From: Clostridiales bacterium
GTDB taxonomy: Bacteria; Bacillota; Clostridia; Christensenellales; Aristaeellaceae
NCBI GenBank assembly: GCA_015056015.1
Contig: SVHD01000016.1
Location: forward strand, 1-48,228
Direction of reading: 5' to 3'
DNA length: 48,228 nt
Of this stretch, positions 1-48,228 are shown in pieces; position 1 is the stretch's first letter; every line of letters begins with the position of its first letter. Under the pieces are notes generated by a model. The model searched no databases. It saw only the letters and a list, made by a program, of their open reading frames with translations, and was not told the DNA's origin. Made by a program: the position numbers and the translations under genes.

Positions 1-1
1 C

Positions 2-607
<606 letters not shown>

Positions 608-678
608 GATGGGCATTCCAATCCCGCCTGCGCGGGATGATAGGCCGGCAGCGGCCTGAGCGGAGGGAGTTACGATCA

Positions 679-3600
679 ATGTTTGAACTGACGAATTTAG
701 ATTCCATCCAAATCGGTATGGCCTCTTCCGAGCAGATTCTCGCCTGGAGCTATGGCGAGGTCAGCAAGCCCGAGACCATCAATTACCGTACCCTCAAGCC
801 GGAGCGGGACGGTCTCTACTGCGAGCGCATCTTTGGGCCGCAGAAGGACTGGGAATGCTCCTGCGGCAAATATAAGCGCGTAAAATTCAAGGATAAGGAA
901 AAGGTCTGCGATAAGTGCGGCGTGCAGATCACCCGGTCCAAGGTCCGGCGTGAACGCATGGGGCATATTCAGCTGGCCGCCCCTGTAAGCCATATCTGGT
1001 ATTTCAAGGGCATTCCTTCCCGGATGGGCATGCTGCTGGATGTGAGCCCCCGGGCCCTGGAAAAGGTGCTGTATTTTGCTTCCTATATCGTGCTGGATCC
1101 CGGCAATGAAGCGGCCACCAAGGTGAGCCGCAACGAGCTGATCACCGATTCCAAGTATCGTGCCATTATGGCCATGCCCGCGGAAGAACGGGGCGATTTC
1201 AAGGCCGGTATCGGCGCGGAAGCCGTCAAGGAAATGCTGCTGGCGCTGGATCTGGAAGCGCTGAGCGTATCCCTGAAGAAGGAAATTGCCGATCTGATCG
1301 AAAAAGAACGGGATCGCGAAGGCGAAGGCCAGAAGCGTACCCATGCCATCAAGCGTCTGGAAGTGGTGGAAGCCTTCCGCCTTTCCAAGAATAAGCCTGA
1401 ATGGATGATCATGGATGTGGTGCCCGTCATTCCTCCGGATCTGCGCCCCATGGTGCAGCTGGACGGCGGCCGCTTTGCCACTTCCGACCTGAATGACCTG
1501 TATCGCCGGGTCATCAACCGCAATAACCGCTTAAAGCGGATGCTGGAGCTGGGCACCCCCGATATCATCGTGCGCAATGAAAAGCGCATGCTGCAGGAAG
1601 CGGTGGACGCCCTGATCGATAACGGCCGTCGCGGCCGTCCCGTCACCGGCCCCGGCAACCGTCCCCTCAAATCCCTTTCCGATCTGCTTCGCGGTAAGCA
1701 GGGCCGCTTCCGCCAGAATCTGCTGGGTAAGCGCGTTGACTATTCCGGCCGCAGCGTAATCGTTGTCGGCCCCGAACTGAAACTGCATCAGTGCGGCCTG
1801 CCCAAGGATATGGCGCTGGAATTGTTCAAGCCCTTCGTGATGGAAAAGCTGGTTTCCCAGAAGCTGGCTCACAACGTCAAATCCGCCAAGCGCATGGTGG
1901 AAAAGGTTCGCCCCGAAGTGTGGGATATTCTGGAAGGCGTCATCAAGGAACACCCCGTGCTCCTCAACCGCGCCCCCACCCTGCACCGTCTGGGTATCCA
2001 GGCATTTGAGCCCATCCTGGTGGAAGGCAAGGCCATCCGGCTGCATCCCCTGGCCTGTACCGCCTACAACGCCGACTTTGACGGCGACCAGATGGCTGTG
2101 CACGTACCGCTGTCCATGGAAGCCCAGGCCGAAGCCCGCTTCCTGATGCTGTGCGCCAACAATATCATGAAGCCCCAGGACGGCATGCCCGTTATCAGCC
2201 CCACCCAGGACATGGTTATCGGCTGCCACTACCTGACCATCACCCGGGAAGATTCCCTGGGCGCGGGCCGCATGTTCTGCTCTCCTGATGAAGCGATGAT
2301 GGCCTATCAGTGCCATCAGATCAGCCTGCAGGCCCCCATCAAGGTTCGCATTGAGCGCACCTTCGAAGGCGTGACCGAGCGCCGGGTGATCGATACCACC
2401 CTGGGTCTGCTGATCTTCAATGACGTGATTCCTCAGGATCTGGGCTTCAAGCCCCGCAAGTGCCTGGACGATATGTTCGTCCTGGAAATTGACCACAAGG
2501 TCATCAAGAAGGACCTGGGCGCCATCGTGGAACGCTGCTTCCGCGTGCATGGCGAAAGCGATACCGCCGTTGTGCTGGACGCCATCAAGAACCTGGGTTA
2601 CAAATATTCCACCCGCGGCGCCATCACCGTATCCGTCAGCGACATTATCGTTCCCGAAGAAAAGGAAACCTGGCTGAAGGAAACCGATGATCTGGTTGCC
2701 CGGATCAATCGCAAGTATCGCCGCGGCGAAATGAGCGAAGATGAACGCTATCGCATGGTTATCGAAGCCTGGAATGATACCACCGGGCGGCTGAAGAACC
2801 GGGTTATGGAAGTATTGCCTCCCTACAACCCCATCAGCATGATGACCGGTTCCGGTGCTCGTGGTAGCGCCGGTCAGGTAGCCCAGCTGGCCGGTATGCG
2901 CGGCCTGATGGCTTCTCCTTCCGGTAAGGCCATCGAAGTGCCTATCCGCGCCAACTTCCGTGAAGGTCTGAACGTGCTTGAATTCTTCATGTCTTCTCAC
3001 GGTTCCCGTAAATCCCTGGCTGATACCGCTCTGCGTACCGCTGACTCTGGTTACCTCACCCGCCGTCTGGTGGACGTTGCCCAGGAAGTCATCGTTCGCG
3101 AAATCGACTGCTTCGAAAGCAGAGGCGAAAAGGTTCGCGGTATCACCGTTATGCCCATTGGTGAAATCGAGCAGATCGACGACCGTATCCGCGGCCGCTA
3201 TGCCGCTGAGGATGTCTATCATCCCATCACCGGCGAACTGCTGGTTCACATCAATGAACTGATTGATCACGATAAGGCCCAGATGGTCAAGAAGGCCGGC
3301 ATCACCAAGATGAGCGTGCGCAGCGTGCTCACCTGCCATAGCGAACACGGCGTCTGCGCCCGCTGCTACGGCATGAACCTGGCCCACGGCGGCAATGTGG
3401 ATATCGGCGAAGCCGTCGGTATCATCGCTGCCCAGTCCATCGGTGAACCCGGTACCCAGCTGACCATGCGTACCTTCCACTCCGGCGGCGTTGCTTCCTC
3501 CGATGACATCACCCAGGGTCTTCCCCGCGTAGAAGAACTCTTCGAAGCCCGTAAGCCCAAGCGTGACGCCACCCTGGCCGAAATTTCCGGTAAGGTTTCC

Positions 3601-4236
3601 ATCGTGGAAAGCAAGAAGAAGCGGGAAATCATCGTGACCAGCGAAGAGGATCCCAACGAAAAGAAGACCTACCAGATCCATTACGGCGCCCGTATCAAGG
3701 TGCAGGATGGGCAGACGGTTGCGGCCGGCGATGAATTGATCGAAGGTTCCGTCAATCCCCATGATCTGCTGCGAATCCTGGGCGTGCGCGCTGTGCAGGA
3801 ATATCTGCTCAAGGAAGTTCTTTCCGCCTACTACACCTCCGGCGTTAAGATTGCCGATAAGCATATCGAAGTAATCGTGCGCCAGATGCTGCGGAAGGTT
3901 CGGGTAGAGGACGCGGGCGATACGGATCTGCTGCCCGGCGGCCTGGTGGATATCTTCCAGTTCGAAGAAGCCAATGAAAAGACCATCATGGATGGCGGCC
4001 GTCCCGCAATTGGTAAGCGGGTGCTGCTGGGCATCACCAAGGCTTCTCTGGCCACCGAATCCTTCCTCTCTGCCGCTTCCTTCCAGGAAACCACCCGCGT
4101 GCTCACCGAAGCCGCCATCAAGGGCAAGGTCGATCCGCTGCTGGGCCTGAAGGAAAATGTTATCCTGGGCAAGCTGATTCCCGCCGGTACGGGCCTGAAG
4201 CGGTATAAGAATATCGAATTGCAGGAAACCTACTGA
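679..4236 (+). CDS. rpoC: DNA-directed RNA polymerase subunit beta-prime
   Basis: Catalytic largest subunit of RNA polymerase, 1185 residues, a normal length for Firmicutes. I place the start at ATG 679 ([16 protein letters not shown]) because GGAGGG at 662-667 precedes it; the in-frame ATG at 637 lacks this support and would add 14 unrelated residues. The N-terminal zinc-binding cysteines start at residues 60 and 62 (CSCGKY) and continue with CDKCG. The catalytic magnesium loop [10 protein letters not shown] is at residues 464-473. The second zinc site is recognisable in [13 protein letters not shown]. No intein or large insertion interrupts it. It is cotranscribed with rpoB and ends at a strong terminator 35 bp downstream. 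A reading frame of 913 codons on the opposite strand is a shadow of this gene. Confidence 0.98.
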
Positions 4237-4270
4237 GCTGCGGGGCAAATGCCCTGAAAGAACAAAAATC

Positions 4271-4304
4271 AAGGCGCTGATCGGTAAAGATCGGCGCCTT
4301 TTTT
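4271..4304 (+). terminator. Intrinsic terminator of the rpoBC operon
   Basis: A 12-bp stem (AAGGCGCTGATC pairing with GATCGGCGCCTT, one G-U pair) around a 6-nt loop is followed by a run of T. It lies 35 bp after the rpoC stop. Confidence 0.92.
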
Positions 4305-4385
4305 GACGGATTTTTCAAGAAAATTGCTTTTTTTTGAGCAAATGGGGGAAAAAAGGGCGAAATTTTGTTAAACGCAAAAAAAAGG

Positions 4386-4414
4386 TTGCGCATTGATGGT
4401 AATTTTGATAAAAT
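4386..4414 (+). promoter_or_regulatory. Probable housekeeping promoter for the 4475 membrane protein gene
   Basis: TTGCGC and TAAAAT are separated by 17 bp. TG stands one base before the -10 box, as in extended -10 promoters. It is placed just behind the rpoC terminator and about 60 bp before the next start codon. Confidence 0.55.
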
Positions 4415-4474
4415 AAGATACATAATAATCATTGAGAGCAATGATTCAAAAACAATCCAAAGGAGAAATGTATT

Positions 4475-4963
4475 ATGGCAAAGGTAGCGGTTTCCGGTAA
4501 GTCCAAGGTTTTGAGCTGTGCGTGCGTAGTCATCCTGCTGGTGGCAGTTGTGATGATGTTCACCCCCTACTGGAATTATTCCCTGACTGCCAAGGATGGC
4601 ACTGTGACCGAAGTTTCCACCTCCATTAACGGCTATGTATGGCGTCCCGACGAATGCAAGGATTTCGAAAAGTGGGTCAAGGAAGAAACCGGCGATAAGC
4701 CCGACATCAACGCTGAATTCGGTATGCCCGTTCTGATGCTGGCCGCCGCCGTGATCGGCATTGTGCTGTGCATCATCAAGCCCGGCGCTCCTCTGGCTGG
4801 CCTGCTCCCCATCATCTACGGTATCGCCGCGATCGTTGGCTTCACCGGCAGCGCCCTGCTGCAGATGGGCCCCTGGGTCATCCATGTGGTGATCGGCGTT
4901 GTGGCCATCGTGGCCGGTCTGGCCAAGATCGTTCTGGGCTTTACTGAAAAGGCCAAGGCGTAA
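4475..4963 (+). CDS. Small membrane protein of unknown function, four predicted membrane segments
   Basis: I do not recognise a named family for this 162-residue protein. Residues 11-29 form a first hydrophobic segment. A polar stretch of about 55 residues with many charged and aromatic residues follows, probably outside the cell. Three further hydrophobic segments lie at about 88-103, 106-123 and 131-153, and the end is short and basic (TEKAKA). The ATG at 4475 is preceded by AGGAG at 4461-4465. A second ATG at 4468 is in another frame. The gene has its own promoter and its own terminator, so it is a single transcription unit between rpoC and the DUF5131 gene. Codon use resembles the highly expressed neighbours (GGC, CTG, AAG), which hints at good expression. 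A role cannot be deduced from the sequence. Confidence 0.85.
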   Translation: MAKVAVSGKSKVLSCACVVILLVAVVMMFTPYWNYSLTAKDGTVTEVSTSINGYVWRPDECKDFEKWVKEETGDKPDINAEFGMPVLMLAAAVIGIVLCIIKPGAPLAGLLPIIYGIAAIVGFTGSALLQMGPWVIHVVIGVVAIVAGLAKIVLGFTEKAKA

Positions 4964-5000
4964 GGCAGATTATATTTCAAATCAATTGAAATAAACAAAA

Positions 5001-5031
5001 AACGGCAAGCCGAAAAGGCTTGCTGTTTTTT
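5001..5031 (+). terminator. Intrinsic terminator of the 4475 gene
   Basis: AACGGCAAGCC pairs with GGCTTGCTGTT (one G-U pair) around a GAAA loop, followed by a T-run. A TTGCTG within its right arm could serve as the -35 of a promoter for the next gene (TAGAAT at 5044-5049, 18-bp spacing). Confidence 0.85.
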
Positions 5032-5084
5032 GTTATGCTATGATAGAATGAAAACGGAAAATAAGCATGGATGGAGGTGAGAAT

Positions 5085-5801
5085 ATGGCAATGTGGAATC
5101 CCTGGAGAGGGTGCAGAAAATGCAGCGACGGCTGCCGCTATTGCTACATCCACAAGGGGGACGCCAAGCGCGGCGTTGATACGGGGATCATTGAAAAAAC
5201 AAAGGATTTTTCCAAGCCTGCAGAGCGCTTGAAGAATGGCAATTTTAAAATGAAGCCGGGCATGGTATATACCTGCTTTTCTACCGATTTTTTGATTGAA
5301 GAGGCTGACACCTGGCGGCCCGAATGCTGGCAGATGATGAAGATGCGTCAGGATTGCACATTTCTGTTTCTCACAAAGCGTATCGACAGGTTTATGGATT
5401 GTATTCCCGATGATTGGGGCGAGGGATATGAGAATGTGGTGGTCTGCTGTACGATTGAGAATCAGCAGAACGCAGATTACAAGCTCGCAATTTTTAAAAA
5501 TCTCCCGATCAGGCATAAATGCATCACGGCGCAGCCGCTTATAGAAGAAATTGATATCGGGCCCTATCTTGATGATATTGAGCTCGTGGTTGTCGGCGGT
5601 GAATCCGATCAGAATGCGCGGCCGCTGGATTACGCCTGGGTGCTTCATATCCGGGAGCAATGCATGAGAAAAAACGTATCTTTTGAATTCAGGCAATGCG
5701 GAACGCATTTTATCAAAGATGGCAGGGAATATAAATTGCAGACAAAGGATCTGTGTGCCCAGGCCAGGAAAGCCGATATTGATTTTAAAGCCATCCGTTG
5801 A
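5085..5801 (+). CDS. DUF5131 family protein (phage Gp37/Gp68-like)
   Basis: The protein has 238 residues. It starts MAMWNPWRGCRKCSDG and continues with CRYCY, so four cysteines are spaced C-x2-C-x3-C-x2-C at the very N-terminus. This matches the DUF5131 family (formerly phage Gp37/Gp68), whose cysteine cluster is thought to bind metal or an iron-sulfur cluster; its biochemical function is unknown to me. Other family-like stretches are FLFLTKR, VVGGESDQNARPLDYAWV and the final FEFRQCGTHF. The start at 5085 is chosen over ATG 5067 because GGAGGTG lies at 5073-5079, inside the longer version. The gene stands alone between two terminators. The family occurs both in phages and in chromosomes; no other phage gene is next to it here. 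Confidence 0.8.
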   Translation: MAMWNPWRGCRKCSDGCRYCYIHKGDAKRGVDTGIIEKTKDFSKPAERLKNGNFKMKPGMVYTCFSTDFLIEEADTWRPECWQMMKMRQDCTFLFLTKRIDRFMDCIPDDWGEGYENVVVCCTIENQQNADYKLAIFKNLPIRHKCITAQPLIEEIDIGPYLDDIELVVVGGESDQNARPLDYAWVLHIREQCMRKNVSFEFRQCGTHFIKDGREYKLQTKDLCAQARKADIDFKAIR

Positions 5802-5855
5802 TCAAATGCCAATTGATCGGACGGAGAAAACGCATTTTTTCCGATGAAACAGAAA

Positions 5856-5893
5856 ACGAGCATCCGTTTTTGCCGGATGCTCGTGATTTTTTA
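5856..5893 (+). terminator. Intrinsic terminator between convergent genes
   Basis: ACGAGCATCCG pairs perfectly with CGGATGCTCGT around a 7-nt loop, with a T-rich tail. It separates the DUF5131 gene from the convergent iron-sulfur protein gene, whose stop is at 5931. Confidence 0.85.
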
Positions 5894-5930
5894 TTGGAAC
5901 AAATTCTCCGTCTTTTTTTCGTGCCCGGAA

Positions 5931-6770
5931 TTATTTCTTGCCGGGGATGCCCCATTCGCAGGGCACATTGGTCTGGCAAAGGCCGCAGACGGCATAGCCG
6001 GTATAATCATAGCGGGAGCGGCAGAGGGGTTCGATAACGGTTTTGTGGTATTCCTGGCATTTTTGTTTGTCATGGCCGTGGATGGAAATGGCCCCTGCAG
6101 GGCAGCGGCGGATGCAGGCGGTGCAGCCGTTTTTGGCCTGGCAATATTCATTGTATTGGGTGTAGGGCCGCGGGGTGGGATCAAGGGGCAGATTGACAAT
6201 GACGGATCCGTAGCGGGCGGCCTTGCCCTTGGCAGAAATCAATCCGCCGCACAGGCCGAAGGTGCCCAGCCCCGAAATCAGGGCCGTATGCCGCTCCGAC
6301 CAATTGGAAACCAGCAGAAATTTATCGCTCTTTCCCCAGGAAAATTCATCCGAGCACATGGGGGCCAGGGCCTCATAGCCCAGGGAAATCAGATGCTGCT
6401 CCAGGGCCTTGGCCAGATTGCGATTGCAATTTTCCCCATGCACCCGGGCCATCTGCCATTCGATGGTGGGGCAATCGGTCTGGGTCTGGCATTTGATGTG
6501 GGTATCCCGGGTCTGGGGCAGGGCCCAGCTGATGACACTGACGCACTTGGGATCAAAGGCGTGGCCATAGGCCTTTTCCAGCCATTGCTCGGGGCGCAGA
6601 TAAAATTCCGGATCAATATGCTGCTGATAAAACGCATACAGGGGATCCTCCGCCCGGCTGAAGCCCACCAGGGGCTCTTCCCAGGCGGGATAGGGCAATT
6701 CCTTCATGGTATTATGGGCGGGATCGGCCATATAATCACAGATCCACTTTTCGATTGCTTCGTTGGTCAT
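5931..6770 (-). CDS. QueG-like iron-sulfur protein (epoxyqueuosine-reductase-related)
   Basis: The 279-residue protein carries two ferredoxin-type cysteine groups at the C-terminus. The first has C210, C216, C219 and C223 in the arrangement C-x5-C-x2-C-x3-CP. The second includes C238, C250, C262, C265 and C271 (CGLCQTNVPC). The central stretch ISGLGTFGLCGGLIS resembles the corresponding region of epoxyqueuosine reductase. It is about 100 residues shorter than typical QueG and lacks an obvious HEAT-repeat end, so I place it among the QueG-related proteins common in anaerobes and do not claim the tRNA-modifying reaction. GGAGGAAC precedes the ATG. It has its own promoter (6811-6839) just behind the spore-protein terminator, and ends facing the DUF5131 gene. 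Confidence 0.75.
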   Translation of the reverse strand: MTNEAIEKWICDYMADPAHNTMKELPYPAWEEPLVGFSRAEDPLYAFYQQHIDPEFYLRPEQWLEKAYGHAFDPKCVSVISWALPQTRDTHIKCQTQTDCPTIEWQMARVHGENCNRNLAKALEQHLISLGYEALAPMCSDEFSWGKSDKFLLVSNWSERHTALISGLGTFGLCGGLISAKGKAARYGSVIVNLPLDPTPRPYTQYNEYCQAKNGCTACIRRCPAGAISIHGHDKQKCQEYHKTVIEPLCRSRYDYTGYAVCGLCQTNVPCEWGIPGKK

Positions 6771-6810
6771 TGGTGTTCCTCCCTTGGATCGTGGGCGTTG
6801 GTGCTTTTAT

Positions 6811-6839
6811 ATTATAATGAAAAGCGGATAAAAAAGCAA
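6811..6839 (-). promoter_or_regulatory. Promoter of the QueG-like gene
   Basis: On the minus strand TTGCTT (6834-6839) and a perfect TATAAT (6811-6816) are 17 bp apart. The start codon is 40 bp downstream. The -35 box lies right behind the T-tail of the spore-protein terminator. Confidence 0.75.
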
Positions 6840-6841
6840 TC

Positions 6842-6872
6842 AAAAGGGCTGCCTGGCGAAAGCAGGCAGCCC
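6842..6872 (-). terminator. Intrinsic terminator of the spore-protein genes
   Basis: On the minus strand GGGCTGCCTG pairs perfectly with CAGGCAGCCC around a 7-nt loop, followed by TTTT. It lies 16 bp after the stop of the second spore-protein gene. Confidence 0.85.
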
Positions 6873-6887
6873 GGGCGAAAAGCAGGA

Positions 6888-7118
6888 TTACTTGCCGCTC
6901 ATCTGGCGTTCCTGCTGTTCGATCATGCGCTTGACCATATAGCCGCCGATATAGCCCGCCTGGCGGGAGGGCAGATCGCCGTTGTAGCCCTGCTTGAGGT
7001 TGATGCCCAGTTCGTTGGCGATTTCAAACTTCATATTATCCAGGGCGGCACGGGCTTCGGGAACGTTCACACGGTTGGAATTGCTGGAAGAAGAGGCGCT
7101 GTTATTGGCATTATACAT
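6888..7118 (-). CDS. Small acid-soluble spore protein, alpha/beta type
   Basis: The 76-residue protein belongs to the SASP alpha/beta family, which coats DNA in the dormant spore and protects it from UV and heat. The family core VPEARAALDNMKFEIANELG is complete and contains the FEIA site cut by the germination protease. The second family block is GYIGGYMVKRMIEQQE. The N-terminal 16 residues are rich in Ser and Asn and vary, as usual. It is the second gene of a pair: the first SASP gene starts 265 bp upstream and ends 49 bp before this start. An AGGAG box precedes the ATG. The two proteins are about 75% alike over the core, so they probably arose by duplication. Confidence 0.95.
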   Translation of the reverse strand: MYNANNSASSSSNSNRVNVPEARAALDNMKFEIANELGINLKQGYNGDLPSRQAGYIGGYMVKRMIEQQERQMSGK

Positions 7119-7167
7119 GATTCATTCACTCCTGATTTTAATTTTTTTGTTTACCTGGATGGGGGGA

Positions 7168-7383
7168 TCATTTGCCGGCCATCTGCCGTTCGGCCTGTTC
7201 GATCAGGCGCTTGACCATGTAGCCGCCTACATAGCCGTTTTCCCGGCTGCTCAGATCGCCATTGTAGCCCTGCTTGAAATTGATGCCCAATTCCCGGGCA
7301 ATTTCAAATTTCATGTTATCCAGGGCAGCGCGGGCCTCGGGGATATTGGCGCGGTTTCCGGATTGATTGCCAGACTGACTCAT
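7168..7383 (-). CDS. Small acid-soluble spore protein, alpha/beta type
   Basis: This is a 71-residue member of the SASP alpha/beta family, paralogous to the gene just downstream. IPEARAALDNMKFEIARELG holds the germination protease cleavage site, and GYVGGYMVKRLIEQAERQM is the conserved C-terminal block. A strong GGGAGGTGA box precedes the ATG. Known regulation of this family is by sigma-G in the forespore; a weak candidate promoter of that kind is annotated at 7416-7444. No terminator separates the two SASP genes, so they are probably transcribed together and end at the hairpin 6842-6872. Their presence is one of the main reasons to call the organism a spore former. Confidence 0.95.
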   Translation of the reverse strand: MSQSGNQSGNRANIPEARAALDNMKFEIARELGINFKQGYNGDLSSRENGYVGGYMVKRLIEQAERQMAGK

Positions 7384-7415
7384 TGCTTCTTCACCTCCCT
7401 CAACAAAGTCAATGC

Positions 7416-7444
7416 TATTGTGACCGATTCGGGAAGAAATACGC
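7416..7444 (-). promoter_or_regulatory. Candidate forespore (sigma-G-like) promoter of the spore-protein pair
   Basis: On the minus strand GCGTA and CACAATA are 17 bp apart, compared with the known sigma-G pattern GHATR and CATWHTA. One mismatch occurs in each box. The position, about 35 bp before the start codon, fits. The match is weak, so this is mainly an inference from gene content. Confidence 0.35.
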
Positions 7445-7504
7445 TGGAATTTTGTGCAAGGTGACAGCTTGTTTGAAAAAACGGCATTTTTTTTACAAAA
7501 GGGC

Positions 7505-7533
7505 TTGCTTTTTTTGCAAAAATTCAGTACAAT
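7505..7533 (+). promoter_or_regulatory. Promoter of the xpt-nucleoside transport operon
   Basis: TTGCTT and TACAAT are 17 bp apart. Transcription would begin near 7540, leaving a leader of only about 55 nt before xpt, which is too short for a purine riboswitch. Confidence 0.7.
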
Positions 7534-7594
7534 AGTTGCGTATTTGCGCTAAACGTTCGGGTTTTCAAAAGCGCGGAAAGGGAGGCGCCGATTG

Positions 7595-8176
7595 ATGAAG
7601 GAACTGCGGGAAGCCATCAAGACCTACGGCCGCGGCCTGGGGAATGATGTGGTAAAGGTGGATATGTTTTTGAACCACCGGATTGATACGGCGCTCCTTT
7701 ACCGGATGGGTGAAGAATTCGCCGCCCGCTTTAAGGAAGATCGGCCCACCGTGATTCTGACGGTGGAGGCCAGCGGCATCGCCATGGCGGTGGCTGCGGC
7801 CCATGCCCTGGGCGATCTGCCCGTGGTATTTGCCAAGAAGGGCGCCACTGTGGTGCAATCCCCGGATGTGGCCCAGGCCAAGGTCTATTCCTTCACCCAC
7901 AAGCGCGAAAACATCATCCGGGTGGATAAGCGCTATCTGCCCATTGGAAGCCGCGTATTGATCATTGACGATTTTCTGGCCGACGGCCAGGCCTGCCAGG
8001 GCATGATGGCCCTGTGCGCCCAGCTTTCCTGCAAGGTGGCGGGCATCGGCATCGCCATTGAAAAGGGCTTTATGCCCGGCGGCAAAAACCTGCGCGCCAT
8101 GGGCGTGCATCTGGAGTCTTTGGCAATCGTTACCGGCATTGAGGATGGAAAAATCCTGCTGGCCGATGACGATTGA
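7595..8176 (+). CDS. xpt: Xanthine phosphoribosyltransferase
   Basis: The enzyme joins xanthine to PRPP to give XMP in purine salvage. The 193-residue length equals Bacillus subtilis Xpt, and the N-terminal MKELREAIKTYGRGLGNDVV region is typical. The PRPP-binding loop is VLIIDDFLADGQA, and KKGATVV and YSFTHKRE are further family stretches. I choose ATG 7595, with GGGAGG at 7580-7585, over the TTG directly before it. It is the first gene of an operon with a BMP-family nucleoside transporter: 47 bp separate it from the binding protein and no terminator intervenes. This suggests that purine bases released from imported nucleosides are salvaged here. Unlike in many Firmicutes, no guanine riboswitch precedes it. 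Confidence 0.93.
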   Translation: MKELREAIKTYGRGLGNDVVKVDMFLNHRIDTALLYRMGEEFAARFKEDRPTVILTVEASGIAMAVAAAHALGDLPVVFAKKGATVVQSPDVAQAKVYSFTHKRENIIRVDKRYLPIGSRVLIIDDFLADGQACQGMMALCAQLSCKVAGIGIAIEKGFMPGGKNLRAMGVHLESLAIVTGIEDGKILLADDD

Positions 8177-8223
8177 TCCAATAGAAAAACTATCTACAGG
8201 AAAATCTGGAGGAGGAAAAACCC

Positions 8224-9429
8224 ATGAAAAAGCTTGTTGCCCTTCTGCTGACCCTGGTTCTGTGCCTGTCCTGTCTGCCTGTGATGGCGGAAACCGCTGA
8301 TCTGTCCAAGGTAAAGCTGGGCGTGATCCTGCTGCACGACGAAAACTCCACCTATGACCTCAACTTCATCAACGGCGTGAACGAAGCCGTTGCCAACCTG
8401 GGCCTTTCCGAAGAACAGGTGATCATGGTTCGCAATATCGCCGAATCCCAGGATTGCACCGAAACCGCCCTGGACCTGGTGGACGAAGGCTGCAACATCA
8501 TTTTCGCCAATTCCTTCGGCCATGAAACCTATCTGCTGGCTGCTGCCAAGGAATGCCCCGATGTGCAGTTCTGCCATGCCACCGGCACCATGGCCCATAC
8601 CGAAGGCCTGGCCAACTTCCACAATGCTTTCGCCGCGATCTATGAAGGCCGCTATCTGGCCGGTATCGCCGCTGGCATGAAGCTGAATGAACTCAAGGCC
8701 GCCGGCAAGCTCAAGGGCGCTGCTCCCCTGATGGGCTATGTTGGTGCTTACACCTATGCCGAAGTTATCTCCGGTTACACCTCTTTCTATCTGGGCGCCA
8801 AGTCCGTTTGCCCCGACGTCACCATGAAGGTGCAGTTCACCGGTTCCTGGTATGACGAAAAGGAAGAAAAGGCTGCTGCCGAAGCTCTGCTGGCCGCTGG
8901 CTGCGATCTGATCTCCCAGCATGCTGACTCCATGGGCGCTCCCACCGCTTGCGAATACGCCGGCGTTCCCAACGTTTCCTACAATGGCTCCACCCCGGCT
9001 TCCTGCCCCAACACCTTCATCGTTTCTTCCCGCATCAACTGGGCTCCCTACTTCGAGTACATTGTGAACCAGGTTGCTGCCGAGAAGGAAATCGCTGTTG
9101 ACTGGACCGGCACCATCGCCACCGGTTCCGTGGTTCTGACCGACGTGAACACCGCTGTTGCCGCTGAAGGCACCGTGGAAGCTATCGCCAATGCCAAGGC
9201 CGCTTTCGAAAAGGGCGAACTGAAGGTATTCGATATCGCTACCGAAGGCTTCATCACCGTGGGCGGCGCTCCCCTGACCACCTATCTGGCTGACGTGGAC
9301 ACCGACGCTGCTTTCACCCCCGATACCGAAGCTGTGGCCGATGGCTACTTCCATGAATCCGAATACCGCAGCGCTCCCTACTTCGATGTGCGCATCGATG
9401 GCATCGAGCTGATCAACCAGATGTACTAA
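8224..9429 (+). CDS. BMP-family nucleoside-binding protein of an ABC transporter
   Basis: This is the extracellular substrate-binding component, 401 residues. A basic start and hydrophobic core (residues 1-18) lead to VMA at 20-22, a good signal peptidase I site. A lipoprotein cut at C17 is less likely because the lipobox is poor, though most Gram-positive binding proteins are lipid-anchored. The BMP/PnrA fold is seen in VILLHDENSTYDLNFINGV, NSFGHETYLLAA, the periplasmic block GAYTYAEVISGYTSFYLGA and ISQHADSMGAPTACEYAG. Known BmpA/PnrA/NupN proteins bind purine nucleosides. GGAGGAGG lies 8 bp before the ATG. Codon use is very biased, as in strongly expressed genes. A 15-bp hairpin between this gene and the ATPase gene may set a higher level for this component. 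Confidence 0.92.
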   Translation: MKKLVALLLTLVLCLSCLPVMAETADLSKVKLGVILLHDENSTYDLNFINGVNEAVANLGLSEEQVIMVRNIAESQDCTETALDLVDEGCNIIFANSFGHETYLLAAAKECPDVQFCHATGTMAHTEGLANFHNAFAAIYEGRYLAGIAAGMKLNELKAAGKLKGAAPLMGYVGAYTYAEVISGYTSFYLGAKSVCPDVTMKVQFTGSWYDEKEEKAAAEALLAAGCDLISQHADSMGAPTACEYAGVPNVSYNGSTPASCPNTFIVSSRINWAPYFEYIVNQVAAEKEIAVDWTGTIATGSVVLTDVNTAVAAEGTVEAIANAKAAFEKGELKVFDIATEGFITVGGAPLTTYLADVDTDAAFTPDTEAVADGYFHESEYRSAPYFDVRIDGIELINQMY

Positions 9430-9467
9430 TTTTCAGATCATCTCAGGTTTTTTGAACCAAATCTACG

Positions 9468-9504
9468 CTTGGACTGCCGCCCATGCCTTGGGCGGCGGTC
9501 CAAG
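9468..9504 (+). other. Intercistronic hairpin between binding-protein and ATPase genes
   Basis: A 15-bp stem, CTTGGACTGCCGCCC with GGGCGGCGGTCCAAG (one G-U pair), encloses a 7-nt loop. The sequence after it is T-rich but interrupted, so it may be a leaky terminator or a block to 3' exonucleases that stabilises the upstream message. Similar arrangements are known in other ABC transporter operons. Confidence 0.8.
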
Positions 9505-9542
9505 CAATTTCCATTTTTAAAACAGTATACGGAGGGTATACC

Positions 9543-11249
9543 GTGGAAAAGAAGATTGCTCTCAGCATGCGGGGCGTTACCAAACGCTTTGGCAACGTCG
9601 TCGCCAATCACCAAGTGAATCTGGATGTATACAAGGGGGAAATCCTCGCAATTTTGGGCGAGAACGGCTGCGGAAAAACCACCTTGATGAATATGATTGC
9701 CGGGATCTATTTTCCGGATGAGGGCAAAATTTTCAAGGATGATCAGGAAGTGATTATCCGTTCGCCCAAGGATGCCTTTGCTTTGAAGATCGGCATGATT
9801 CATCAGCATTTCAAGCTGGTGGATCTGTTTACCGCCGCTGAAAATATTGTGCTGGGCGTGGATGAAAAAGGCCAGTACAATTTGAAAAACGTAAATAACC
9901 GGGTTTCTGAAATTGCGCAGAAATACGGATTCCATATTGATCCCCAGAAAAAAATCTATGATATGTCTGTTTCCGAAAAGCAGACCGTGGAAATTATCAA
10001 GGTGCTCTATCGCGGCGCGGATATCCTGATTCTGGATGAACCCACCGCCGTTTTGACGCCCCAGGAAATTGACCGGCTCTTTTCCGTGCTCCGGCGCATG
10101 AAGGAAGACGGAAAATCCATCATCATCATCACCCATAAGCTGCATGAAGTGCTTTCTATTTCCGATCGGGTGGCCATTTTGCGCAAGGGCGAGCATATCG
10201 CCACCGTGGATACCTGCGAGGCCACCGAAAGCAGCCTGACCGAAATGATGGTGGGAAAAAAGGTGACGCTGAATATCGACCGCAGCGAGCCCAAGAATCC
10301 TCAGCCGCGGCTGGAAGTGAAGAATCTCAATTGCGTGGATGCCGAAGGCGTCCAGATGCTCAAGGACGTGAGCTTTACCGCAAACGGCGGCGAAATTCTG
10401 GGCATTGCCGGCATCGCCGGCAGCGGCCAGAAGGAATTGCTGGAGGCCATCGCCGGCTTGCAGCCCCTGACCAGCGGCGAAATAATCTTTACCAATCCCA
10501 AAAAGGATAAGCCGGTTACCTTCTTCCATAAATCCCTGGCCCGGGTCAAGGAGCTGGCCGCCATGGATGCTTTCCATGATGAGAAGGGCAAGGCCGTATC
10601 CTTTGAGGACATGAGCAATGCCGAAATCCGCAAGTGGGTGGAAAGTGGAAATGTGCTTTTCCGGGAAGACGAAATCATCGATCTTCGCCATAAGACCCCC
10701 CTGCAGATCCGCGAATTGGGCGTGCGGCTTTCCTTCGTGCCGGAGGATCGCCTGGGCATGGGCCTGGTTGGCAGCATGGGCATCACCGATAATATGATGC
10801 TGCGCAGCTACCGCAAGGGCCATGCGGGCTTCGTGGACAGGAAAAAGCCCAAGGCCCTGGCTGAGGAAATCATCAGGGAGCTGGAAGTGGTCACCCCCGG
10901 GGTCAATACCCCCGTGCGCCGTCTTTCCGGCGGCAACGTGCAAAAGGTGCTGGTCGGCCGCGAAATCGCCTTTGCGCCCAAGGTACTCATGGCCGCTTAT
11001 CCCGTCCGCGGCCTGGATATCAATTCCTCCTATACCATTTATCATCTGCTCAATAAGCAAAAGGAAAATGGCGTGGCGGTGATCTTCGTGGGCGAGGATC
11101 TGGACGTGCTGCTTTCCCTGTGCGACAGAATTCTGGTTATCAATTCCGGCGCCGTCACCGGCATGGTGGACGCCCGCACGATTACCAAGGAAGAAATCGG
11201 CCTGCTGATGACCCAGACCGATAACGCCCGGAAGGAGGCAGCCCAATGA
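9543..11249 (+). CDS. Nucleoside ABC transporter, fused double ATP-binding protein
   Basis: The ATPase powers uptake by the two permeases encoded next. It has two nucleotide-binding domains in one chain, as in NupO/YufO and simple-sugar importers. Domain 1 has Walker A GENGCGKT (39-46), a divergent signature MSVSEKQ and Walker B LILDEPTA near residue 162. Domain 2 has a degenerate P-loop GIAGSGQKE near 290, as usual for the family, and the signature LSGGNVQK near 460. I start at GTG 9543 because GGAGGG lies at 9531-9536; the upstream in-frame ATG at 9483 falls in the hairpin loop. At 568 residues it exceeds the usual 510, owing to an insert of about 70 residues (roughly 312-386) in domain 2. 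Its stop overlaps the next start (ATGA). Confidence 0.93.
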   Translation: MEKKIALSMRGVTKRFGNVVANHQVNLDVYKGEILAILGENGCGKTTLMNMIAGIYFPDEGKIFKDDQEVIIRSPKDAFALKIGMIHQHFKLVDLFTAAENIVLGVDEKGQYNLKNVNNRVSEIAQKYGFHIDPQKKIYDMSVSEKQTVEIIKVLYRGADILILDEPTAVLTPQEIDRLFSVLRRMKEDGKSIIIITHKLHEVLSISDRVAILRKGEHIATVDTCEATESSLTEMMVGKKVTLNIDRSEPKNPQPRLEVKNLNCVDAEGVQMLKDVSFTANGGEILGIAGIAGSGQKELLEAIAGLQPLTSGEIIFTNPKKDKPVTFFHKSLARVKELAAMDAFHDEKGKAVSFEDMSNAEIRKWVESGNVLFREDEIIDLRHKTPLQIRELGVRLSFVPEDRLGMGLVGSMGITDNMMLRSYRKGHAGFVDRKKPKALAEEIIRELEVVTPGVNTPVRRLSGGNVQKVLVGREIAFAPKVLMAAYPVRGLDINSSYTIYHLLNKQKENGVAVIFVGEDLDVLLSLCDRILVINSGAVTGMVDARTITKEEIGLLMTQTDNARKEAAQ

Positions 11250-12370
11250 GTGAATTGAAAAAGAAAACCGCCCATGAGCCGCTGTTCCATTTGTCCAAGC
11301 GCGCCGCCATTCATCCGGCGAAGGCGCTGGCCATCCGCCTGGCGGCCATTGTGCTGGGCCTGGTGGTATGCGGCCTGGTGGCCTTTGTGCTGATCGACAA
11401 GCTGAATCAGAACCCCGGGAAAATCGACGATTTTTATTATTGCTTCATCAAGGGCTCCTTTACCAGCAAGCGCAAGATTTGGAAATTCCTGAAGAATCTG
11501 GCGATTTTACAGTGCATTTCCCTGGCGGTTACCCCTGCCTTCCGGATGCGCTTCTGGAATATCGGCGCGGAAGGGCAGACGCTGATGGGCGTGCTGGGCG
11601 CCATTGCCGTGGCCTTCTATCTGGGCGGCCAGATTCCCGAATGGCTGCTGCTGGTGCTGATGCTGTTTGCGGCGCTTGTGTGCAGCGCCATCTGGGCCGT
11701 GATTCCCGCGCTTTTCAAGGCCAAGTGGAATACCAATGAAACCCTCTTTACCCTGATGATGAATTATGTGGCCAGCTTCGTGGTCAGCTATTTCCTGATC
11801 ATTTGGGTGCCCAGCGGATCTTCCTCTCTGGGCAAGCTGAAATTTGGCAAGCTGCCTTCCTTCGGCCATGATTATCTGGTAATCATCCTGATTGTGCTGG
11901 CGCTGACGATTTTCCTCTACGTCTATCTCAAGTACAGCAAGCAGGGCTATGAAATTTCCGTTGTGGGCGAAAGCGTGCGCACTGCCCAGTACAGCGGCAT
12001 TAACGTGAAAAAGGTCATCATCCGCACCATGATCGTCAGCGGCCTGCTCTGCGGCCTGACGGGCTATCTGATCGGCGCGGGCCTGGATCAATCCGTAACC
12101 ACCGGTTCCGTGGGCGGCCAAGGCTTTACCGCCATCATGGTTTCCTGGCTGGCCAATTTCAATCCTCTGGTGATGCTGGTTTCCTCCGGGCTGATTGCCC
12201 TGCTGAATCAGGGCGCATCCCAGATTTCCCAGGATTTCAACGTCAGCGGCGCCATGCCGGACGTCATCGTGGGGATCATCCTCTTCTTCATCATCGGCTG
12301 CGAATTTTTCATCAATTATCAGATCATCTTCCGTAAGAAGAGCCATGGGGCGAAGGAGGGCGTCAAATGA
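11246..12370 (+). CDS. Nucleoside ABC transporter permease, NupP/YufP type
   Basis: This is the first of two membrane components of the purine nucleoside importer, 374 residues with about ten hydrophobic segments. The conserved block FWNIGAEGQTLMGVLGA matches the BMP-associated permease family, as does GESVRTAQYSGINVKK in the cytoplasmic loop and GGQGFTAIMVSWLANFNPL in the last third. The N-terminal 25 residues are polar and basic. The ATG overlaps the stop of the ATPase gene by 4 bp, and its own stop overlaps the next permease in the same way, so the three genes are translationally coupled. The partners make a heterodimeric channel in the known relatives. Confidence 0.93.
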   Translation: MSELKKKTAHEPLFHLSKRAAIHPAKALAIRLAAIVLGLVVCGLVAFVLIDKLNQNPGKIDDFYYCFIKGSFTSKRKIWKFLKNLAILQCISLAVTPAFRMRFWNIGAEGQTLMGVLGAIAVAFYLGGQIPEWLLLVLMLFAALVCSAIWAVIPALFKAKWNTNETLFTLMMNYVASFVVSYFLIIWVPSGSSSLGKLKFGKLPSFGHDYLVIILIVLALTIFLYVYLKYSKQGYEISVVGESVRTAQYSGINVKKVIIRTMIVSGLLCGLTGYLIGAGLDQSVTTGSVGGQGFTAIMVSWLANFNPLVMLVSSGLIALLNQGASQISQDFNVSGAMPDVIVGIILFFIIGCEFFINYQIIFRKKSHGAKEGVK

Positions 12371-13320
12371 ATATCTGGCTGAATTTCCTGATTGACTCTC
12401 TGGCTTTCGGTACCACGTTCATGTATGGCTCCACCGGTGAAATCCTCACGGAAAAGGCGGGCCATCTGAACCTGGGCATTCCCGGCGTCATGTGCATGGG
12501 CGGTGCAGGCGGCGTGCTGATTCTGAATCTGATCGGCAAATCCGGCCTGCCCGGCTTCCTGATTGTGATCCTGGGCATTCTGGGCTCCATTGCCCTTTCC
12601 ATGCTGATGGGCCTGATTTACAGCTTCCTGACGGTAACGATGCGGGCGAATCAGAATGTGACCGGTCTGGCGCTGACCACCTTTGGCGTGGGCCTGATGA
12701 AGGTAATCATGAGCAAGATGGATCCCACCGTGTATCTGGTGGGCCCCAAGGCGCTGTATCGCTGGCCCTTCGCGGGGCGCACCGATGCGCTGCAATACTT
12801 GGGCGTGCTCTTTTTCCTGGGCATTTTCATCGCCATTTTCTCTTCCTTCGTGCTGTATCGCACCAAGATTGGCCTGCATCTGCGGGCCGTGGGCGAAAAC
12901 CCCGGCACGGCGGACGCCGTGGGCATCAACGTAACCTGGTATAAATACGCGGCCACCTGCATCGGCAGCGGCATCGCGGGCCTGGGCGGATTCTATTATA
13001 TCATCGATTACATGGCTTCCCAGGAAGCCTATCTGAGCCTGGAGGCCTTTGGCTGGCTTTCCATCGCGCTGGTTATTTTCGCCCTGTGGCGTCCGCATAT
13101 GACCATCATCGGCTCCACCGTATTCGGTTTCCTCTTCAGCTGCTCCAGCTTCATTGCCAATATTGAAGGGATCACGGTGACCATGGCTGCCAAGCCCCTG
13201 CTGAAGATGCTGCCCTATGTGGTTACCATCCTGGTGCTGGTGGTGACCAGCATGCGCAATAAGCGGGAAAATCAGCCCCCTCAGCATCTGGGCCTGCCCT
13301 ATTTCCGGGAAGAGCGCTAA
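12367..13320 (+). CDS. Nucleoside ABC transporter permease, NupQ/YufQ type
   Basis: This is the second membrane component, 317 residues and the last gene of the operon. The family motif near the N-terminus is YGSTGEILTEKAGHLNLGIP; later blocks are RTKIGLHLRAVGENPGTADA and GIAGLGGFYYI. In its partner the corresponding motif is NIGAEGQ, which tells the two permease types apart. Eight or more hydrophobic segments are visible. The ATG overlaps the stop of the preceding gene (ATGA). A clear terminator follows 23 bp after the stop, closing the operon xpt, binding protein, ATPase, permease, permease. Confidence 0.93.
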   Translation: MNIWLNFLIDSLAFGTTFMYGSTGEILTEKAGHLNLGIPGVMCMGGAGGVLILNLIGKSGLPGFLIVILGILGSIALSMLMGLIYSFLTVTMRANQNVTGLALTTFGVGLMKVIMSKMDPTVYLVGPKALYRWPFAGRTDALQYLGVLFFLGIFIAIFSSFVLYRTKIGLHLRAVGENPGTADAVGINVTWYKYAATCIGSGIAGLGGFYYIIDYMASQEAYLSLEAFGWLSIALVIFALWRPHMTIIGSTVFGFLFSCSSFIANIEGITVTMAAKPLLKMLPYVVTILVLVVTSMRNKRENQPPQHLGLPYFREER

Positions 13321-13343
13321 AGATCAAATCTGTAGTAAAAAAG

Positions 13344-13374
13344 GGTTTTCAGCTTTTGCTGAAAACCTTTTTTT
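13344..13374 (+). terminator. Intrinsic terminator of the nucleoside operon
   Basis: GGTTTTCAGC pairs with GCTGAAAACC around TTTT, followed by seven T. Confidence 0.9.
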
Positions 13375-13417
13375 CATTTCCATCATAGGATGATGATGTG
13401 AAAGGAGGGGAGAAGAA

Positions 13418-13669
13418 ATGAATATTCTTCTTTGGCTTATTTTGGGCGCCCTGGCGGGATGGCTGGCAGGGCTGATTATGGGAAGCGATGGGCGCAATTG
13501 GCTGGTAAATATCCTGATCGGTGTGCTGGGCGCGGCCATCGGCGGCTTTGTGGCTTCGCTGCTGGGCCTGGGCGGCGTTACGGGCTTTAATCTTTACAGC
13601 CTGCTCATTGCCGTGGCCGGCGCCTGCCTGCTGCTGGGGGTATATAATCTTTTGCGGCGGCATTTATAA
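13418..13669 (+). CDS. GlsB/YeaQ/YmgE family membrane protein
   Basis: This is a small hydrophobic protein of 83 residues from the transglycosylase-associated (GlsB/YeaQ/YmgE) family, usually induced by general stress; its exact function is unknown. Three membrane segments are visible: 3-22, 28-50 and 58-77. The family pattern LGALAGWLAGLIM, then NWLVNILIGVLGAAIGGF, is clear. The AAAGGAGGGG box at 13401-13410 stands 8 bp before the ATG. The gene lies between two terminators and is probably transcribed alone. Confidence 0.9.
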   Translation: MNILLWLILGALAGWLAGLIMGSDGRNWLVNILIGVLGAAIGGFVASLLGLGGVTGFNLYSLLIAVAGACLLLGVYNLLRRHL

Positions 13670-13682
13670 AGCAGAATCAAAG

Positions 13683-13712
13683 CGGCGCAGCGAGTTGCTG
13701 CGCCGTCTTGCT
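13683..13712 (+). terminator. Probable terminator of the GlsB-type gene
   Basis: CGGCGCAGC pairs perfectly with GCTGCGCCG around a 5-nt loop. The following tract is only partly T (TCTTGCTTG), so strength is uncertain. Confidence 0.6.
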
Positions 13713-13785
13713 TGATGTTTTTACAGGGTATCCGTAATGCCGGTGGGGGATTCTGTTTCTTGCCGGTATTTTCCGCTGTCATTCC

Positions 13786-13814
13786 TTTCCATCCATCCGC
13801 TGCTGTGCTATAAT
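13786..13814 (+). promoter_or_regulatory. Promoter of the oxidoreductase-aldolase pair
   Basis: TTTCCA and a perfect TATAAT are 17 bp apart. The GTG start codon is only 25 bp after the -10 box, so the leader is very short. Confidence 0.65.
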
Positions 13815-13839
13815 ACAAGGGATAAGCGGAGGTGATCCT

Positions 13840-14901
13840 GTGAGCATCAATCAACCGGTGGTCAAGCCGGGAGAATTTGTGTTTTCCGTAACCGGCCTGG
13901 AGCATGTGCATATCTACAGCATGTGCAGCGCGCTGATTCAGGCGGGGGCGCAGCTGAAAAGCATATATGAGCCGGATGAAAAGAAACGTTCGGCATTTTT
14001 GCAGAAGTTTCCCCAGGCGATGCCTGTTTCTTCCGAGGCGGAATTGCTTTCCGATCCCGGGGTGCATATGATTGCGGCGGCGGCCATTCCCTGCCAGCGC
14101 GGAGATCTGGGCATCCGGGTGATGGCAGCGGGGAAGGATTATTTTACCGATAAGGGCCCCTTTACCACCCTGGAGCAATTGGAAAGGGCCAGGGCGACCG
14201 TGAAAAAGACCGGACGGAAATACATGGTCTATTATTCCGAGCGGCTGCATAATGAAGGGGCCGTGCTGGCGGGAGAAATGATTGCCCAGGGGGAAATTGG
14301 CGACGTCATTCAGGTGACGGGCTTTGGCCCCCATCGGCTGGGCACCGCCCCCAGACCGGATTGGTTTTACCAAAAGGCTCAGTACGGCGGGATCCTTTGC
14401 GATATTGCCAGCCATCAGATTGAGCAGTATCTCTATTATGCCGGGGAAGAGGATGCCGCGGTAACCATGAGCCGGGTGGGCAATTATGCCCATCCCCAGT
14501 ATCCGGAGCTGGAGGATTTCGGCGATTGCGCCCTGACTGGCAAAAAAGGCACCACCAATTATTTCCGGGTGGATTGGTTCACCCCCGATGGCCTGCGCAC
14601 CTGGGGCGATGGGCGAACCTTCATCCTGGGCACGAAAGGCACCATCGAAATCCGGAAATACATCAATCTTGCCGCTGAAAAAACCGGGGGCAATCATGTA
14701 TTCCTGGTCAATGGCAAGGGGGAAAAATACTGGGACGCCACCGGCATGACGGGCCATCCCTTCTTTGGGCAATTGATTCTGGATTGCCTGAACCGCACGG
14801 AAAATGCCATGCCCCAGCGCCATGCCTTCAAGGCAGCGGAATTGGGCTTGCTTGCCCAGGAAAAGGCCCTGCGTCTTTCCCGGGATGAAATCAAATTTTA
14901 A
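13840..14901 (+). CDS. Gfo/Idh/MocA family oxidoreductase
   Basis: The 353-residue protein matches NAD(P)-dependent dehydrogenases of the Gfo/Idh/MocA family, which act on sugars, inositols and related compounds. The N-terminal half resembles the Rossmann domain (EHVHIYSMCSALIQAGAQLK, YEPDEKKRSAF), with AGKDYFTDKGPFTT at the place of the usual EKP motif, so the catalytic lysine is kept in an altered setting. The C-terminal half holds YGGILCDIASHQIEQYLYYA, where Asp and His of the family active site stand. The classic GxGxxG is not evident, so cofactor use is uncertain. A GTG start at 13840 has GGAGGTG at 13828-13834. The next gene starts 14 bp after the stop. The substrate cannot be named. 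Confidence 0.85.
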   Translation: MSINQPVVKPGEFVFSVTGLEHVHIYSMCSALIQAGAQLKSIYEPDEKKRSAFLQKFPQAMPVSSEAELLSDPGVHMIAAAAIPCQRGDLGIRVMAAGKDYFTDKGPFTTLEQLERARATVKKTGRKYMVYYSERLHNEGAVLAGEMIAQGEIGDVIQVTGFGPHRLGTAPRPDWFYQKAQYGGILCDIASHQIEQYLYYAGEEDAAVTMSRVGNYAHPQYPELEDFGDCALTGKKGTTNYFRVDWFTPDGLRTWGDGRTFILGTKGTIEIRKYINLAAEKTGGNHVFLVNGKGEKYWDATGMTGHPFFGQLILDCLNRTENAMPQRHAFKAAELGLLAQEKALRLSRDEIKF

Positions 14902-14915
14902 AGGAGAAAAATACC

Positions 14916-15944
14916 ATGCTGGCTTTTGAAAATGACTATTCGGAAGGCGCTCACGAGAAAATTCTGCAAAGACTGATGGAAACCAACCGGGTGCAGCAGC
15001 CCGGCTATGGCAATGATGAATACAGCCAAAGCGCCAAGGAAAAAATCCGGGCGGCCTGCCAATGCCCCAATGCGGATATTTATTTCTTGGTGGGCGGCAC
15101 CCAGACCAATGCCCTGACCATCGCCGCCTATCTGGGCCCGGCGGAGGGCGTGGTATCCGTGCAGACGGGGCATGTGAATCTGCATGAAGCGGGGGCCATC
15201 GAATATACCGGGCATAAAGTGATGCCCCTGCCTGCCCATGACGGGAAAATGGACGCCGGCGAACTGGAAATCATGCTCCGGGATTTCTATGCCGATCCTA
15301 CCTATCCCCATATGGTGCATCCCGGCATGGTGTATATTTCCCATCCCACGGAATACGGCACCCTCTACACCAAAGCGGAATTGCAGGCCCTTTCCGCCGT
15401 TTGCCGGAAATATCAGATTCCCCTGTTCCTGGATGGCGCCCGGCTGGGCTATGGCCTGATGAGCGTGGGCACCGATGTGACGCTGCCTGTGATCGCGGCT
15501 TATTGCGACGCCTTTTACATCGGCGGCACCAAGGTGGGCGCCCTGTGCGGCGAAGCGCTGGTGTTCCCCCGGAATAATGCGCCCAAGCGCTTTTTCACCC
15601 AGGTGAAGATGCATGGCGCGCTGGTGGCCAAGGGCCGGCTGGTGGGATTGCAGTTTGATACCCTCTTTACCGATGATCTCTATCTGGAAATCAGCCGCCA
15701 TGCCATCGAAATGGCCCAGTATATGAAAAAGGGTATCGCCCAGCGGGGATACCAATTCCATCTGGATTCCCCCACCAATCAGCAGTTTGTGGTGCTGGAT
15801 AATGAAAAAATGAAGAAGCTGGAAAAGCAGGTGCGCTTCTCCTTCTGGGAAAAGGTGGATGATGATCATTCCGTGGTTCGCTTTGCCACCAGCTGGGCCA
15901 CCCGCAAGGAAGACGTGGACGAACTGTTTAAACTGCTGGATTAA
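14916..15944 (+). CDS. ltaE: Low-specificity L-threonine aldolase-like PLP enzyme
   Basis: The 342-residue protein is from the beta-eliminating lyase fold that contains threonine aldolase, which cleaves threonine or allo-threonine to glycine and acetaldehyde. The pyridoxal-phosphate lysine is K206 in GGTKVGAL; the upstream LFLDGARLGYG holds the cofactor-binding Asp. FLVGGTQTNALTIAAYLG and QTGHVNLHEAGAIE are further conserved parts. GAGAAA-type spacing gives a normal start at ATG 14916 (AAAGGAG at 14900-14906). It lies 14 bp behind the oxidoreductase gene and is probably cotranscribed. About 15 bp after the stop begins a large hairpin element that may also end transcription. Other enzymes of the same fold act on different beta-hydroxy amino acids, so the substrate is inferred. 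Confidence 0.85.
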   Translation: MLAFENDYSEGAHEKILQRLMETNRVQQPGYGNDEYSQSAKEKIRAACQCPNADIYFLVGGTQTNALTIAAYLGPAEGVVSVQTGHVNLHEAGAIEYTGHKVMPLPAHDGKMDAGELEIMLRDFYADPTYPHMVHPGMVYISHPTEYGTLYTKAELQALSAVCRKYQIPLFLDGARLGYGLMSVGTDVTLPVIAAYCDAFYIGGTKVGALCGEALVFPRNNAPKRFFTQVKMHGALVAKGRLVGLQFDTLFTDDLYLEISRHAIEMAQYMKKGIAQRGYQFHLDSPTNQQFVVLDNEKMKKLEKQVRFSFWEKVDDDHSVVRFATSWATRKEDVDELFKLLD

Positions 15945-15949
15945 GAATA

Positions 15950-16587
15950 GGGAGATATAGCGGGGAGAGATTCTTTGGGGCCAAAGAATCCCTCCCCGCG
16001 CCCCTCCAAGAAAGCCATACTGGATATTTCTTTTTTTCACTTATCAGCTTGATTCCCAGTAAATCTTTGATGGCGGAGGAATAGAGCAGGGGGCTCCGCG
16101 CCCCCTGAACCCCGCGCCAGAGGAGTTCCTCCTCTGGACTCCGGCTTGCGAACGGGTTGGCAGATTCTGCAATCTTACTTCCGCATGAGACATGAGGAAA
16201 TAATATTTTTTCGCCACGGGCGCAATGAAAGCAGAAAAACGGCACGGGAGAGAATGAATTCTCTCCGTTGCCGTTTTTTTCTGCTTTCCCGGATGCATCG
16301 CATCCGGCAGGGGGCATTCTGCCGCCCGGCCTGTGGCTATCGACACATTCCTGGCGCTTCAGCGGGAAAGAAGTTTGCAGAGAAATTCTGCTTCTTCCGC
16401 AACTGGGGCCAGGGTCAATGACCCTGGTTCGGGGTTTGGGGCTGAATAAGCCCCATAACGTTCCTATCGCTCCACTGGCATTCAAGTTGATTGGAGGAAA
16501 ATAAGTAAAATCCAGAGTTAGTTTTCTTTGGGAGAGCGCGAGAGGGCCTTTCTTTTTTAAAAGAAAGGCCCTCTCGCCGATATTTCT
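15950..16587 (+). repeat. Hairpin-rich intergenic repeat element, copy A
   Basis: This stretch of about 640 bp holds no gene. Its left arm is an 18-bp stem with a 2-nt loop (15961-15998, one mismatch); its right arm is a perfect 18-bp stem (16539-16576). Just inside each hairpin stands the same motif in inverted orientation: CTTTCTTGGAGGGGCGCGG on one side, TTTTCTTTGGGAGAGCGCG on the other, each preceded by ATCCAG. Between the arms lie more palindromes: CCAGAGGAG/CTCCTCTGG near 16122, a long hairpin at 16228-16287 with an internal T7, and CCAGGGTCA/TGACCCTGG near 16410. CACTGGCATTCAAG (16473-16486) recurs in copy C at 42483-42496. It resembles a long-inverted-repeat, non-coding mobile or structural element. 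Confidence 0.75.
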
Positions 16588-16593
16588 CTTTAT

Positions 16594-19500
16594 TCACTCC
16601 AACTGCACAGGGATGGCTTCTTTTTCGCGCAGGCCGAAGATCAGCGCTTCCTTTACCGGGCGGCGGGTAATTTGGGCAAGGGCCCGGGCGTACCACTGGA
16701 TCTGCAGCTCGTATCGGGCGAGCAATTCCTCCCGGGTGGCCCGGTCGGTCTTATAATCCACCAGCACCCAGCCGTCCTCTTCCATAAAGCAAAGATCGAT
16801 CACGCCCTGAATCAGGCTCTGACGATCGCTTTGCAGATTGAACGCCCATTCCCGGTGCACTTCCCGTGCGGCCAGGGCGCGCTTTCCCGTTTCGGACTGG
16901 AAAAAGCCCTTCAGCCAGGGGATACGGATGGCCTCGCGCTCCATGGGGGAGAGCAGGCCCTTTTCCTGCAATTGATTCAGCCCCTCGGCGTAATGATTTT
17001 CCCGGATCTTTTCATAATCGATCAGGCCCAGCACCCGATGGGTGACGGTTCCCCGCTGCACGGGGGAAAGATCCTCATCCCGCAGGAACTGGGGCAGGGG
17101 CGCATCCTCCCGGGGCGCGCGCTTATCCGAGGGCGATTCCCAGTCATCCGTTTCTTCCCGCAGCTTTTTGGCAATGGCGGTGACGGATGTTTTCAGCGGC
17201 GGCTGGGGCGGAATCTGACGCTCCATCCGGGCGGTGACGGCGGGGGAGGCGGGCTGATCGGAAAGGCCGGGCAGGGAAAGCACCAGCGCCGGGGCCGGGG
17301 CATTCAATTCATCTGCCGGCTGCTTTTGCATCTGCCAGACGCTGCCGTTTTCGGCAATGAATTGCCCCTCCCGATAGCCGCCCAGGCCCTCCATCACCCA
17401 ATCCAGCATGCAGGAGGCATTGCCCGCCGCATAGGCAGTGGCGGGGCGATTCCATTTTTCCAGCGCAGCGGAAAGCCGCCGGGGAGAGCCCAGCAGAATC
17501 AGCTTTTCCCGGGCGCGGGTCATGCCTACATAGAGCAGGCGCGCCTCCTCGGCCCGGGCTTCCTTTTCGCTGACGCCCTTTAATGCCTGCAGGGCGCAGG
17601 GCTCCCGGGTGACCCGCTTTTCCCCGTCGATATAGCGAAGGGCCATTCCATACTTGGCATGCAGCTGCAATTCATTTTCCCCGCCCTTGCGGAAGGGCCG
17701 GGCCAATTCCATCAGGAAAACCACGGGGAATTCCAGCCCCTTGGATTTATGCAGGGTCAGGATGCGCACCACATCTTCGTTTTCGCCCAGGGTTTTGGCG
17801 GCCTTGCTGTCATCGCTGCCCCGGAGCCGGCCGGTTTCCCGCAGGAAAGCGCTTAGGCCCTCCTTGGCGGCTTCGCCCTGGGCACGCTCGGCCAGCAGGC
17901 GCAGATTGGCCTGGCGGAGCTCCCCATCCTCCAAAGCGCCGGCGCGCATATATAATCCGCTTTCTTCCAGCACCTGCCAGATCAAGCGATCAACCGGCAC
18001 ATTCATGGCAAGAAAGCGCCATTGCTCCAGCTGATTCCAGGCGGCCCGGGCCTTATCGGCCAGGGCATTTTCCTTTTCCAGCAGGGAAAGGAACGCCCTG
18101 TGAAAGGGCACCCCCGGGGCGCGATCCACCAGACGGATCCGGGCCAATTCCTCTTCCGTAAAGGAAAAACAGGGGCAGCGCAAAGCAGAAAGCAGGGGGA
18201 TATCCTGCAGAGGATTATCGATCACCTGCAATACATTCATCAGATCCACCACTTCGGGCAGATCAAAAAACTGGGCGTCGGCGTCGCTGTAAACGGGAAT
18301 GCCCGCCATCTGCAGCGCCCTTGCAATATAGGGCGCCCGGCCGGAGGCATAGCGTACCAGCAGCGCAATATCCCGGAAGCGCAAGGGCCTTACGCCCTCC
18401 TTTTCCCGGACGGTGGCGGTGCGCATCAATTCTTTGATCCGCTTGGCCACAAAGGCGGCTTCATAGCGGTAGCCCTTGGTCAGCTCCCCTTCTTCGCCTT
18501 CCTCCTCTTCGGCGGCGATCAGGTGAATTTCCACCGGCGCGCCCAGGGGCTGATTGCCGCCGGGGCGCAGCATGGCCGCCTGATCATAGGCAATTTCCGT
18601 TTCCTTTTCCCGCATGGCATGGATGAATACCTGATTGACGGCGGAAAGCACATTGGCGTCGGAACGGAAATTCTGCTGAAGCAGAATTTTGCGGCAGGGG
18701 GCGGATTCCTCCAGGGAATAATCGTGATATTTCTGCAAAAACAGGGTGGGATCGGCCAAGCGGAAGCGATAAATGCTCTGCTTGACGTCACCGACCATAA
18801 AGAGCATATTTTTTGCGCCCGTATGCAGGGCATTCAAAATGGCCTCCTGAATCCCCGATACATCCTGATATTCATCGATAAAAAGGGCGTCAAAGCCGCC
18901 GGCTACCTGGGCGCAGACCTGGGGATCGGACAGGGCCTTCAGGCAAAGATGCTCCAGATCGCTGTAATCCAGATAGTTTTTTTTCTGCTTGAAGGCAAAA
19001 TATTTTTCTTCCATCCGCCGGGTCAATTGGCACAGGGCGCGCAGGGTGGGCAGGGTATGGGCCAATTCCTCCCGGGCCTTTTCCATTTGATCGGGCAGGA
19101 TTTTCCGGGCCTCCTGGATGCGCTTTTTCCATTCCTCCCGGAGCGCTTTATATTGGGCTGCGGCATCCGGATTTTCTTCCGGGGCGGCTTTTTTGGTGCT
19201 GAGCCGCTCAAAGGCGGTTTTTCCGCCGGTGAGGCTGCCTTCATTGGCGGCGGCGATCAATTGATGGGTGAGGGCGGCGTCCTTTTCAAAGGCGGGGGCA
19301 TAGCGCGCGGGCCCGTCCCCCCGATTCAGAATTTTTTCCATTTCGGGCAATAATTCCCGGGCGCCCTCCAATTGGGCGCGGCATAAATCCTGCAGAACGG
19401 GCAGCCATTTTTGGGGATCGGCCTGGGATTCATGGCAGTGGGCCTCCGCCCAATCCCAGGGATTGGCCTGAGAGAGCAGAAATGCATGCAATTGCCCGAT

Positions 19501-19986
19501 GAGCGCAGTGATCTGCTCATCCTCAAACTGGGAAAAGAGGATTTTTTCATCCTCCGTTGGATCGGCATAGGCGCTTTCCAGGGTTTCATCCAGGGCTCGT
19601 TTTTTCAGGGCGAAAAGCTTATCCTCATCCCCGATCCGGGCCATGGGATCAATGCCGGCGGCCTCAAAATGCTCCCGCAGCACCCGATTGCAAAATACAT
19701 GCAGCGTGCAGATGGCGGCCCTGGGAAGGCGCAGGGACTGGCGGCGCAGATGGGCGTTCTGTGCGCCCTCCTCATCCAGGCGGCGGCCGATGCGCTCCCG
19801 CATTTCGCCGGCGGCGGCCCGGGTGAAGGTAACGATCAGCATCCGGTCGATCTGCATGCCTTCCCGAAGCAGGGAAAGCACCCTTTCCACCAGTACTGCC
19901 GTTTTTCCCGATCCCGCGGCGGCGCTGACCAATACGCTGTCATTGCGCGCCTTGATGGCCGCTTCCTGTCCTGCCGTCCATTGCAT
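16594..19986 (-). CDS. addA: ATP-dependent helicase/nuclease subunit A
   Basis: AddA is the UvrD-like helicase and nuclease of the AddAB complex, which processes double-strand breaks and produces Chi-regulated 3' ends. Here it has 1130 residues, slightly below the usual 1200-1250. Walker A SAAAGSGKT is at 21-29, helicase motif Ia at VTFTRAAAGEMRERI, Walker B at FIDEYQDVSG near 370, and motifs V/VI at LTLHKSKGLEFPVVFL and RLLYVGMTRAREKL. The RecB-type nuclease ends the protein with VLVDYKTDR and ELQIQWYARAL. The start at 19986 (MQWTAGQEAAIKARN) has GGAGGG eight bases upstream; ATG 20013 would put this box inside the gene. The partner addB, usually directly upstream, is absent: the upstream neighbour is a divergent glycosidase gene. 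Confidence 0.95.
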   Translation of the reverse strand: MQWTAGQEAAIKARNDSVLVSAAAGSGKTAVLVERVLSLLREGMQIDRMLIVTFTRAAAGEMRERIGRRLDEEGAQNAHLRRQSLRLPRAAICTLHVFCNRVLREHFEAAGIDPMARIGDEDKLFALKKRALDETLESAYADPTEDEKILFSQFEDEQITALIGQLHAFLLSQANPWDWAEAHCHESQADPQKWLPVLQDLCRAQLEGARELLPEMEKILNRGDGPARYAPAFEKDAALTHQLIAAANEGSLTGGKTAFERLSTKKAAPEENPDAAAQYKALREEWKKRIQEARKILPDQMEKAREELAHTLPTLRALCQLTRRMEEKYFAFKQKKNYLDYSDLEHLCLKALSDPQVCAQVAGGFDALFIDEYQDVSGIQEAILNALHTGAKNMLFMVGDVKQSIYRFRLADPTLFLQKYHDYSLEESAPCRKILLQQNFRSDANVLSAVNQVFIHAMREKETEIAYDQAAMLRPGGNQPLGAPVEIHLIAAEEEEGEEGELTKGYRYEAAFVAKRIKELMRTATVREKEGVRPLRFRDIALLVRYASGRAPYIARALQMAGIPVYSDADAQFFDLPEVVDLMNVLQVIDNPLQDIPLLSALRCPCFSFTEEELARIRLVDRAPGVPFHRAFLSLLEKENALADKARAAWNQLEQWRFLAMNVPVDRLIWQVLEESGLYMRAGALEDGELRQANLRLLAERAQGEAAKEGLSAFLRETGRLRGSDDSKAAKTLGENEDVVRILTLHKSKGLEFPVVFLMELARPFRKGGENELQLHAKYGMALRYIDGEKRVTREPCALQALKGVSEKEARAEEARLLYVGMTRAREKLILLGSPRRLSAALEKWNRPATAYAAGNASCMLDWVMEGLGGYREGQFIAENGSVWQMQKQPADELNAPAPALVLSLPGLSDQPASPAVTARMERQIPPQPPLKTSVTAIAKKLREETDDWESPSDKRAPREDAPLPQFLRDEDLSPVQRGTVTHRVLGLIDYEKIRENHYAEGLNQLQEKGLLSPMEREAIRIPWLKGFFQSETGKRALAAREVHREWAFNLQSDRQSLIQGVIDLCFMEEDGWVLVDYKTDRATREELLARYELQIQWYARALAQITRRPVKEALIFGLREKEAIPVQLE

Positions 19987-20052
19987 ATATTTTTCCCTCC
20001 GGAATAGAATCACAAGGCCCTATTTGGGGCATCATGTATATTGTCCGCTTCC

Positions 20053-20081
20053 ATTTTACCCCAAGGGACGATAGTTGACAA
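20053..20081 (-). promoter_or_regulatory. Promoter of addA
   Basis: On the minus strand TTGTCA (20076-20081) and TAAAAT (20053-20058) are 17 bp apart. The -35 box occupies the same base pairs as the -35 box of the divergent glycosidase promoter. Confidence 0.65.
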
Positions 20082-20103
20082 GGCGGGAAAAATTTTCTAT
20101 ACT
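20075..20103 (+). promoter_or_regulatory. Promoter of the GH127-like gene
   Basis: A perfect TTGACA and TATACT are 17 bp apart, close to the consensus. Transcription would start near 20110, which excludes the in-frame ATG codons at 20041 and 20104 as starts. Five of six -35 base pairs are shared with the addA promoter on the other strand. Confidence 0.85.
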
Positions 20104-20133
20104 ATGAAAAAATTGGTTTCGGAGGATATGGGT

Positions 20134-22014
20134 ATGCAGGATGCGGTGAAAAATGCGGTATTCCCCCCGGCACTTTCCGATCTGGAAATTCGCGGCCCGA
20201 TCGCCAGGCAGATGGATAGCTTTTTTTACGAACGGATTTTTTCTGATTTTGCGAAAAACGAAATCTATGCCGAAACGGAAGAAAAATTCCGTTTGCGGGA
20301 AGATGATCAGAATATTGTAGGCATGTGGCGGGGCGAATTCTGGGGTAAATGGGTGATCAGCGCCTGCCGGGTATGCCGCTATAAAAAGGATGAGGAATTA
20401 AAGGCCTTTTTGCATCAGGCGGCGCTGAAGCTGATTTCCACCGCCGATGAAAATGGCTATATCGGCACCTATAAAAATCCCCTCAATTGCTTTGCCCCCG
20501 ATCCTGATGAAGCGGAAAAGGCAGTGGGCTGGAAAAGCAATTGGAACTGGAATATCTGGTGCCGGAAATATACCCTGTGGGGACTATTGGAATGCTATGA
20601 ACTCACCGGGGATGAAGCAATTTTGCAGGGGGCAGTGCGCACCACCGATCAGTTGCTGGATATGCTGGAAGATAATCATATCCGTCTGGGTTCCACAGGC
20701 ACTTTTTGCGGCATGCCCTCCGGTTCGATCTTAAAGCCTATGCTGATTCTCTATCGGCATACGGAAAATCCCCGGTATCTTCATTTTGCCGTCGCCATCG
20801 GCGAGGATTGGGACAGGGAAGATGGCCTTGCTCCCAATCTGGTGAAAAACGGCCTCAAAAATATTCTTGTGCATACCTGGTATCCCAATCCGGAGAAGTG
20901 GGCCAAGGCCTATGAAATGATGAGCTGCCTGGATGGTCTGCTGGAATTGTATCGGGTCACCGGCACGGAAAAATATTTCACCGCCGTGAAAAATATTTAT
21001 GAGCAGCTGAAAAAGCATGAGCGCAATACCGTGCTCAGCGTGGGCTTTAACGATCTGTTTATCCATGGGGGAGAAGGCATGAACGCCTGCTCCGAGCCCT
21101 GCGATGTGCTGCACTGGATGCGGGTCTGCTCCGAGCTTTACAAGCTCACCGGCGATCCCGAATATATGCATACCATGGAAGAGGCCTTCCTCAATCCTTT
21201 CCTGGCGGCTTCCTTTGAAAACGGCAAATGGGGCGCAAGAGCGGTGCGCACCGTGGGGCGGCATCAGGTGGCGGTGGGCCAATCCAGCATGAAATACAGC
21301 CACTGCTGCGTCAATAATATGCCCCGGGGCTATATGAACGCCCTGGAATCCTTTGTGATGAAGGGCGAAAAGGGCATCTATGTGAATCTGTATACGCCCT
21401 TTGCCTGCAAATTTGATGATGCGCAAGTGGAAATCGGCGGCAGTTATCTGGAAAATGGCAAGGTTTCCATTCTGGTGGAAACGGAAAAAGCGGATACCCT
21501 CTTCCTGCGCCTGCCCCCCTGGAGCCGGGAAACCATCATCAATGGGAAAAAGGTATGTGCCCCCGGCACCTATTACGCGATGAACCTTTCTGCCGGGAAG
21601 CAGGAAATCTATGTGCAATTTGATATGAATCCCCGGCTGGTGGAGGAAACGGAAGAACCTGTCACCTATCCCGATAATGGGCATATCCGGGTGAAACGGA
21701 TGCTGCAGGGCAATGATATTCCGGTGGAATACCTCGTTTGGGAAAAGAAGGCCCGCATGTTCTACGGCCCCCTGCTGCTTTGCCGCAGCAAGCGCATCGG
21801 CAGCACAGAGGAAGAAATGCTGTCTGCCCCCACGGTCTGCGGCAAGGGATACGCGGTCCAGGCGGAGCCGGTGGAAGCGGACGCCGTCCGCAATGCCTAT
21901 CGGGTGACTTTTGAAAATGATCGGGAAAGGCGGGAAATGATCCTTTGCGATTATGCCACGGGCACCAATCTCTGGTCGGAAAATGATCCCCTGCTCTTCC
22001 ATATCTGGCTCTGA
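20134..22014 (+). CDS. GH127/DUF1680-like beta-L-arabinofuranosidase family protein
   Basis: The 626-residue protein matches the GH127/GH146 (DUF1680) group, which removes beta-L-arabinofuranose or related sugars. In the characterised enzyme HypBA1 zinc is held by Glu-x-Cys and a Cys-Cys pair, one cysteine being the nucleophile. The same set is seen here: E321-P-C323 in ACSEPCDVL and C391-C392 in SHCCVNNMPRG. The N-terminal two thirds are helical, as in an (alpha/alpha)6 barrel; the last third (LFLRLPPWSRE onward) is the beta-rich domain. No signal peptide is visible, so it is probably cytoplasmic and acts on imported oligosaccharides. I use ATG 20134, eight bases behind GGAGG (20121-20125), because the promoter lies at 20075-20103. 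Substrate is inferred from family only. Confidence 0.82.
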   Translation: MQDAVKNAVFPPALSDLEIRGPIARQMDSFFYERIFSDFAKNEIYAETEEKFRLREDDQNIVGMWRGEFWGKWVISACRVCRYKKDEELKAFLHQAALKLISTADENGYIGTYKNPLNCFAPDPDEAEKAVGWKSNWNWNIWCRKYTLWGLLECYELTGDEAILQGAVRTTDQLLDMLEDNHIRLGSTGTFCGMPSGSILKPMLILYRHTENPRYLHFAVAIGEDWDREDGLAPNLVKNGLKNILVHTWYPNPEKWAKAYEMMSCLDGLLELYRVTGTEKYFTAVKNIYEQLKKHERNTVLSVGFNDLFIHGGEGMNACSEPCDVLHWMRVCSELYKLTGDPEYMHTMEEAFLNPFLAASFENGKWGARAVRTVGRHQVAVGQSSMKYSHCCVNNMPRGYMNALESFVMKGEKGIYVNLYTPFACKFDDAQVEIGGSYLENGKVSILVETEKADTLFLRLPPWSRETIINGKKVCAPGTYYAMNLSAGKQEIYVQFDMNPRLVEETEEPVTYPDNGHIRVKRMLQGNDIPVEYLVWEKKARMFYGPLLLCRSKRIGSTEEEMLSAPTVCGKGYAVQAEPVEADAVRNAYRVTFENDRERREMILCDYATGTNLWSENDPLLFHIWL

Positions 22015-22038
22015 TTGCCCTTCGGCGGGCCCCTCTGC

Positions 22039-22067
22039 TTGCCAAGAAAGGGAAAAAGTGGTATAGT
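22039..22067 (+). promoter_or_regulatory. Promoter of mreB
   Basis: TTGCCA and TATAGT are 17 bp apart, with TG in the extended -10 position. It leaves a leader of about 175 nt before mreB, in which I see no known riboswitch. Confidence 0.65.
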
Positions 22068-22248
22068 GTATAGCGTTTCCTTGTATAATCGGGTTGAAAA
22101 AGATGGAAAAGTGGCGAATTGGAAACGTTTCAAAAGGTAAAAAGATAAAAAAGTGGCGTTTCTCGCCCATAAACAGGGCGAAAAAAAGGATTTTCCATTC
22201 TTTTGTCGAATACCTACACGAATATCCTGATAATGAGGAGAAGCATTG

Positions 22249-23268
22249 ATGGCAACGGTTCTGGACATTGGCGTTGATCTTGGCACGGCCAGCGTCGTGA
22301 TTTACGGCAAAGGGAAGGGCGTGGTGCTCAATGAGCCCGCGGTTATTGCCTATGACCGTGATACGCGAAACGTGCTGGCTGTGGGCGAAGAGGCGCGCCG
22401 CATGATGGGGCGTACCCCCAGCAATATTGTCGCTATGCGCCCCCTGGGGGATGGCATGATTGCCGATTTTGAATTGGCCAGCGCCATGCTGCGCTATTTT
22501 GTCACCAAAGTGGTGGGCAAGCGCATCCTGGGCGGCCCCCGGGTATTGATTTCCATGCCCGCAGGGGTCAATGAGGTGGAGCGCCACAGCATTATGACCA
22601 GCCTTTTTGAGGCCGGCGCGCGCCGTACCCAATTGATGGAGCGGCCCATTGCGGCGGCCATTGGCGCGGGCCTTCCCATTGGCGAGGCCTATGGCCAGAT
22701 GATCTGCGATATTGGCGGCGGCGTGACGGATATCGCCGTGATGGCCCAGGGGCGGATCATCGTGCGGGATTCGGTGAAAATCGGCGGCGATTTATTTGAT
22801 GACGCCATTATCCGCTATATCCGCCGGAAGCATAATCTGCTCATCGGCGAATTGACGGCGGAGGATCTGAAGATCAATGTGGGCTCTGCCGTGCCCAGAA
22901 ATGAGCAATTCTATATGGAAGTGACGGGGCGGAATCTGATTTCCGGCCTGCCCAAGGTGATGCGTATCACCAGCGATGAAATTACCGAAGCGCTGGATGA
23001 GCCCATCCAGTCCCTGCTGGAGGCCATTCATGCGGTGTTGGAGCATACCCCGGCGGAATTGGTGGCCGATATTTTTGAATCCGGCATCGTGCTTTCCGGC
23101 GGCGGCGCCCAATTGGCCGGCCTTTGCGAGGCTGTTTCCCTGGCGCTGAAGGTGGATTGCCATCTGGCGGAGGATCCCCAGGAATGTGTGGCCCGTGGCT
23201 GCGGGCTGACCCTGGAAAATCTCAGCGAATACGGCCAGTTCCTGGGCGATCGCAAAAAACGCGGATAA
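22249..23268 (+). CDS. mreB: Rod-shape-determining protein, MreB/Mbl family
   Basis: This actin-like protein of 339 residues forms membrane-bound filaments that direct lateral wall synthesis. The phosphate-1 motif is DIGVDLGTASVVIYG near the N-terminus, phosphate-2 is ICDIGGGVTDIAVM, and the adenosine motif is GIVLSGGGAQLAGL. PVRxAIPAGV-like ISMPAGVNEVERHS is typical. I choose ATG 22249 over the TTG one codon earlier, with GAGGAG at 22235-22240. The gene is not next to mreC/mreD, so it could be the Mbl or MreBH paralogue; sequence alone does not separate them. It has its own promoter and a strong terminator directly downstream. The C-terminus DRKKRG is basic. Confidence 0.9.
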   Translation: MATVLDIGVDLGTASVVIYGKGKGVVLNEPAVIAYDRDTRNVLAVGEEARRMMGRTPSNIVAMRPLGDGMIADFELASAMLRYFVTKVVGKRILGGPRVLISMPAGVNEVERHSIMTSLFEAGARRTQLMERPIAAAIGAGLPIGEAYGQMICDIGGGVTDIAVMAQGRIIVRDSVKIGGDLFDDAIIRYIRRKHNLLIGELTAEDLKINVGSAVPRNEQFYMEVTGRNLISGLPKVMRITSDEITEALDEPIQSLLEAIHAVLEHTPAELVADIFESGIVLSGGGAQLAGLCEAVSLALKVDCHLAEDPQECVARGCGLTLENLSEYGQFLGDRKKRG

Positions 23269-23274
23269 AGTTTT

Positions 23275-23303
23275 CCGGACGCTTTTTGGCGTCCGGTTTT
23301 TTT
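23275..23303 (+). terminator. Intrinsic terminator of mreB
   Basis: CCGGACGC pairs perfectly with GCGTCCGG around 6 nt, followed by seven T. The ribosome binding site of the next gene (GGAGGG, 23304-23309) directly abuts the T-run. Confidence 0.92.
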
Positions 23304-23315
23304 GGAGGGATTTTT

Positions 23316-24062
23316 ATGAAAACCATGCTGGATATCAGTTACGGACAGGACCCTGCGCAGAAGCTGGATTTGATTTTGCCGGAGGCAAAAACATTCCCAC
23401 TCTTCATTTATTTTCATGGCGGCGGGCTGGAAACAGGGGATAAAAGCCAGCAGGAAGACATGAAAAAGTTCCTGACGGAGCGGGGCGTGGCGGTGATTTC
23501 CGCCAATTACCGCATGTATCCCAACGCTGATTTTCCCGATTTTATTGAGGATGCGGCGGCAGTGGTGAACTGGGCTTTCCAGCATATCGGGGAATACGGC
23601 CAGTGCCAGGGCGTATATGTGGGCGGCAGTTCCGCCGGCGGGTATCTGTCTATGATGCTCTGCTTTGATTCCCACTATCTTGCCAAATATGGCCTGGAAA
23701 ACAAGATCAGCGGTTATATCCATGATGCGGGCCAGCCCACCACCCATTATAAAGTGCTCAAGAACCGGGGCGTTGATTCCCGGCGGCTGATCGTGGATGA
23801 AGCCGCGCCCATCTATCATGTGGGCGTCAACGAATCCTATCCGCCCATGATTTTCCTGGTATCCGATGATGACATGAAGAATCGTCTGGAGCAGACGGAG
23901 CTGATGATTTCCACTCTCAAGCATTTCGAATACGATCAGTCGAAGATTGAAATGCGCATCATGCACGGCAAGCATTGCGCCCATAGCAAAGCCCTGGATG
24001 AAAAGGGCGAAAGTGTTTTCGGCCGCATCATCTATGGCTTCATCGCGGCGAGAGAAGCGTAA
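23316..24062 (+). CDS. Alpha/beta hydrolase (esterase/lipase-like)
   Basis: The 248-residue protein has the oxyanion motif HGGG at 34-37 and the nucleophile elbow G-S-S106-A-G (GGSSAGGYLSMML), as in the hormone-sensitive-lipase/carboxylesterase group. The late VSDDDMKNR supplies the likely acid and HGKHCAHS the likely histidine of the triad. No signal peptide is seen, so it acts in the cytoplasm, perhaps on acetyl groups or small esters. ATG 23316 follows GGAGGG. A longer open frame begins at 23124 inside mreB, but the ribosome binding site fixes the shorter form. The mreB terminator ends 12 bp before the start, and I find no clear promoter between them, so expression may rely on readthrough. 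Substrate unknown. Confidence 0.87.
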   Translation: MKTMLDISYGQDPAQKLDLILPEAKTFPLFIYFHGGGLETGDKSQQEDMKKFLTERGVAVISANYRMYPNADFPDFIEDAAAVVNWAFQHIGEYGQCQGVYVGGSSAGGYLSMMLCFDSHYLAKYGLENKISGYIHDAGQPTTHYKVLKNRGVDSRRLIVDEAAPIYHVGVNESYPPMIFLVSDDDMKNRLEQTELMISTLKHFEYDQSKIEMRIMHGKHCAHSKALDEKGESVFGRIIYGFIAAREA

Positions 24063-24069
24063 AGGGTTG

Positions 24070-24317
24070 GGAATATTGCGGGGGGACCATTCTTTGGAGC
24101 CAAAGAATGGTCCCCCCGCGCCCCCCTCCAAGAAAGCTGCACTGGAAATCAGGAAAGTGTTCTAATCGGCGTATGTCCCAGAGAAGCAATGATATTTTCC
24201 TGTGTCACTGGCACACCGTCAGATGCGGAGAAAAATAGAAATATCCAGAGAAAGTTTTCTTTGGGAGGGTGCGGGAGGGCCTTTCTTTTGAAAAAGAAAG
24301 GCCCTCCCGCAAATATC
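24070..24317 (+). repeat. Hairpin-rich intergenic repeat element, copy B
   Basis: This short copy has long terminal inverted repeats. The left arm is a perfect 20-bp stem with a 2-nt loop (24078-24097 with 24100-24119); the right arm is a perfect 19-bp stem (24271-24289 with 24292-24310). Inside each hairpin stands the inverted motif seen in copy A: CTTTCTTGGAGGGGGGCGC read on the minus strand at the left, TTTTCTTTGGGAGGGTGCG on the plus strand at the right, each next to ATTTCCAG or ATATCCAG. Outer edges are GGGAATATTGCGG and CCGCAAATATCCC. It starts 7 bp after the hydrolase stop and probably also terminates that transcript. No coding potential is credible. Confidence 0.8.
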
Positions 24318-24355
24318 CCCCCCGCAAATATCCCCCCCGCAAATATCTCCCCCGC
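24311..24355 (+). repeat. Three 15-bp tandem repeats at the edge of copy B
   Basis: The unit AAATATCCCCCCCGC occurs at 24311-24325 and 24326-24340, and with one change at 24341-24355. It repeats the outer edge of the hairpin element, so slippage at the element end is a likely origin. Confidence 0.9.
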
Positions 24356-24400
24356 CAATCTTCCCCGTCCGTATTTTTTTCGTATCTCGGCAAAAAAATC

Positions 24401-24429
24401 TTGAAATTGGGGAATGATTGCTATACAAT
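24401..24429 (+). promoter_or_regulatory. Promoter of the folT-nth operon
   Basis: TTGAAA and TACAAT are 17 bp apart. The predicted transcript would start near 24436, just before the riboswitch. Confidence 0.7.
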
Positions 24430-24451
24430 GTGATCAATCCCACTATCGTAT

Positions 24452-24552
24452 TGGGCAGAGTAGCGTTTGGCGCGTTAAGTGTTCATGGACGGGGAGTTGC
24501 CATGAAACGAAGTCAGTTTACTGACGCGGTGCCAGATGCGCATCCCGCTGCT
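24452..24552 (+). promoter_or_regulatory. Tetrahydrofolate (THF) riboswitch
   Basis: The conserved pieces of the THF riboswitch (Rfam folT motif) occur in order: GCAGAGTAGCG, GCGCGTTAAGTG, ACGAAG, GCGGTGCC and GCATCCCGC. Pairing fits the known fold: TTTGGC (24465-24470) with GCCAGA (P2), and GTTCATGG with CCATGAAA (P3). It precedes a folate transporter gene, the usual target. Binding of reduced folate is known to lower expression. Confidence 0.93.
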
Positions 24553-24563
24553 TACGGTTGCTG

Positions 24564-24607
24564 CCTCCTGCGACAGGGGAAATTTTCCGTGCCAGGAGGT
24601 CTTTTTT
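24564..24607 (+). terminator. Riboswitch expression platform: terminator stem containing the folT ribosome binding site
   Basis: CCTCCTG (24564-24570) pairs with CAGGAGG (24593-24599), with an inner GGAAA/TTTCC stem, and TCTTTTTT follows. The right arm is also the only ribosome binding site of folT (AGGAGG, 24595-24600). The hairpin could therefore end transcription, hide the ribosome binding site, or do both. Confidence 0.85.
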
Positions 24608-24610
24608 GCG

Positions 24611-25129
24611 ATGAAATTCAAGGCGCTCAAAACCAAGGAACTGACCATGCTTTCTCTGCTCATTGCATTGAATGTGGTGATGGCAGAGTTGCTGAAAATC
24701 AAGGTGATCCCCAATGTGCTGGAATTATCCTTTGGCTTTTTGCCCATTGCGGTAACCGGCATGTTCTTTGGCCCGGTTGCATCCATTGTGGTGGCGGTAA
24801 TCGCCGATATTATTGGCGCGCTGATTTTTTCGGGCGGCAATTTCTTTTTCGGCTATACCCTTACCGCTTTTTGCACCGGGCTTTTCTACGGCTGCTTCCT
24901 GCATAAAAAGCCCATGAAGTTGTGGAAAATTCTGCTGGCCCAGGCGCTGGTTTCCCTGATCTGCTATGCCGGGCTCAATACGCTGTGGACCTATCTGATG
25001 GGCTATGGCAGAAGCGAGGGCTTTATCGTCACCCGGCTGATTGTGAATCTGGTCAGCTATCCCATTTACAGCCTGATTCTGATCTTGCTCTCCCGCTACC
25101 GCAATACCCTGGAAAGGGCGATTCGATAA
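24611..25129 (+). CDS. folT: Folate-specific ECF transporter S component
   Basis: FolT is the substrate-binding membrane subunit that joins the shared EcfT-EcfA energy module to import folate. The 172-residue protein has six hydrophobic segments. The N-terminal TKELTMLSLLIALNVVMAEL is typical of ECF S components, whose first helix contacts EcfT, and VIPNVLELSFGFLPIAVTGM followed by GPVASIVVAVIADIIGALIF is typical of FolT. A longer open frame starts at 24536, but that ATG lies in the riboswitch; ATG 24611 is set by AGGAGG at 24595-24600. The THF riboswitch directly upstream strongly supports folate as substrate. No ecfA/ecfT genes are in the window, as expected for a shared module. nth follows after 3 bp. 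Confidence 0.92.
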   Translation: MKFKALKTKELTMLSLLIALNVVMAELLKIKVIPNVLELSFGFLPIAVTGMFFGPVASIVVAVIADIIGALIFSGGNFFFGYTLTAFCTGLFYGCFLHKKPMKLWKILLAQALVSLICYAGLNTLWTYLMGYGRSEGFIVTRLIVNLVSYPIYSLILILLSRYRNTLERAIR

Positions 25130-25132
25130 GAC

Positions 25133-25822
25133 ATGGATAAAAATCAGCAAGCGATCCTGGCGGGGCTGCGCGCCCTGTATCCCAATCCCCGGCCGGAACT
25201 GGATTTTTCCAATCCCTATGAAACCCTGGTGGCCACCATTCTGGCGGCGCAATGCACCGATCAAAGGGTGAATCAGGTGACGCCGGCCGTTTTCCGGGAT
25301 TTCCCCGACGCCAACGCCATGGCGCAGACCACCCCGGAAATCCTCTATCCCTACGTAAAAAGCTGCGGCTTTACCAGCAAGGCGAAAAATATCGTGGCCG
25401 CCTGCAAAATCATTGCGGAAAAGCATGGGGGTAAGGTGCCAGATACCCTGGAGGAATTGACCGCGCTCCCCGGCGTGGGCAGGAAAACCGCCAATGTGGT
25501 ATTGGCATTCGCCTTCCATATTCCCGCTATGCCCGTGGATACCCATGTATTCCGGGTGAGCAATCGATTGGGCCTGGCGGACGCCCTGACCGTGGAGGAA
25601 ACGGAAAGGCAGCTCACCGACCTCATTCCCCGTGAGGATTGGTGCGACGCCCATCACTGGATGATTCTCCATGGCCGCCGGGTATGCCATTCCCAGAAGC
25701 CGGATTGCGGCAATTGTACCCTGCAGCCCTGGTGCAAGGCCGCCCACGCCGCAGAAATGATCAATCCCAAGCTGGAAGTGAAAAAACGCGCCCAGGCCCG
25801 GAAACAGGAAAAGACCAAGTGA
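25133..25822 (+). CDS. nth: Endonuclease III
   Basis: This bifunctional DNA glycosylase/AP lyase removes oxidised pyrimidines. Its 229 residues include the helix-hairpin-helix LPGVGRKTANVV with the catalytic lysine K118, the catalytic aspartate D136 in VDTHVFRVSNRLG, and the 4Fe-4S ligands C185, C192, C195 and C201 (C-x6-C-x2-C-x5-C). The basic tail KKRAQARKQEKTK may help DNA binding. The ATG comes 3 bp after the folT stop with only a weak ribosome binding site in front, so it is likely to depend on translation of folT. It would share the THF riboswitch, an unusual control for a repair enzyme. A strong terminator starts 2 bp after the stop. Confidence 0.95.
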   Translation: MDKNQQAILAGLRALYPNPRPELDFSNPYETLVATILAAQCTDQRVNQVTPAVFRDFPDANAMAQTTPEILYPYVKSCGFTSKAKNIVAACKIIAEKHGGKVPDTLEELTALPGVGRKTANVVLAFAFHIPAMPVDTHVFRVSNRLGLADALTVEETERQLTDLIPREDWCDAHHWMILHGRRVCHSQKPDCGNCTLQPWCKAAHAAEMINPKLEVKKRAQARKQEKTK

Positions 25823-25823
25823 A

Positions 25824-25852
25824 AAAAACGCCGCTGAACAGCGGCGTTTTTT
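25824..25852 (+). terminator. Intrinsic terminator of folT-nth
   Basis: AAAAACGCCGCT pairs with AGCGGCGTTTTT around GAAC, followed by T. It is nearly symmetrical, so it may work in both directions. Confidence 0.92.
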
Positions 25853-25854
25853 AG

Positions 25855-25883
25855 TTGCAAGGACGGGAAAAACATGCTAAAAT
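25855..25883 (+). promoter_or_regulatory. Promoter of the DUF4091-kinase operon
   Basis: TTGCAA and TAAAAT are 17 bp apart, with TG in the extended -10 position. The -35 box starts 3 bp after the preceding terminator. Confidence 0.75.
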
Positions 25884-25917
25884 GAAAAAAATTCTTCAAT
25901 TAAAGGAGAACAATGCG

Positions 25918-27570
25918 ATGCTTGAATACAGAATTCTTTCTTCTTTGGAAAAGGTATTTCCCGATGGCCGCGGGGTGGACGCCCCGGCGCCGGAACTTGT
26001 GATGCTCAAGGGCGAAAATTTATCCTTCCAGCTGGCCTTAAAATATGCAGCCGAAGAAAAAGCCCTCCGCTTCAAGCCCGCTTTTGTGAAAACAGAAAGC
26101 GATCTGGGGGCAAAAATCACGGCGCGGGTGGTAAAGAATGTGCCGGTGCAGCATCCCCGTCCTGCGGATACGGCGGATGAAAATTATCTGTCCCTGGAGC
26201 CTGGCATGTATCCCGATGTGCTTTCCTCCCTGGAAAACAGCCCTGCCGTGCTGTTCCATAATGAATGGCAATCCATCTGGCTGGAAATCGAAGGCACGGA
26301 AGAAATGGCGGCGGGGGAATATCCCATCGTGATCCGCCTTGCCGATCATCTGGGCGAAGAATATCTGAAGGTGGAAGTAAAGGTTACCGTGCTCAACGCC
26401 GTGCTGCCCAGGCAGACCATCGCCCACACCGAATGGTTCCATTCCGATTGCCTGGCGGATTATTATCAGGTGCCGGCGTTTTCGGAAAAGCATTGGGAGA
26501 TCGTGGAAAACTTCGTGCGTACCGCCGTCAAGCGGGGCTGCACCATGCTGCTTACCCCTCATTTCACCCAGGCCCTGGATACCTATATTGGCGGCGAACG
26601 CACCACCGTGCAATTGGTGGATGTGACGGTGGAAAAGGGCGAATACTCCTTTGAATTTTCCAAGCTCAAGCGCTGGATTGAAATGGCCCTTGATTGCGGC
26701 ATGGAATGGATTGAAATGGCCCATCTCTTCACCCAGTGGGGGGCCACTGCGGCCCCCAAGGTCATGGCCACGGTGGATGGGGAATACAAGCGGATTTTCG
26801 GCTGGGATACGCCTTCGGTGGGCGGGGAATACACCCGCTTCCTGCGGATCTATCTGCCCCAGCTTGTAGAAAAGCTCAAGGAATGGGGCGTGGAAAAGCG
26901 CTGCTATTTCCATATTTCCGATGAACCCAATGATCAGCAGCTGGCGGGCTATAAGGCCGCCAAGGAATCCATCGCCGATCTGATCGAGGGCTTCCCCATT
27001 ATGGACGCCATGTCCCATTACGAAATTTATGAGCAGAGCGGCATTACGCCCCCCGTGGTCAGCGAACGGCATCTGGATATTTTCCTGGAACACAAGGTAA
27101 GCCCCCTGTGGGATTATTATTGCTGCGGGCCTACCCAGGTGATGACCAACCGCTTTATCGTGATGCCCCTGGCCCGTACCCGGGCTTTGGGTTTGCAGCT
27201 GTGGAAATATAATCTGCAGGGCTTCCTCCATTGGGGCTATAATTTCTATAATACGGTGTGGTCCCTGGCCCATATCAATCCCTATCAGGATACCGAATCC
27301 GCCGGCGCTTTCCCGCCCGGCGACGCCTTCCTGGTATACCCCGGCCCTGGCGGCAAGCCGGAGGAATCCATCCGCATCATTGCCATGCATGAAGCCATGC
27401 AGGACGCTCGGGCCCTGCAATTGCTGGAAAAATTGATCGGCCGGGAAAAGGCCATGGCCGTTCTGGAAGCAGAGGGCGAAGTGACCCTGGAAAAATACCC
27501 CTGGGACAGCGATTCTATGCTGCGGACCCGTGCACGGATCAACGCCGCCATTGCGGAGGCCATCGCATAA
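25918..27570 (+). CDS. DUF4091 domain protein, probable glycoside-hydrolase-like enzyme
   Basis: The 550-residue protein matches a group often annotated as DUF4091 or glycoside hydrolase-like. An N-terminal beta-rich region (about 1-170) resembles a carbohydrate-binding fold, with LKGENLSFQLAL and VEVKVTVLNAVLP. The central part (about 180-430) looks like a TIM barrel: HTEWFHSDCLADYY, WIEMAHLFTQW, CYFHISDEPNDQQL and LQLWKYNLQGFLHWGYNFY. HISDEP, with Asp and Glu at a strand end, is a likely active-site acid. GDAFLVYPGPGG is a conserved end block. No signal peptide is seen. ATG 25918 follows AAAGGAG (25902-25908); ATG 25913 is in another frame. It is followed after 27 bp by a ribokinase-like gene, which suggests an intracellular route from a glycoside to a phosphorylated sugar. 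Substrate unknown. Confidence 0.75.
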   Translation: MLEYRILSSLEKVFPDGRGVDAPAPELVMLKGENLSFQLALKYAAEEKALRFKPAFVKTESDLGAKITARVVKNVPVQHPRPADTADENYLSLEPGMYPDVLSSLENSPAVLFHNEWQSIWLEIEGTEEMAAGEYPIVIRLADHLGEEYLKVEVKVTVLNAVLPRQTIAHTEWFHSDCLADYYQVPAFSEKHWEIVENFVRTAVKRGCTMLLTPHFTQALDTYIGGERTTVQLVDVTVEKGEYSFEFSKLKRWIEMALDCGMEWIEMAHLFTQWGATAAPKVMATVDGEYKRIFGWDTPSVGGEYTRFLRIYLPQLVEKLKEWGVEKRCYFHISDEPNDQQLAGYKAAKESIADLIEGFPIMDAMSHYEIYEQSGITPPVVSERHLDIFLEHKVSPLWDYYCCGPTQVMTNRFIVMPLARTRALGLQLWKYNLQGFLHWGYNFYNTVWSLAHINPYQDTESAGAFPPGDAFLVYPGPGGKPEESIRIIAMHEAMQDARALQLLEKLIGREKAMAVLEAEGEVTLEKYPWDSDSMLRTRARINAAIAEAIA

Positions 27571-27597
27571 ACGCTTCTCCCATGGAGGTGAAAGATT

Positions 27598-28488
27598 ATG
27601 AAAATCTGTTCCTTTGGCTCCCTGAATCTGGATCATGTTTACCGGGTGAAGGCTTTTGTGCGTCCCGGGGAAACCATTTCCGCCCGTTCCCAGCAGGATG
27701 TATGCGGGGGCAAGGGACTCAATCAATCCATCGCCATGGCAAGGGCCGGGGCCAAGGTCTATCAGGCGGGCAATATCGGGCAGGATGAAGCGGGGAAAAT
27801 GCTCAAATCCGCCCTGGAAAATGCCAATGTGCATACCGATTATCTCCGGGCGCTGCCCATGCAAAGCGGCCATACCATCATCCAGGTCAGCGATGAAGGA
27901 GAAAATGCCATCATCTGCTTTGGGGGCTCCAATCAGGCGGTGGATGATGAACAGGTGGAAACGGTGCTGTCCGCATTCCAGCCCGGGGATCTGTTGGTAT
28001 TGCAGAATGAAATCAATCATCTGGATGTGATTTTGCGTATCGCCCGGGAAAAAGGCATGAAAATCGCCATGAATCCTTCCCCCATTACGGAAGGATTGGA
28101 AAAGCTGCCCCTGGAAAATTGCGATATTCTTTTCGTCAATGAGCTGGAGGCCGCCTATCTTTGCGGAAGCGAAAAAGGGGATCTGCAGGCCCTGGCCGGG
28201 CGCTTTCCCCATGCCATGCTGGTCTTTACCCAGGGCAGCCGGGGCGCCCAGGTATGGCATGAGGGCAAGGTATACACCCAGAATGCCTATAAGGTGCGGG
28301 CGGTGGATACCACCGGCGCGGGGGATACCTTTACCGGCTATTTCCTCACCGCGCTTTGCGAAGGAAAGGATATTCAGGATTGCATGAAGCTGGCCGCCAA
28401 GGCCTCCGCCATCAGCGTATCCCGCCCGGGGGCTTCCGTTTCCATCCCGCTGCGGGATGAGGTGGATGCTTTCCGGCCCGGCGAATAA
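27598..28488 (+). CDS. Ribokinase-like PfkB family carbohydrate kinase
   Basis: The enzyme phosphorylates a sugar or nucleoside with ATP. The 296-residue length is that of ribokinase. PfkB signature 1 is seen as GGKGLNQSIAMARAGAKV and signature 2 as DTTGAGDTFTGYF, whose last Asp is the catalytic base. The start MKICSFGSLNLDHVYRV shows the substrate-binding Asp of the family. FVNELEAAYLCG corresponds to the conserved NxxE magnesium motif. It stands 27 bp behind the DUF4091 gene, with GGAGGTG before the ATG and no terminator between, and ends at a strong terminator. Ribose or another free sugar released by the upstream enzyme is the likely substrate, which is inference. Confidence 0.87.
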   Translation: MKICSFGSLNLDHVYRVKAFVRPGETISARSQQDVCGGKGLNQSIAMARAGAKVYQAGNIGQDEAGKMLKSALENANVHTDYLRALPMQSGHTIIQVSDEGENAIICFGGSNQAVDDEQVETVLSAFQPGDLLVLQNEINHLDVILRIAREKGMKIAMNPSPITEGLEKLPLENCDILFVNELEAAYLCGSEKGDLQALAGRFPHAMLVFTQGSRGAQVWHEGKVYTQNAYKVRAVDTTGAGDTFTGYFLTALCEGKDIQDCMKLAAKASAISVSRPGASVSIPLRDEVDAFRPGE

Positions 28489-28500
28489 GCGAGTTTCATG

Positions 28501-28529
28501 GCCCGTTTCCGAAAGGAAACGGGCTTTTT
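28501..28529 (+). terminator. Intrinsic terminator of the DUF4091-kinase operon
   Basis: GCCCGTTTCC pairs perfectly with GGAAACGGGC around a GAAA loop, followed by TTTTT. Confidence 0.93.
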
Positions 28530-28550
28530 CTTGCAAAAAAATTATATTTT

Positions 28551-28606
28551 CCTAATATCTTTAGGTTTACAGGAGGAGAGAAAGACTATATAATCTGAAT
28601 GATTCA
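28551..28606 (+). promoter_or_regulatory. lacZ promoter with two candidate operator palindromes
   Basis: TTTACA (28566-28571) and TATAAT (28589-28594) are 17 bp apart. CCTAA-N5-TTAGG (28551-28565) sits directly upstream of the -35 box. The perfect palindrome TGAATGATTCA (28596-28606) covers the expected transcription start. Both are placed where a repressor or activator could bind; no regulator gene is next to them. Confidence 0.65.
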
Positions 28607-28610
28607 ATGA

Positions 28611-31565
<2,955 letters not shown>

Positions 31566-31572
31566 AAAGCCA

Positions 31573-31600
31573 ATCCTTCCCCTGCGGGAAGGATTTTTTT
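31573..31600 (+). terminator. Intrinsic terminator of lacZ
   Basis: ATCCTTCCC pairs with GGGAAGGAT around CTGC, followed by seven T. Confidence 0.9.
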
Positions 31601-31605
31601 ATGGT

Positions 31606-31634
31606 GCATACTGATGGCAGGCGATGCATATCTA
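31606..31634 (+). promoter_or_regulatory. Candidate mother-cell (sigma-E-like) promoter of spoIVA
   Basis: GCATACT and CATATCTA are 14 bp apart. The known sigma-E pattern is KMATATT with CATACAHT at 14-15 bp. The -35 part matches in six of seven places, the -10 part in five of eight. spoIVA is a sigma-E gene in Bacillus. Confidence 0.5.
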
Positions 31635-31669
31635 TTTAAGGAATTGGCAGATATGAAGGAGGCATCGCA

Positions 31670-33169
31670 ATGAATCAGGAGCTGACCCGGGGCGCGCGGC
31701 CCCTTTACCGGGATATGGCGGAAAGAACCCAGGGCGATTTGTATATCGGGGTAGTGGGGCCGGTCCGCACGGGCAAGAGCAGCTTTATTGCCGGCTTTAT
31801 GGAAAAGATGGTGCTGCCCCTGATGGAAAGCGGTCCCCGTCGGGATCGGCTCACCGATGAATTGCCCCAGTCGGGCTCGGGGAAAACCGTCATGACCACC
31901 CAGCCCCAGTTTATCCCCGGGGAAGGGGCGGCAGAGATCCATCTGGATGATCATCTGACGGCGCGGATCCGCATGGTGGATTCGGTGGGATATCTGATTC
32001 CGGGGGCCCTGGGCAATCAGGAGGGGGAGGATGTGCGGATGGTATCCACGCCCTGGTCGCAAAAGGATATGCCCTTTGAAGAGGCGGCGGCCCTTGGCAC
32101 CCGGAAGGTTATGGAGGATCATGCCACCATCGGCGTAGTGGTTACCACCGACGGCACCATTGCCGATTTGCCCCGATCCCATTATGTGCAGGCGGAGGAA
32201 ACCATCATCCGGCAGCTCAAGGACCTTGAAAAGCCTTTTGTGGTAGTGCTCAATTCCGCCCGCCCGGAAAGCAGCGAGGCCCGGGATCTGCGCGCTGCGC
32301 TGGAGGGAAAATATGATATTCCCGTGGCCCTGATGAATGTAAAGGAAATGGAAACGGAGGAAATCCAGCGGCTGCTTTCCTCCATTCTGCTGGAATTCCC
32401 GGTGCGGGAAATTCATTTTTCCCTGCCCGAATGGGTGGGGGCCCTGGATGAAAAGCATTGGCTGCCCGCCCATGCCCTGGAAACGGCCCGGGCGCTGGGG
32501 AAAAATATCCGGAAAATGCGGGATAAAAGGGAGGCTGCCGCCGCCTTTGCCGCTTCTCCCTATCTGGGCGCGCCCCAGGATGAAAGGGTGCAATTGGGGG
32601 AAGGGGCGGTGGAATATCAATTGCCTGTTCGGGATGGGCTGTTCAATCAGGTGCTTTCCGAGCAATGCGGAGAGGAAATCCGGGGCGACGCCCATCTGCT
32701 TTCCCTGATGAAGGAATTGACCGCCGCCAAGCGGGAATATGACCGGGTAGCCGGGGCGCTTAAGTCGGTGCAGCAGACGGGATACGGCCTGGTCACCCCC
32801 GCCATGGAGGAAATATCCCTGCAGCCTCCCGAACTCATGCGCCAGGGCAGCCGTTACGGGGTAAGGCTAAGGGCCAGCGCCCCCACCCTGCATCTGATCC
32901 GATCGGATATCGAAACGGAGATTTCTCCCGTGCTGGGAGAACAGCTGCAGAGCGAGCAATTTGTGCAGGCCCTGTCCGATGAATATGAAAAGGATCCCGG
33001 CAGTCTCTGGCAAACCAATTTCTTTGGTAAATCCCTGCAGGAATTGATTCAGGAGGGGCTTTCGGGGAAATTATCCCGCATGCCTGTGGACGCCCAGGAA
33101 AAGGTGCAGCAGGCGCTGACCAGAATGCTCAATGAAGGGGAAGGCGGCATGATCTGCATCCTGCTGTAA
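31670..33169 (+). CDS. spoIVA: Stage IV sporulation protein A
   Basis: SpoIVA is the ATPase that polymerises on the forespore surface and forms the base of the spore coat. The 499-residue length fits (492 in B. subtilis). The N-terminal domain is related to TRAFAC GTPases but uses ATP: Walker A is GPVRTGKSS at 30-38 (K36), followed by the family block RRDRLTDELPQSGSGKTVMT. DSVGYLIPGALG is the Walker B region and VVVLNSARPES replaces the GTPase NKxD. The C-terminal end GEGGMICILL is typical and needed for anchoring by SpoVM in Bacillus. AAGGAGG precedes the ATG by 8 bp. The gene is a single unit with a candidate sigma-E promoter. It is among the best proofs of sporulation here. Confidence 0.97.
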   Translation: MNQELTRGARPLYRDMAERTQGDLYIGVVGPVRTGKSSFIAGFMEKMVLPLMESGPRRDRLTDELPQSGSGKTVMTTQPQFIPGEGAAEIHLDDHLTARIRMVDSVGYLIPGALGNQEGEDVRMVSTPWSQKDMPFEEAAALGTRKVMEDHATIGVVVTTDGTIADLPRSHYVQAEETIIRQLKDLEKPFVVVLNSARPESSEARDLRAALEGKYDIPVALMNVKEMETEEIQRLLSSILLEFPVREIHFSLPEWVGALDEKHWLPAHALETARALGKNIRKMRDKREAAAAFAASPYLGAPQDERVQLGEGAVEYQLPVRDGLFNQVLSEQCGEEIRGDAHLLSLMKELTAAKREYDRVAGALKSVQQTGYGLVTPAMEEISLQPPELMRQGSRYGVRLRASAPTLHLIRSDIETEISPVLGEQLQSEQFVQALSDEYEKDPGSLWQTNFFGKSLQELIQEGLSGKLSRMPVDAQEKVQQALTRMLNEGEGGMICILL

Positions 33170-33286
33170 GGGAAATTGTCACATTATCGCCATAAAAGCA
33201 GAAGAATTGGGGCTGTACATTTGCGCGATTTTGCGGTATTATGATAAAAGGCATCGGCCTAAATTTCCAGAAATGAGGAATATACA

Positions 33287-33751
33287 TTGTATACTGAAAA
33301 GGATTATACCGATATTCGCGCCCAACTGCATCGCCGCCTGATGGTTTTCGGCATTCCCGCCCTGGTGGCGCTGGCCGGCGTCATCGTGGCCGCCTGCTTC
33401 CGCATTCAGTGGCTGGCCATTGGCGGCACGCTGCTGGTGGGCGCCTATGCCATTTTCTGCTATGGTTTGCTTTTGTATCCCGTCATCGCCTATGGCCGGC
33501 ATCTGAATAATGTGCTGCATGGCCGGGTGCGCACCCTCACCGGCGCCTTCAAGGAAATGGAAGAGGGCACCGTGATCCGGGATGGGGTGCATTATTATCC
33601 CATGCTGCTGAACGTTGGCAATATGGACAGCGTGGAAGACGACCGGCTTTTCTATTTTGACGCCAATCTGCCCCGCCCTGACTGGAAGCAGGGGGAAATG
33701 CTGACCGTGACATCCCATGATAAGGCGGTTGGCGCCTGGGTGCGGGCGTAA
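33287..33751 (+). CDS. Small membrane protein of unknown function
   Basis: The 154-residue protein has a short cytoplasmic start, two membrane segments (about 20-41 and 43-67) and a soluble C-terminal part of about 85 residues. That part has GRVRTLTGAFKEMEEGTVIR, VHYYPMLLNVG and a final GEMLTVTSHDKAVGAWVRA, which looks like a small beta-barrel of the NfeD or OB type, though I cannot assign a family. It begins with TTG at 33287, supported by GAGG at 33275-33278 and by the lack of any better start. It lies 11 bp before a Usp-domain gene, so the two are probably cotranscribed. The gap of 117 bp after spoIVA contains no convincing terminator. Confidence 0.75.
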   Translation: MYTEKDYTDIRAQLHRRLMVFGIPALVALAGVIVAACFRIQWLAIGGTLLVGAYAIFCYGLLLYPVIAYGRHLNNVLHGRVRTLTGAFKEMEEGTVIRDGVHYYPMLLNVGNMDSVEDDRLFYFDANLPRPDWKQGEMLTVTSHDKAVGAWVRA

Positions 33752-33762
33752 GGGGAGCAGAA

Positions 33763-34134
33763 ATGAACCAGAATGAATGTATCCTGGTGTGCGTTACGGT
33801 ACAGAAGGAATGCGGGCGGCTGATTGAAAAAGGCAAGGCCCTGGCTGAAAGCTGTGGCGTGCCCCTGCATGTATTGCATGTGAGCGGCGGCAAAAATCCG
33901 CTGGGCAATCCCGACGCCGCGGAAGCGCTGAATTATCTTTTTTCCCTGGCCCATGAGGCGGAAGGGGAAATGAATATCCTGTATGAAACGGATGTGCCCG
34001 CCGCTATTTCCCGCTATGCCGGGAAGCAGGGGGCGAAAAAAATCATCATGGGCGCTGATCGCAGCGGCGTGATGGCGGAAAAATTGCGGGCCCTTTTGCC
34101 TGAAGGAACGGAACTGATCTGCGAAGAAGAATAA
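33763..34134 (+). CDS. Universal stress protein (UspA-like domain)
   Basis: The 123-residue protein has the size and order of a single Usp domain. It begins with a strand ECILVCVT, followed by helix SxxLIEKGKALAESCG and strand PLHVLHV. The last part, GAKKIIMGADRSGVMAEKLRALLP, resembles the ATP-binding end of Usp proteins, although the usual GxxGxx9GS is only partly kept. It is close to the Usp module found in KdpD sensor kinases. GGGGAG lies before the ATG, and the gene follows the small membrane protein by 11 bp. It ends at a strong terminator, so the two genes form a short operon. Role unknown; nucleotide sensing is an inference from the fold. Confidence 0.72.
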   Translation: MNQNECILVCVTVQKECGRLIEKGKALAESCGVPLHVLHVSGGKNPLGNPDAAEALNYLFSLAHEAEGEMNILYETDVPAAISRYAGKQGAKKIIMGADRSGVMAEKLRALLPEGTELICEEE

Positions 34135-34138
34135 ACGG

Positions 34139-34171
34139 AATGCCCGGGAATTGATCCCGGGCATTTTCTTT
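34139..34171 (+). terminator. Intrinsic terminator of the Usp operon
   Basis: AATGCCCGGGA pairs with TCCCGGGCATT around ATTGA, followed by TTCTTTT. Confidence 0.88.
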
Positions 34172-34306
34172 TGCAGGAAAAATGGGCGATAAATGGATAT
34201 GATTCTCCACAAAACAGAGAAAAATGAAATAAATATGAAATAAATTCTCCACATTTTTTAAAAATTTGAAGAAAATTCAGATGAAGCGCCGGAATTTTTA
34301 AATTGC

Positions 34307-34356
34307 TTGACAAATACCCTGTGGGGGTATATGATGAAAATGCCCCAGGATGGGGT
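34307..34356 (+). promoter_or_regulatory. csoR-copA promoter with CsoR operator in the spacer
   Basis: TTGACA (34307-34312) and TATGAT (34330-34335) are 17 bp apart. The spacer is filled by TACCCTGTGGGGGTA (34315-34329), which fits the known CsoR operator of G-rich TACCC/GGGTA halves. A second, weaker copy GCCCCAGGATGGGGT (34342-34356) follows. Repressor binding would block RNA polymerase directly until Cu(I) releases it. Confidence 0.88.
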
Positions 34357-34385
34357 ATAATCCCAATGGGGAGGATGGCGGATCA

Positions 34386-34685
34386 ATGGAAAAGGAATGC
34401 TGCTGCCAGAAAACCAAGGAAAGAAGCCCGGAGGAAATGAAAGGCCTGATCAACCGGCTGAACCGGATTGAAGGGCAGATCCGGGGCATCCGGGGCATGG
34501 TGGAAAAAAGCGCCTATTGCACGGATATTCTCATGCAGGTCAGCGCGGTGAATGCCGCCCTGAATGCCTTTAATAAAGAATTGCTGGCCAATCATATTAA
34601 AACCTGCGTGGCCAGGGATATCCGCGCCGGGCAGGATGAAACCATCGATGAACTGGTGCTGACGCTGCAGAAGCTGATGAAATAA
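34386..34685 (+). CDS. csoR: Copper-sensing transcriptional repressor CsoR
   Basis: CsoR is an all-helical repressor that releases its operator on binding Cu(I). The protein has 99 residues. The copper ligands of the family are all present: C45 in AYCTDIL, H70 and C74 in NHIKTC. The DNA-binding helix block [14 protein letters not shown] is typical. The N-terminus adds a CCC cluster (residues 5-7), which is not general in the family and might bind extra metal. I start at ATG 34386 with GGGGAGG (34368-34374); a longer frame from 34350 would begin inside the promoter region. copA follows after 13 bp, and a CsoR-type operator lies in the promoter, so the unit is autoregulated by copper. Confidence 0.93.
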
Positions 34686-34698
34686 ACGGAGGACGATC

Positions 34699-37197
34699 AT
34701 GAAGCAATTTACGGTAACGGGCATGAGCTGCGCCGCCTGCAGCGCCCGGGTGGAAAAGGCGGTTGGAAATGTGCCGGGGGTGGAACGCTGCTCGGTAAGC
34801 TTGCTGACCAATTCCATGGGCGTTACGGGCAGCGTGGAGGACGCCGCCATCATTGCGGCAGTGGAAGCGGCGGGCTACGGCGCATTCCCCAAGGGCGCGG
34901 AAAAGGAAGCGCAGCCGGGGGCGTCCGCCGATGCGGACGCTCTTCGGGATACTGAAACCCCGGTGCTGAAAAAGCGGTTGTTTACCTCTCTTGGCTTTTT
35001 GCTGCTGCTGATGTATGTATCCATGGGCCATAGCATGTGGAATTGGCCCCTGCCCGCCTTTTTTCATGGAAATCCGGTGGCGGTGGGGCTTTTGCAGCTG
35101 CTGCTTTCCGGGATCATTCTCATCATCAATAAAAAATTCTTTGTAAACGGGCTGAAGGGCCTCGTCCATCGCGCGCCCAATATGGATACGCTGGTGGCCC
35201 TGGGCTCCGGTGCGTCCTTTGTTTACAGCGTATACGCCCTTTTCGCCATGACCGGCGCCCAGGCGGCAGGGAATATGGAGCATGCCATGCATTACCTGCA
35301 TGAATTCTATTTTGAATCCGCCGCCATGATTCTGACCCTGATTACCGTGGGCAAAATGCTGGAGGCCCGCTCCAAGGGCAAAACCACCGACGCCCTGAAA
35401 AGCCTGATGAAGCTGTCTCCCCAGACGGCTACCATCCTGCAGGGAGATGCGGAAATCACTGTGCCCGTTGCCAGGGTGAAAAAGGGCGATCTGTTTATCG
35501 TCCGTCCCGGGGAAAATATCCCGGTGGACGGGGAAGTATTATCCGGCAGCAGCGCGGTGAATGAAGCGGCGCTGACCGGGGAAAGCATCCCGGTGGATAA
35601 AGGGGAGGGGGATCATGTATCCGCCGCCACGCTGAATCAATCGGGCTTCCTCAAATGCCGGGCCACCCGGGTGGGCGAGGATACCACCTTGTCCCAGATC
35701 ATCAAAATGGTCAGCGACGCCGCGGCCACCAAGGCCCCCATCGCCAAGGTGGCGGATAAGGTATCCGGCGTATTTGTGCCGGTGGTGATGGGCATTGCCG
35801 CCGTAACGATTCTCATCTGGCTGCTTTGCGGGCAGAGCTTTGGCTATGCCCTGGCACGGGGCATTTCGGTGCTGGTGATTTCCTGCCCCTGCGCCCTGGG
35901 TCTGGCCACCCCGGTGGCCATCATGGTGGGCAATGGCCTGGGCGCCAGGCACGGCATTCTCTTTAAGACCGCCGTTTCCCTGGAGGAAACGGGCAAAACC
36001 AATATTGTGGCCCTGGATAAGACGGGCACCATCACCAAAGGCGCGCCCCAGGTGACGGATGTGCTGCCGGCAAATGGGGAAAATCTTCTGCTGGAAAGCG
36101 CCCTTTCCCTGGAAAAGATGAGCGAACATCCCCTGGCCCGGGCCGTGGTGGAATATGCCGGGGAAAAGGGCATTTCCGCCCCGGAAGCGGAAGATTTCAC
36201 TGCCCTGCCGGGCAATGGCCTTTCGGGCATGATCGCAGGGGAAAAAGTGATTGGGGGCAGCATGGCCTTTATCGGCGGGAAAATGGATTTGCCTGCCGGC
36301 TGGCTGCAAAAGGCGGAAGAATTGGCCGGGGAAGGCAAAACCCCCCTGCTTTTTGCCCGGGGCGAGCAATTTCTGGGCATTATCGCCGTGGCCGATACCT
36401 TAAAGGAAGATAGCGCCCGGGCCATTGCGGAACTCAAGCACATGGGTGTGCGGGTGGTAATGCTTACCGGCGATAACCAGCGCACCGCCGACGCCGTGGG
36501 CCGCCAGGCCGGGGTAGATGAGGTGATTGCCGGCGTGCTGCCCGATGGGAAGGAAGCGGTGATCAGAAAGCTGAAAACGAAGGGCAAGGTGGCCATGGTG
36601 GGGGACGGCATCAATGACGCCCCGGCCCTGACCCGATCCGATATCGGCATTGCCATTGGCGCGGGCACGGATATCGCCATGGACGCCGCCGACGTGGTGC
36701 TGATGAACAGCCGCCTTTCCGATGTGCCCGCTGCCATCCGTTTAAGCCGGGCCACCCTGCGCAATATCCACCAGAATCTTTTCTGGGCGTTTTTCTACAA
36801 CAGCATTGGTATTCCCCTGGCGGCAGGGGCATTCATTGCCCTGCTGGGATGGCAAATGAACCCCATGTTCGGGGCGGCGGCCATGAGCCTTTCCAGCTTC
36901 TGCGTGGTATCCAACGCGCTGCGGCTCAATTTCTTTGATCTGTACAGCACGAAAAAGGATAGAAAAATGAAACAGGCAAAGGAGAAAAAAATGATGGAAA
37001 AGACCTTGAAGATCGAAGGCATGATGTGCCCCCATTGCTCCGGCCGGGTCAAGAAGGCCCTGGAAGAATTGCCCCAGGTGGCGGAAGCCGTGGTCAGCCA
37101 TGAAAGCGGCACGGCGGTTGTTACCCTCAGCGCTCCCGCAGAAGATGCGCTGCTGAAAAAGACCGTGGAAGATCAGGGCTACAAGGTAATCGGCTGA
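34699..37197 (+). CDS. copA: Copper-exporting P-type ATPase with a fused C-terminal CopZ-like domain
   Basis: CopA pumps Cu(I) out of the cell. The 832 residues begin with a heavy-metal domain whose ligands are C11 and C14 ([11 protein letters not shown]). Eight membrane segments follow, with the transport motif C396-P-C398, the phosphorylated D440 in DKTGTIT, TGES at LTGESIPVD, the HP motif in SEHPLARAV and GDGINDAP. The core ends near residue 755. A basic linker ([13 protein letters not shown]) then leads to a second heavy-metal domain, residues 765-832, with [11 protein letters not shown]. This order is unusual, because extra domains normally stand at the N-terminus. The last domain has its own AAAGGAG and ATG (36978-36993) and may also be made as a separate chaperone. 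csoR lies 13 bp upstream. Confidence 0.95.
36991..37197 (+). other. Possible internal start giving a separate CopZ-like copper chaperone
   Basis: Within copA, AAAGGAG at 36978-36984 stands six bases before ATG 36991, in frame. A product from here would be 68 residues ([18 protein letters not shown] to the end), the normal size of CopZ, with Cys-x-x-Cys. The ribosome binding site is as good as those of real genes here. It could also be a relic of a former separate copZ that was fused by loss of a stop codon. Confidence 0.45.
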
Positions 37198-37221
37198 CGG
37201 GCATGATTCCCTTGTGCAAAC

Positions 37222-37256
37222 AAAAAACGCCGGATGGCAATATCCGGCGTTTTTTT
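37222..37256 (+). terminator. Intrinsic terminator of csoR-copA
   Basis: AAAAACGCCGGAT pairs with ATCCGGCGTTTTT around 6 nt, followed by T. The A-tract on the left makes it usable from the other side as well. Confidence 0.92.
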
Positions 37257-37377
37257 GATGAGCTTTTCTGTGGCGCTGGGAAAAGGCGTTTTTTACGCCC
37301 GCTGAGGGGTTTTGGCAGAAGAGAAGCAGTCTTCCGGGGAAACGGGGAAAAGGCCGCTGTGGGCCGCATATGCGCCG

Positions 37378-38055
37378 CTATTCAAAGGAAATTATCCCCA
37401 GCGCCTGCCACAGGGCGGCATTGGCCTGATCCCCTGCCGGCAGGGAAAAGGCTTTTCTGGCGGCGATGACTGCCTGCCGGGTGTTCGGGCCAAAGACTCC
37501 GTCTGCATGCCCGGATAAAAAGCGATGCTGGATCAGCCGCCGCTGCAAAAGGAATACGTCCGCGCCCCGGTCTCCTTCCTTCAGTGTGCGCTTTCCGCCG
37601 GAAAGCGCACCGTATGCCCCGCCGTCCATGACCACGGGGGTGCCGTTGGGAATCATGGCGTAAAGCCTTTCCGCATCCCGCACAGACAGGCGGATGCAGC
37701 CATGGGAGGCATTCCGGCCGATGGAGGCGGGCTGATTGGTGCCGTGGATGCCGTATTGTCCCCAGGGCACATTCAGGCCCAGGAAACGGGTGCCGAAGCC
37801 GGAAAACTGGGTGGAGAAGCGATGGGTGATTTTAAAAACGCCTACCGGGGAGGGGGTATCGGCGGCGCCGGAGGCAATGGGGAAAACAGCGATGGACTGG
37901 CCGTTTTCGTAAACGATCAGCCGCTTCTGATCCAGCTCAATCCAGATCAGCAGCCCCCGGGGGCTTTGCCCCGCCGTATGCCGGGCGCTTTCCCTGCACC
38001 CCGAAAGCAGGCATATGCACAGCAGCAGGACGCAGAACCTTTTCTTTTTCTCCAT
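37378..38055 (-). CDS. L,D-transpeptidase (YkuD domain) lipoprotein with peptidoglycan-binding domain
   Basis: The enzyme cross-links peptidoglycan through L,D-bonds or attaches proteins to it, outside the cell. The 225 residues begin with a lipoprotein signal: basic MEKKKR, hydrophobic core, and lipobox LLSGC with C20 as lipid-bearing cysteine. The YkuD domain spans about 35-145; the catalytic motif is HGTNQP followed by ASHGCIRLS with nucleophile C120. The C-terminal part (about 155-222, LKEGDRGADVFLLQRRL to FGPNTRQAVIAARKA) is a PG_binding_1 domain. ATG 38055 is set by GAGGCGG upstream. It stands alone, between the copA terminator and the acyl-AMP ligase gene, both of which face it or share its strand. 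A sporulation role is possible but not shown. Confidence 0.92.
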   Translation of the reverse strand: MEKKKRFCVLLLCICLLSGCRESARHTAGQSPRGLLIWIELDQKRLIVYENGQSIAVFPIASGAADTPSPVGVFKITHRFSTQFSGFGTRFLGLNVPWGQYGIHGTNQPASIGRNASHGCIRLSVRDAERLYAMIPNGTPVVMDGGAYGALSGGKRTLKEGDRGADVFLLQRRLIQHRFLSGHADGVFGPNTRQAVIAARKAFSLPAGDQANAALWQALGIISFE

Positions 38056-38153
38056 TTTCTCACCGCCTCAGGCCAATTTATGCGAAAACAGGCGGCTTCA
38101 TGAAAAAATCCCGGTTCTCACTGGAGAACCGGGAAATTTCATTTGTTTGATGA

Positions 38154-40415
38154 TTAGAGCAGATTATGCTGAATCTTGCCGCTGATGGTCTTGGGCAATT
38201 CGTCCCGGAAGACCACGATGCGGGGATATTTGTAAGGCGCGGTGCGCTGCTTGACGTAATTCTGGATTTCCTTTTTGAGTTCTTCGGTAGGCTCTTTGCC
38301 CTTGACCAGCACGATGCTGGCCTTGACTACCTGGCCGCGGACGGGATCGGGGGCGGCGGAAACGCCGCATTCCAAAACGTAGGGCAATTCCATGATGACC
38401 GATTCGATTTCGAAAGGCCCGATGCGATAGCCGCTGGATTTGATCAGATCGTCCACCCGGCCCACGTACCAGTAATAGCCGTCTTCATCCCGCCAGGCGG
38501 TATCGCCGGTATGGTAAAGGCCGTCGGGATGGGAATTGTCCTGGCCGCAGTAGCCCAGATACAGGCCGCAGGGCGGATCGTTTTCCCCAAGGTGCACCAC
38601 GATTTCGCCGGTTTCGCCGGTGGGCACGGAATGGCCGTCCTTATCCACAATATCCACATTGAACATGGGGGAGGGCTTGCCCATGGAACCGACCTTGGGG
38701 GTCATGCCCACCAGATTGCCGATGGTGAGGGTGGATTCGGTCTGGCCGAAGCCTTCCATCAGGGAAAGGCCGGTGGCTTTCTGGAACTGATAGAATACTT
38801 CGGGGTTCAGCGCTTCGCCGGCCACGGTGGCATGGCGGATGGAAGAAAGATCATATTTGGTAAGATCTTCCTTGATCAGCATGCGATACATGGTGGGCGG
38901 TGCGCAGAAGGTTTTGATATCGTATTTCTTGAACATGGGCAGGATCTGGGCGGCATTGAAGCGCTCAAAATCATAGACGAATACGGGGGATTCGCACAGC
39001 CACTGGCCGTAGAGCTTGCCCCAGAGGGCCTTGCCCCAGCCGGTATCGGAGATGGTGAAATGCAATTTTCCGGGCACCGCGCAATGCCAGTAGCGGGCGG
39101 TGATATAATGGCCCAGGGGATAGGTATGGCTGTGGGCCACCAGCTTGGGATAGCCGGTGGTGCCGGAGGAGAAGAGCATCACCATGGGATCATTGCCGCA
39201 GGCGGTCTCTTCCGTCCGGGGGAATTTGGAGGAATACATGGAATATTCGCTGTCAAAATCATGCCAGCCTTCTCGGGCGCCGCCGCAGACCACCAGGGTT
39301 TTTACCGTGGGGCACAGGGGCAGGGCTTCTTCCACCTGCGTTGTGGCCTTGCCGTAGGCGGTGCAGATGATGGCGGCGGCCTCCGCCTTATTGAAGCGGT
39401 ATTCGTAGTCATGGGCCATCAATTGATCGGTGGCGGGGATGGCCACGGCGCCGATCTTGCAAAGGGCCAGCATGGTCAGCCAGAAATGATACTGCCGACG
39501 CAGCACCACCAGCACCTTATCGCCCTTTTTAATGCCCAGGGAGCGGAAATAATTGGCGGTGCGGGCGGATTGCTTTTTCATATCCAGGAAGGTGAAGCGG
39601 CGCTCGTTCTGATCCTTATCCAGATGCAGCATGGCCAGGGTGTCGCCCTTGCGTTCCGCCAGCTCATCCACAATATCGAAAGCGAAATTGAAGGTATCCA
39701 GATGAGAAAAATCGATTTTTTTGAGGGCGCCCTGCTCGTCTTCCATGGTATGGACGTATTTTTCGCAGACCAGCTTTTCCATGGGCTGGCCGGCCTTGAT
39801 GGTTTCCATTACCCGATGCTCTTCGGTTTCCTCGCCGGGGAGCACAACGGCCATAAATACGCAATCCCCGCCTTCTGCGGCGATCATGCCATGGGGGGTG
39901 GCGGAATCGTAATAGATGGAATCCCCTTCCCGCAGCAATTCCACATGCTCGCCGATCTGCACCTTCATGGCGCCGGAGAGGATATAGTCAAATTCCTGAC
40001 CGGAATGGGTGGTCTGATGGATGGGGCGATCCTGCAAAGAAGGATCAAAGGAATAGCGGACGAAATAAGGCTCGGCGATCTTTTTGCGGAAACGGGGGGC
40101 CAGATTGCGGATATCGATGCCCTTTTCCTGCGCGGTCACTTCGCCGGCGCCCTTGCGGGTGATGGTGTAGGAGGAAAGCTGGGGAGAGCGGCCCTCCATC
40201 AAATCGATCATTTCCACCTTGAAGCAAAGGGCGCATTTGTGCAGGAACGAGAAGGGAAGATCCATTTTCGCATTTTCATAGGCCAGATACTGTTCTTCGG
40301 TCAGATCGGTCATCTGGGCCATTTTTTCCGTGGAATAACCGCTGATTTCGCGCAATTCCCGAATACGGGCGGCGACCTCATACATTTGATTGGGCACTTG
40401 CTGCAGATTAGCCAT
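38154..40415 (-). CDS. Three-domain protein: XRE helix-turn-helix, cupin, acyl-AMP ligase
   Basis: A single chain of 753 residues joins a regulator to an enzyme. Residues about 10-70 are an XRE-type helix-turn-helix (IRELREISGYSTEKMAQMTD). Residues about 115-190 are a cupin (HSGQEFDYILSGAMKVQIG, TPHGMIA). From about 255 to the end is an AMP-forming ligase: P-loop FSSGTTGYPKLVAHSH near 415, GFGQTEST, YHTGDTAWRDEDGYYWYVG, and SGKIQ near 745 with the catalytic lysine. Such ligases activate a carboxylic acid as acyl-AMP and usually pass it to CoA; the closest type seems to be medium-chain or aryl acyl-CoA synthetases. ATG 40415 has GGAGG upstream; starts further out fall in the leader. A T-box leader precedes it, so charging of a tRNA probably controls it. 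The acid is unknown. Confidence 0.88.
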   Translation of the reverse strand: MANLQQVPNQMYEVAARIRELREISGYSTEKMAQMTDLTEEQYLAYENAKMDLPFSFLHKCALCFKVEMIDLMEGRSPQLSSYTITRKGAGEVTAQEKGIDIRNLAPRFRKKIAEPYFVRYSFDPSLQDRPIHQTTHSGQEFDYILSGAMKVQIGEHVELLREGDSIYYDSATPHGMIAAEGGDCVFMAVVLPGEETEEHRVMETIKAGQPMEKLVCEKYVHTMEDEQGALKKIDFSHLDTFNFAFDIVDELAERKGDTLAMLHLDKDQNERRFTFLDMKKQSARTANYFRSLGIKKGDKVLVVLRRQYHFWLTMLALCKIGAVAIPATDQLMAHDYEYRFNKAEAAAIICTAYGKATTQVEEALPLCPTVKTLVVCGGAREGWHDFDSEYSMYSSKFPRTEETACGNDPMVMLFSSGTTGYPKLVAHSHTYPLGHYITARYWHCAVPGKLHFTISDTGWGKALWGKLYGQWLCESPVFVYDFERFNAAQILPMFKKYDIKTFCAPPTMYRMLIKEDLTKYDLSSIRHATVAGEALNPEVFYQFQKATGLSLMEGFGQTESTLTIGNLVGMTPKVGSMGKPSPMFNVDIVDKDGHSVPTGETGEIVVHLGENDPPCGLYLGYCGQDNSHPDGLYHTGDTAWRDEDGYYWYVGRVDDLIKSSGYRIGPFEIESVIMELPYVLECGVSAAPDPVRGQVVKASIVLVKGKEPTEELKKEIQNYVKQRTAPYKYPRIVVFRDELPKTISGKIQHNLL

Positions 40416-40440
40416 TGGTACTCCTCCATTTCCGGGGCGA

Positions 40441-40724
40441 TAAAAAAGCCCGCCCCAAAGATTTTTCTCTTTGAGACGAGCTGTACATACAACCCGCGGT
40501 ACCACTCAAATTGCGTATTTTTTACGCCACTTATCGGGTTCGCGTTCCAAACCCAGTGCTCTTACGCGGCCTCACGGAAGACGCTTACTTCCCCTTTGGG
40601 GGTTCATCGCTTCGGCTCGGAAGGGATGGGCGTTTGGAGATTGCCTGCTGCCGGTTTCCAGCAATTCCGGCTCTCTGAAAGCTGCGTTTTCTCCCGCCGT
40701 CTTCGTCATCGCCTTTGGTATGAA
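40441..40724 (-). promoter_or_regulatory. T-box riboswitch with terminator, upstream of the HTH-cupin-ligase gene
   Basis: On the minus strand the T-box core GAGTGGTACCGCGGGTT lies at 40491-40507, and a stem I start GGCGATGACGAAGACGGCGG further upstream fits the family. The terminator AGCTCGTCTCAAAGA pairs with TCTTTGGGGCGGGCT (15 bp, several G-U), followed by six T. The antiterminator bulge reads UGGU, which calls for a tRNA with A at position 73. The specifier loop side reads CAUCCCUUCC; UUC (Phe) and AUC (Ile) fit A73, but I cannot fix the codon by eye. Confidence 0.9.
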
Positions 40725-40733
40725 ATTGGGCAT

Positions 40734-40762
40734 AGTTTACCACCGGTTTTTTTCTTTGTCAA
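40734..40762 (-). promoter_or_regulatory. Promoter of the T-box leader
   Basis: On the minus strand a perfect TTGACA (40757-40762) and TAAACT (40734-40739) are 17 bp apart. The leader transcript would be about 310 nt. Confidence 0.8.
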
Positions 40763-40825
40763 GGGGGAAACAGCCAAAAAACAAAAATGGGATCAAAAAT
40801 TGGCCTCGAAAACGAAAAACGGGCA

Positions 40826-40854
40826 AAAGAAAAAACCGCCAAACGGCGGTTTTT
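40826..40854 (-). terminator. Intrinsic terminator of rpsT
   Basis: On the minus strand AAAAACCGCC pairs with GGCGGTTTTT around a 4-nt loop, followed by T. It starts about 12 bp after the rpsT stop. Confidence 0.88.
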
Positions 40855-40865
40855 GCGGTTAAGGC

Positions 40866-41129
40866 TTAAGCTTCAGCCTTGGCCAGAGCCTTGGCCAGAC
40901 GAGCCTTGCGACGGTTGGCAGTATTCTTATGCATAACGCCCTTGGCCACCGCTTTATCGATAGCGGAGGTGGTGGCGCTCAGTTGCGCACCGGCGGGGGC
41001 GACGCCCTCGGTCAGAGCGACCTGATACTTTTTGATGGCAGTCTTAACGCCCGTCTTCACCATACGATTCCGCAGGTTCTTCTTCTTGCTCACCTTTACA
41101 CGCTTCATGGCGGACTTGATGTTCGGCAA
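40866..41129 (-). CDS. rpsT: 30S ribosomal protein S20
   Basis: S20 is a helical protein that binds 16S rRNA and helps assemble the small subunit. The 87 residues begin MPNIKSAMKRVKVSKKKNLR and end with NRRKARLAKALAKAEA, as usual for the family; about a quarter of the residues are Lys or Arg. The start is TTG at 41129, with AGGAGG at 41140-41145, nine bases upstream; the family always begins PNIKSA, so no ATG alternative fits. It is a single-gene unit with its own promoter and terminator. Codons are strongly biased as in other ribosomal protein genes. Confidence 0.97.
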   Translation of the reverse strand: MPNIKSAMKRVKVSKKKNLRNRMVKTGVKTAIKKYQVALTEGVAPAGAQLSATTSAIDKAVAKGVMHKNTANRRKARLAKALAKAEA

Positions 41130-41179
41130 CTTCCTTCACCTCCTAAGTGTCTTCTCTTGGCTGACAATCAGCATCGACT

Positions 41180-41208
41180 ATTTTAGCACAACGAAAACCA
41201 AAACGCAA
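41180..41208 (-). promoter_or_regulatory. Promoter of rpsT
   Basis: On the minus strand TTGCGT (41203-41208) and TAAAAT (41180-41185) are 17 bp apart, with TG in the extended -10 position. The leader is about 45 nt. Confidence 0.72.
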
Positions 41209-41249
41209 GGGTTTTTTATAATTTTTTCAAATTTTTCTTTTTCCGCCCG

Positions 41250-41810
41250 TCAGGAGAAGATTTTCCGCCGTTTTTTGTAGTAAATCCGGGTCAAAATGAA
41301 GAGCAGCAGCATTTCCACGGCGGAAAGAATGGTTTCAAAGGCGGTCACATTCACCTGCAGGAGAATATAGATATTCACCGCCGCATAGAGGAACTGAAGA
41401 ATATACACATAACCAAGGGCGTTGACCCCGAACCATTTCTTTTTCAGCAGCCCGATTTCCGCAGTGACCAGCCCGGGCAGCAAAAGCAGCTGGGCCCCCA
41501 GGGATAATTGAAAGCTGAAGCGCATCACTTCCTGAAAGCCTTCCTTATACAGTGAGGGATCAAAATTCATCACCCCCGGCAGAAGCTGAGTGAAAATGGA
41601 AATCAGGCCGACGATGATGCTTACCGGCAGGCTGAAGCAGATGAGGAATTTATGCCAGCGCATGGGCAGCAGGATGGCATTGGCCTCTGCCTGCTGGGCG
41701 CGCTTTTGCTGGCCGGCATATACATGCTCGTTCATGGGGGAGCCGCAGGACGGGCAAAAATCCGATACGACGTTGGATTCATACTGGCAATGGGGGCAAA
41801 TCTGGCCCAT
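41250..41810 (-). CDS. Membrane protein with N-terminal zinc ribbon
   Basis: The 186-residue protein starts MGQICPHCQYESNVVS and continues to CPSCG, a C-x2-C...C-x2-C zinc ribbon of about 25 residues. Residues 40-60 are a polar, Gln/Ala-rich linker. Four membrane segments follow at about 57-77, 100-120, 130-150 and 153-175, and the end is basic (YYKKRRKIF). Such proteins are common in Clostridia and have no known function. I choose ATG 41810 because AGGAGG stands nine bases upstream; the longer frame from 41915 would cross the promoter. It is transcribed from a promoter back-to-back with that of the phosphatase gene. The rpsT promoter lies about 40 bp behind its stop, with no clear terminator between them. 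Confidence 0.8.
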   Translation of the reverse strand: MGQICPHCQYESNVVSDFCPSCGSPMNEHVYAGQQKRAQQAEANAILLPMRWHKFLICFSLPVSIIVGLISIFTQLLPGVMNFDPSLYKEGFQEVMRFSFQLSLGAQLLLLPGLVTAEIGLLKKKWFGVNALGYVYILQFLYAAVNIYILLQVNVTAFETILSAVEMLLLFILTRIYYKKRRKIFS

Positions 41811-41843
41811 ATCGTTTACCTCCTGGAAAAATGGATCATGCCT

Positions 41844-41872
41844 ATTATACGCCAGAAAAAGGGGATTTTCAA
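41844..41872 (-). promoter_or_regulatory. Promoter of the zinc-ribbon membrane protein gene
   Basis: On the minus strand TTGAAA (41867-41872) and a perfect TATAAT (41844-41849) are 17 bp apart. Confidence 0.75.
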
Positions 41873-41878
41873 TCGTTC

Positions 41879-41907
41879 TTGCGGCGAATTGGGGCCCATG
41901 ATATAAT
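41879..41907 (+). promoter_or_regulatory. Promoter of the phosphatase gene
   Basis: TTGCGG and a perfect TATAAT are 17 bp apart, with TG in the extended -10 position. Its -35 box is 6 bp from that of the divergent promoter. Confidence 0.75.
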
Positions 41908-41941
41908 ATTGCCATAATTGACGCGCTGGGAGGCCCTTTGC

Positions 41942-42337
41942 ATGATTCTTTTTGTCTGTACCGGAAATACCTGCCGCAGCCCCATGGCGGCCGCCATGGC
42001 CGGGAAAATGGGCCTGGAGGCCGCTTCTGCCGGGCTCAGCGCTTTTCCGGGCATGCCCGCCACCCCTCAGGCCATCCGCGCTGCCCGCCGCCATGGCGGG
42101 GATTTGAGCGGTCATCGCGCACAGATGGTCACTGCCCAGCTGGTGAAGGCGGCGGATTTCATCTGCCCCATGACCCGCAGCCATGCCCTGGGCCTGCTGG
42201 AAAGATTCCCCGATTGCGCGGGGAAGATTATTCTGCCTTCCCCGGAAATTCCCGATCCCTATGGCGGCGATGACGCCGTTTACGAAGCCTGCATTCAATC
42301 GCTGATTTCGATGGTGAAAAAAATTGCAGCGCAGTAA
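41942..42337 (+). CDS. Low-molecular-weight protein-tyrosine phosphatase family protein
   Basis: The 131-residue protein has the family P-loop at the N-terminus: C6-T-G-N-T-C-R12-S (C-x5-R), preceded by MILFVC. The general acid is D105 in IPDPYGGDD. SGHRAQMVTAQLVKAADFIC follows the usual order, with D near the place that precedes the M-T-R helix. Relatives remove phosphate from tyrosine or from protein arginine (YwlE type); the second residue of the P-loop region being Thr (CTGNTC) is the mark of the arginine phosphatase group. This suggests protein-arginine phosphatase activity, but no mcsB is in the window. ATG 41942 has GGGAGG at 41928-41933. A terminator follows the stop by 15 bp. Confidence 0.85.
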   Translation: MILFVCTGNTCRSPMAAAMAGKMGLEAASAGLSAFPGMPATPQAIRAARRHGGDLSGHRAQMVTAQLVKAADFICPMTRSHALGLLERFPDCAGKIILPSPEIPDPYGGDDAVYEACIQSLISMVKKIAAQ

Positions 42338-42352
42338 GGCGAGATAAAAAAG

Positions 42353-42392
42353 AACGCCGTGAGAGAAAGCAAGCTTTCCTCCGGCGTTTTTT
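42353..42392 (+). terminator. Probable terminator of the phosphatase gene
   Basis: AACGCCG pairs with CGGCGTT at the base, with an inner GAAAGC/GCTTTC stem, followed by TTTTT. Confidence 0.8.
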
Positions 42393-42396
42393 AATA

Positions 42397-42857
42397 GCGG
42401 GAAACCGTTGCTGGAAAAATTGAGCAATGATTGGCTCTCGGGGTTTGGAACTGCATAATCCCCCCTGCCGTTTCCCTTGCTTCACTGGCATTCAAGCAGA
42501 TCAGAACATATCAGAAATATCCAGTATGACTTTCTTGGAAAGGGGTGCGGGGGAAACCGTTCTCAGGAACAAACCCGGAGGGTTTGTGACGCGGCAGATG
42601 ACAACAATGCAGATGGAGGGAGCATACGCAAGCGTAGCGCAGGGTATGCGATCAGGAGCAAACCCAGAGGGTTTGTGACGCGGCAACGGCCATCAACGCA
42701 AACGAAGAAAGCATGCGCAAGCAGCGCGCAGGGCATGCGATCAGGAGCAAACCCGGAGGGTTTGTGACGCGGCAAACGCCAACCTGGCAGAAGCAGAGAG
42801 CATACGCAAGCGTAGCGCAGGGTATGCGATGCCACTTCAAAGAATGGTTTCCCCCGC
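42397..42857 (+). repeat. Hairpin-rich intergenic repeat element, copy C, with interrupted hairpin
   Basis: No gene lies in this 555-bp gap. From 42483 it repeats inner parts of copy A (CACTGGCATTCAAG) and then the arm motif GAAATATCCAGTATGACTTT and CTTGGAAAGGGGTGCGG. The hairpin arm GCGGGGGAAACCGTTCT (42547-42563) finds its partner AGAATGGTTTCCCCCGC only at 42841-42857 (16 of 17 bp), because the tandem 89-bp array lies between them. The sequence before the right arm (TTCAAAGAATGG) matches the loop side of copy B (CCAAAGAATGG), so the array appears to have been inserted in or grown from the hairpin tip. Confidence 0.72.
42570..42832 (+). repeat. Three-unit tandem array with an 89-bp period
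   Basis: Units start at 42570, 42659 and 42748, each with CAAACCC(G/A)GAGGGTTTG then TGACGCGGCA, a variable part of about 25 bp, GCATACGCAAGCG, TAGCGCAGGGTATGCGAT and CAGGAG. Each unit can form two hairpins (AAACCC/GGGTTT and GCATAC/GTATGC), and unit 2 has changed both sides of the latter to GCATGC/GCATGC. The period of 89 is not a multiple of three, which speaks against coding. The third unit ends near 42830. Confidence 0.93.
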
Positions 42858-42892
42858 ATGATTGGTTCATCTCGAAAGCATTATGCAATTTC

Positions 42893-44278
42893 TCAGAACT
42901 GCTGCATATCTTCCAGATACTTCTTCAGATCGGCGATGGCCACGCGTTCCTGTTCCATGGAATCGCGGTGACGGATGGTGACGGTGCCGGTTTCTTCGGT
43001 TTCGAAGTCGACAGTGATGCAGATGGGGGTGCCCACTTCATCCTGGCGGCGATAGCGCTTGCCGATGGAGCCGGTTTCATCGTAATCCACCATGAAATAC
43101 TTGGCCAGATCTTCGTAAATCTGGGTGGCCAGGCCGCCCAGCTTATTCTTCTGCAGGGGCAGAACGGCTGCCTTGAAGGGCGCCAGGGCGGGATGCAGAT
43201 GCAGAACGGTGCGGACGTCATTCTTTTCTTCATCCAGCACTTCTTCGTCATAGGCATTGCACAGGAAGGCCAGGAACAGGCGTTCCACGCCCACGGAGGG
43301 CTCTACGCAATAGGGAACGAATTTTTCGTTGGTAACGGGATCCATGTATTCCATGGATTTGCCGGAATGATTCATATGCTGCTTCAGGTCATAATCGGTG
43401 CGGTCCGCAATGCCCCAAAGTTCGCCCCAGCCGAAGGGGAAGAGATATTCAAAGTCGGTGGTCGCCTTGGAATAGAAGGCCAGCTTTTCGGGTTCATGAT
43501 CCCGCAGGCGCAGGGCTTCTTCCTTCAGGCCCAGGGACAGCAGCCAATCCCGACAGAAGGAACGCCAGTAATTGAACCATTCCAGATCTTCGCCGGGCTT
43601 GCAGAAGAATTCCAATTCCATCTGCTCGAATTCCAGCACGCGGAAGATGAAGTTGCCGGGGGTGATTTCGTTGCGGAAGGATTTGCCGATCTGGCAGATG
43701 CCGGCGGGCAGCTTCTTCCGGGTGGTGCGCATGGTATTCATGAAGTTCACGAAAATACCCTGAGCGGTTTCGGGGCGCAGCAGCACTTCCGCAGCGGAGG
43801 ATTCATTCACGCCCAGATGGGTTTTGAACATCAGATTGAACTGACGGATGCCGGTGAAATCCTTCTTGCCGCAAACGGGGCACTTGATATCGTGCTCGGC
43901 GATATAGGCTTCCAGTTCTTCATTCTTCCAGCCGTCGCCGGTTTCGGCGCCGTTGGTGAAATCTTCGATGAGCTTATCGGCGCGGAAGCGGGCCTTGCAG
44001 GCCTTGCAATCCATCAGGGGATCATTGAAGCCGCCCACGTGACCGGAAGCAACCCATACTTCGCGGTTCATCAGGATGCCGCAATCCAGACCGGTGTTAT
44101 ACTTGCTTTCCTGGACGAATTTCTTCCACCAGGCCTTTTTGATGTTATTCTTGAATTCCACGCCCAGGGGGCCGAAATCCCAGGTATTGGCCAGGCCGCC
44201 GTAAATATCGCTGCCGGGGAAAATGAAGCCGCGATTCTGACAAAGAGCCTTGAGCTTATCCATCGTCAACTGTGCCAT
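42893..44278 (-). CDS. glyS: Glycyl-tRNA synthetase, single-subunit (alpha2) type
   Basis: Class II synthetase that charges tRNA-Gly; 461 residues, as in other Firmicutes of this type. The N-terminal [20 protein letters not shown] is typical. Motif 2 is [20 protein letters not shown], and motif 3 is [14 protein letters not shown] with the ATP-binding Arg. CKAC and CPVCG form the zinc-binding insert of this family. I start at ATG 44278 ([17 protein letters not shown]), which matches the usual family start; the open frame extends to 44311, but the TATAAT box at 44314-44319 excludes that. The ribosome binding site is weak. Its leader is about 30 nt, so the T-box that controls many Firmicutes glyRS genes is absent. 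Copy C of the hairpin element lies 35 bp behind the stop. Confidence 0.96.
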
Positions 44279-44313
44279 CAGATACACACTCGCTTTCTTT
44301 AAGTATCCCAACT

Positions 44314-44342
44314 ATTATAGCGATTTTGGCGGCATTGGTCAA
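44314..44342 (-). promoter_or_regulatory. Promoter of glyS
   Basis: On the minus strand TTGACC (44337-44342) and a perfect TATAAT (44314-44319) are 17 bp apart. The -35 box overlaps the stop codon of the upstream P-loop gene. Confidence 0.78.
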
Positions 44343-44869
44343 GGCGGGATTGATGAATCAGGCCCCAAAGCGGCAAGAAAATTGCGAATTTCTTTTGCTG
44401 TATGAAGAATGATCAGCTTATCGGGAAAGGATTGGGCCAGCGCTTTTGTGCCATCCTTGCCGGTTTCATAATTTTTCGCCCATCGCAGCATACTTTGGAG
44501 CATGGCAAGATGCGGACGATAGATGCATTTCTCCAGGCCCAGCTTCTGCCGCAGCCAGCGGGAAATGATCCGGTATCGGCGAAGAAAGGGGGAAATATCC
44601 AGCAGGATCACCCGATCCGCCTGTTCCGGGGCGGATAGAAAGCATTTGCGGCCGGCGTCCTCCATAATGAAGTGCGGCTGCGCAAGGGCGGCGGCAAAGA
44701 GCGCATCCCGCTCTTCCGGCGGGCGTTTTTTATTTCCCCAGGAATCCTCCGGGCATTCTTCATAGACGATTTCATCCAGATGGAAGCAGGGAATGCCCGT
44801 TTTTTGCGAAATTTTCCGGGCCAGGGTGGTTTTTCCGCTGCCAACGGAGCCGGTAATATAGATTTTCAT
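44339..44869 (-). CDS. P-loop kinase-like protein (FlaR/adenylate-kinase-like)
   Basis: The 176-residue protein starts MKIYITGSVGSGKTTLARKI, with Walker A GSVGSGKT at 7-14. FHLDEIVYE follows, as in the FlaR/DNA topology modulation and shikimate/adenylate-kinase-like group; members of this group are of unknown substrate. DRVILLDISPFLRRYRIISRWLRQ contains the Arg-rich lid region typical of such kinases. IILHTAKEIRNFLAAL closes the fold. ATG 44869 is chosen because it opens directly into the P-loop strand; a frame from 44908 would add 13 unrelated residues. GGAG stands 13 bases upstream. The gene is followed by glyS, whose promoter begins inside its stop codon. Confidence 0.78.
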   Translation of the reverse strand: MKIYITGSVGSGKTTLARKISQKTGIPCFHLDEIVYEECPEDSWGNKKRPPEERDALFAAALAQPHFIMEDAGRKCFLSAPEQADRVILLDISPFLRRYRIISRWLRQKLGLEKCIYRPHLAMLQSMLRWAKNYETGKDGTKALAQSFPDKLIILHTAKEIRNFLAALGPDSSIPP

Positions 44870-45052
44870 AAAAATTTTTTTCTCCGGAAAAATAATTTTT
44901 TTCAGCATAGCATGGGAAACCGCGCCCTGTCAAGGCGAAACCACGGGCGGCAAAGGGAGAAAAACAGATGAATTTCTTCCTATAAAATGAAATCGTAAAA
45001 AAGGCCGGAAAATGAGGAGAAAATATTTTTTCAAAAAAATTTCAAAAAACCC

Positions 45053-45081
45053 TTGACAAATTGCTTTGGTTTGTGTATTAT
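45053..45081 (+). promoter_or_regulatory. Promoter of the tRNA cluster
   Basis: A perfect TTGACA and TATTAT are 17 bp apart, about 40 bp before the first tRNA. The A/T-rich stretch upstream (45000-45050) could act as an UP element. Confidence 0.85.
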
Positions 45082-45119
45082 ATATCTCGTCGCTTGTGTG
45101 ACACAGCGAAAGAAACCTT

Positions 45120-45196
45120 CGGGGTGTAGCGCAGTCTGGTAGCGCACGTGCTTTGGGAGCATGGGGCCGGGGGTTCGAATCCCTTCACCCCGACCA
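45120..45196 (+). tRNA. tRNA-Pro (UGG)
   Basis: A 77-nt cloverleaf with acceptor CGGGGTG/CACCCCG, anticodon loop CTTTGGGAG region with TGG, T-loop GGTTCGAATCC and encoded CCA. First gene of the seven-tRNA cluster. Confidence 0.97.
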
Positions 45197-45229
45197 TTTC
45201 CCAAACGGCGAAGGGAACAACACACATGT

Positions 45230-45305
45230 GGCCCCGTGGTCAAGCGGCCTAAGACACCGCCCTTTCACGGCGGTAACCCGGGTTCGAGTCCCGGCGGGGT
45301 CACCA
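45230..45305 (+). tRNA. tRNA-Glu (UUC)
   Basis: A 76-nt cloverleaf with acceptor GGCCCCG/CGGGGTC, anticodon loop CTTTCAC with TTC, T-loop GGTTCGAGTCC and encoded CCA. Confidence 0.97.
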
Positions 45306-45348
45306 TTTTTTATCTCTTCAACCGGCAAGCGGTTTTCGGATATTACTT

Positions 45349-45425
45349 GGGCCTTTAGCTCAGTTGGTCAGAGCGGCCGGCTCATAACCGGTTGGTCCTG
45401 GGTTCAAGTCCCCGAAGGCCCACCA
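45349..45425 (+). tRNA. tRNA with CAU anticodon, probably tRNA-Ile2
   Basis: A 77-nt cloverleaf with acceptor GGGCCTT/AAGGCCC, anticodon loop CTCATAA with CAT, and encoded CCA. The body (GGGCCTTTAGCTCAGTTGG, anticodon arm CGGCTCATAACCG) resembles the minor tRNA-Ile of B. subtilis, whose C34 is changed to lysidine, more than its elongator tRNA-Met. Automatic annotation may call it Met. Confidence 0.9.
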
Positions 45426-45430
45426 TTCAC

Positions 45431-45508
45431 GGCCCGGTAGTTCAGTCGGTTTAGAATGCCAGCCTGTCACGCTGGAGGTCGAGGGTTCGAGCCCCTTCCG
45501 GGTCGCCA
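45431..45508 (+). tRNA. tRNA-Asp (GUC)
   Basis: A 78-nt cloverleaf with acceptor GGCCCGG/CCGGGTC, anticodon loop CTGTCAC with GTC, discriminator G and encoded CCA. Only 5 bp separate it from the preceding tRNA. Confidence 0.97.
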
Positions 45509-45532
45509 TTTTCTCTTTCGATTGGGCCATTT

Positions 45533-45605
45533 GCTGGTGTAGCTCAATTGGCAGAGCAGCTGATTTGTAATCAGCAGGTTGCGGGTTCAAGTCCCTTCAC
45601 CAGCT
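45533..45605 (+). tRNA. tRNA-Thr (UGU)
   Basis: A 73-nt cloverleaf with acceptor GCTGGTG/CACCAGC, anticodon loop TTTGTAA with TGT and T-loop GGTTCAAGTCC. The discriminator T is followed by CCG, so this is the only gene of the cluster without an encoded CCA. Confidence 0.95.
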
Positions 45606-45649
45606 CCGTTTCCTCTAAGAGGAAACGCACCTTTACAATCGTTATTCAT

Positions 45650-45734
<85 letters not shown>

Positions 45735-45762
45735 TCGCATCCTGAAAAAGGATGCGCCATTC

Positions 45763-45849
45763 GCGGGAATGGCGGAATTGGCAGACGCGCATGATTCAGG
45801 TTCATGTGTACGATCGTACATGCAGGTTCAAGTCCTGTTTCCCGCACCA
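45763..45849 (+). tRNA. tRNA-Leu (CAG)
   Basis: An 87-nt class II tRNA with acceptor GCGGGAA/TTCCCGC, anticodon loop TTCAGGT with CAG, variable arm TGTACGATCGTACA and encoded CCA. It is the last gene of the cluster and borders the mosaic region to the right. Confidence 0.95.
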
Positions 45850-45885
45850 AAATCCGGACGAATATTCGTCCGGATTTTCTTTTTG
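45850..45885 (+). terminator. Intrinsic terminator of the tRNA cluster
   Basis: AAATCCGGACGA pairs perfectly with TCGTCCGGATTT around ATAT, followed by TCTTTTTG. It starts directly after the CCA of tRNA-Leu. Confidence 0.92.
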
Positions 45886-45978
45886 TTCGTCCGATGTAGC
45901 GAACGTTTGTTAACCTCTGTTTTCAAAAACGTTCGGATTTATTCGCTCAAATGGACGTTTTTTCGCCCGAAAAAAACC

Positions 45979-46092
45979 ACTCATGACACGACTCATGACA
46001 CGGAAAACGGTATAATCGGCTCAAAAACCATGTCATAAAGATTTAATATTCTTAGTATTCGCAGCAAAAAATAAGTTGCTACGAATATTTTT
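45979..46092 (+). other. Gene-free stretch with a 12-bp tandem repeat and a hairpin
   Basis: The gap 45886-46188 holds no gene. ACTCATGACACG is repeated exactly at 45979-45990 and 45991-46002, and an inverted half (TGTCAT, 46031-46036) follows a TATAAT at 46011-46016, so these could be operator sites. The hairpin TATTCGCAGCAA/TTGCTACGAATA (46056-46087, one mismatch) is followed by TTTTTG and could terminate a very short transcript. No good -35 box is seen. Confidence 0.45.
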
Positions 46093-46100
46093 GTGTTCGC

Positions 46101-46129
46101 TTGTCTGCTTCAGAAGACTGTCCTATAAT
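46101..46129 (+). promoter_or_regulatory. Promoter of the AlkZ-related fragment
   Basis: TTGTCT and a perfect TATAAT are 17 bp apart, 60 bp before the start codon. Confidence 0.65.
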
Positions 46130-46188
46130 GTAGAAATGGAGTGATTCACCTCTGTTCTCAATCATGATGCCGGAGGGGGCAAGTTAGT

Positions 46189-46368
46189 ATGATCAGCAAC
46201 TTTGAAGATTTTTGTCAAGAGCTACAGAGATGCGGCTTTTCCATGGGTGGCGGCAATTCAAAGGGAATTTTTGCACTGATTGATTTTGACTGGCAGACCC
46301 AGGACGCGCTTGACACACCTGTGCGCTGGCACTGCGGCGACCCAGAGATCGATCCCTGGGAGTGGCGC
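46189..46368 (+). pseudogene. AlkZ-related protein, N-terminal fragment
   Basis: The first 60 residues (MISNFEDFCQELQRCGFSMG, GGNSKGIFALIDFDWQTQ, then VRWHCGDPEIDPWEWR) look like the start of a conserved clostridial protein of about 200 residues that I recall as AlkZ-related, a winged-helix DNA glycosylase-like group. After WEWR (about 46368) the frame continues to 46521, but the residues there are simply the reverse of an AraC-family gene on the other strand, so the true 3' part is missing. GGAGGGGG (46172-46179) and a good promoter show that the start was once functional. The cut is most simply a deletion that joined two convergent genes. Family name is from memory and moderately sure. Confidence 0.6.
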
Positions 46369-46626
46369 TTCGGGCGTATCGTATTGGTATTTCAAAGCAA
46401 TGTCGATAACCTTTACGTCAGTAGTCAACAGCTCGCGTCCGGCCATACTAAGGCGCCGGTTGCGCATGTATTCGCTCAGCGTCACGCCAGTGACCAGATA
46501 GAAGATCCGGGCAAAATTTGAATATGAAGAATACACATGGGCCGCCACATCTTCAACGGTGATGCTTTCGCACATATTTTCTTCGATAAATTCGATTGCC
46601 TTGTTGATGCTGTGAAGCCAGTCCAT
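46369..46626 (-). pseudogene. AraC-family helix-turn-helix regulator, N-terminal fragment of the DNA-binding domain
   Basis: Read on the minus strand from ATG 46626, the sequence is MDWLHSINKAIEFIEENMCE, then SITVEDVAAHVYSSYSNFAR and IFYLVTGVTLSEYMRNRRLS. This is a typical AraC/XylS helix-turn-helix, with the second helix pair reaching IALKYQYDTPE. There the family continues with SFTKAFKRFHG, but here the frame changes at 46369 into reversed sequence of the AlkZ-related gene, and no sensor domain follows. The domain order (helix-turn-helix first) suggests the group with a C-terminal ligand-binding domain, such as GyrI-like. AAGGTGG stands before the ATG and TATAAT lies about 25 bp further upstream. 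Confidence 0.75.
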
Positions 46627-46872
46627 GAAATTCGCCACCTTTCAGAGAAATTATACAGCAAGTTCAGATTATGTGCATGTCATTACGTGCAGAATGGTGT
46701 CCGTTCCGTCTGCCGCTCTCCTTTGAGGCGCCCGAAAAAGAAAAGGTCTTTCCTTTGCCATGAATGTCTTTTGCGTTACCTTGTTGACCCCTCGAATTGT
46801 AAGCCGAGTTTTGCTAGACTGACAGTTCTCGGCGCGATAATTACTTTGCAAACCATATACGCGTTAAGCACT
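46627..46872. other. Gene-free stretch inside the mosaic region
   Basis: About 245 bp without a credible gene. Short open frames on both strands lack ribosome binding sites and family resemblance. TATAAT on the minus strand at 46651-46656 probably belongs to the AraC fragment. The rest may be debris left by rearrangement. Confidence 0.5.
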
Positions 46873-47010
46873 TCAAGGTTTGACAATTACTGCCTGCCAG
46901 ATTCGTATGCGTATCCTTTCCGCATATATTATGCGATTGTTTATGCAGCCCATTTTGCAATTTACTATAAGCCGGTCTGTGAGGAGAATGGGTGCCAGTT
47001 TCTTTTGCAT
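46873..47010 (-). pseudogene. Short frame behind the ABC-2 permease, probably a clipped gene start
   Basis: On the minus strand a very strong ribosome binding site (AAAGGAGGAGGG, 47013-47024) overlaps the permease stop and leads to ATG 47010. The product, MQKKLAPILLTDRLIVNCKM and so on, has only 45 residues and ends at 46873. The start looks like a real gene of the ABC operon (basic, then hydrophobic), but after about residue 11 the sequence has no membrane or family character. The simplest reading is that the gene was cut near its 5' end. A genuine small protein is possible but less likely. Confidence 0.5.
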
Positions 47011-47022
47011 AGCCCTCCTCCT

Positions 47023-48228
47023 TTACGCTTTGCGGATGGCCTTCAGAATGGCGCCGAGCTTGGGCGTCGTGCCATACAGCAGCACACCCACGCGGTAGAT
47101 CTTCGCCGCCAGCACACCGATGCCTGCAGAGGACACTGCCAGGATGGCAATAGACAGCAGGATCTCATGCATGGGCACCGTGCTCATGGCGATGCGCGTG
47201 AACATAGCCATGGGCGAAGTAAAAGGCACGAAGGAGCATACCTTCATCAGCGTGCTGTCCACATTGCCGGAGGACATGCCCATCATGGAGACGATGAACG
47301 CGGCCACAAACAGCAGGATCAGCGGCATGGTGGAGGTGTTGATATCCTCCAGCTTGGTAGCCGTAGAACCCAGCGCACCGTAGAGGAAGGCGTAGATCAG
47401 GAACCCCAGCACGAAGAAGATCAGCATGTAGGCGAACAGTTCCGGAGGAATGTTGAACAGCGACTGCACCAGAGGATTGCCCGCCCAGTAGTCCCGATTG
47501 ATATGATACAGAACCAGCGCCGAACCAAAAACCGCTGCAATCTGGATGAATCCCGCCAGGCAGGAAGCAAGCACTTTGCCAAACATCATACTGGTAGGCC
47601 TGGCGCTGGTGATGAGCACCTCCATAGCACGAGAACTTTTTTCCGTAGCAACATTGGTGGCTACCATCTGCCCGTAGAGCATGATGACCATGTAGAGTGC
47701 AAAGATCATCACATAGGTGTAGAAGAAGTTATCCGCCTGATTCTTGCCCAAACTCGTCACTGTGGCGCGGATGGAGACGTCCATGACCGCTGAGGCGTCC
47801 TGCGGGCTCATGCCCGATGCAAGCAATGCACGGGTCTGGTACAGCCGCTGCATGGCCGATTGCGCTGTTACTGCATTGGTATCGTACATGGACAGGTTGT
47901 TCACATAGTAGGTGAAAGCATCATCGCTCTCCAGTACAAAGGCACATCCCGCCTCTCCGGATATCACGGCTTCCCTGAGTTCTTCATCTTCCGCATCGGA
48001 TACACGCACTACATAGCCTGGGAAGGCCTGACGAAAGGCGTTTTCAATCAGCGCGGCATCCTCTCCCGGCTGCGACGCAACAAGCATCACCGGCAGATCA
48101 GCAGGATCCGTCGTCTCATCCTTCTGAAACAGGCCTGAGTACATGGGCCAGCACATAACAGCGGCAATCACCAGCACCAGCAGCAGGGTGGTACCGATGA
48201 AGATTTTATTTTTCAGATAATAGGTCAG
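47023..48228 (-). CDS. ABC-2 type transporter permease, NatB/YhaP-like (5' end outside window)
   Basis: The frame is open to the right edge, so about 401 residues are visible and the true start lies outside. The visible N-terminus YLKNKIFIGTTLLLVLVIAA is the first membrane segment. A large extracytoplasmic loop of about 140 residues follows (PGEDAALIENAFRQAFPGYV). Five or six further membrane segments lie in the second half: FFYTYVMIFALYMVIMLYGQ, the conserved cytoplasmic EKSSRAMEVLITSARPTSMM, then GKVLASCLAGFIQIAAVFGS. This is the arrangement of ABC-2 exporters such as NatB. The ATPase gene should lie outside the window, upstream. Codon choice is less C-ending than in the left part, which fits acquisition from elsewhere. 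A clipped frame follows at its 3' end. Confidence 0.88.
   Translation of the reverse strand: MTYYLKNKIFIGTTLLLVLVIAAVMCWPMYSGLFQKDETTDPADLPVMLVASQPGEDAALIENAFRQAFPGYVVRVSDAEDEELREAVISGEAGCAFVLESDDAFTYYVNNLSMYDTNAVTAQSAMQRLYQTRALLASGMSPQDASAVMDVSIRATVTSLGKNQADNFFYTYVMIFALYMVIMLYGQMVATNVATEKSSRAMEVLITSARPTSMMFGKVLASCLAGFIQIAAVFGSALVLYHINRDYWAGNPLVQSLFNIPPELFAYMLIFFVLGFLIYAFLYGALGSTATKLEDINTSTMPLILLFVAAFIVSMMGMSSGNVDSTLMKVCSFVPFTSPMAMFTRIAMSTVPMHEILLSIAILAVSSAGIGVLAAKIYRVGVLLYGTTPKLGAILKAIRKA

Follow-up and report, generated by a model that had tools for sequence, protein, structure and literature searches.

Branched-chain amino acid (BCAA) biosynthesis is reported to be under T-box control in Bacillales and Clostridia (PMC2494555). 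In the rumen, 2-methylbutyrate is a precursor of isoleucine, isobutyrate of valine and isovalerate of leucine (cited in PMC7356843), and reductive carboxylation is the proposed isoleucine route in Methanobrevibacter ruminantium (PMC2812497). Among described ligases for such acids, MacsMa of Methanosarcina acetivorans (PDB 3ETC) prefers 2-methylbutyrate (PMC10455477), and MbcS of Staphylococcus aureus is selective for 2-methylbutyrate and isobutyrate, is poor on isovalerate, and supplies 2-methylbutyryl- and isobutyryl-CoA to FabH, one enzyme thereby feeding lipid synthesis with both acids (PMC10026030). In the open literature we found no paper joining a T-box to a ligase of this kind. The terms acyl-CoA and CoA ligase are absent from the available main text of PMC2494555 and PMC3766115, and PMC2700814, a paper with overlapping terms, has in its available part a T-box before leuA only; an earlier mention in Vitreschak 2008 or Gutierrez-Preciado 2009 is possible.

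The window, a stretch of 48,228 nucleotides from a Clostridiales bacterium (assembly GCA_015056015.1, contig SVHD01000016.1), carries a leader that shares with the T-box leaders of BCAA biosynthesis genes (RF00230) the match to the whole model, the specifier, the core, the terminator and, on our reading, the control of amino acid biosynthesis, but whose target is an acyl-CoA ligase gene. The target gene comprises the following features:

38154..40415, minus strand: gene for a helix-turn-helix (HTH)-cupin-acyl-CoA ligase (AMP-forming), 753 amino acids, ATG start
40421..40427, minus strand: ribosome-binding site GGAGGAG
40209..40370, minus strand: HTH_19 domain, residues 16-69 (Pfam, exactly at the cut-off)
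39846..40013, minus strand: Cupin_2 domain, residues 135-190, with the invariant H137, E141 and H175 (Pfam cut-off reached)
38592..39665, minus strand: AMP-binding domain, residues 251-608 (Pfam, 201.7 bits, cut-off 29.9)
38175..38411, minus strand: AMP-binding_C domain, residues 669-747 (Pfam, 76.6 bits, cut-off 24.5)

The GTG at 40505 given as the start in the list of open reading frames was rejected because it lies inside the T-box core; the ATG at 40415 follows GGAGGAG. As AMP-binding and AMP-binding_C are both present, the ligase part belongs to the AMP-forming acyl-CoA synthetases of the ANL superfamily. Its nearest solved structure is 3etc (579 bits; the next reaches 338), the match being confined to query residues 240-749, with the HTH-cupin part outside, and where the window ligase has Gly461, MacsMa likewise carries a glycine. 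Among NCBIfam models MbcS (NF047394) scores best, at 414.9 against an equivalog cut-off of 850; this shortfall counts against the explanation preferred below, and the protein was therefore not filed as MbcS. Where S. aureus has one enzyme for both acids, two enzymes with two specifiers are present here.

Upstream of the gene, the leader is made up as follows:

40734..40762, minus strand: sigma-70-type promoter TTGACA-17-TAAACT (one found, against 0.5 in shuffled sequences)
40469..40718, minus strand: T-box leader (RF00230, covariance-model match)
40701..40710, minus strand: 5' base of stem I, GAUGACGAAG (Rfam alignment)
40671..40677, minus strand: CAGAGAG loop motif of stem I (Rfam alignment)
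40625..40627, minus strand: specifier codon AUC, isoleucine (Rfam alignment, register control, conservation)
40495..40505, minus strand: T-box core GUGGUACCGCG with UGGU bulge, antiterminator (Rfam alignment)
40447..40482, minus strand: intrinsic terminator of 15 pairs with T-run, overlapping the 3' half of the antiterminator

The match to RF00230 runs from end to end (model positions 1-219 of 219; 75.1 bits, E 1.3e-16, with 421 bases searched), although the score lies under the Rfam gathering score of 93, and the leader is missing from a default scan. This is little against it because only six of the 17 RF00230 matches in this genome reach 93; the 11 that fall short include the leaders of ileS, serS, thrS, proS, leuS and hisS-aspS. 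The fold energy of the leader is 3.5 standard deviations below that of shuffled sequences, and four terminator-like sites were found in the stretch, against 1.6 in shuffles. With a stem I bearing its loop motifs and a UGGN-bulge antiterminator core competing with an intrinsic terminator, the window leader is a real T-box. The preliminary description of this locus had accordingly been right in placing here, at correct coordinates, a T-box leader with core, stem I-like start, terminator and its own promoter, and in reading the target as a helix-turn-helix, a cupin and an AMP-forming ligase, all four Pfam domains reaching their cut-offs. Its prediction from the UGGU bulge of a tRNA with A73 fits as far as UGGU pairs with ACCA and the tRNA-Val(GAC) of this genome has A73; the assembly, 84.5% complete, gave 39 tRNA matches, one without an ARAGORN call, and no tRNA-Ile among them.

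The specifier was read by a register rule (a triplet, one base, five mostly pyrimidine bases, then GAG) that was run on all 17 leaders of this genome. In 10 of the 12 T-boxes with a known target the rule returned the cognate codon: GUC for valS, UGG for trpB, AUG for metG, GCC for alaS, UUC for pheS, AUC for ileS, UAC for tyrS, CUC for leuS, GAC (Asp) for hisS-aspS and UCC, the second of two candidates, for serS; for proS and thrS no codon was resolved. Targets were checked with NCBIfam, the pheS target being a fragment under the cut-off and the ileS target a 102-residue fragment that had no NCBIfam match and was named by eye. Under the same rule the window leader reads AUC, a specifier that is cognate to the pathway of its target only if the pathway predicted below is correct. 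The base after the window specifier is C, while many homologues have A at this position, a point that counts against the explanation preferred here.

Homologues at E 1e-100 were present in 68 of 100 genomes searched, and the genome scan for homologues took the best 80 of 589 loci. Leaders with a single specifier candidate read isoleucine (69) or valine (41) in all 110 cases, with AUC in 69, GUA in 32, GUG in five and GUC in four, so that in the valine leaders the third base varies and the amino acid stays the same. The base of this count was 134 genes, of which nine had several candidates, seven none and eight no core. It was preferred to a wider set of 190 genes (174 fused and 16 unfused) because calling in the latter favoured Ile and Val wherever there were several candidates. 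In that set, the fused homologues gave AUC 84 times, GUA 46, GUG 12 and GUC seven times; nine more had a core without a call (six of them AUC by eye), 15 no core and one no leader. Of the unfused homologues five were called AUC, nine had no core and two no leader; one of the five calls (L195) arose from a false core within the gene itself, in L189 and L199 the T-box stands directly before the ligase, and in L196 and L201 about 700 bases separate the two. The absence of a T-box in some homologues, namely the 15 fused ones without a core and both ligases of locus L215, is a point against the preferred explanation. Of 36 tandem loci with readable leaders, 35 have the Ile reading in the first copy and the Val reading in the second; the remaining locus, L058, has both GUU and AUC candidates. 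Two rows (L058 and L080) that give 'Val, Gly' in the later comparison of specifier and residue 461 reflect a misread loop motif together with the usual AUC context and were counted as Ile. A specifier by chance was rejected. Aromatic acids were also rejected as substrate, no Phe, Tyr or Trp codon occurring among the single-candidate specifiers.

The genome itself contains a paralogue, 69% identical, behind a T-box reading GUC (Val). Divergent from it lies an operon that encodes a 2-oxoacid:ferredoxin oxidoreductase with alpha, beta and gamma subunits, together with a small ferredoxin-like protein, the alpha subunit passing the VorB model NF005507 (452 bits, cut-off 399) and the beta and gamma subunits matching only models under their cut-offs. 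This 2-oxoisovalerate-type ferredoxin oxidoreductase (VOR) is thus a neighbour of the Val copy, and the window gene lies on a different contig, which also counts against the preferred explanation. Five other loci show a run of Ile T-box, ligase, Val T-box, ligase and VOR with IlvE alongside, three of them (L214, L216, L217) from three other families and two (L218, L219) from the same genus as the window genome; L215 has the same genes without the T-boxes. A third unit reads Leu, with CUC in 24 of 25 leaders of useful length (five by eye), the 25th, that of L215, having no T-box core. The genes of this unit code for an isopropylmalate-synthase-like protein, a fusion of a TIM barrel with an AMP-ligase, and an IlvE that reaches the curated equivalog scores (NF009897, 484 against 307; TIGR01123, 401.7 against 250.05). 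We take RDGxQ to be the motif of isopropylmalate synthase. The Leu specifier, the IlvE and, in L220, a VOR in the same gene run suggest that this third ligase probably takes isovalerate.

A tree of 186 of the 190 homologues (FastTree with SH-like support; those under 450 residues were dropped) requires two changes of the Ile/Val state. Within the genus the Val copies (20 called) and the Ile copies (18 called) are sister groups, and the other Val clade (41 called) stands separately, with support of 100 each, and because of this SH-like support we speak of two separate duplications. Only three of 753 sites (97, 211 and 461) fully separate the Ile and Val sides in both pairs, and only at 461 is the swap the same: glycine in all 18 and 72 Ile-side sequences and alanine in every Val-side sequence (21 and 40; L146, among the 21, lacks a readable leader). 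The position in the window gene is:

39033..39035, minus strand: codon of Gly461 (in homologues, Gly where Ile is read and Ala where Val is read)

Residue 461 aligns with V310 of E. coli Acs, which we take to be an acyl-pocket residue, and a larger residue for an acid that is one carbon smaller would be expected. A tryptophan wall is described in PMC8383264. In later-fetched loci, Gly461 was found in 17 of 17 Ile-read and Ala461 in 10 of 10 Val-read ligases; of these 27, three (L303, L305, L307) belong to genomes that had been used before, and 18 of the 45 genes gave no call.

Among 29 genomes of the genus (completeness 65-96%), 28, the window genome being one of them, gave no ketol-acid reductoisomerase (ilvC); the exception, G024, is likewise the only member with acetolactate synthase, ilvD and leuB over the cut-off. 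In the window genome acetolactate synthase was not found at E 1e-30. Several observations here count against the preferred explanation: three IlvD-like dehydratases (554, 553 and 514 bits) and a LeuB-like protein (262 bits) are present under their cut-offs, and ligase and ilvC coexist in G024 and in the genus of G071. With kinship ignored throughout, ligase and ilvC avoid each other among 60 genomes (both in two, ligase only in 42, ilvC only in 10, neither in six; p 5.6e-6) and in one genome per genus (1, 17, 10 and 4 in the same order; p 1.4e-4), also when only fused ligases are taken, one per genus (p 0.023). For close fused ligases, the counts in 200 genomes of the order were 4, 38, 60 and 98 (p 3.2e-4), the four genomes with both being all of one genus; for any homologue there was no link to ilvC (27, 76, 37 and 60; p 0.095), a further point against.

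Taken together, these data make it probable that an isoleucine T-box controls a 2-methylbutyryl-CoA ligase by antitermination and that VOR and IlvE then complete isoleucine, with parallel units for valine from isobutyrate and, probably, for leucine from isovalerate; leader anatomy, the specifiers and their conservation, the gene neighbourhoods, the missing classical genes and the residue swap are the observations on which this is built. Uncharged tRNA-Ile would pair with AUC and with the UGGU bulge, whereupon the antiterminator would form and the ligase be made. The ligase would convert 2-methylbutyrate to 2-methylbutyryl-CoA, VOR, acting in the carboxylase direction, would reductively carboxylate this to 3-methyl-2-oxopentanoate, and the transaminase IlvE would yield isoleucine as the last step. 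The paralogue behind the Val T-box would lead by the same route from isobutyrate to valine, and the differently built third ligase behind the Leu T-box would probably do so from isovalerate. The precursor-amino acid pairs are those of the rumen route of reductive carboxylation, to which candidate genes and codon-matched control in uncultured Clostridia are here proposed as additions. A preference of the window ligase for 2-methylbutyrate is suggested by the specifier, the neighbouring genes, the likeness to 3etc and MbcS, and residue 461; codon and enzyme family are two independent lines and lead to the same acids. The most likely role of the ligase is thus to activate 2-methylbutyrate, a branched acid, for isoleucine. 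An acid tied to one amino acid had been proposed from the start; its branched form is supported by the conserved AUC and its aromatic form disfavoured by the Ile and Val specifiers and the nearest characterised enzymes. The specifiers in homologues, which might have changed at random, did not. What does not stand is the view that the T-box controls this ligase in place of an amino acid gene: the ligase gene itself appears to serve amino acid biosynthesis, by a different route, and the T-box therefore does its usual job.

That the best NCBIfam model is MbcS, which makes 2-methylbutyryl- and isobutyryl-CoA for FabH (PMC10026030), would also suit a ligase that supplies branched acyl-CoA primers for membrane lipids, the T-box only signalling a shortage of the amino acids from which such primers are normally derived. 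Such a role would give no reason to expect VOR and IlvE next to the ligases, nor the missing reductoisomerase; we consider it unlikely as the main function, although lipid and amino acid fates of the acyl-CoA may exist side by side. If the ligase made propionyl-CoA, to be carboxylated to 2-oxobutyrate for the classical isoleucine route, this would likewise agree with an Ile T-box and a 2-oxoacid:ferredoxin oxidoreductase. The later steps of that route need acetolactate synthase and reductoisomerase, neither of which was found in this genome (the former at E 1e-30), and the sister unit reads Val; this possibility was rejected as extremely improbable.

The HTH-cupin part raises the further question of whether the protein is mainly a regulator that binds DNA through this part, the ligase part acting as sensor. 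Modelled with a pLDDT of 82.6 and a pTM of 0.57, it matches HTH-cupin proteins of the PDB, namely the enzyme HppE and the regulator 1y9q (HTH_3), and H137, E141 and H175 do not vary across 42 sequences. The superpositions over both domains have a large rmsd, however, HTH_19 stands exactly at its cut-off, the ligase part is complete, and the unfused homologues of L189 and L199 lie directly behind an Ile T-box, all of which makes a mainly regulatory protein very unlikely. Within the preferred reading of a T-box-controlled ligase, a role of the HTH-cupin part as sensor or regulator is a guess.

On a wider scale we put forward tentatively, as not quite an even chance, that a rumen and gut lineage of Clostridia has lost the classical BCAA pathways and builds isoleucine, valine and leucine each from a separate branched fatty acid. 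A dedicated T-box would govern the entry into every one of these routes, and the ligase substrate could thus be read off the specifier codon; after duplication, codon and acyl-pocket residue would have changed together, twice separately, and the HTH-cupin part would add a second, metabolite-level control. From labelling, a route in the rumen that turns branched volatile fatty acids into isoleucine, valine and leucine has long been known. The codon-matched switch gives, for uncultured bacteria, candidate genes with predicted substrates for the first step of this route, by which the pathway becomes testable enzyme by enzyme, and it offers a natural test of the joint change of regulatory and enzyme specificity after duplication. 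It could also help to predict which gut bacteria depend on branched acids from others.

In G024, another genome of the same genus, ilvC, acetolactate synthase, ilvD and leuB score over cut-off and all lie on contig C39; in no other genome of the genus did these genes score over cut-off. The tandem acyl-CoA ligase genes and the 2-oxoisovalerate-type ferredoxin oxidoreductase (VOR) are also retained in G024, on a different contig (C21).

Further Ile-reading T-boxes were observed in G000, the genome of the window, using the specifier rule (triplet, one base, five mostly pyrimidine bases, GAG). One at C14:37332-37592 (locus stretches L014 / L140) was read as AUC (Ile) and is followed by a CstA-like gene, which scored 225.5 bits against the NCBIfam CstA model (cut-off 1188) and might encode an importer of a branched or keto acid. 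Another, at C98:4-228 (L013), was read as AUU (Ile) and is located at the contig end, its target gene being cut off.

In three homologous loci (L019, L025 and L104), repeat-like DNA (CTCCCCTATCAGGGGAG..., GGTGCGAAGCGCCGGAG) is inserted in the T-box leader upstream of the ligase gene, in each case between stem I and the core, leaving the T-box core unbroken.

Two other RNA elements were located in the window:

24454-24552, + strand, THF riboswitch (85.9 bits)
45120-45849, + strand, seven clustered tRNA genes, for Pro, Glu, Met, Asp, Thr, Tyr and Leu

The ORF downstream of the THF riboswitch has a start resembling that of a membrane protein, and the tRNA cluster contains no Ile or Val tRNA gene.

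In the Leu T-box unit of G000 (C38, stretch L131), a xylose-isomerase-like TIM barrel is fused to an AMP-forming ligase (L131:2055-4529); in some members of the order the match to this fusion is limited to the ligase part. Isopropylmalate synthase is characterized by the motif RDGxQ, in place of which the LeuA-like protein of this unit (L131:658-2055) carries SDQTLFTPAARA at its start, and the motif is also missing from its genus homologues among those listed. The LeuA_dimer domain is retained, and the LeuA-like protein is perhaps a non-catalytic leucine sensor.
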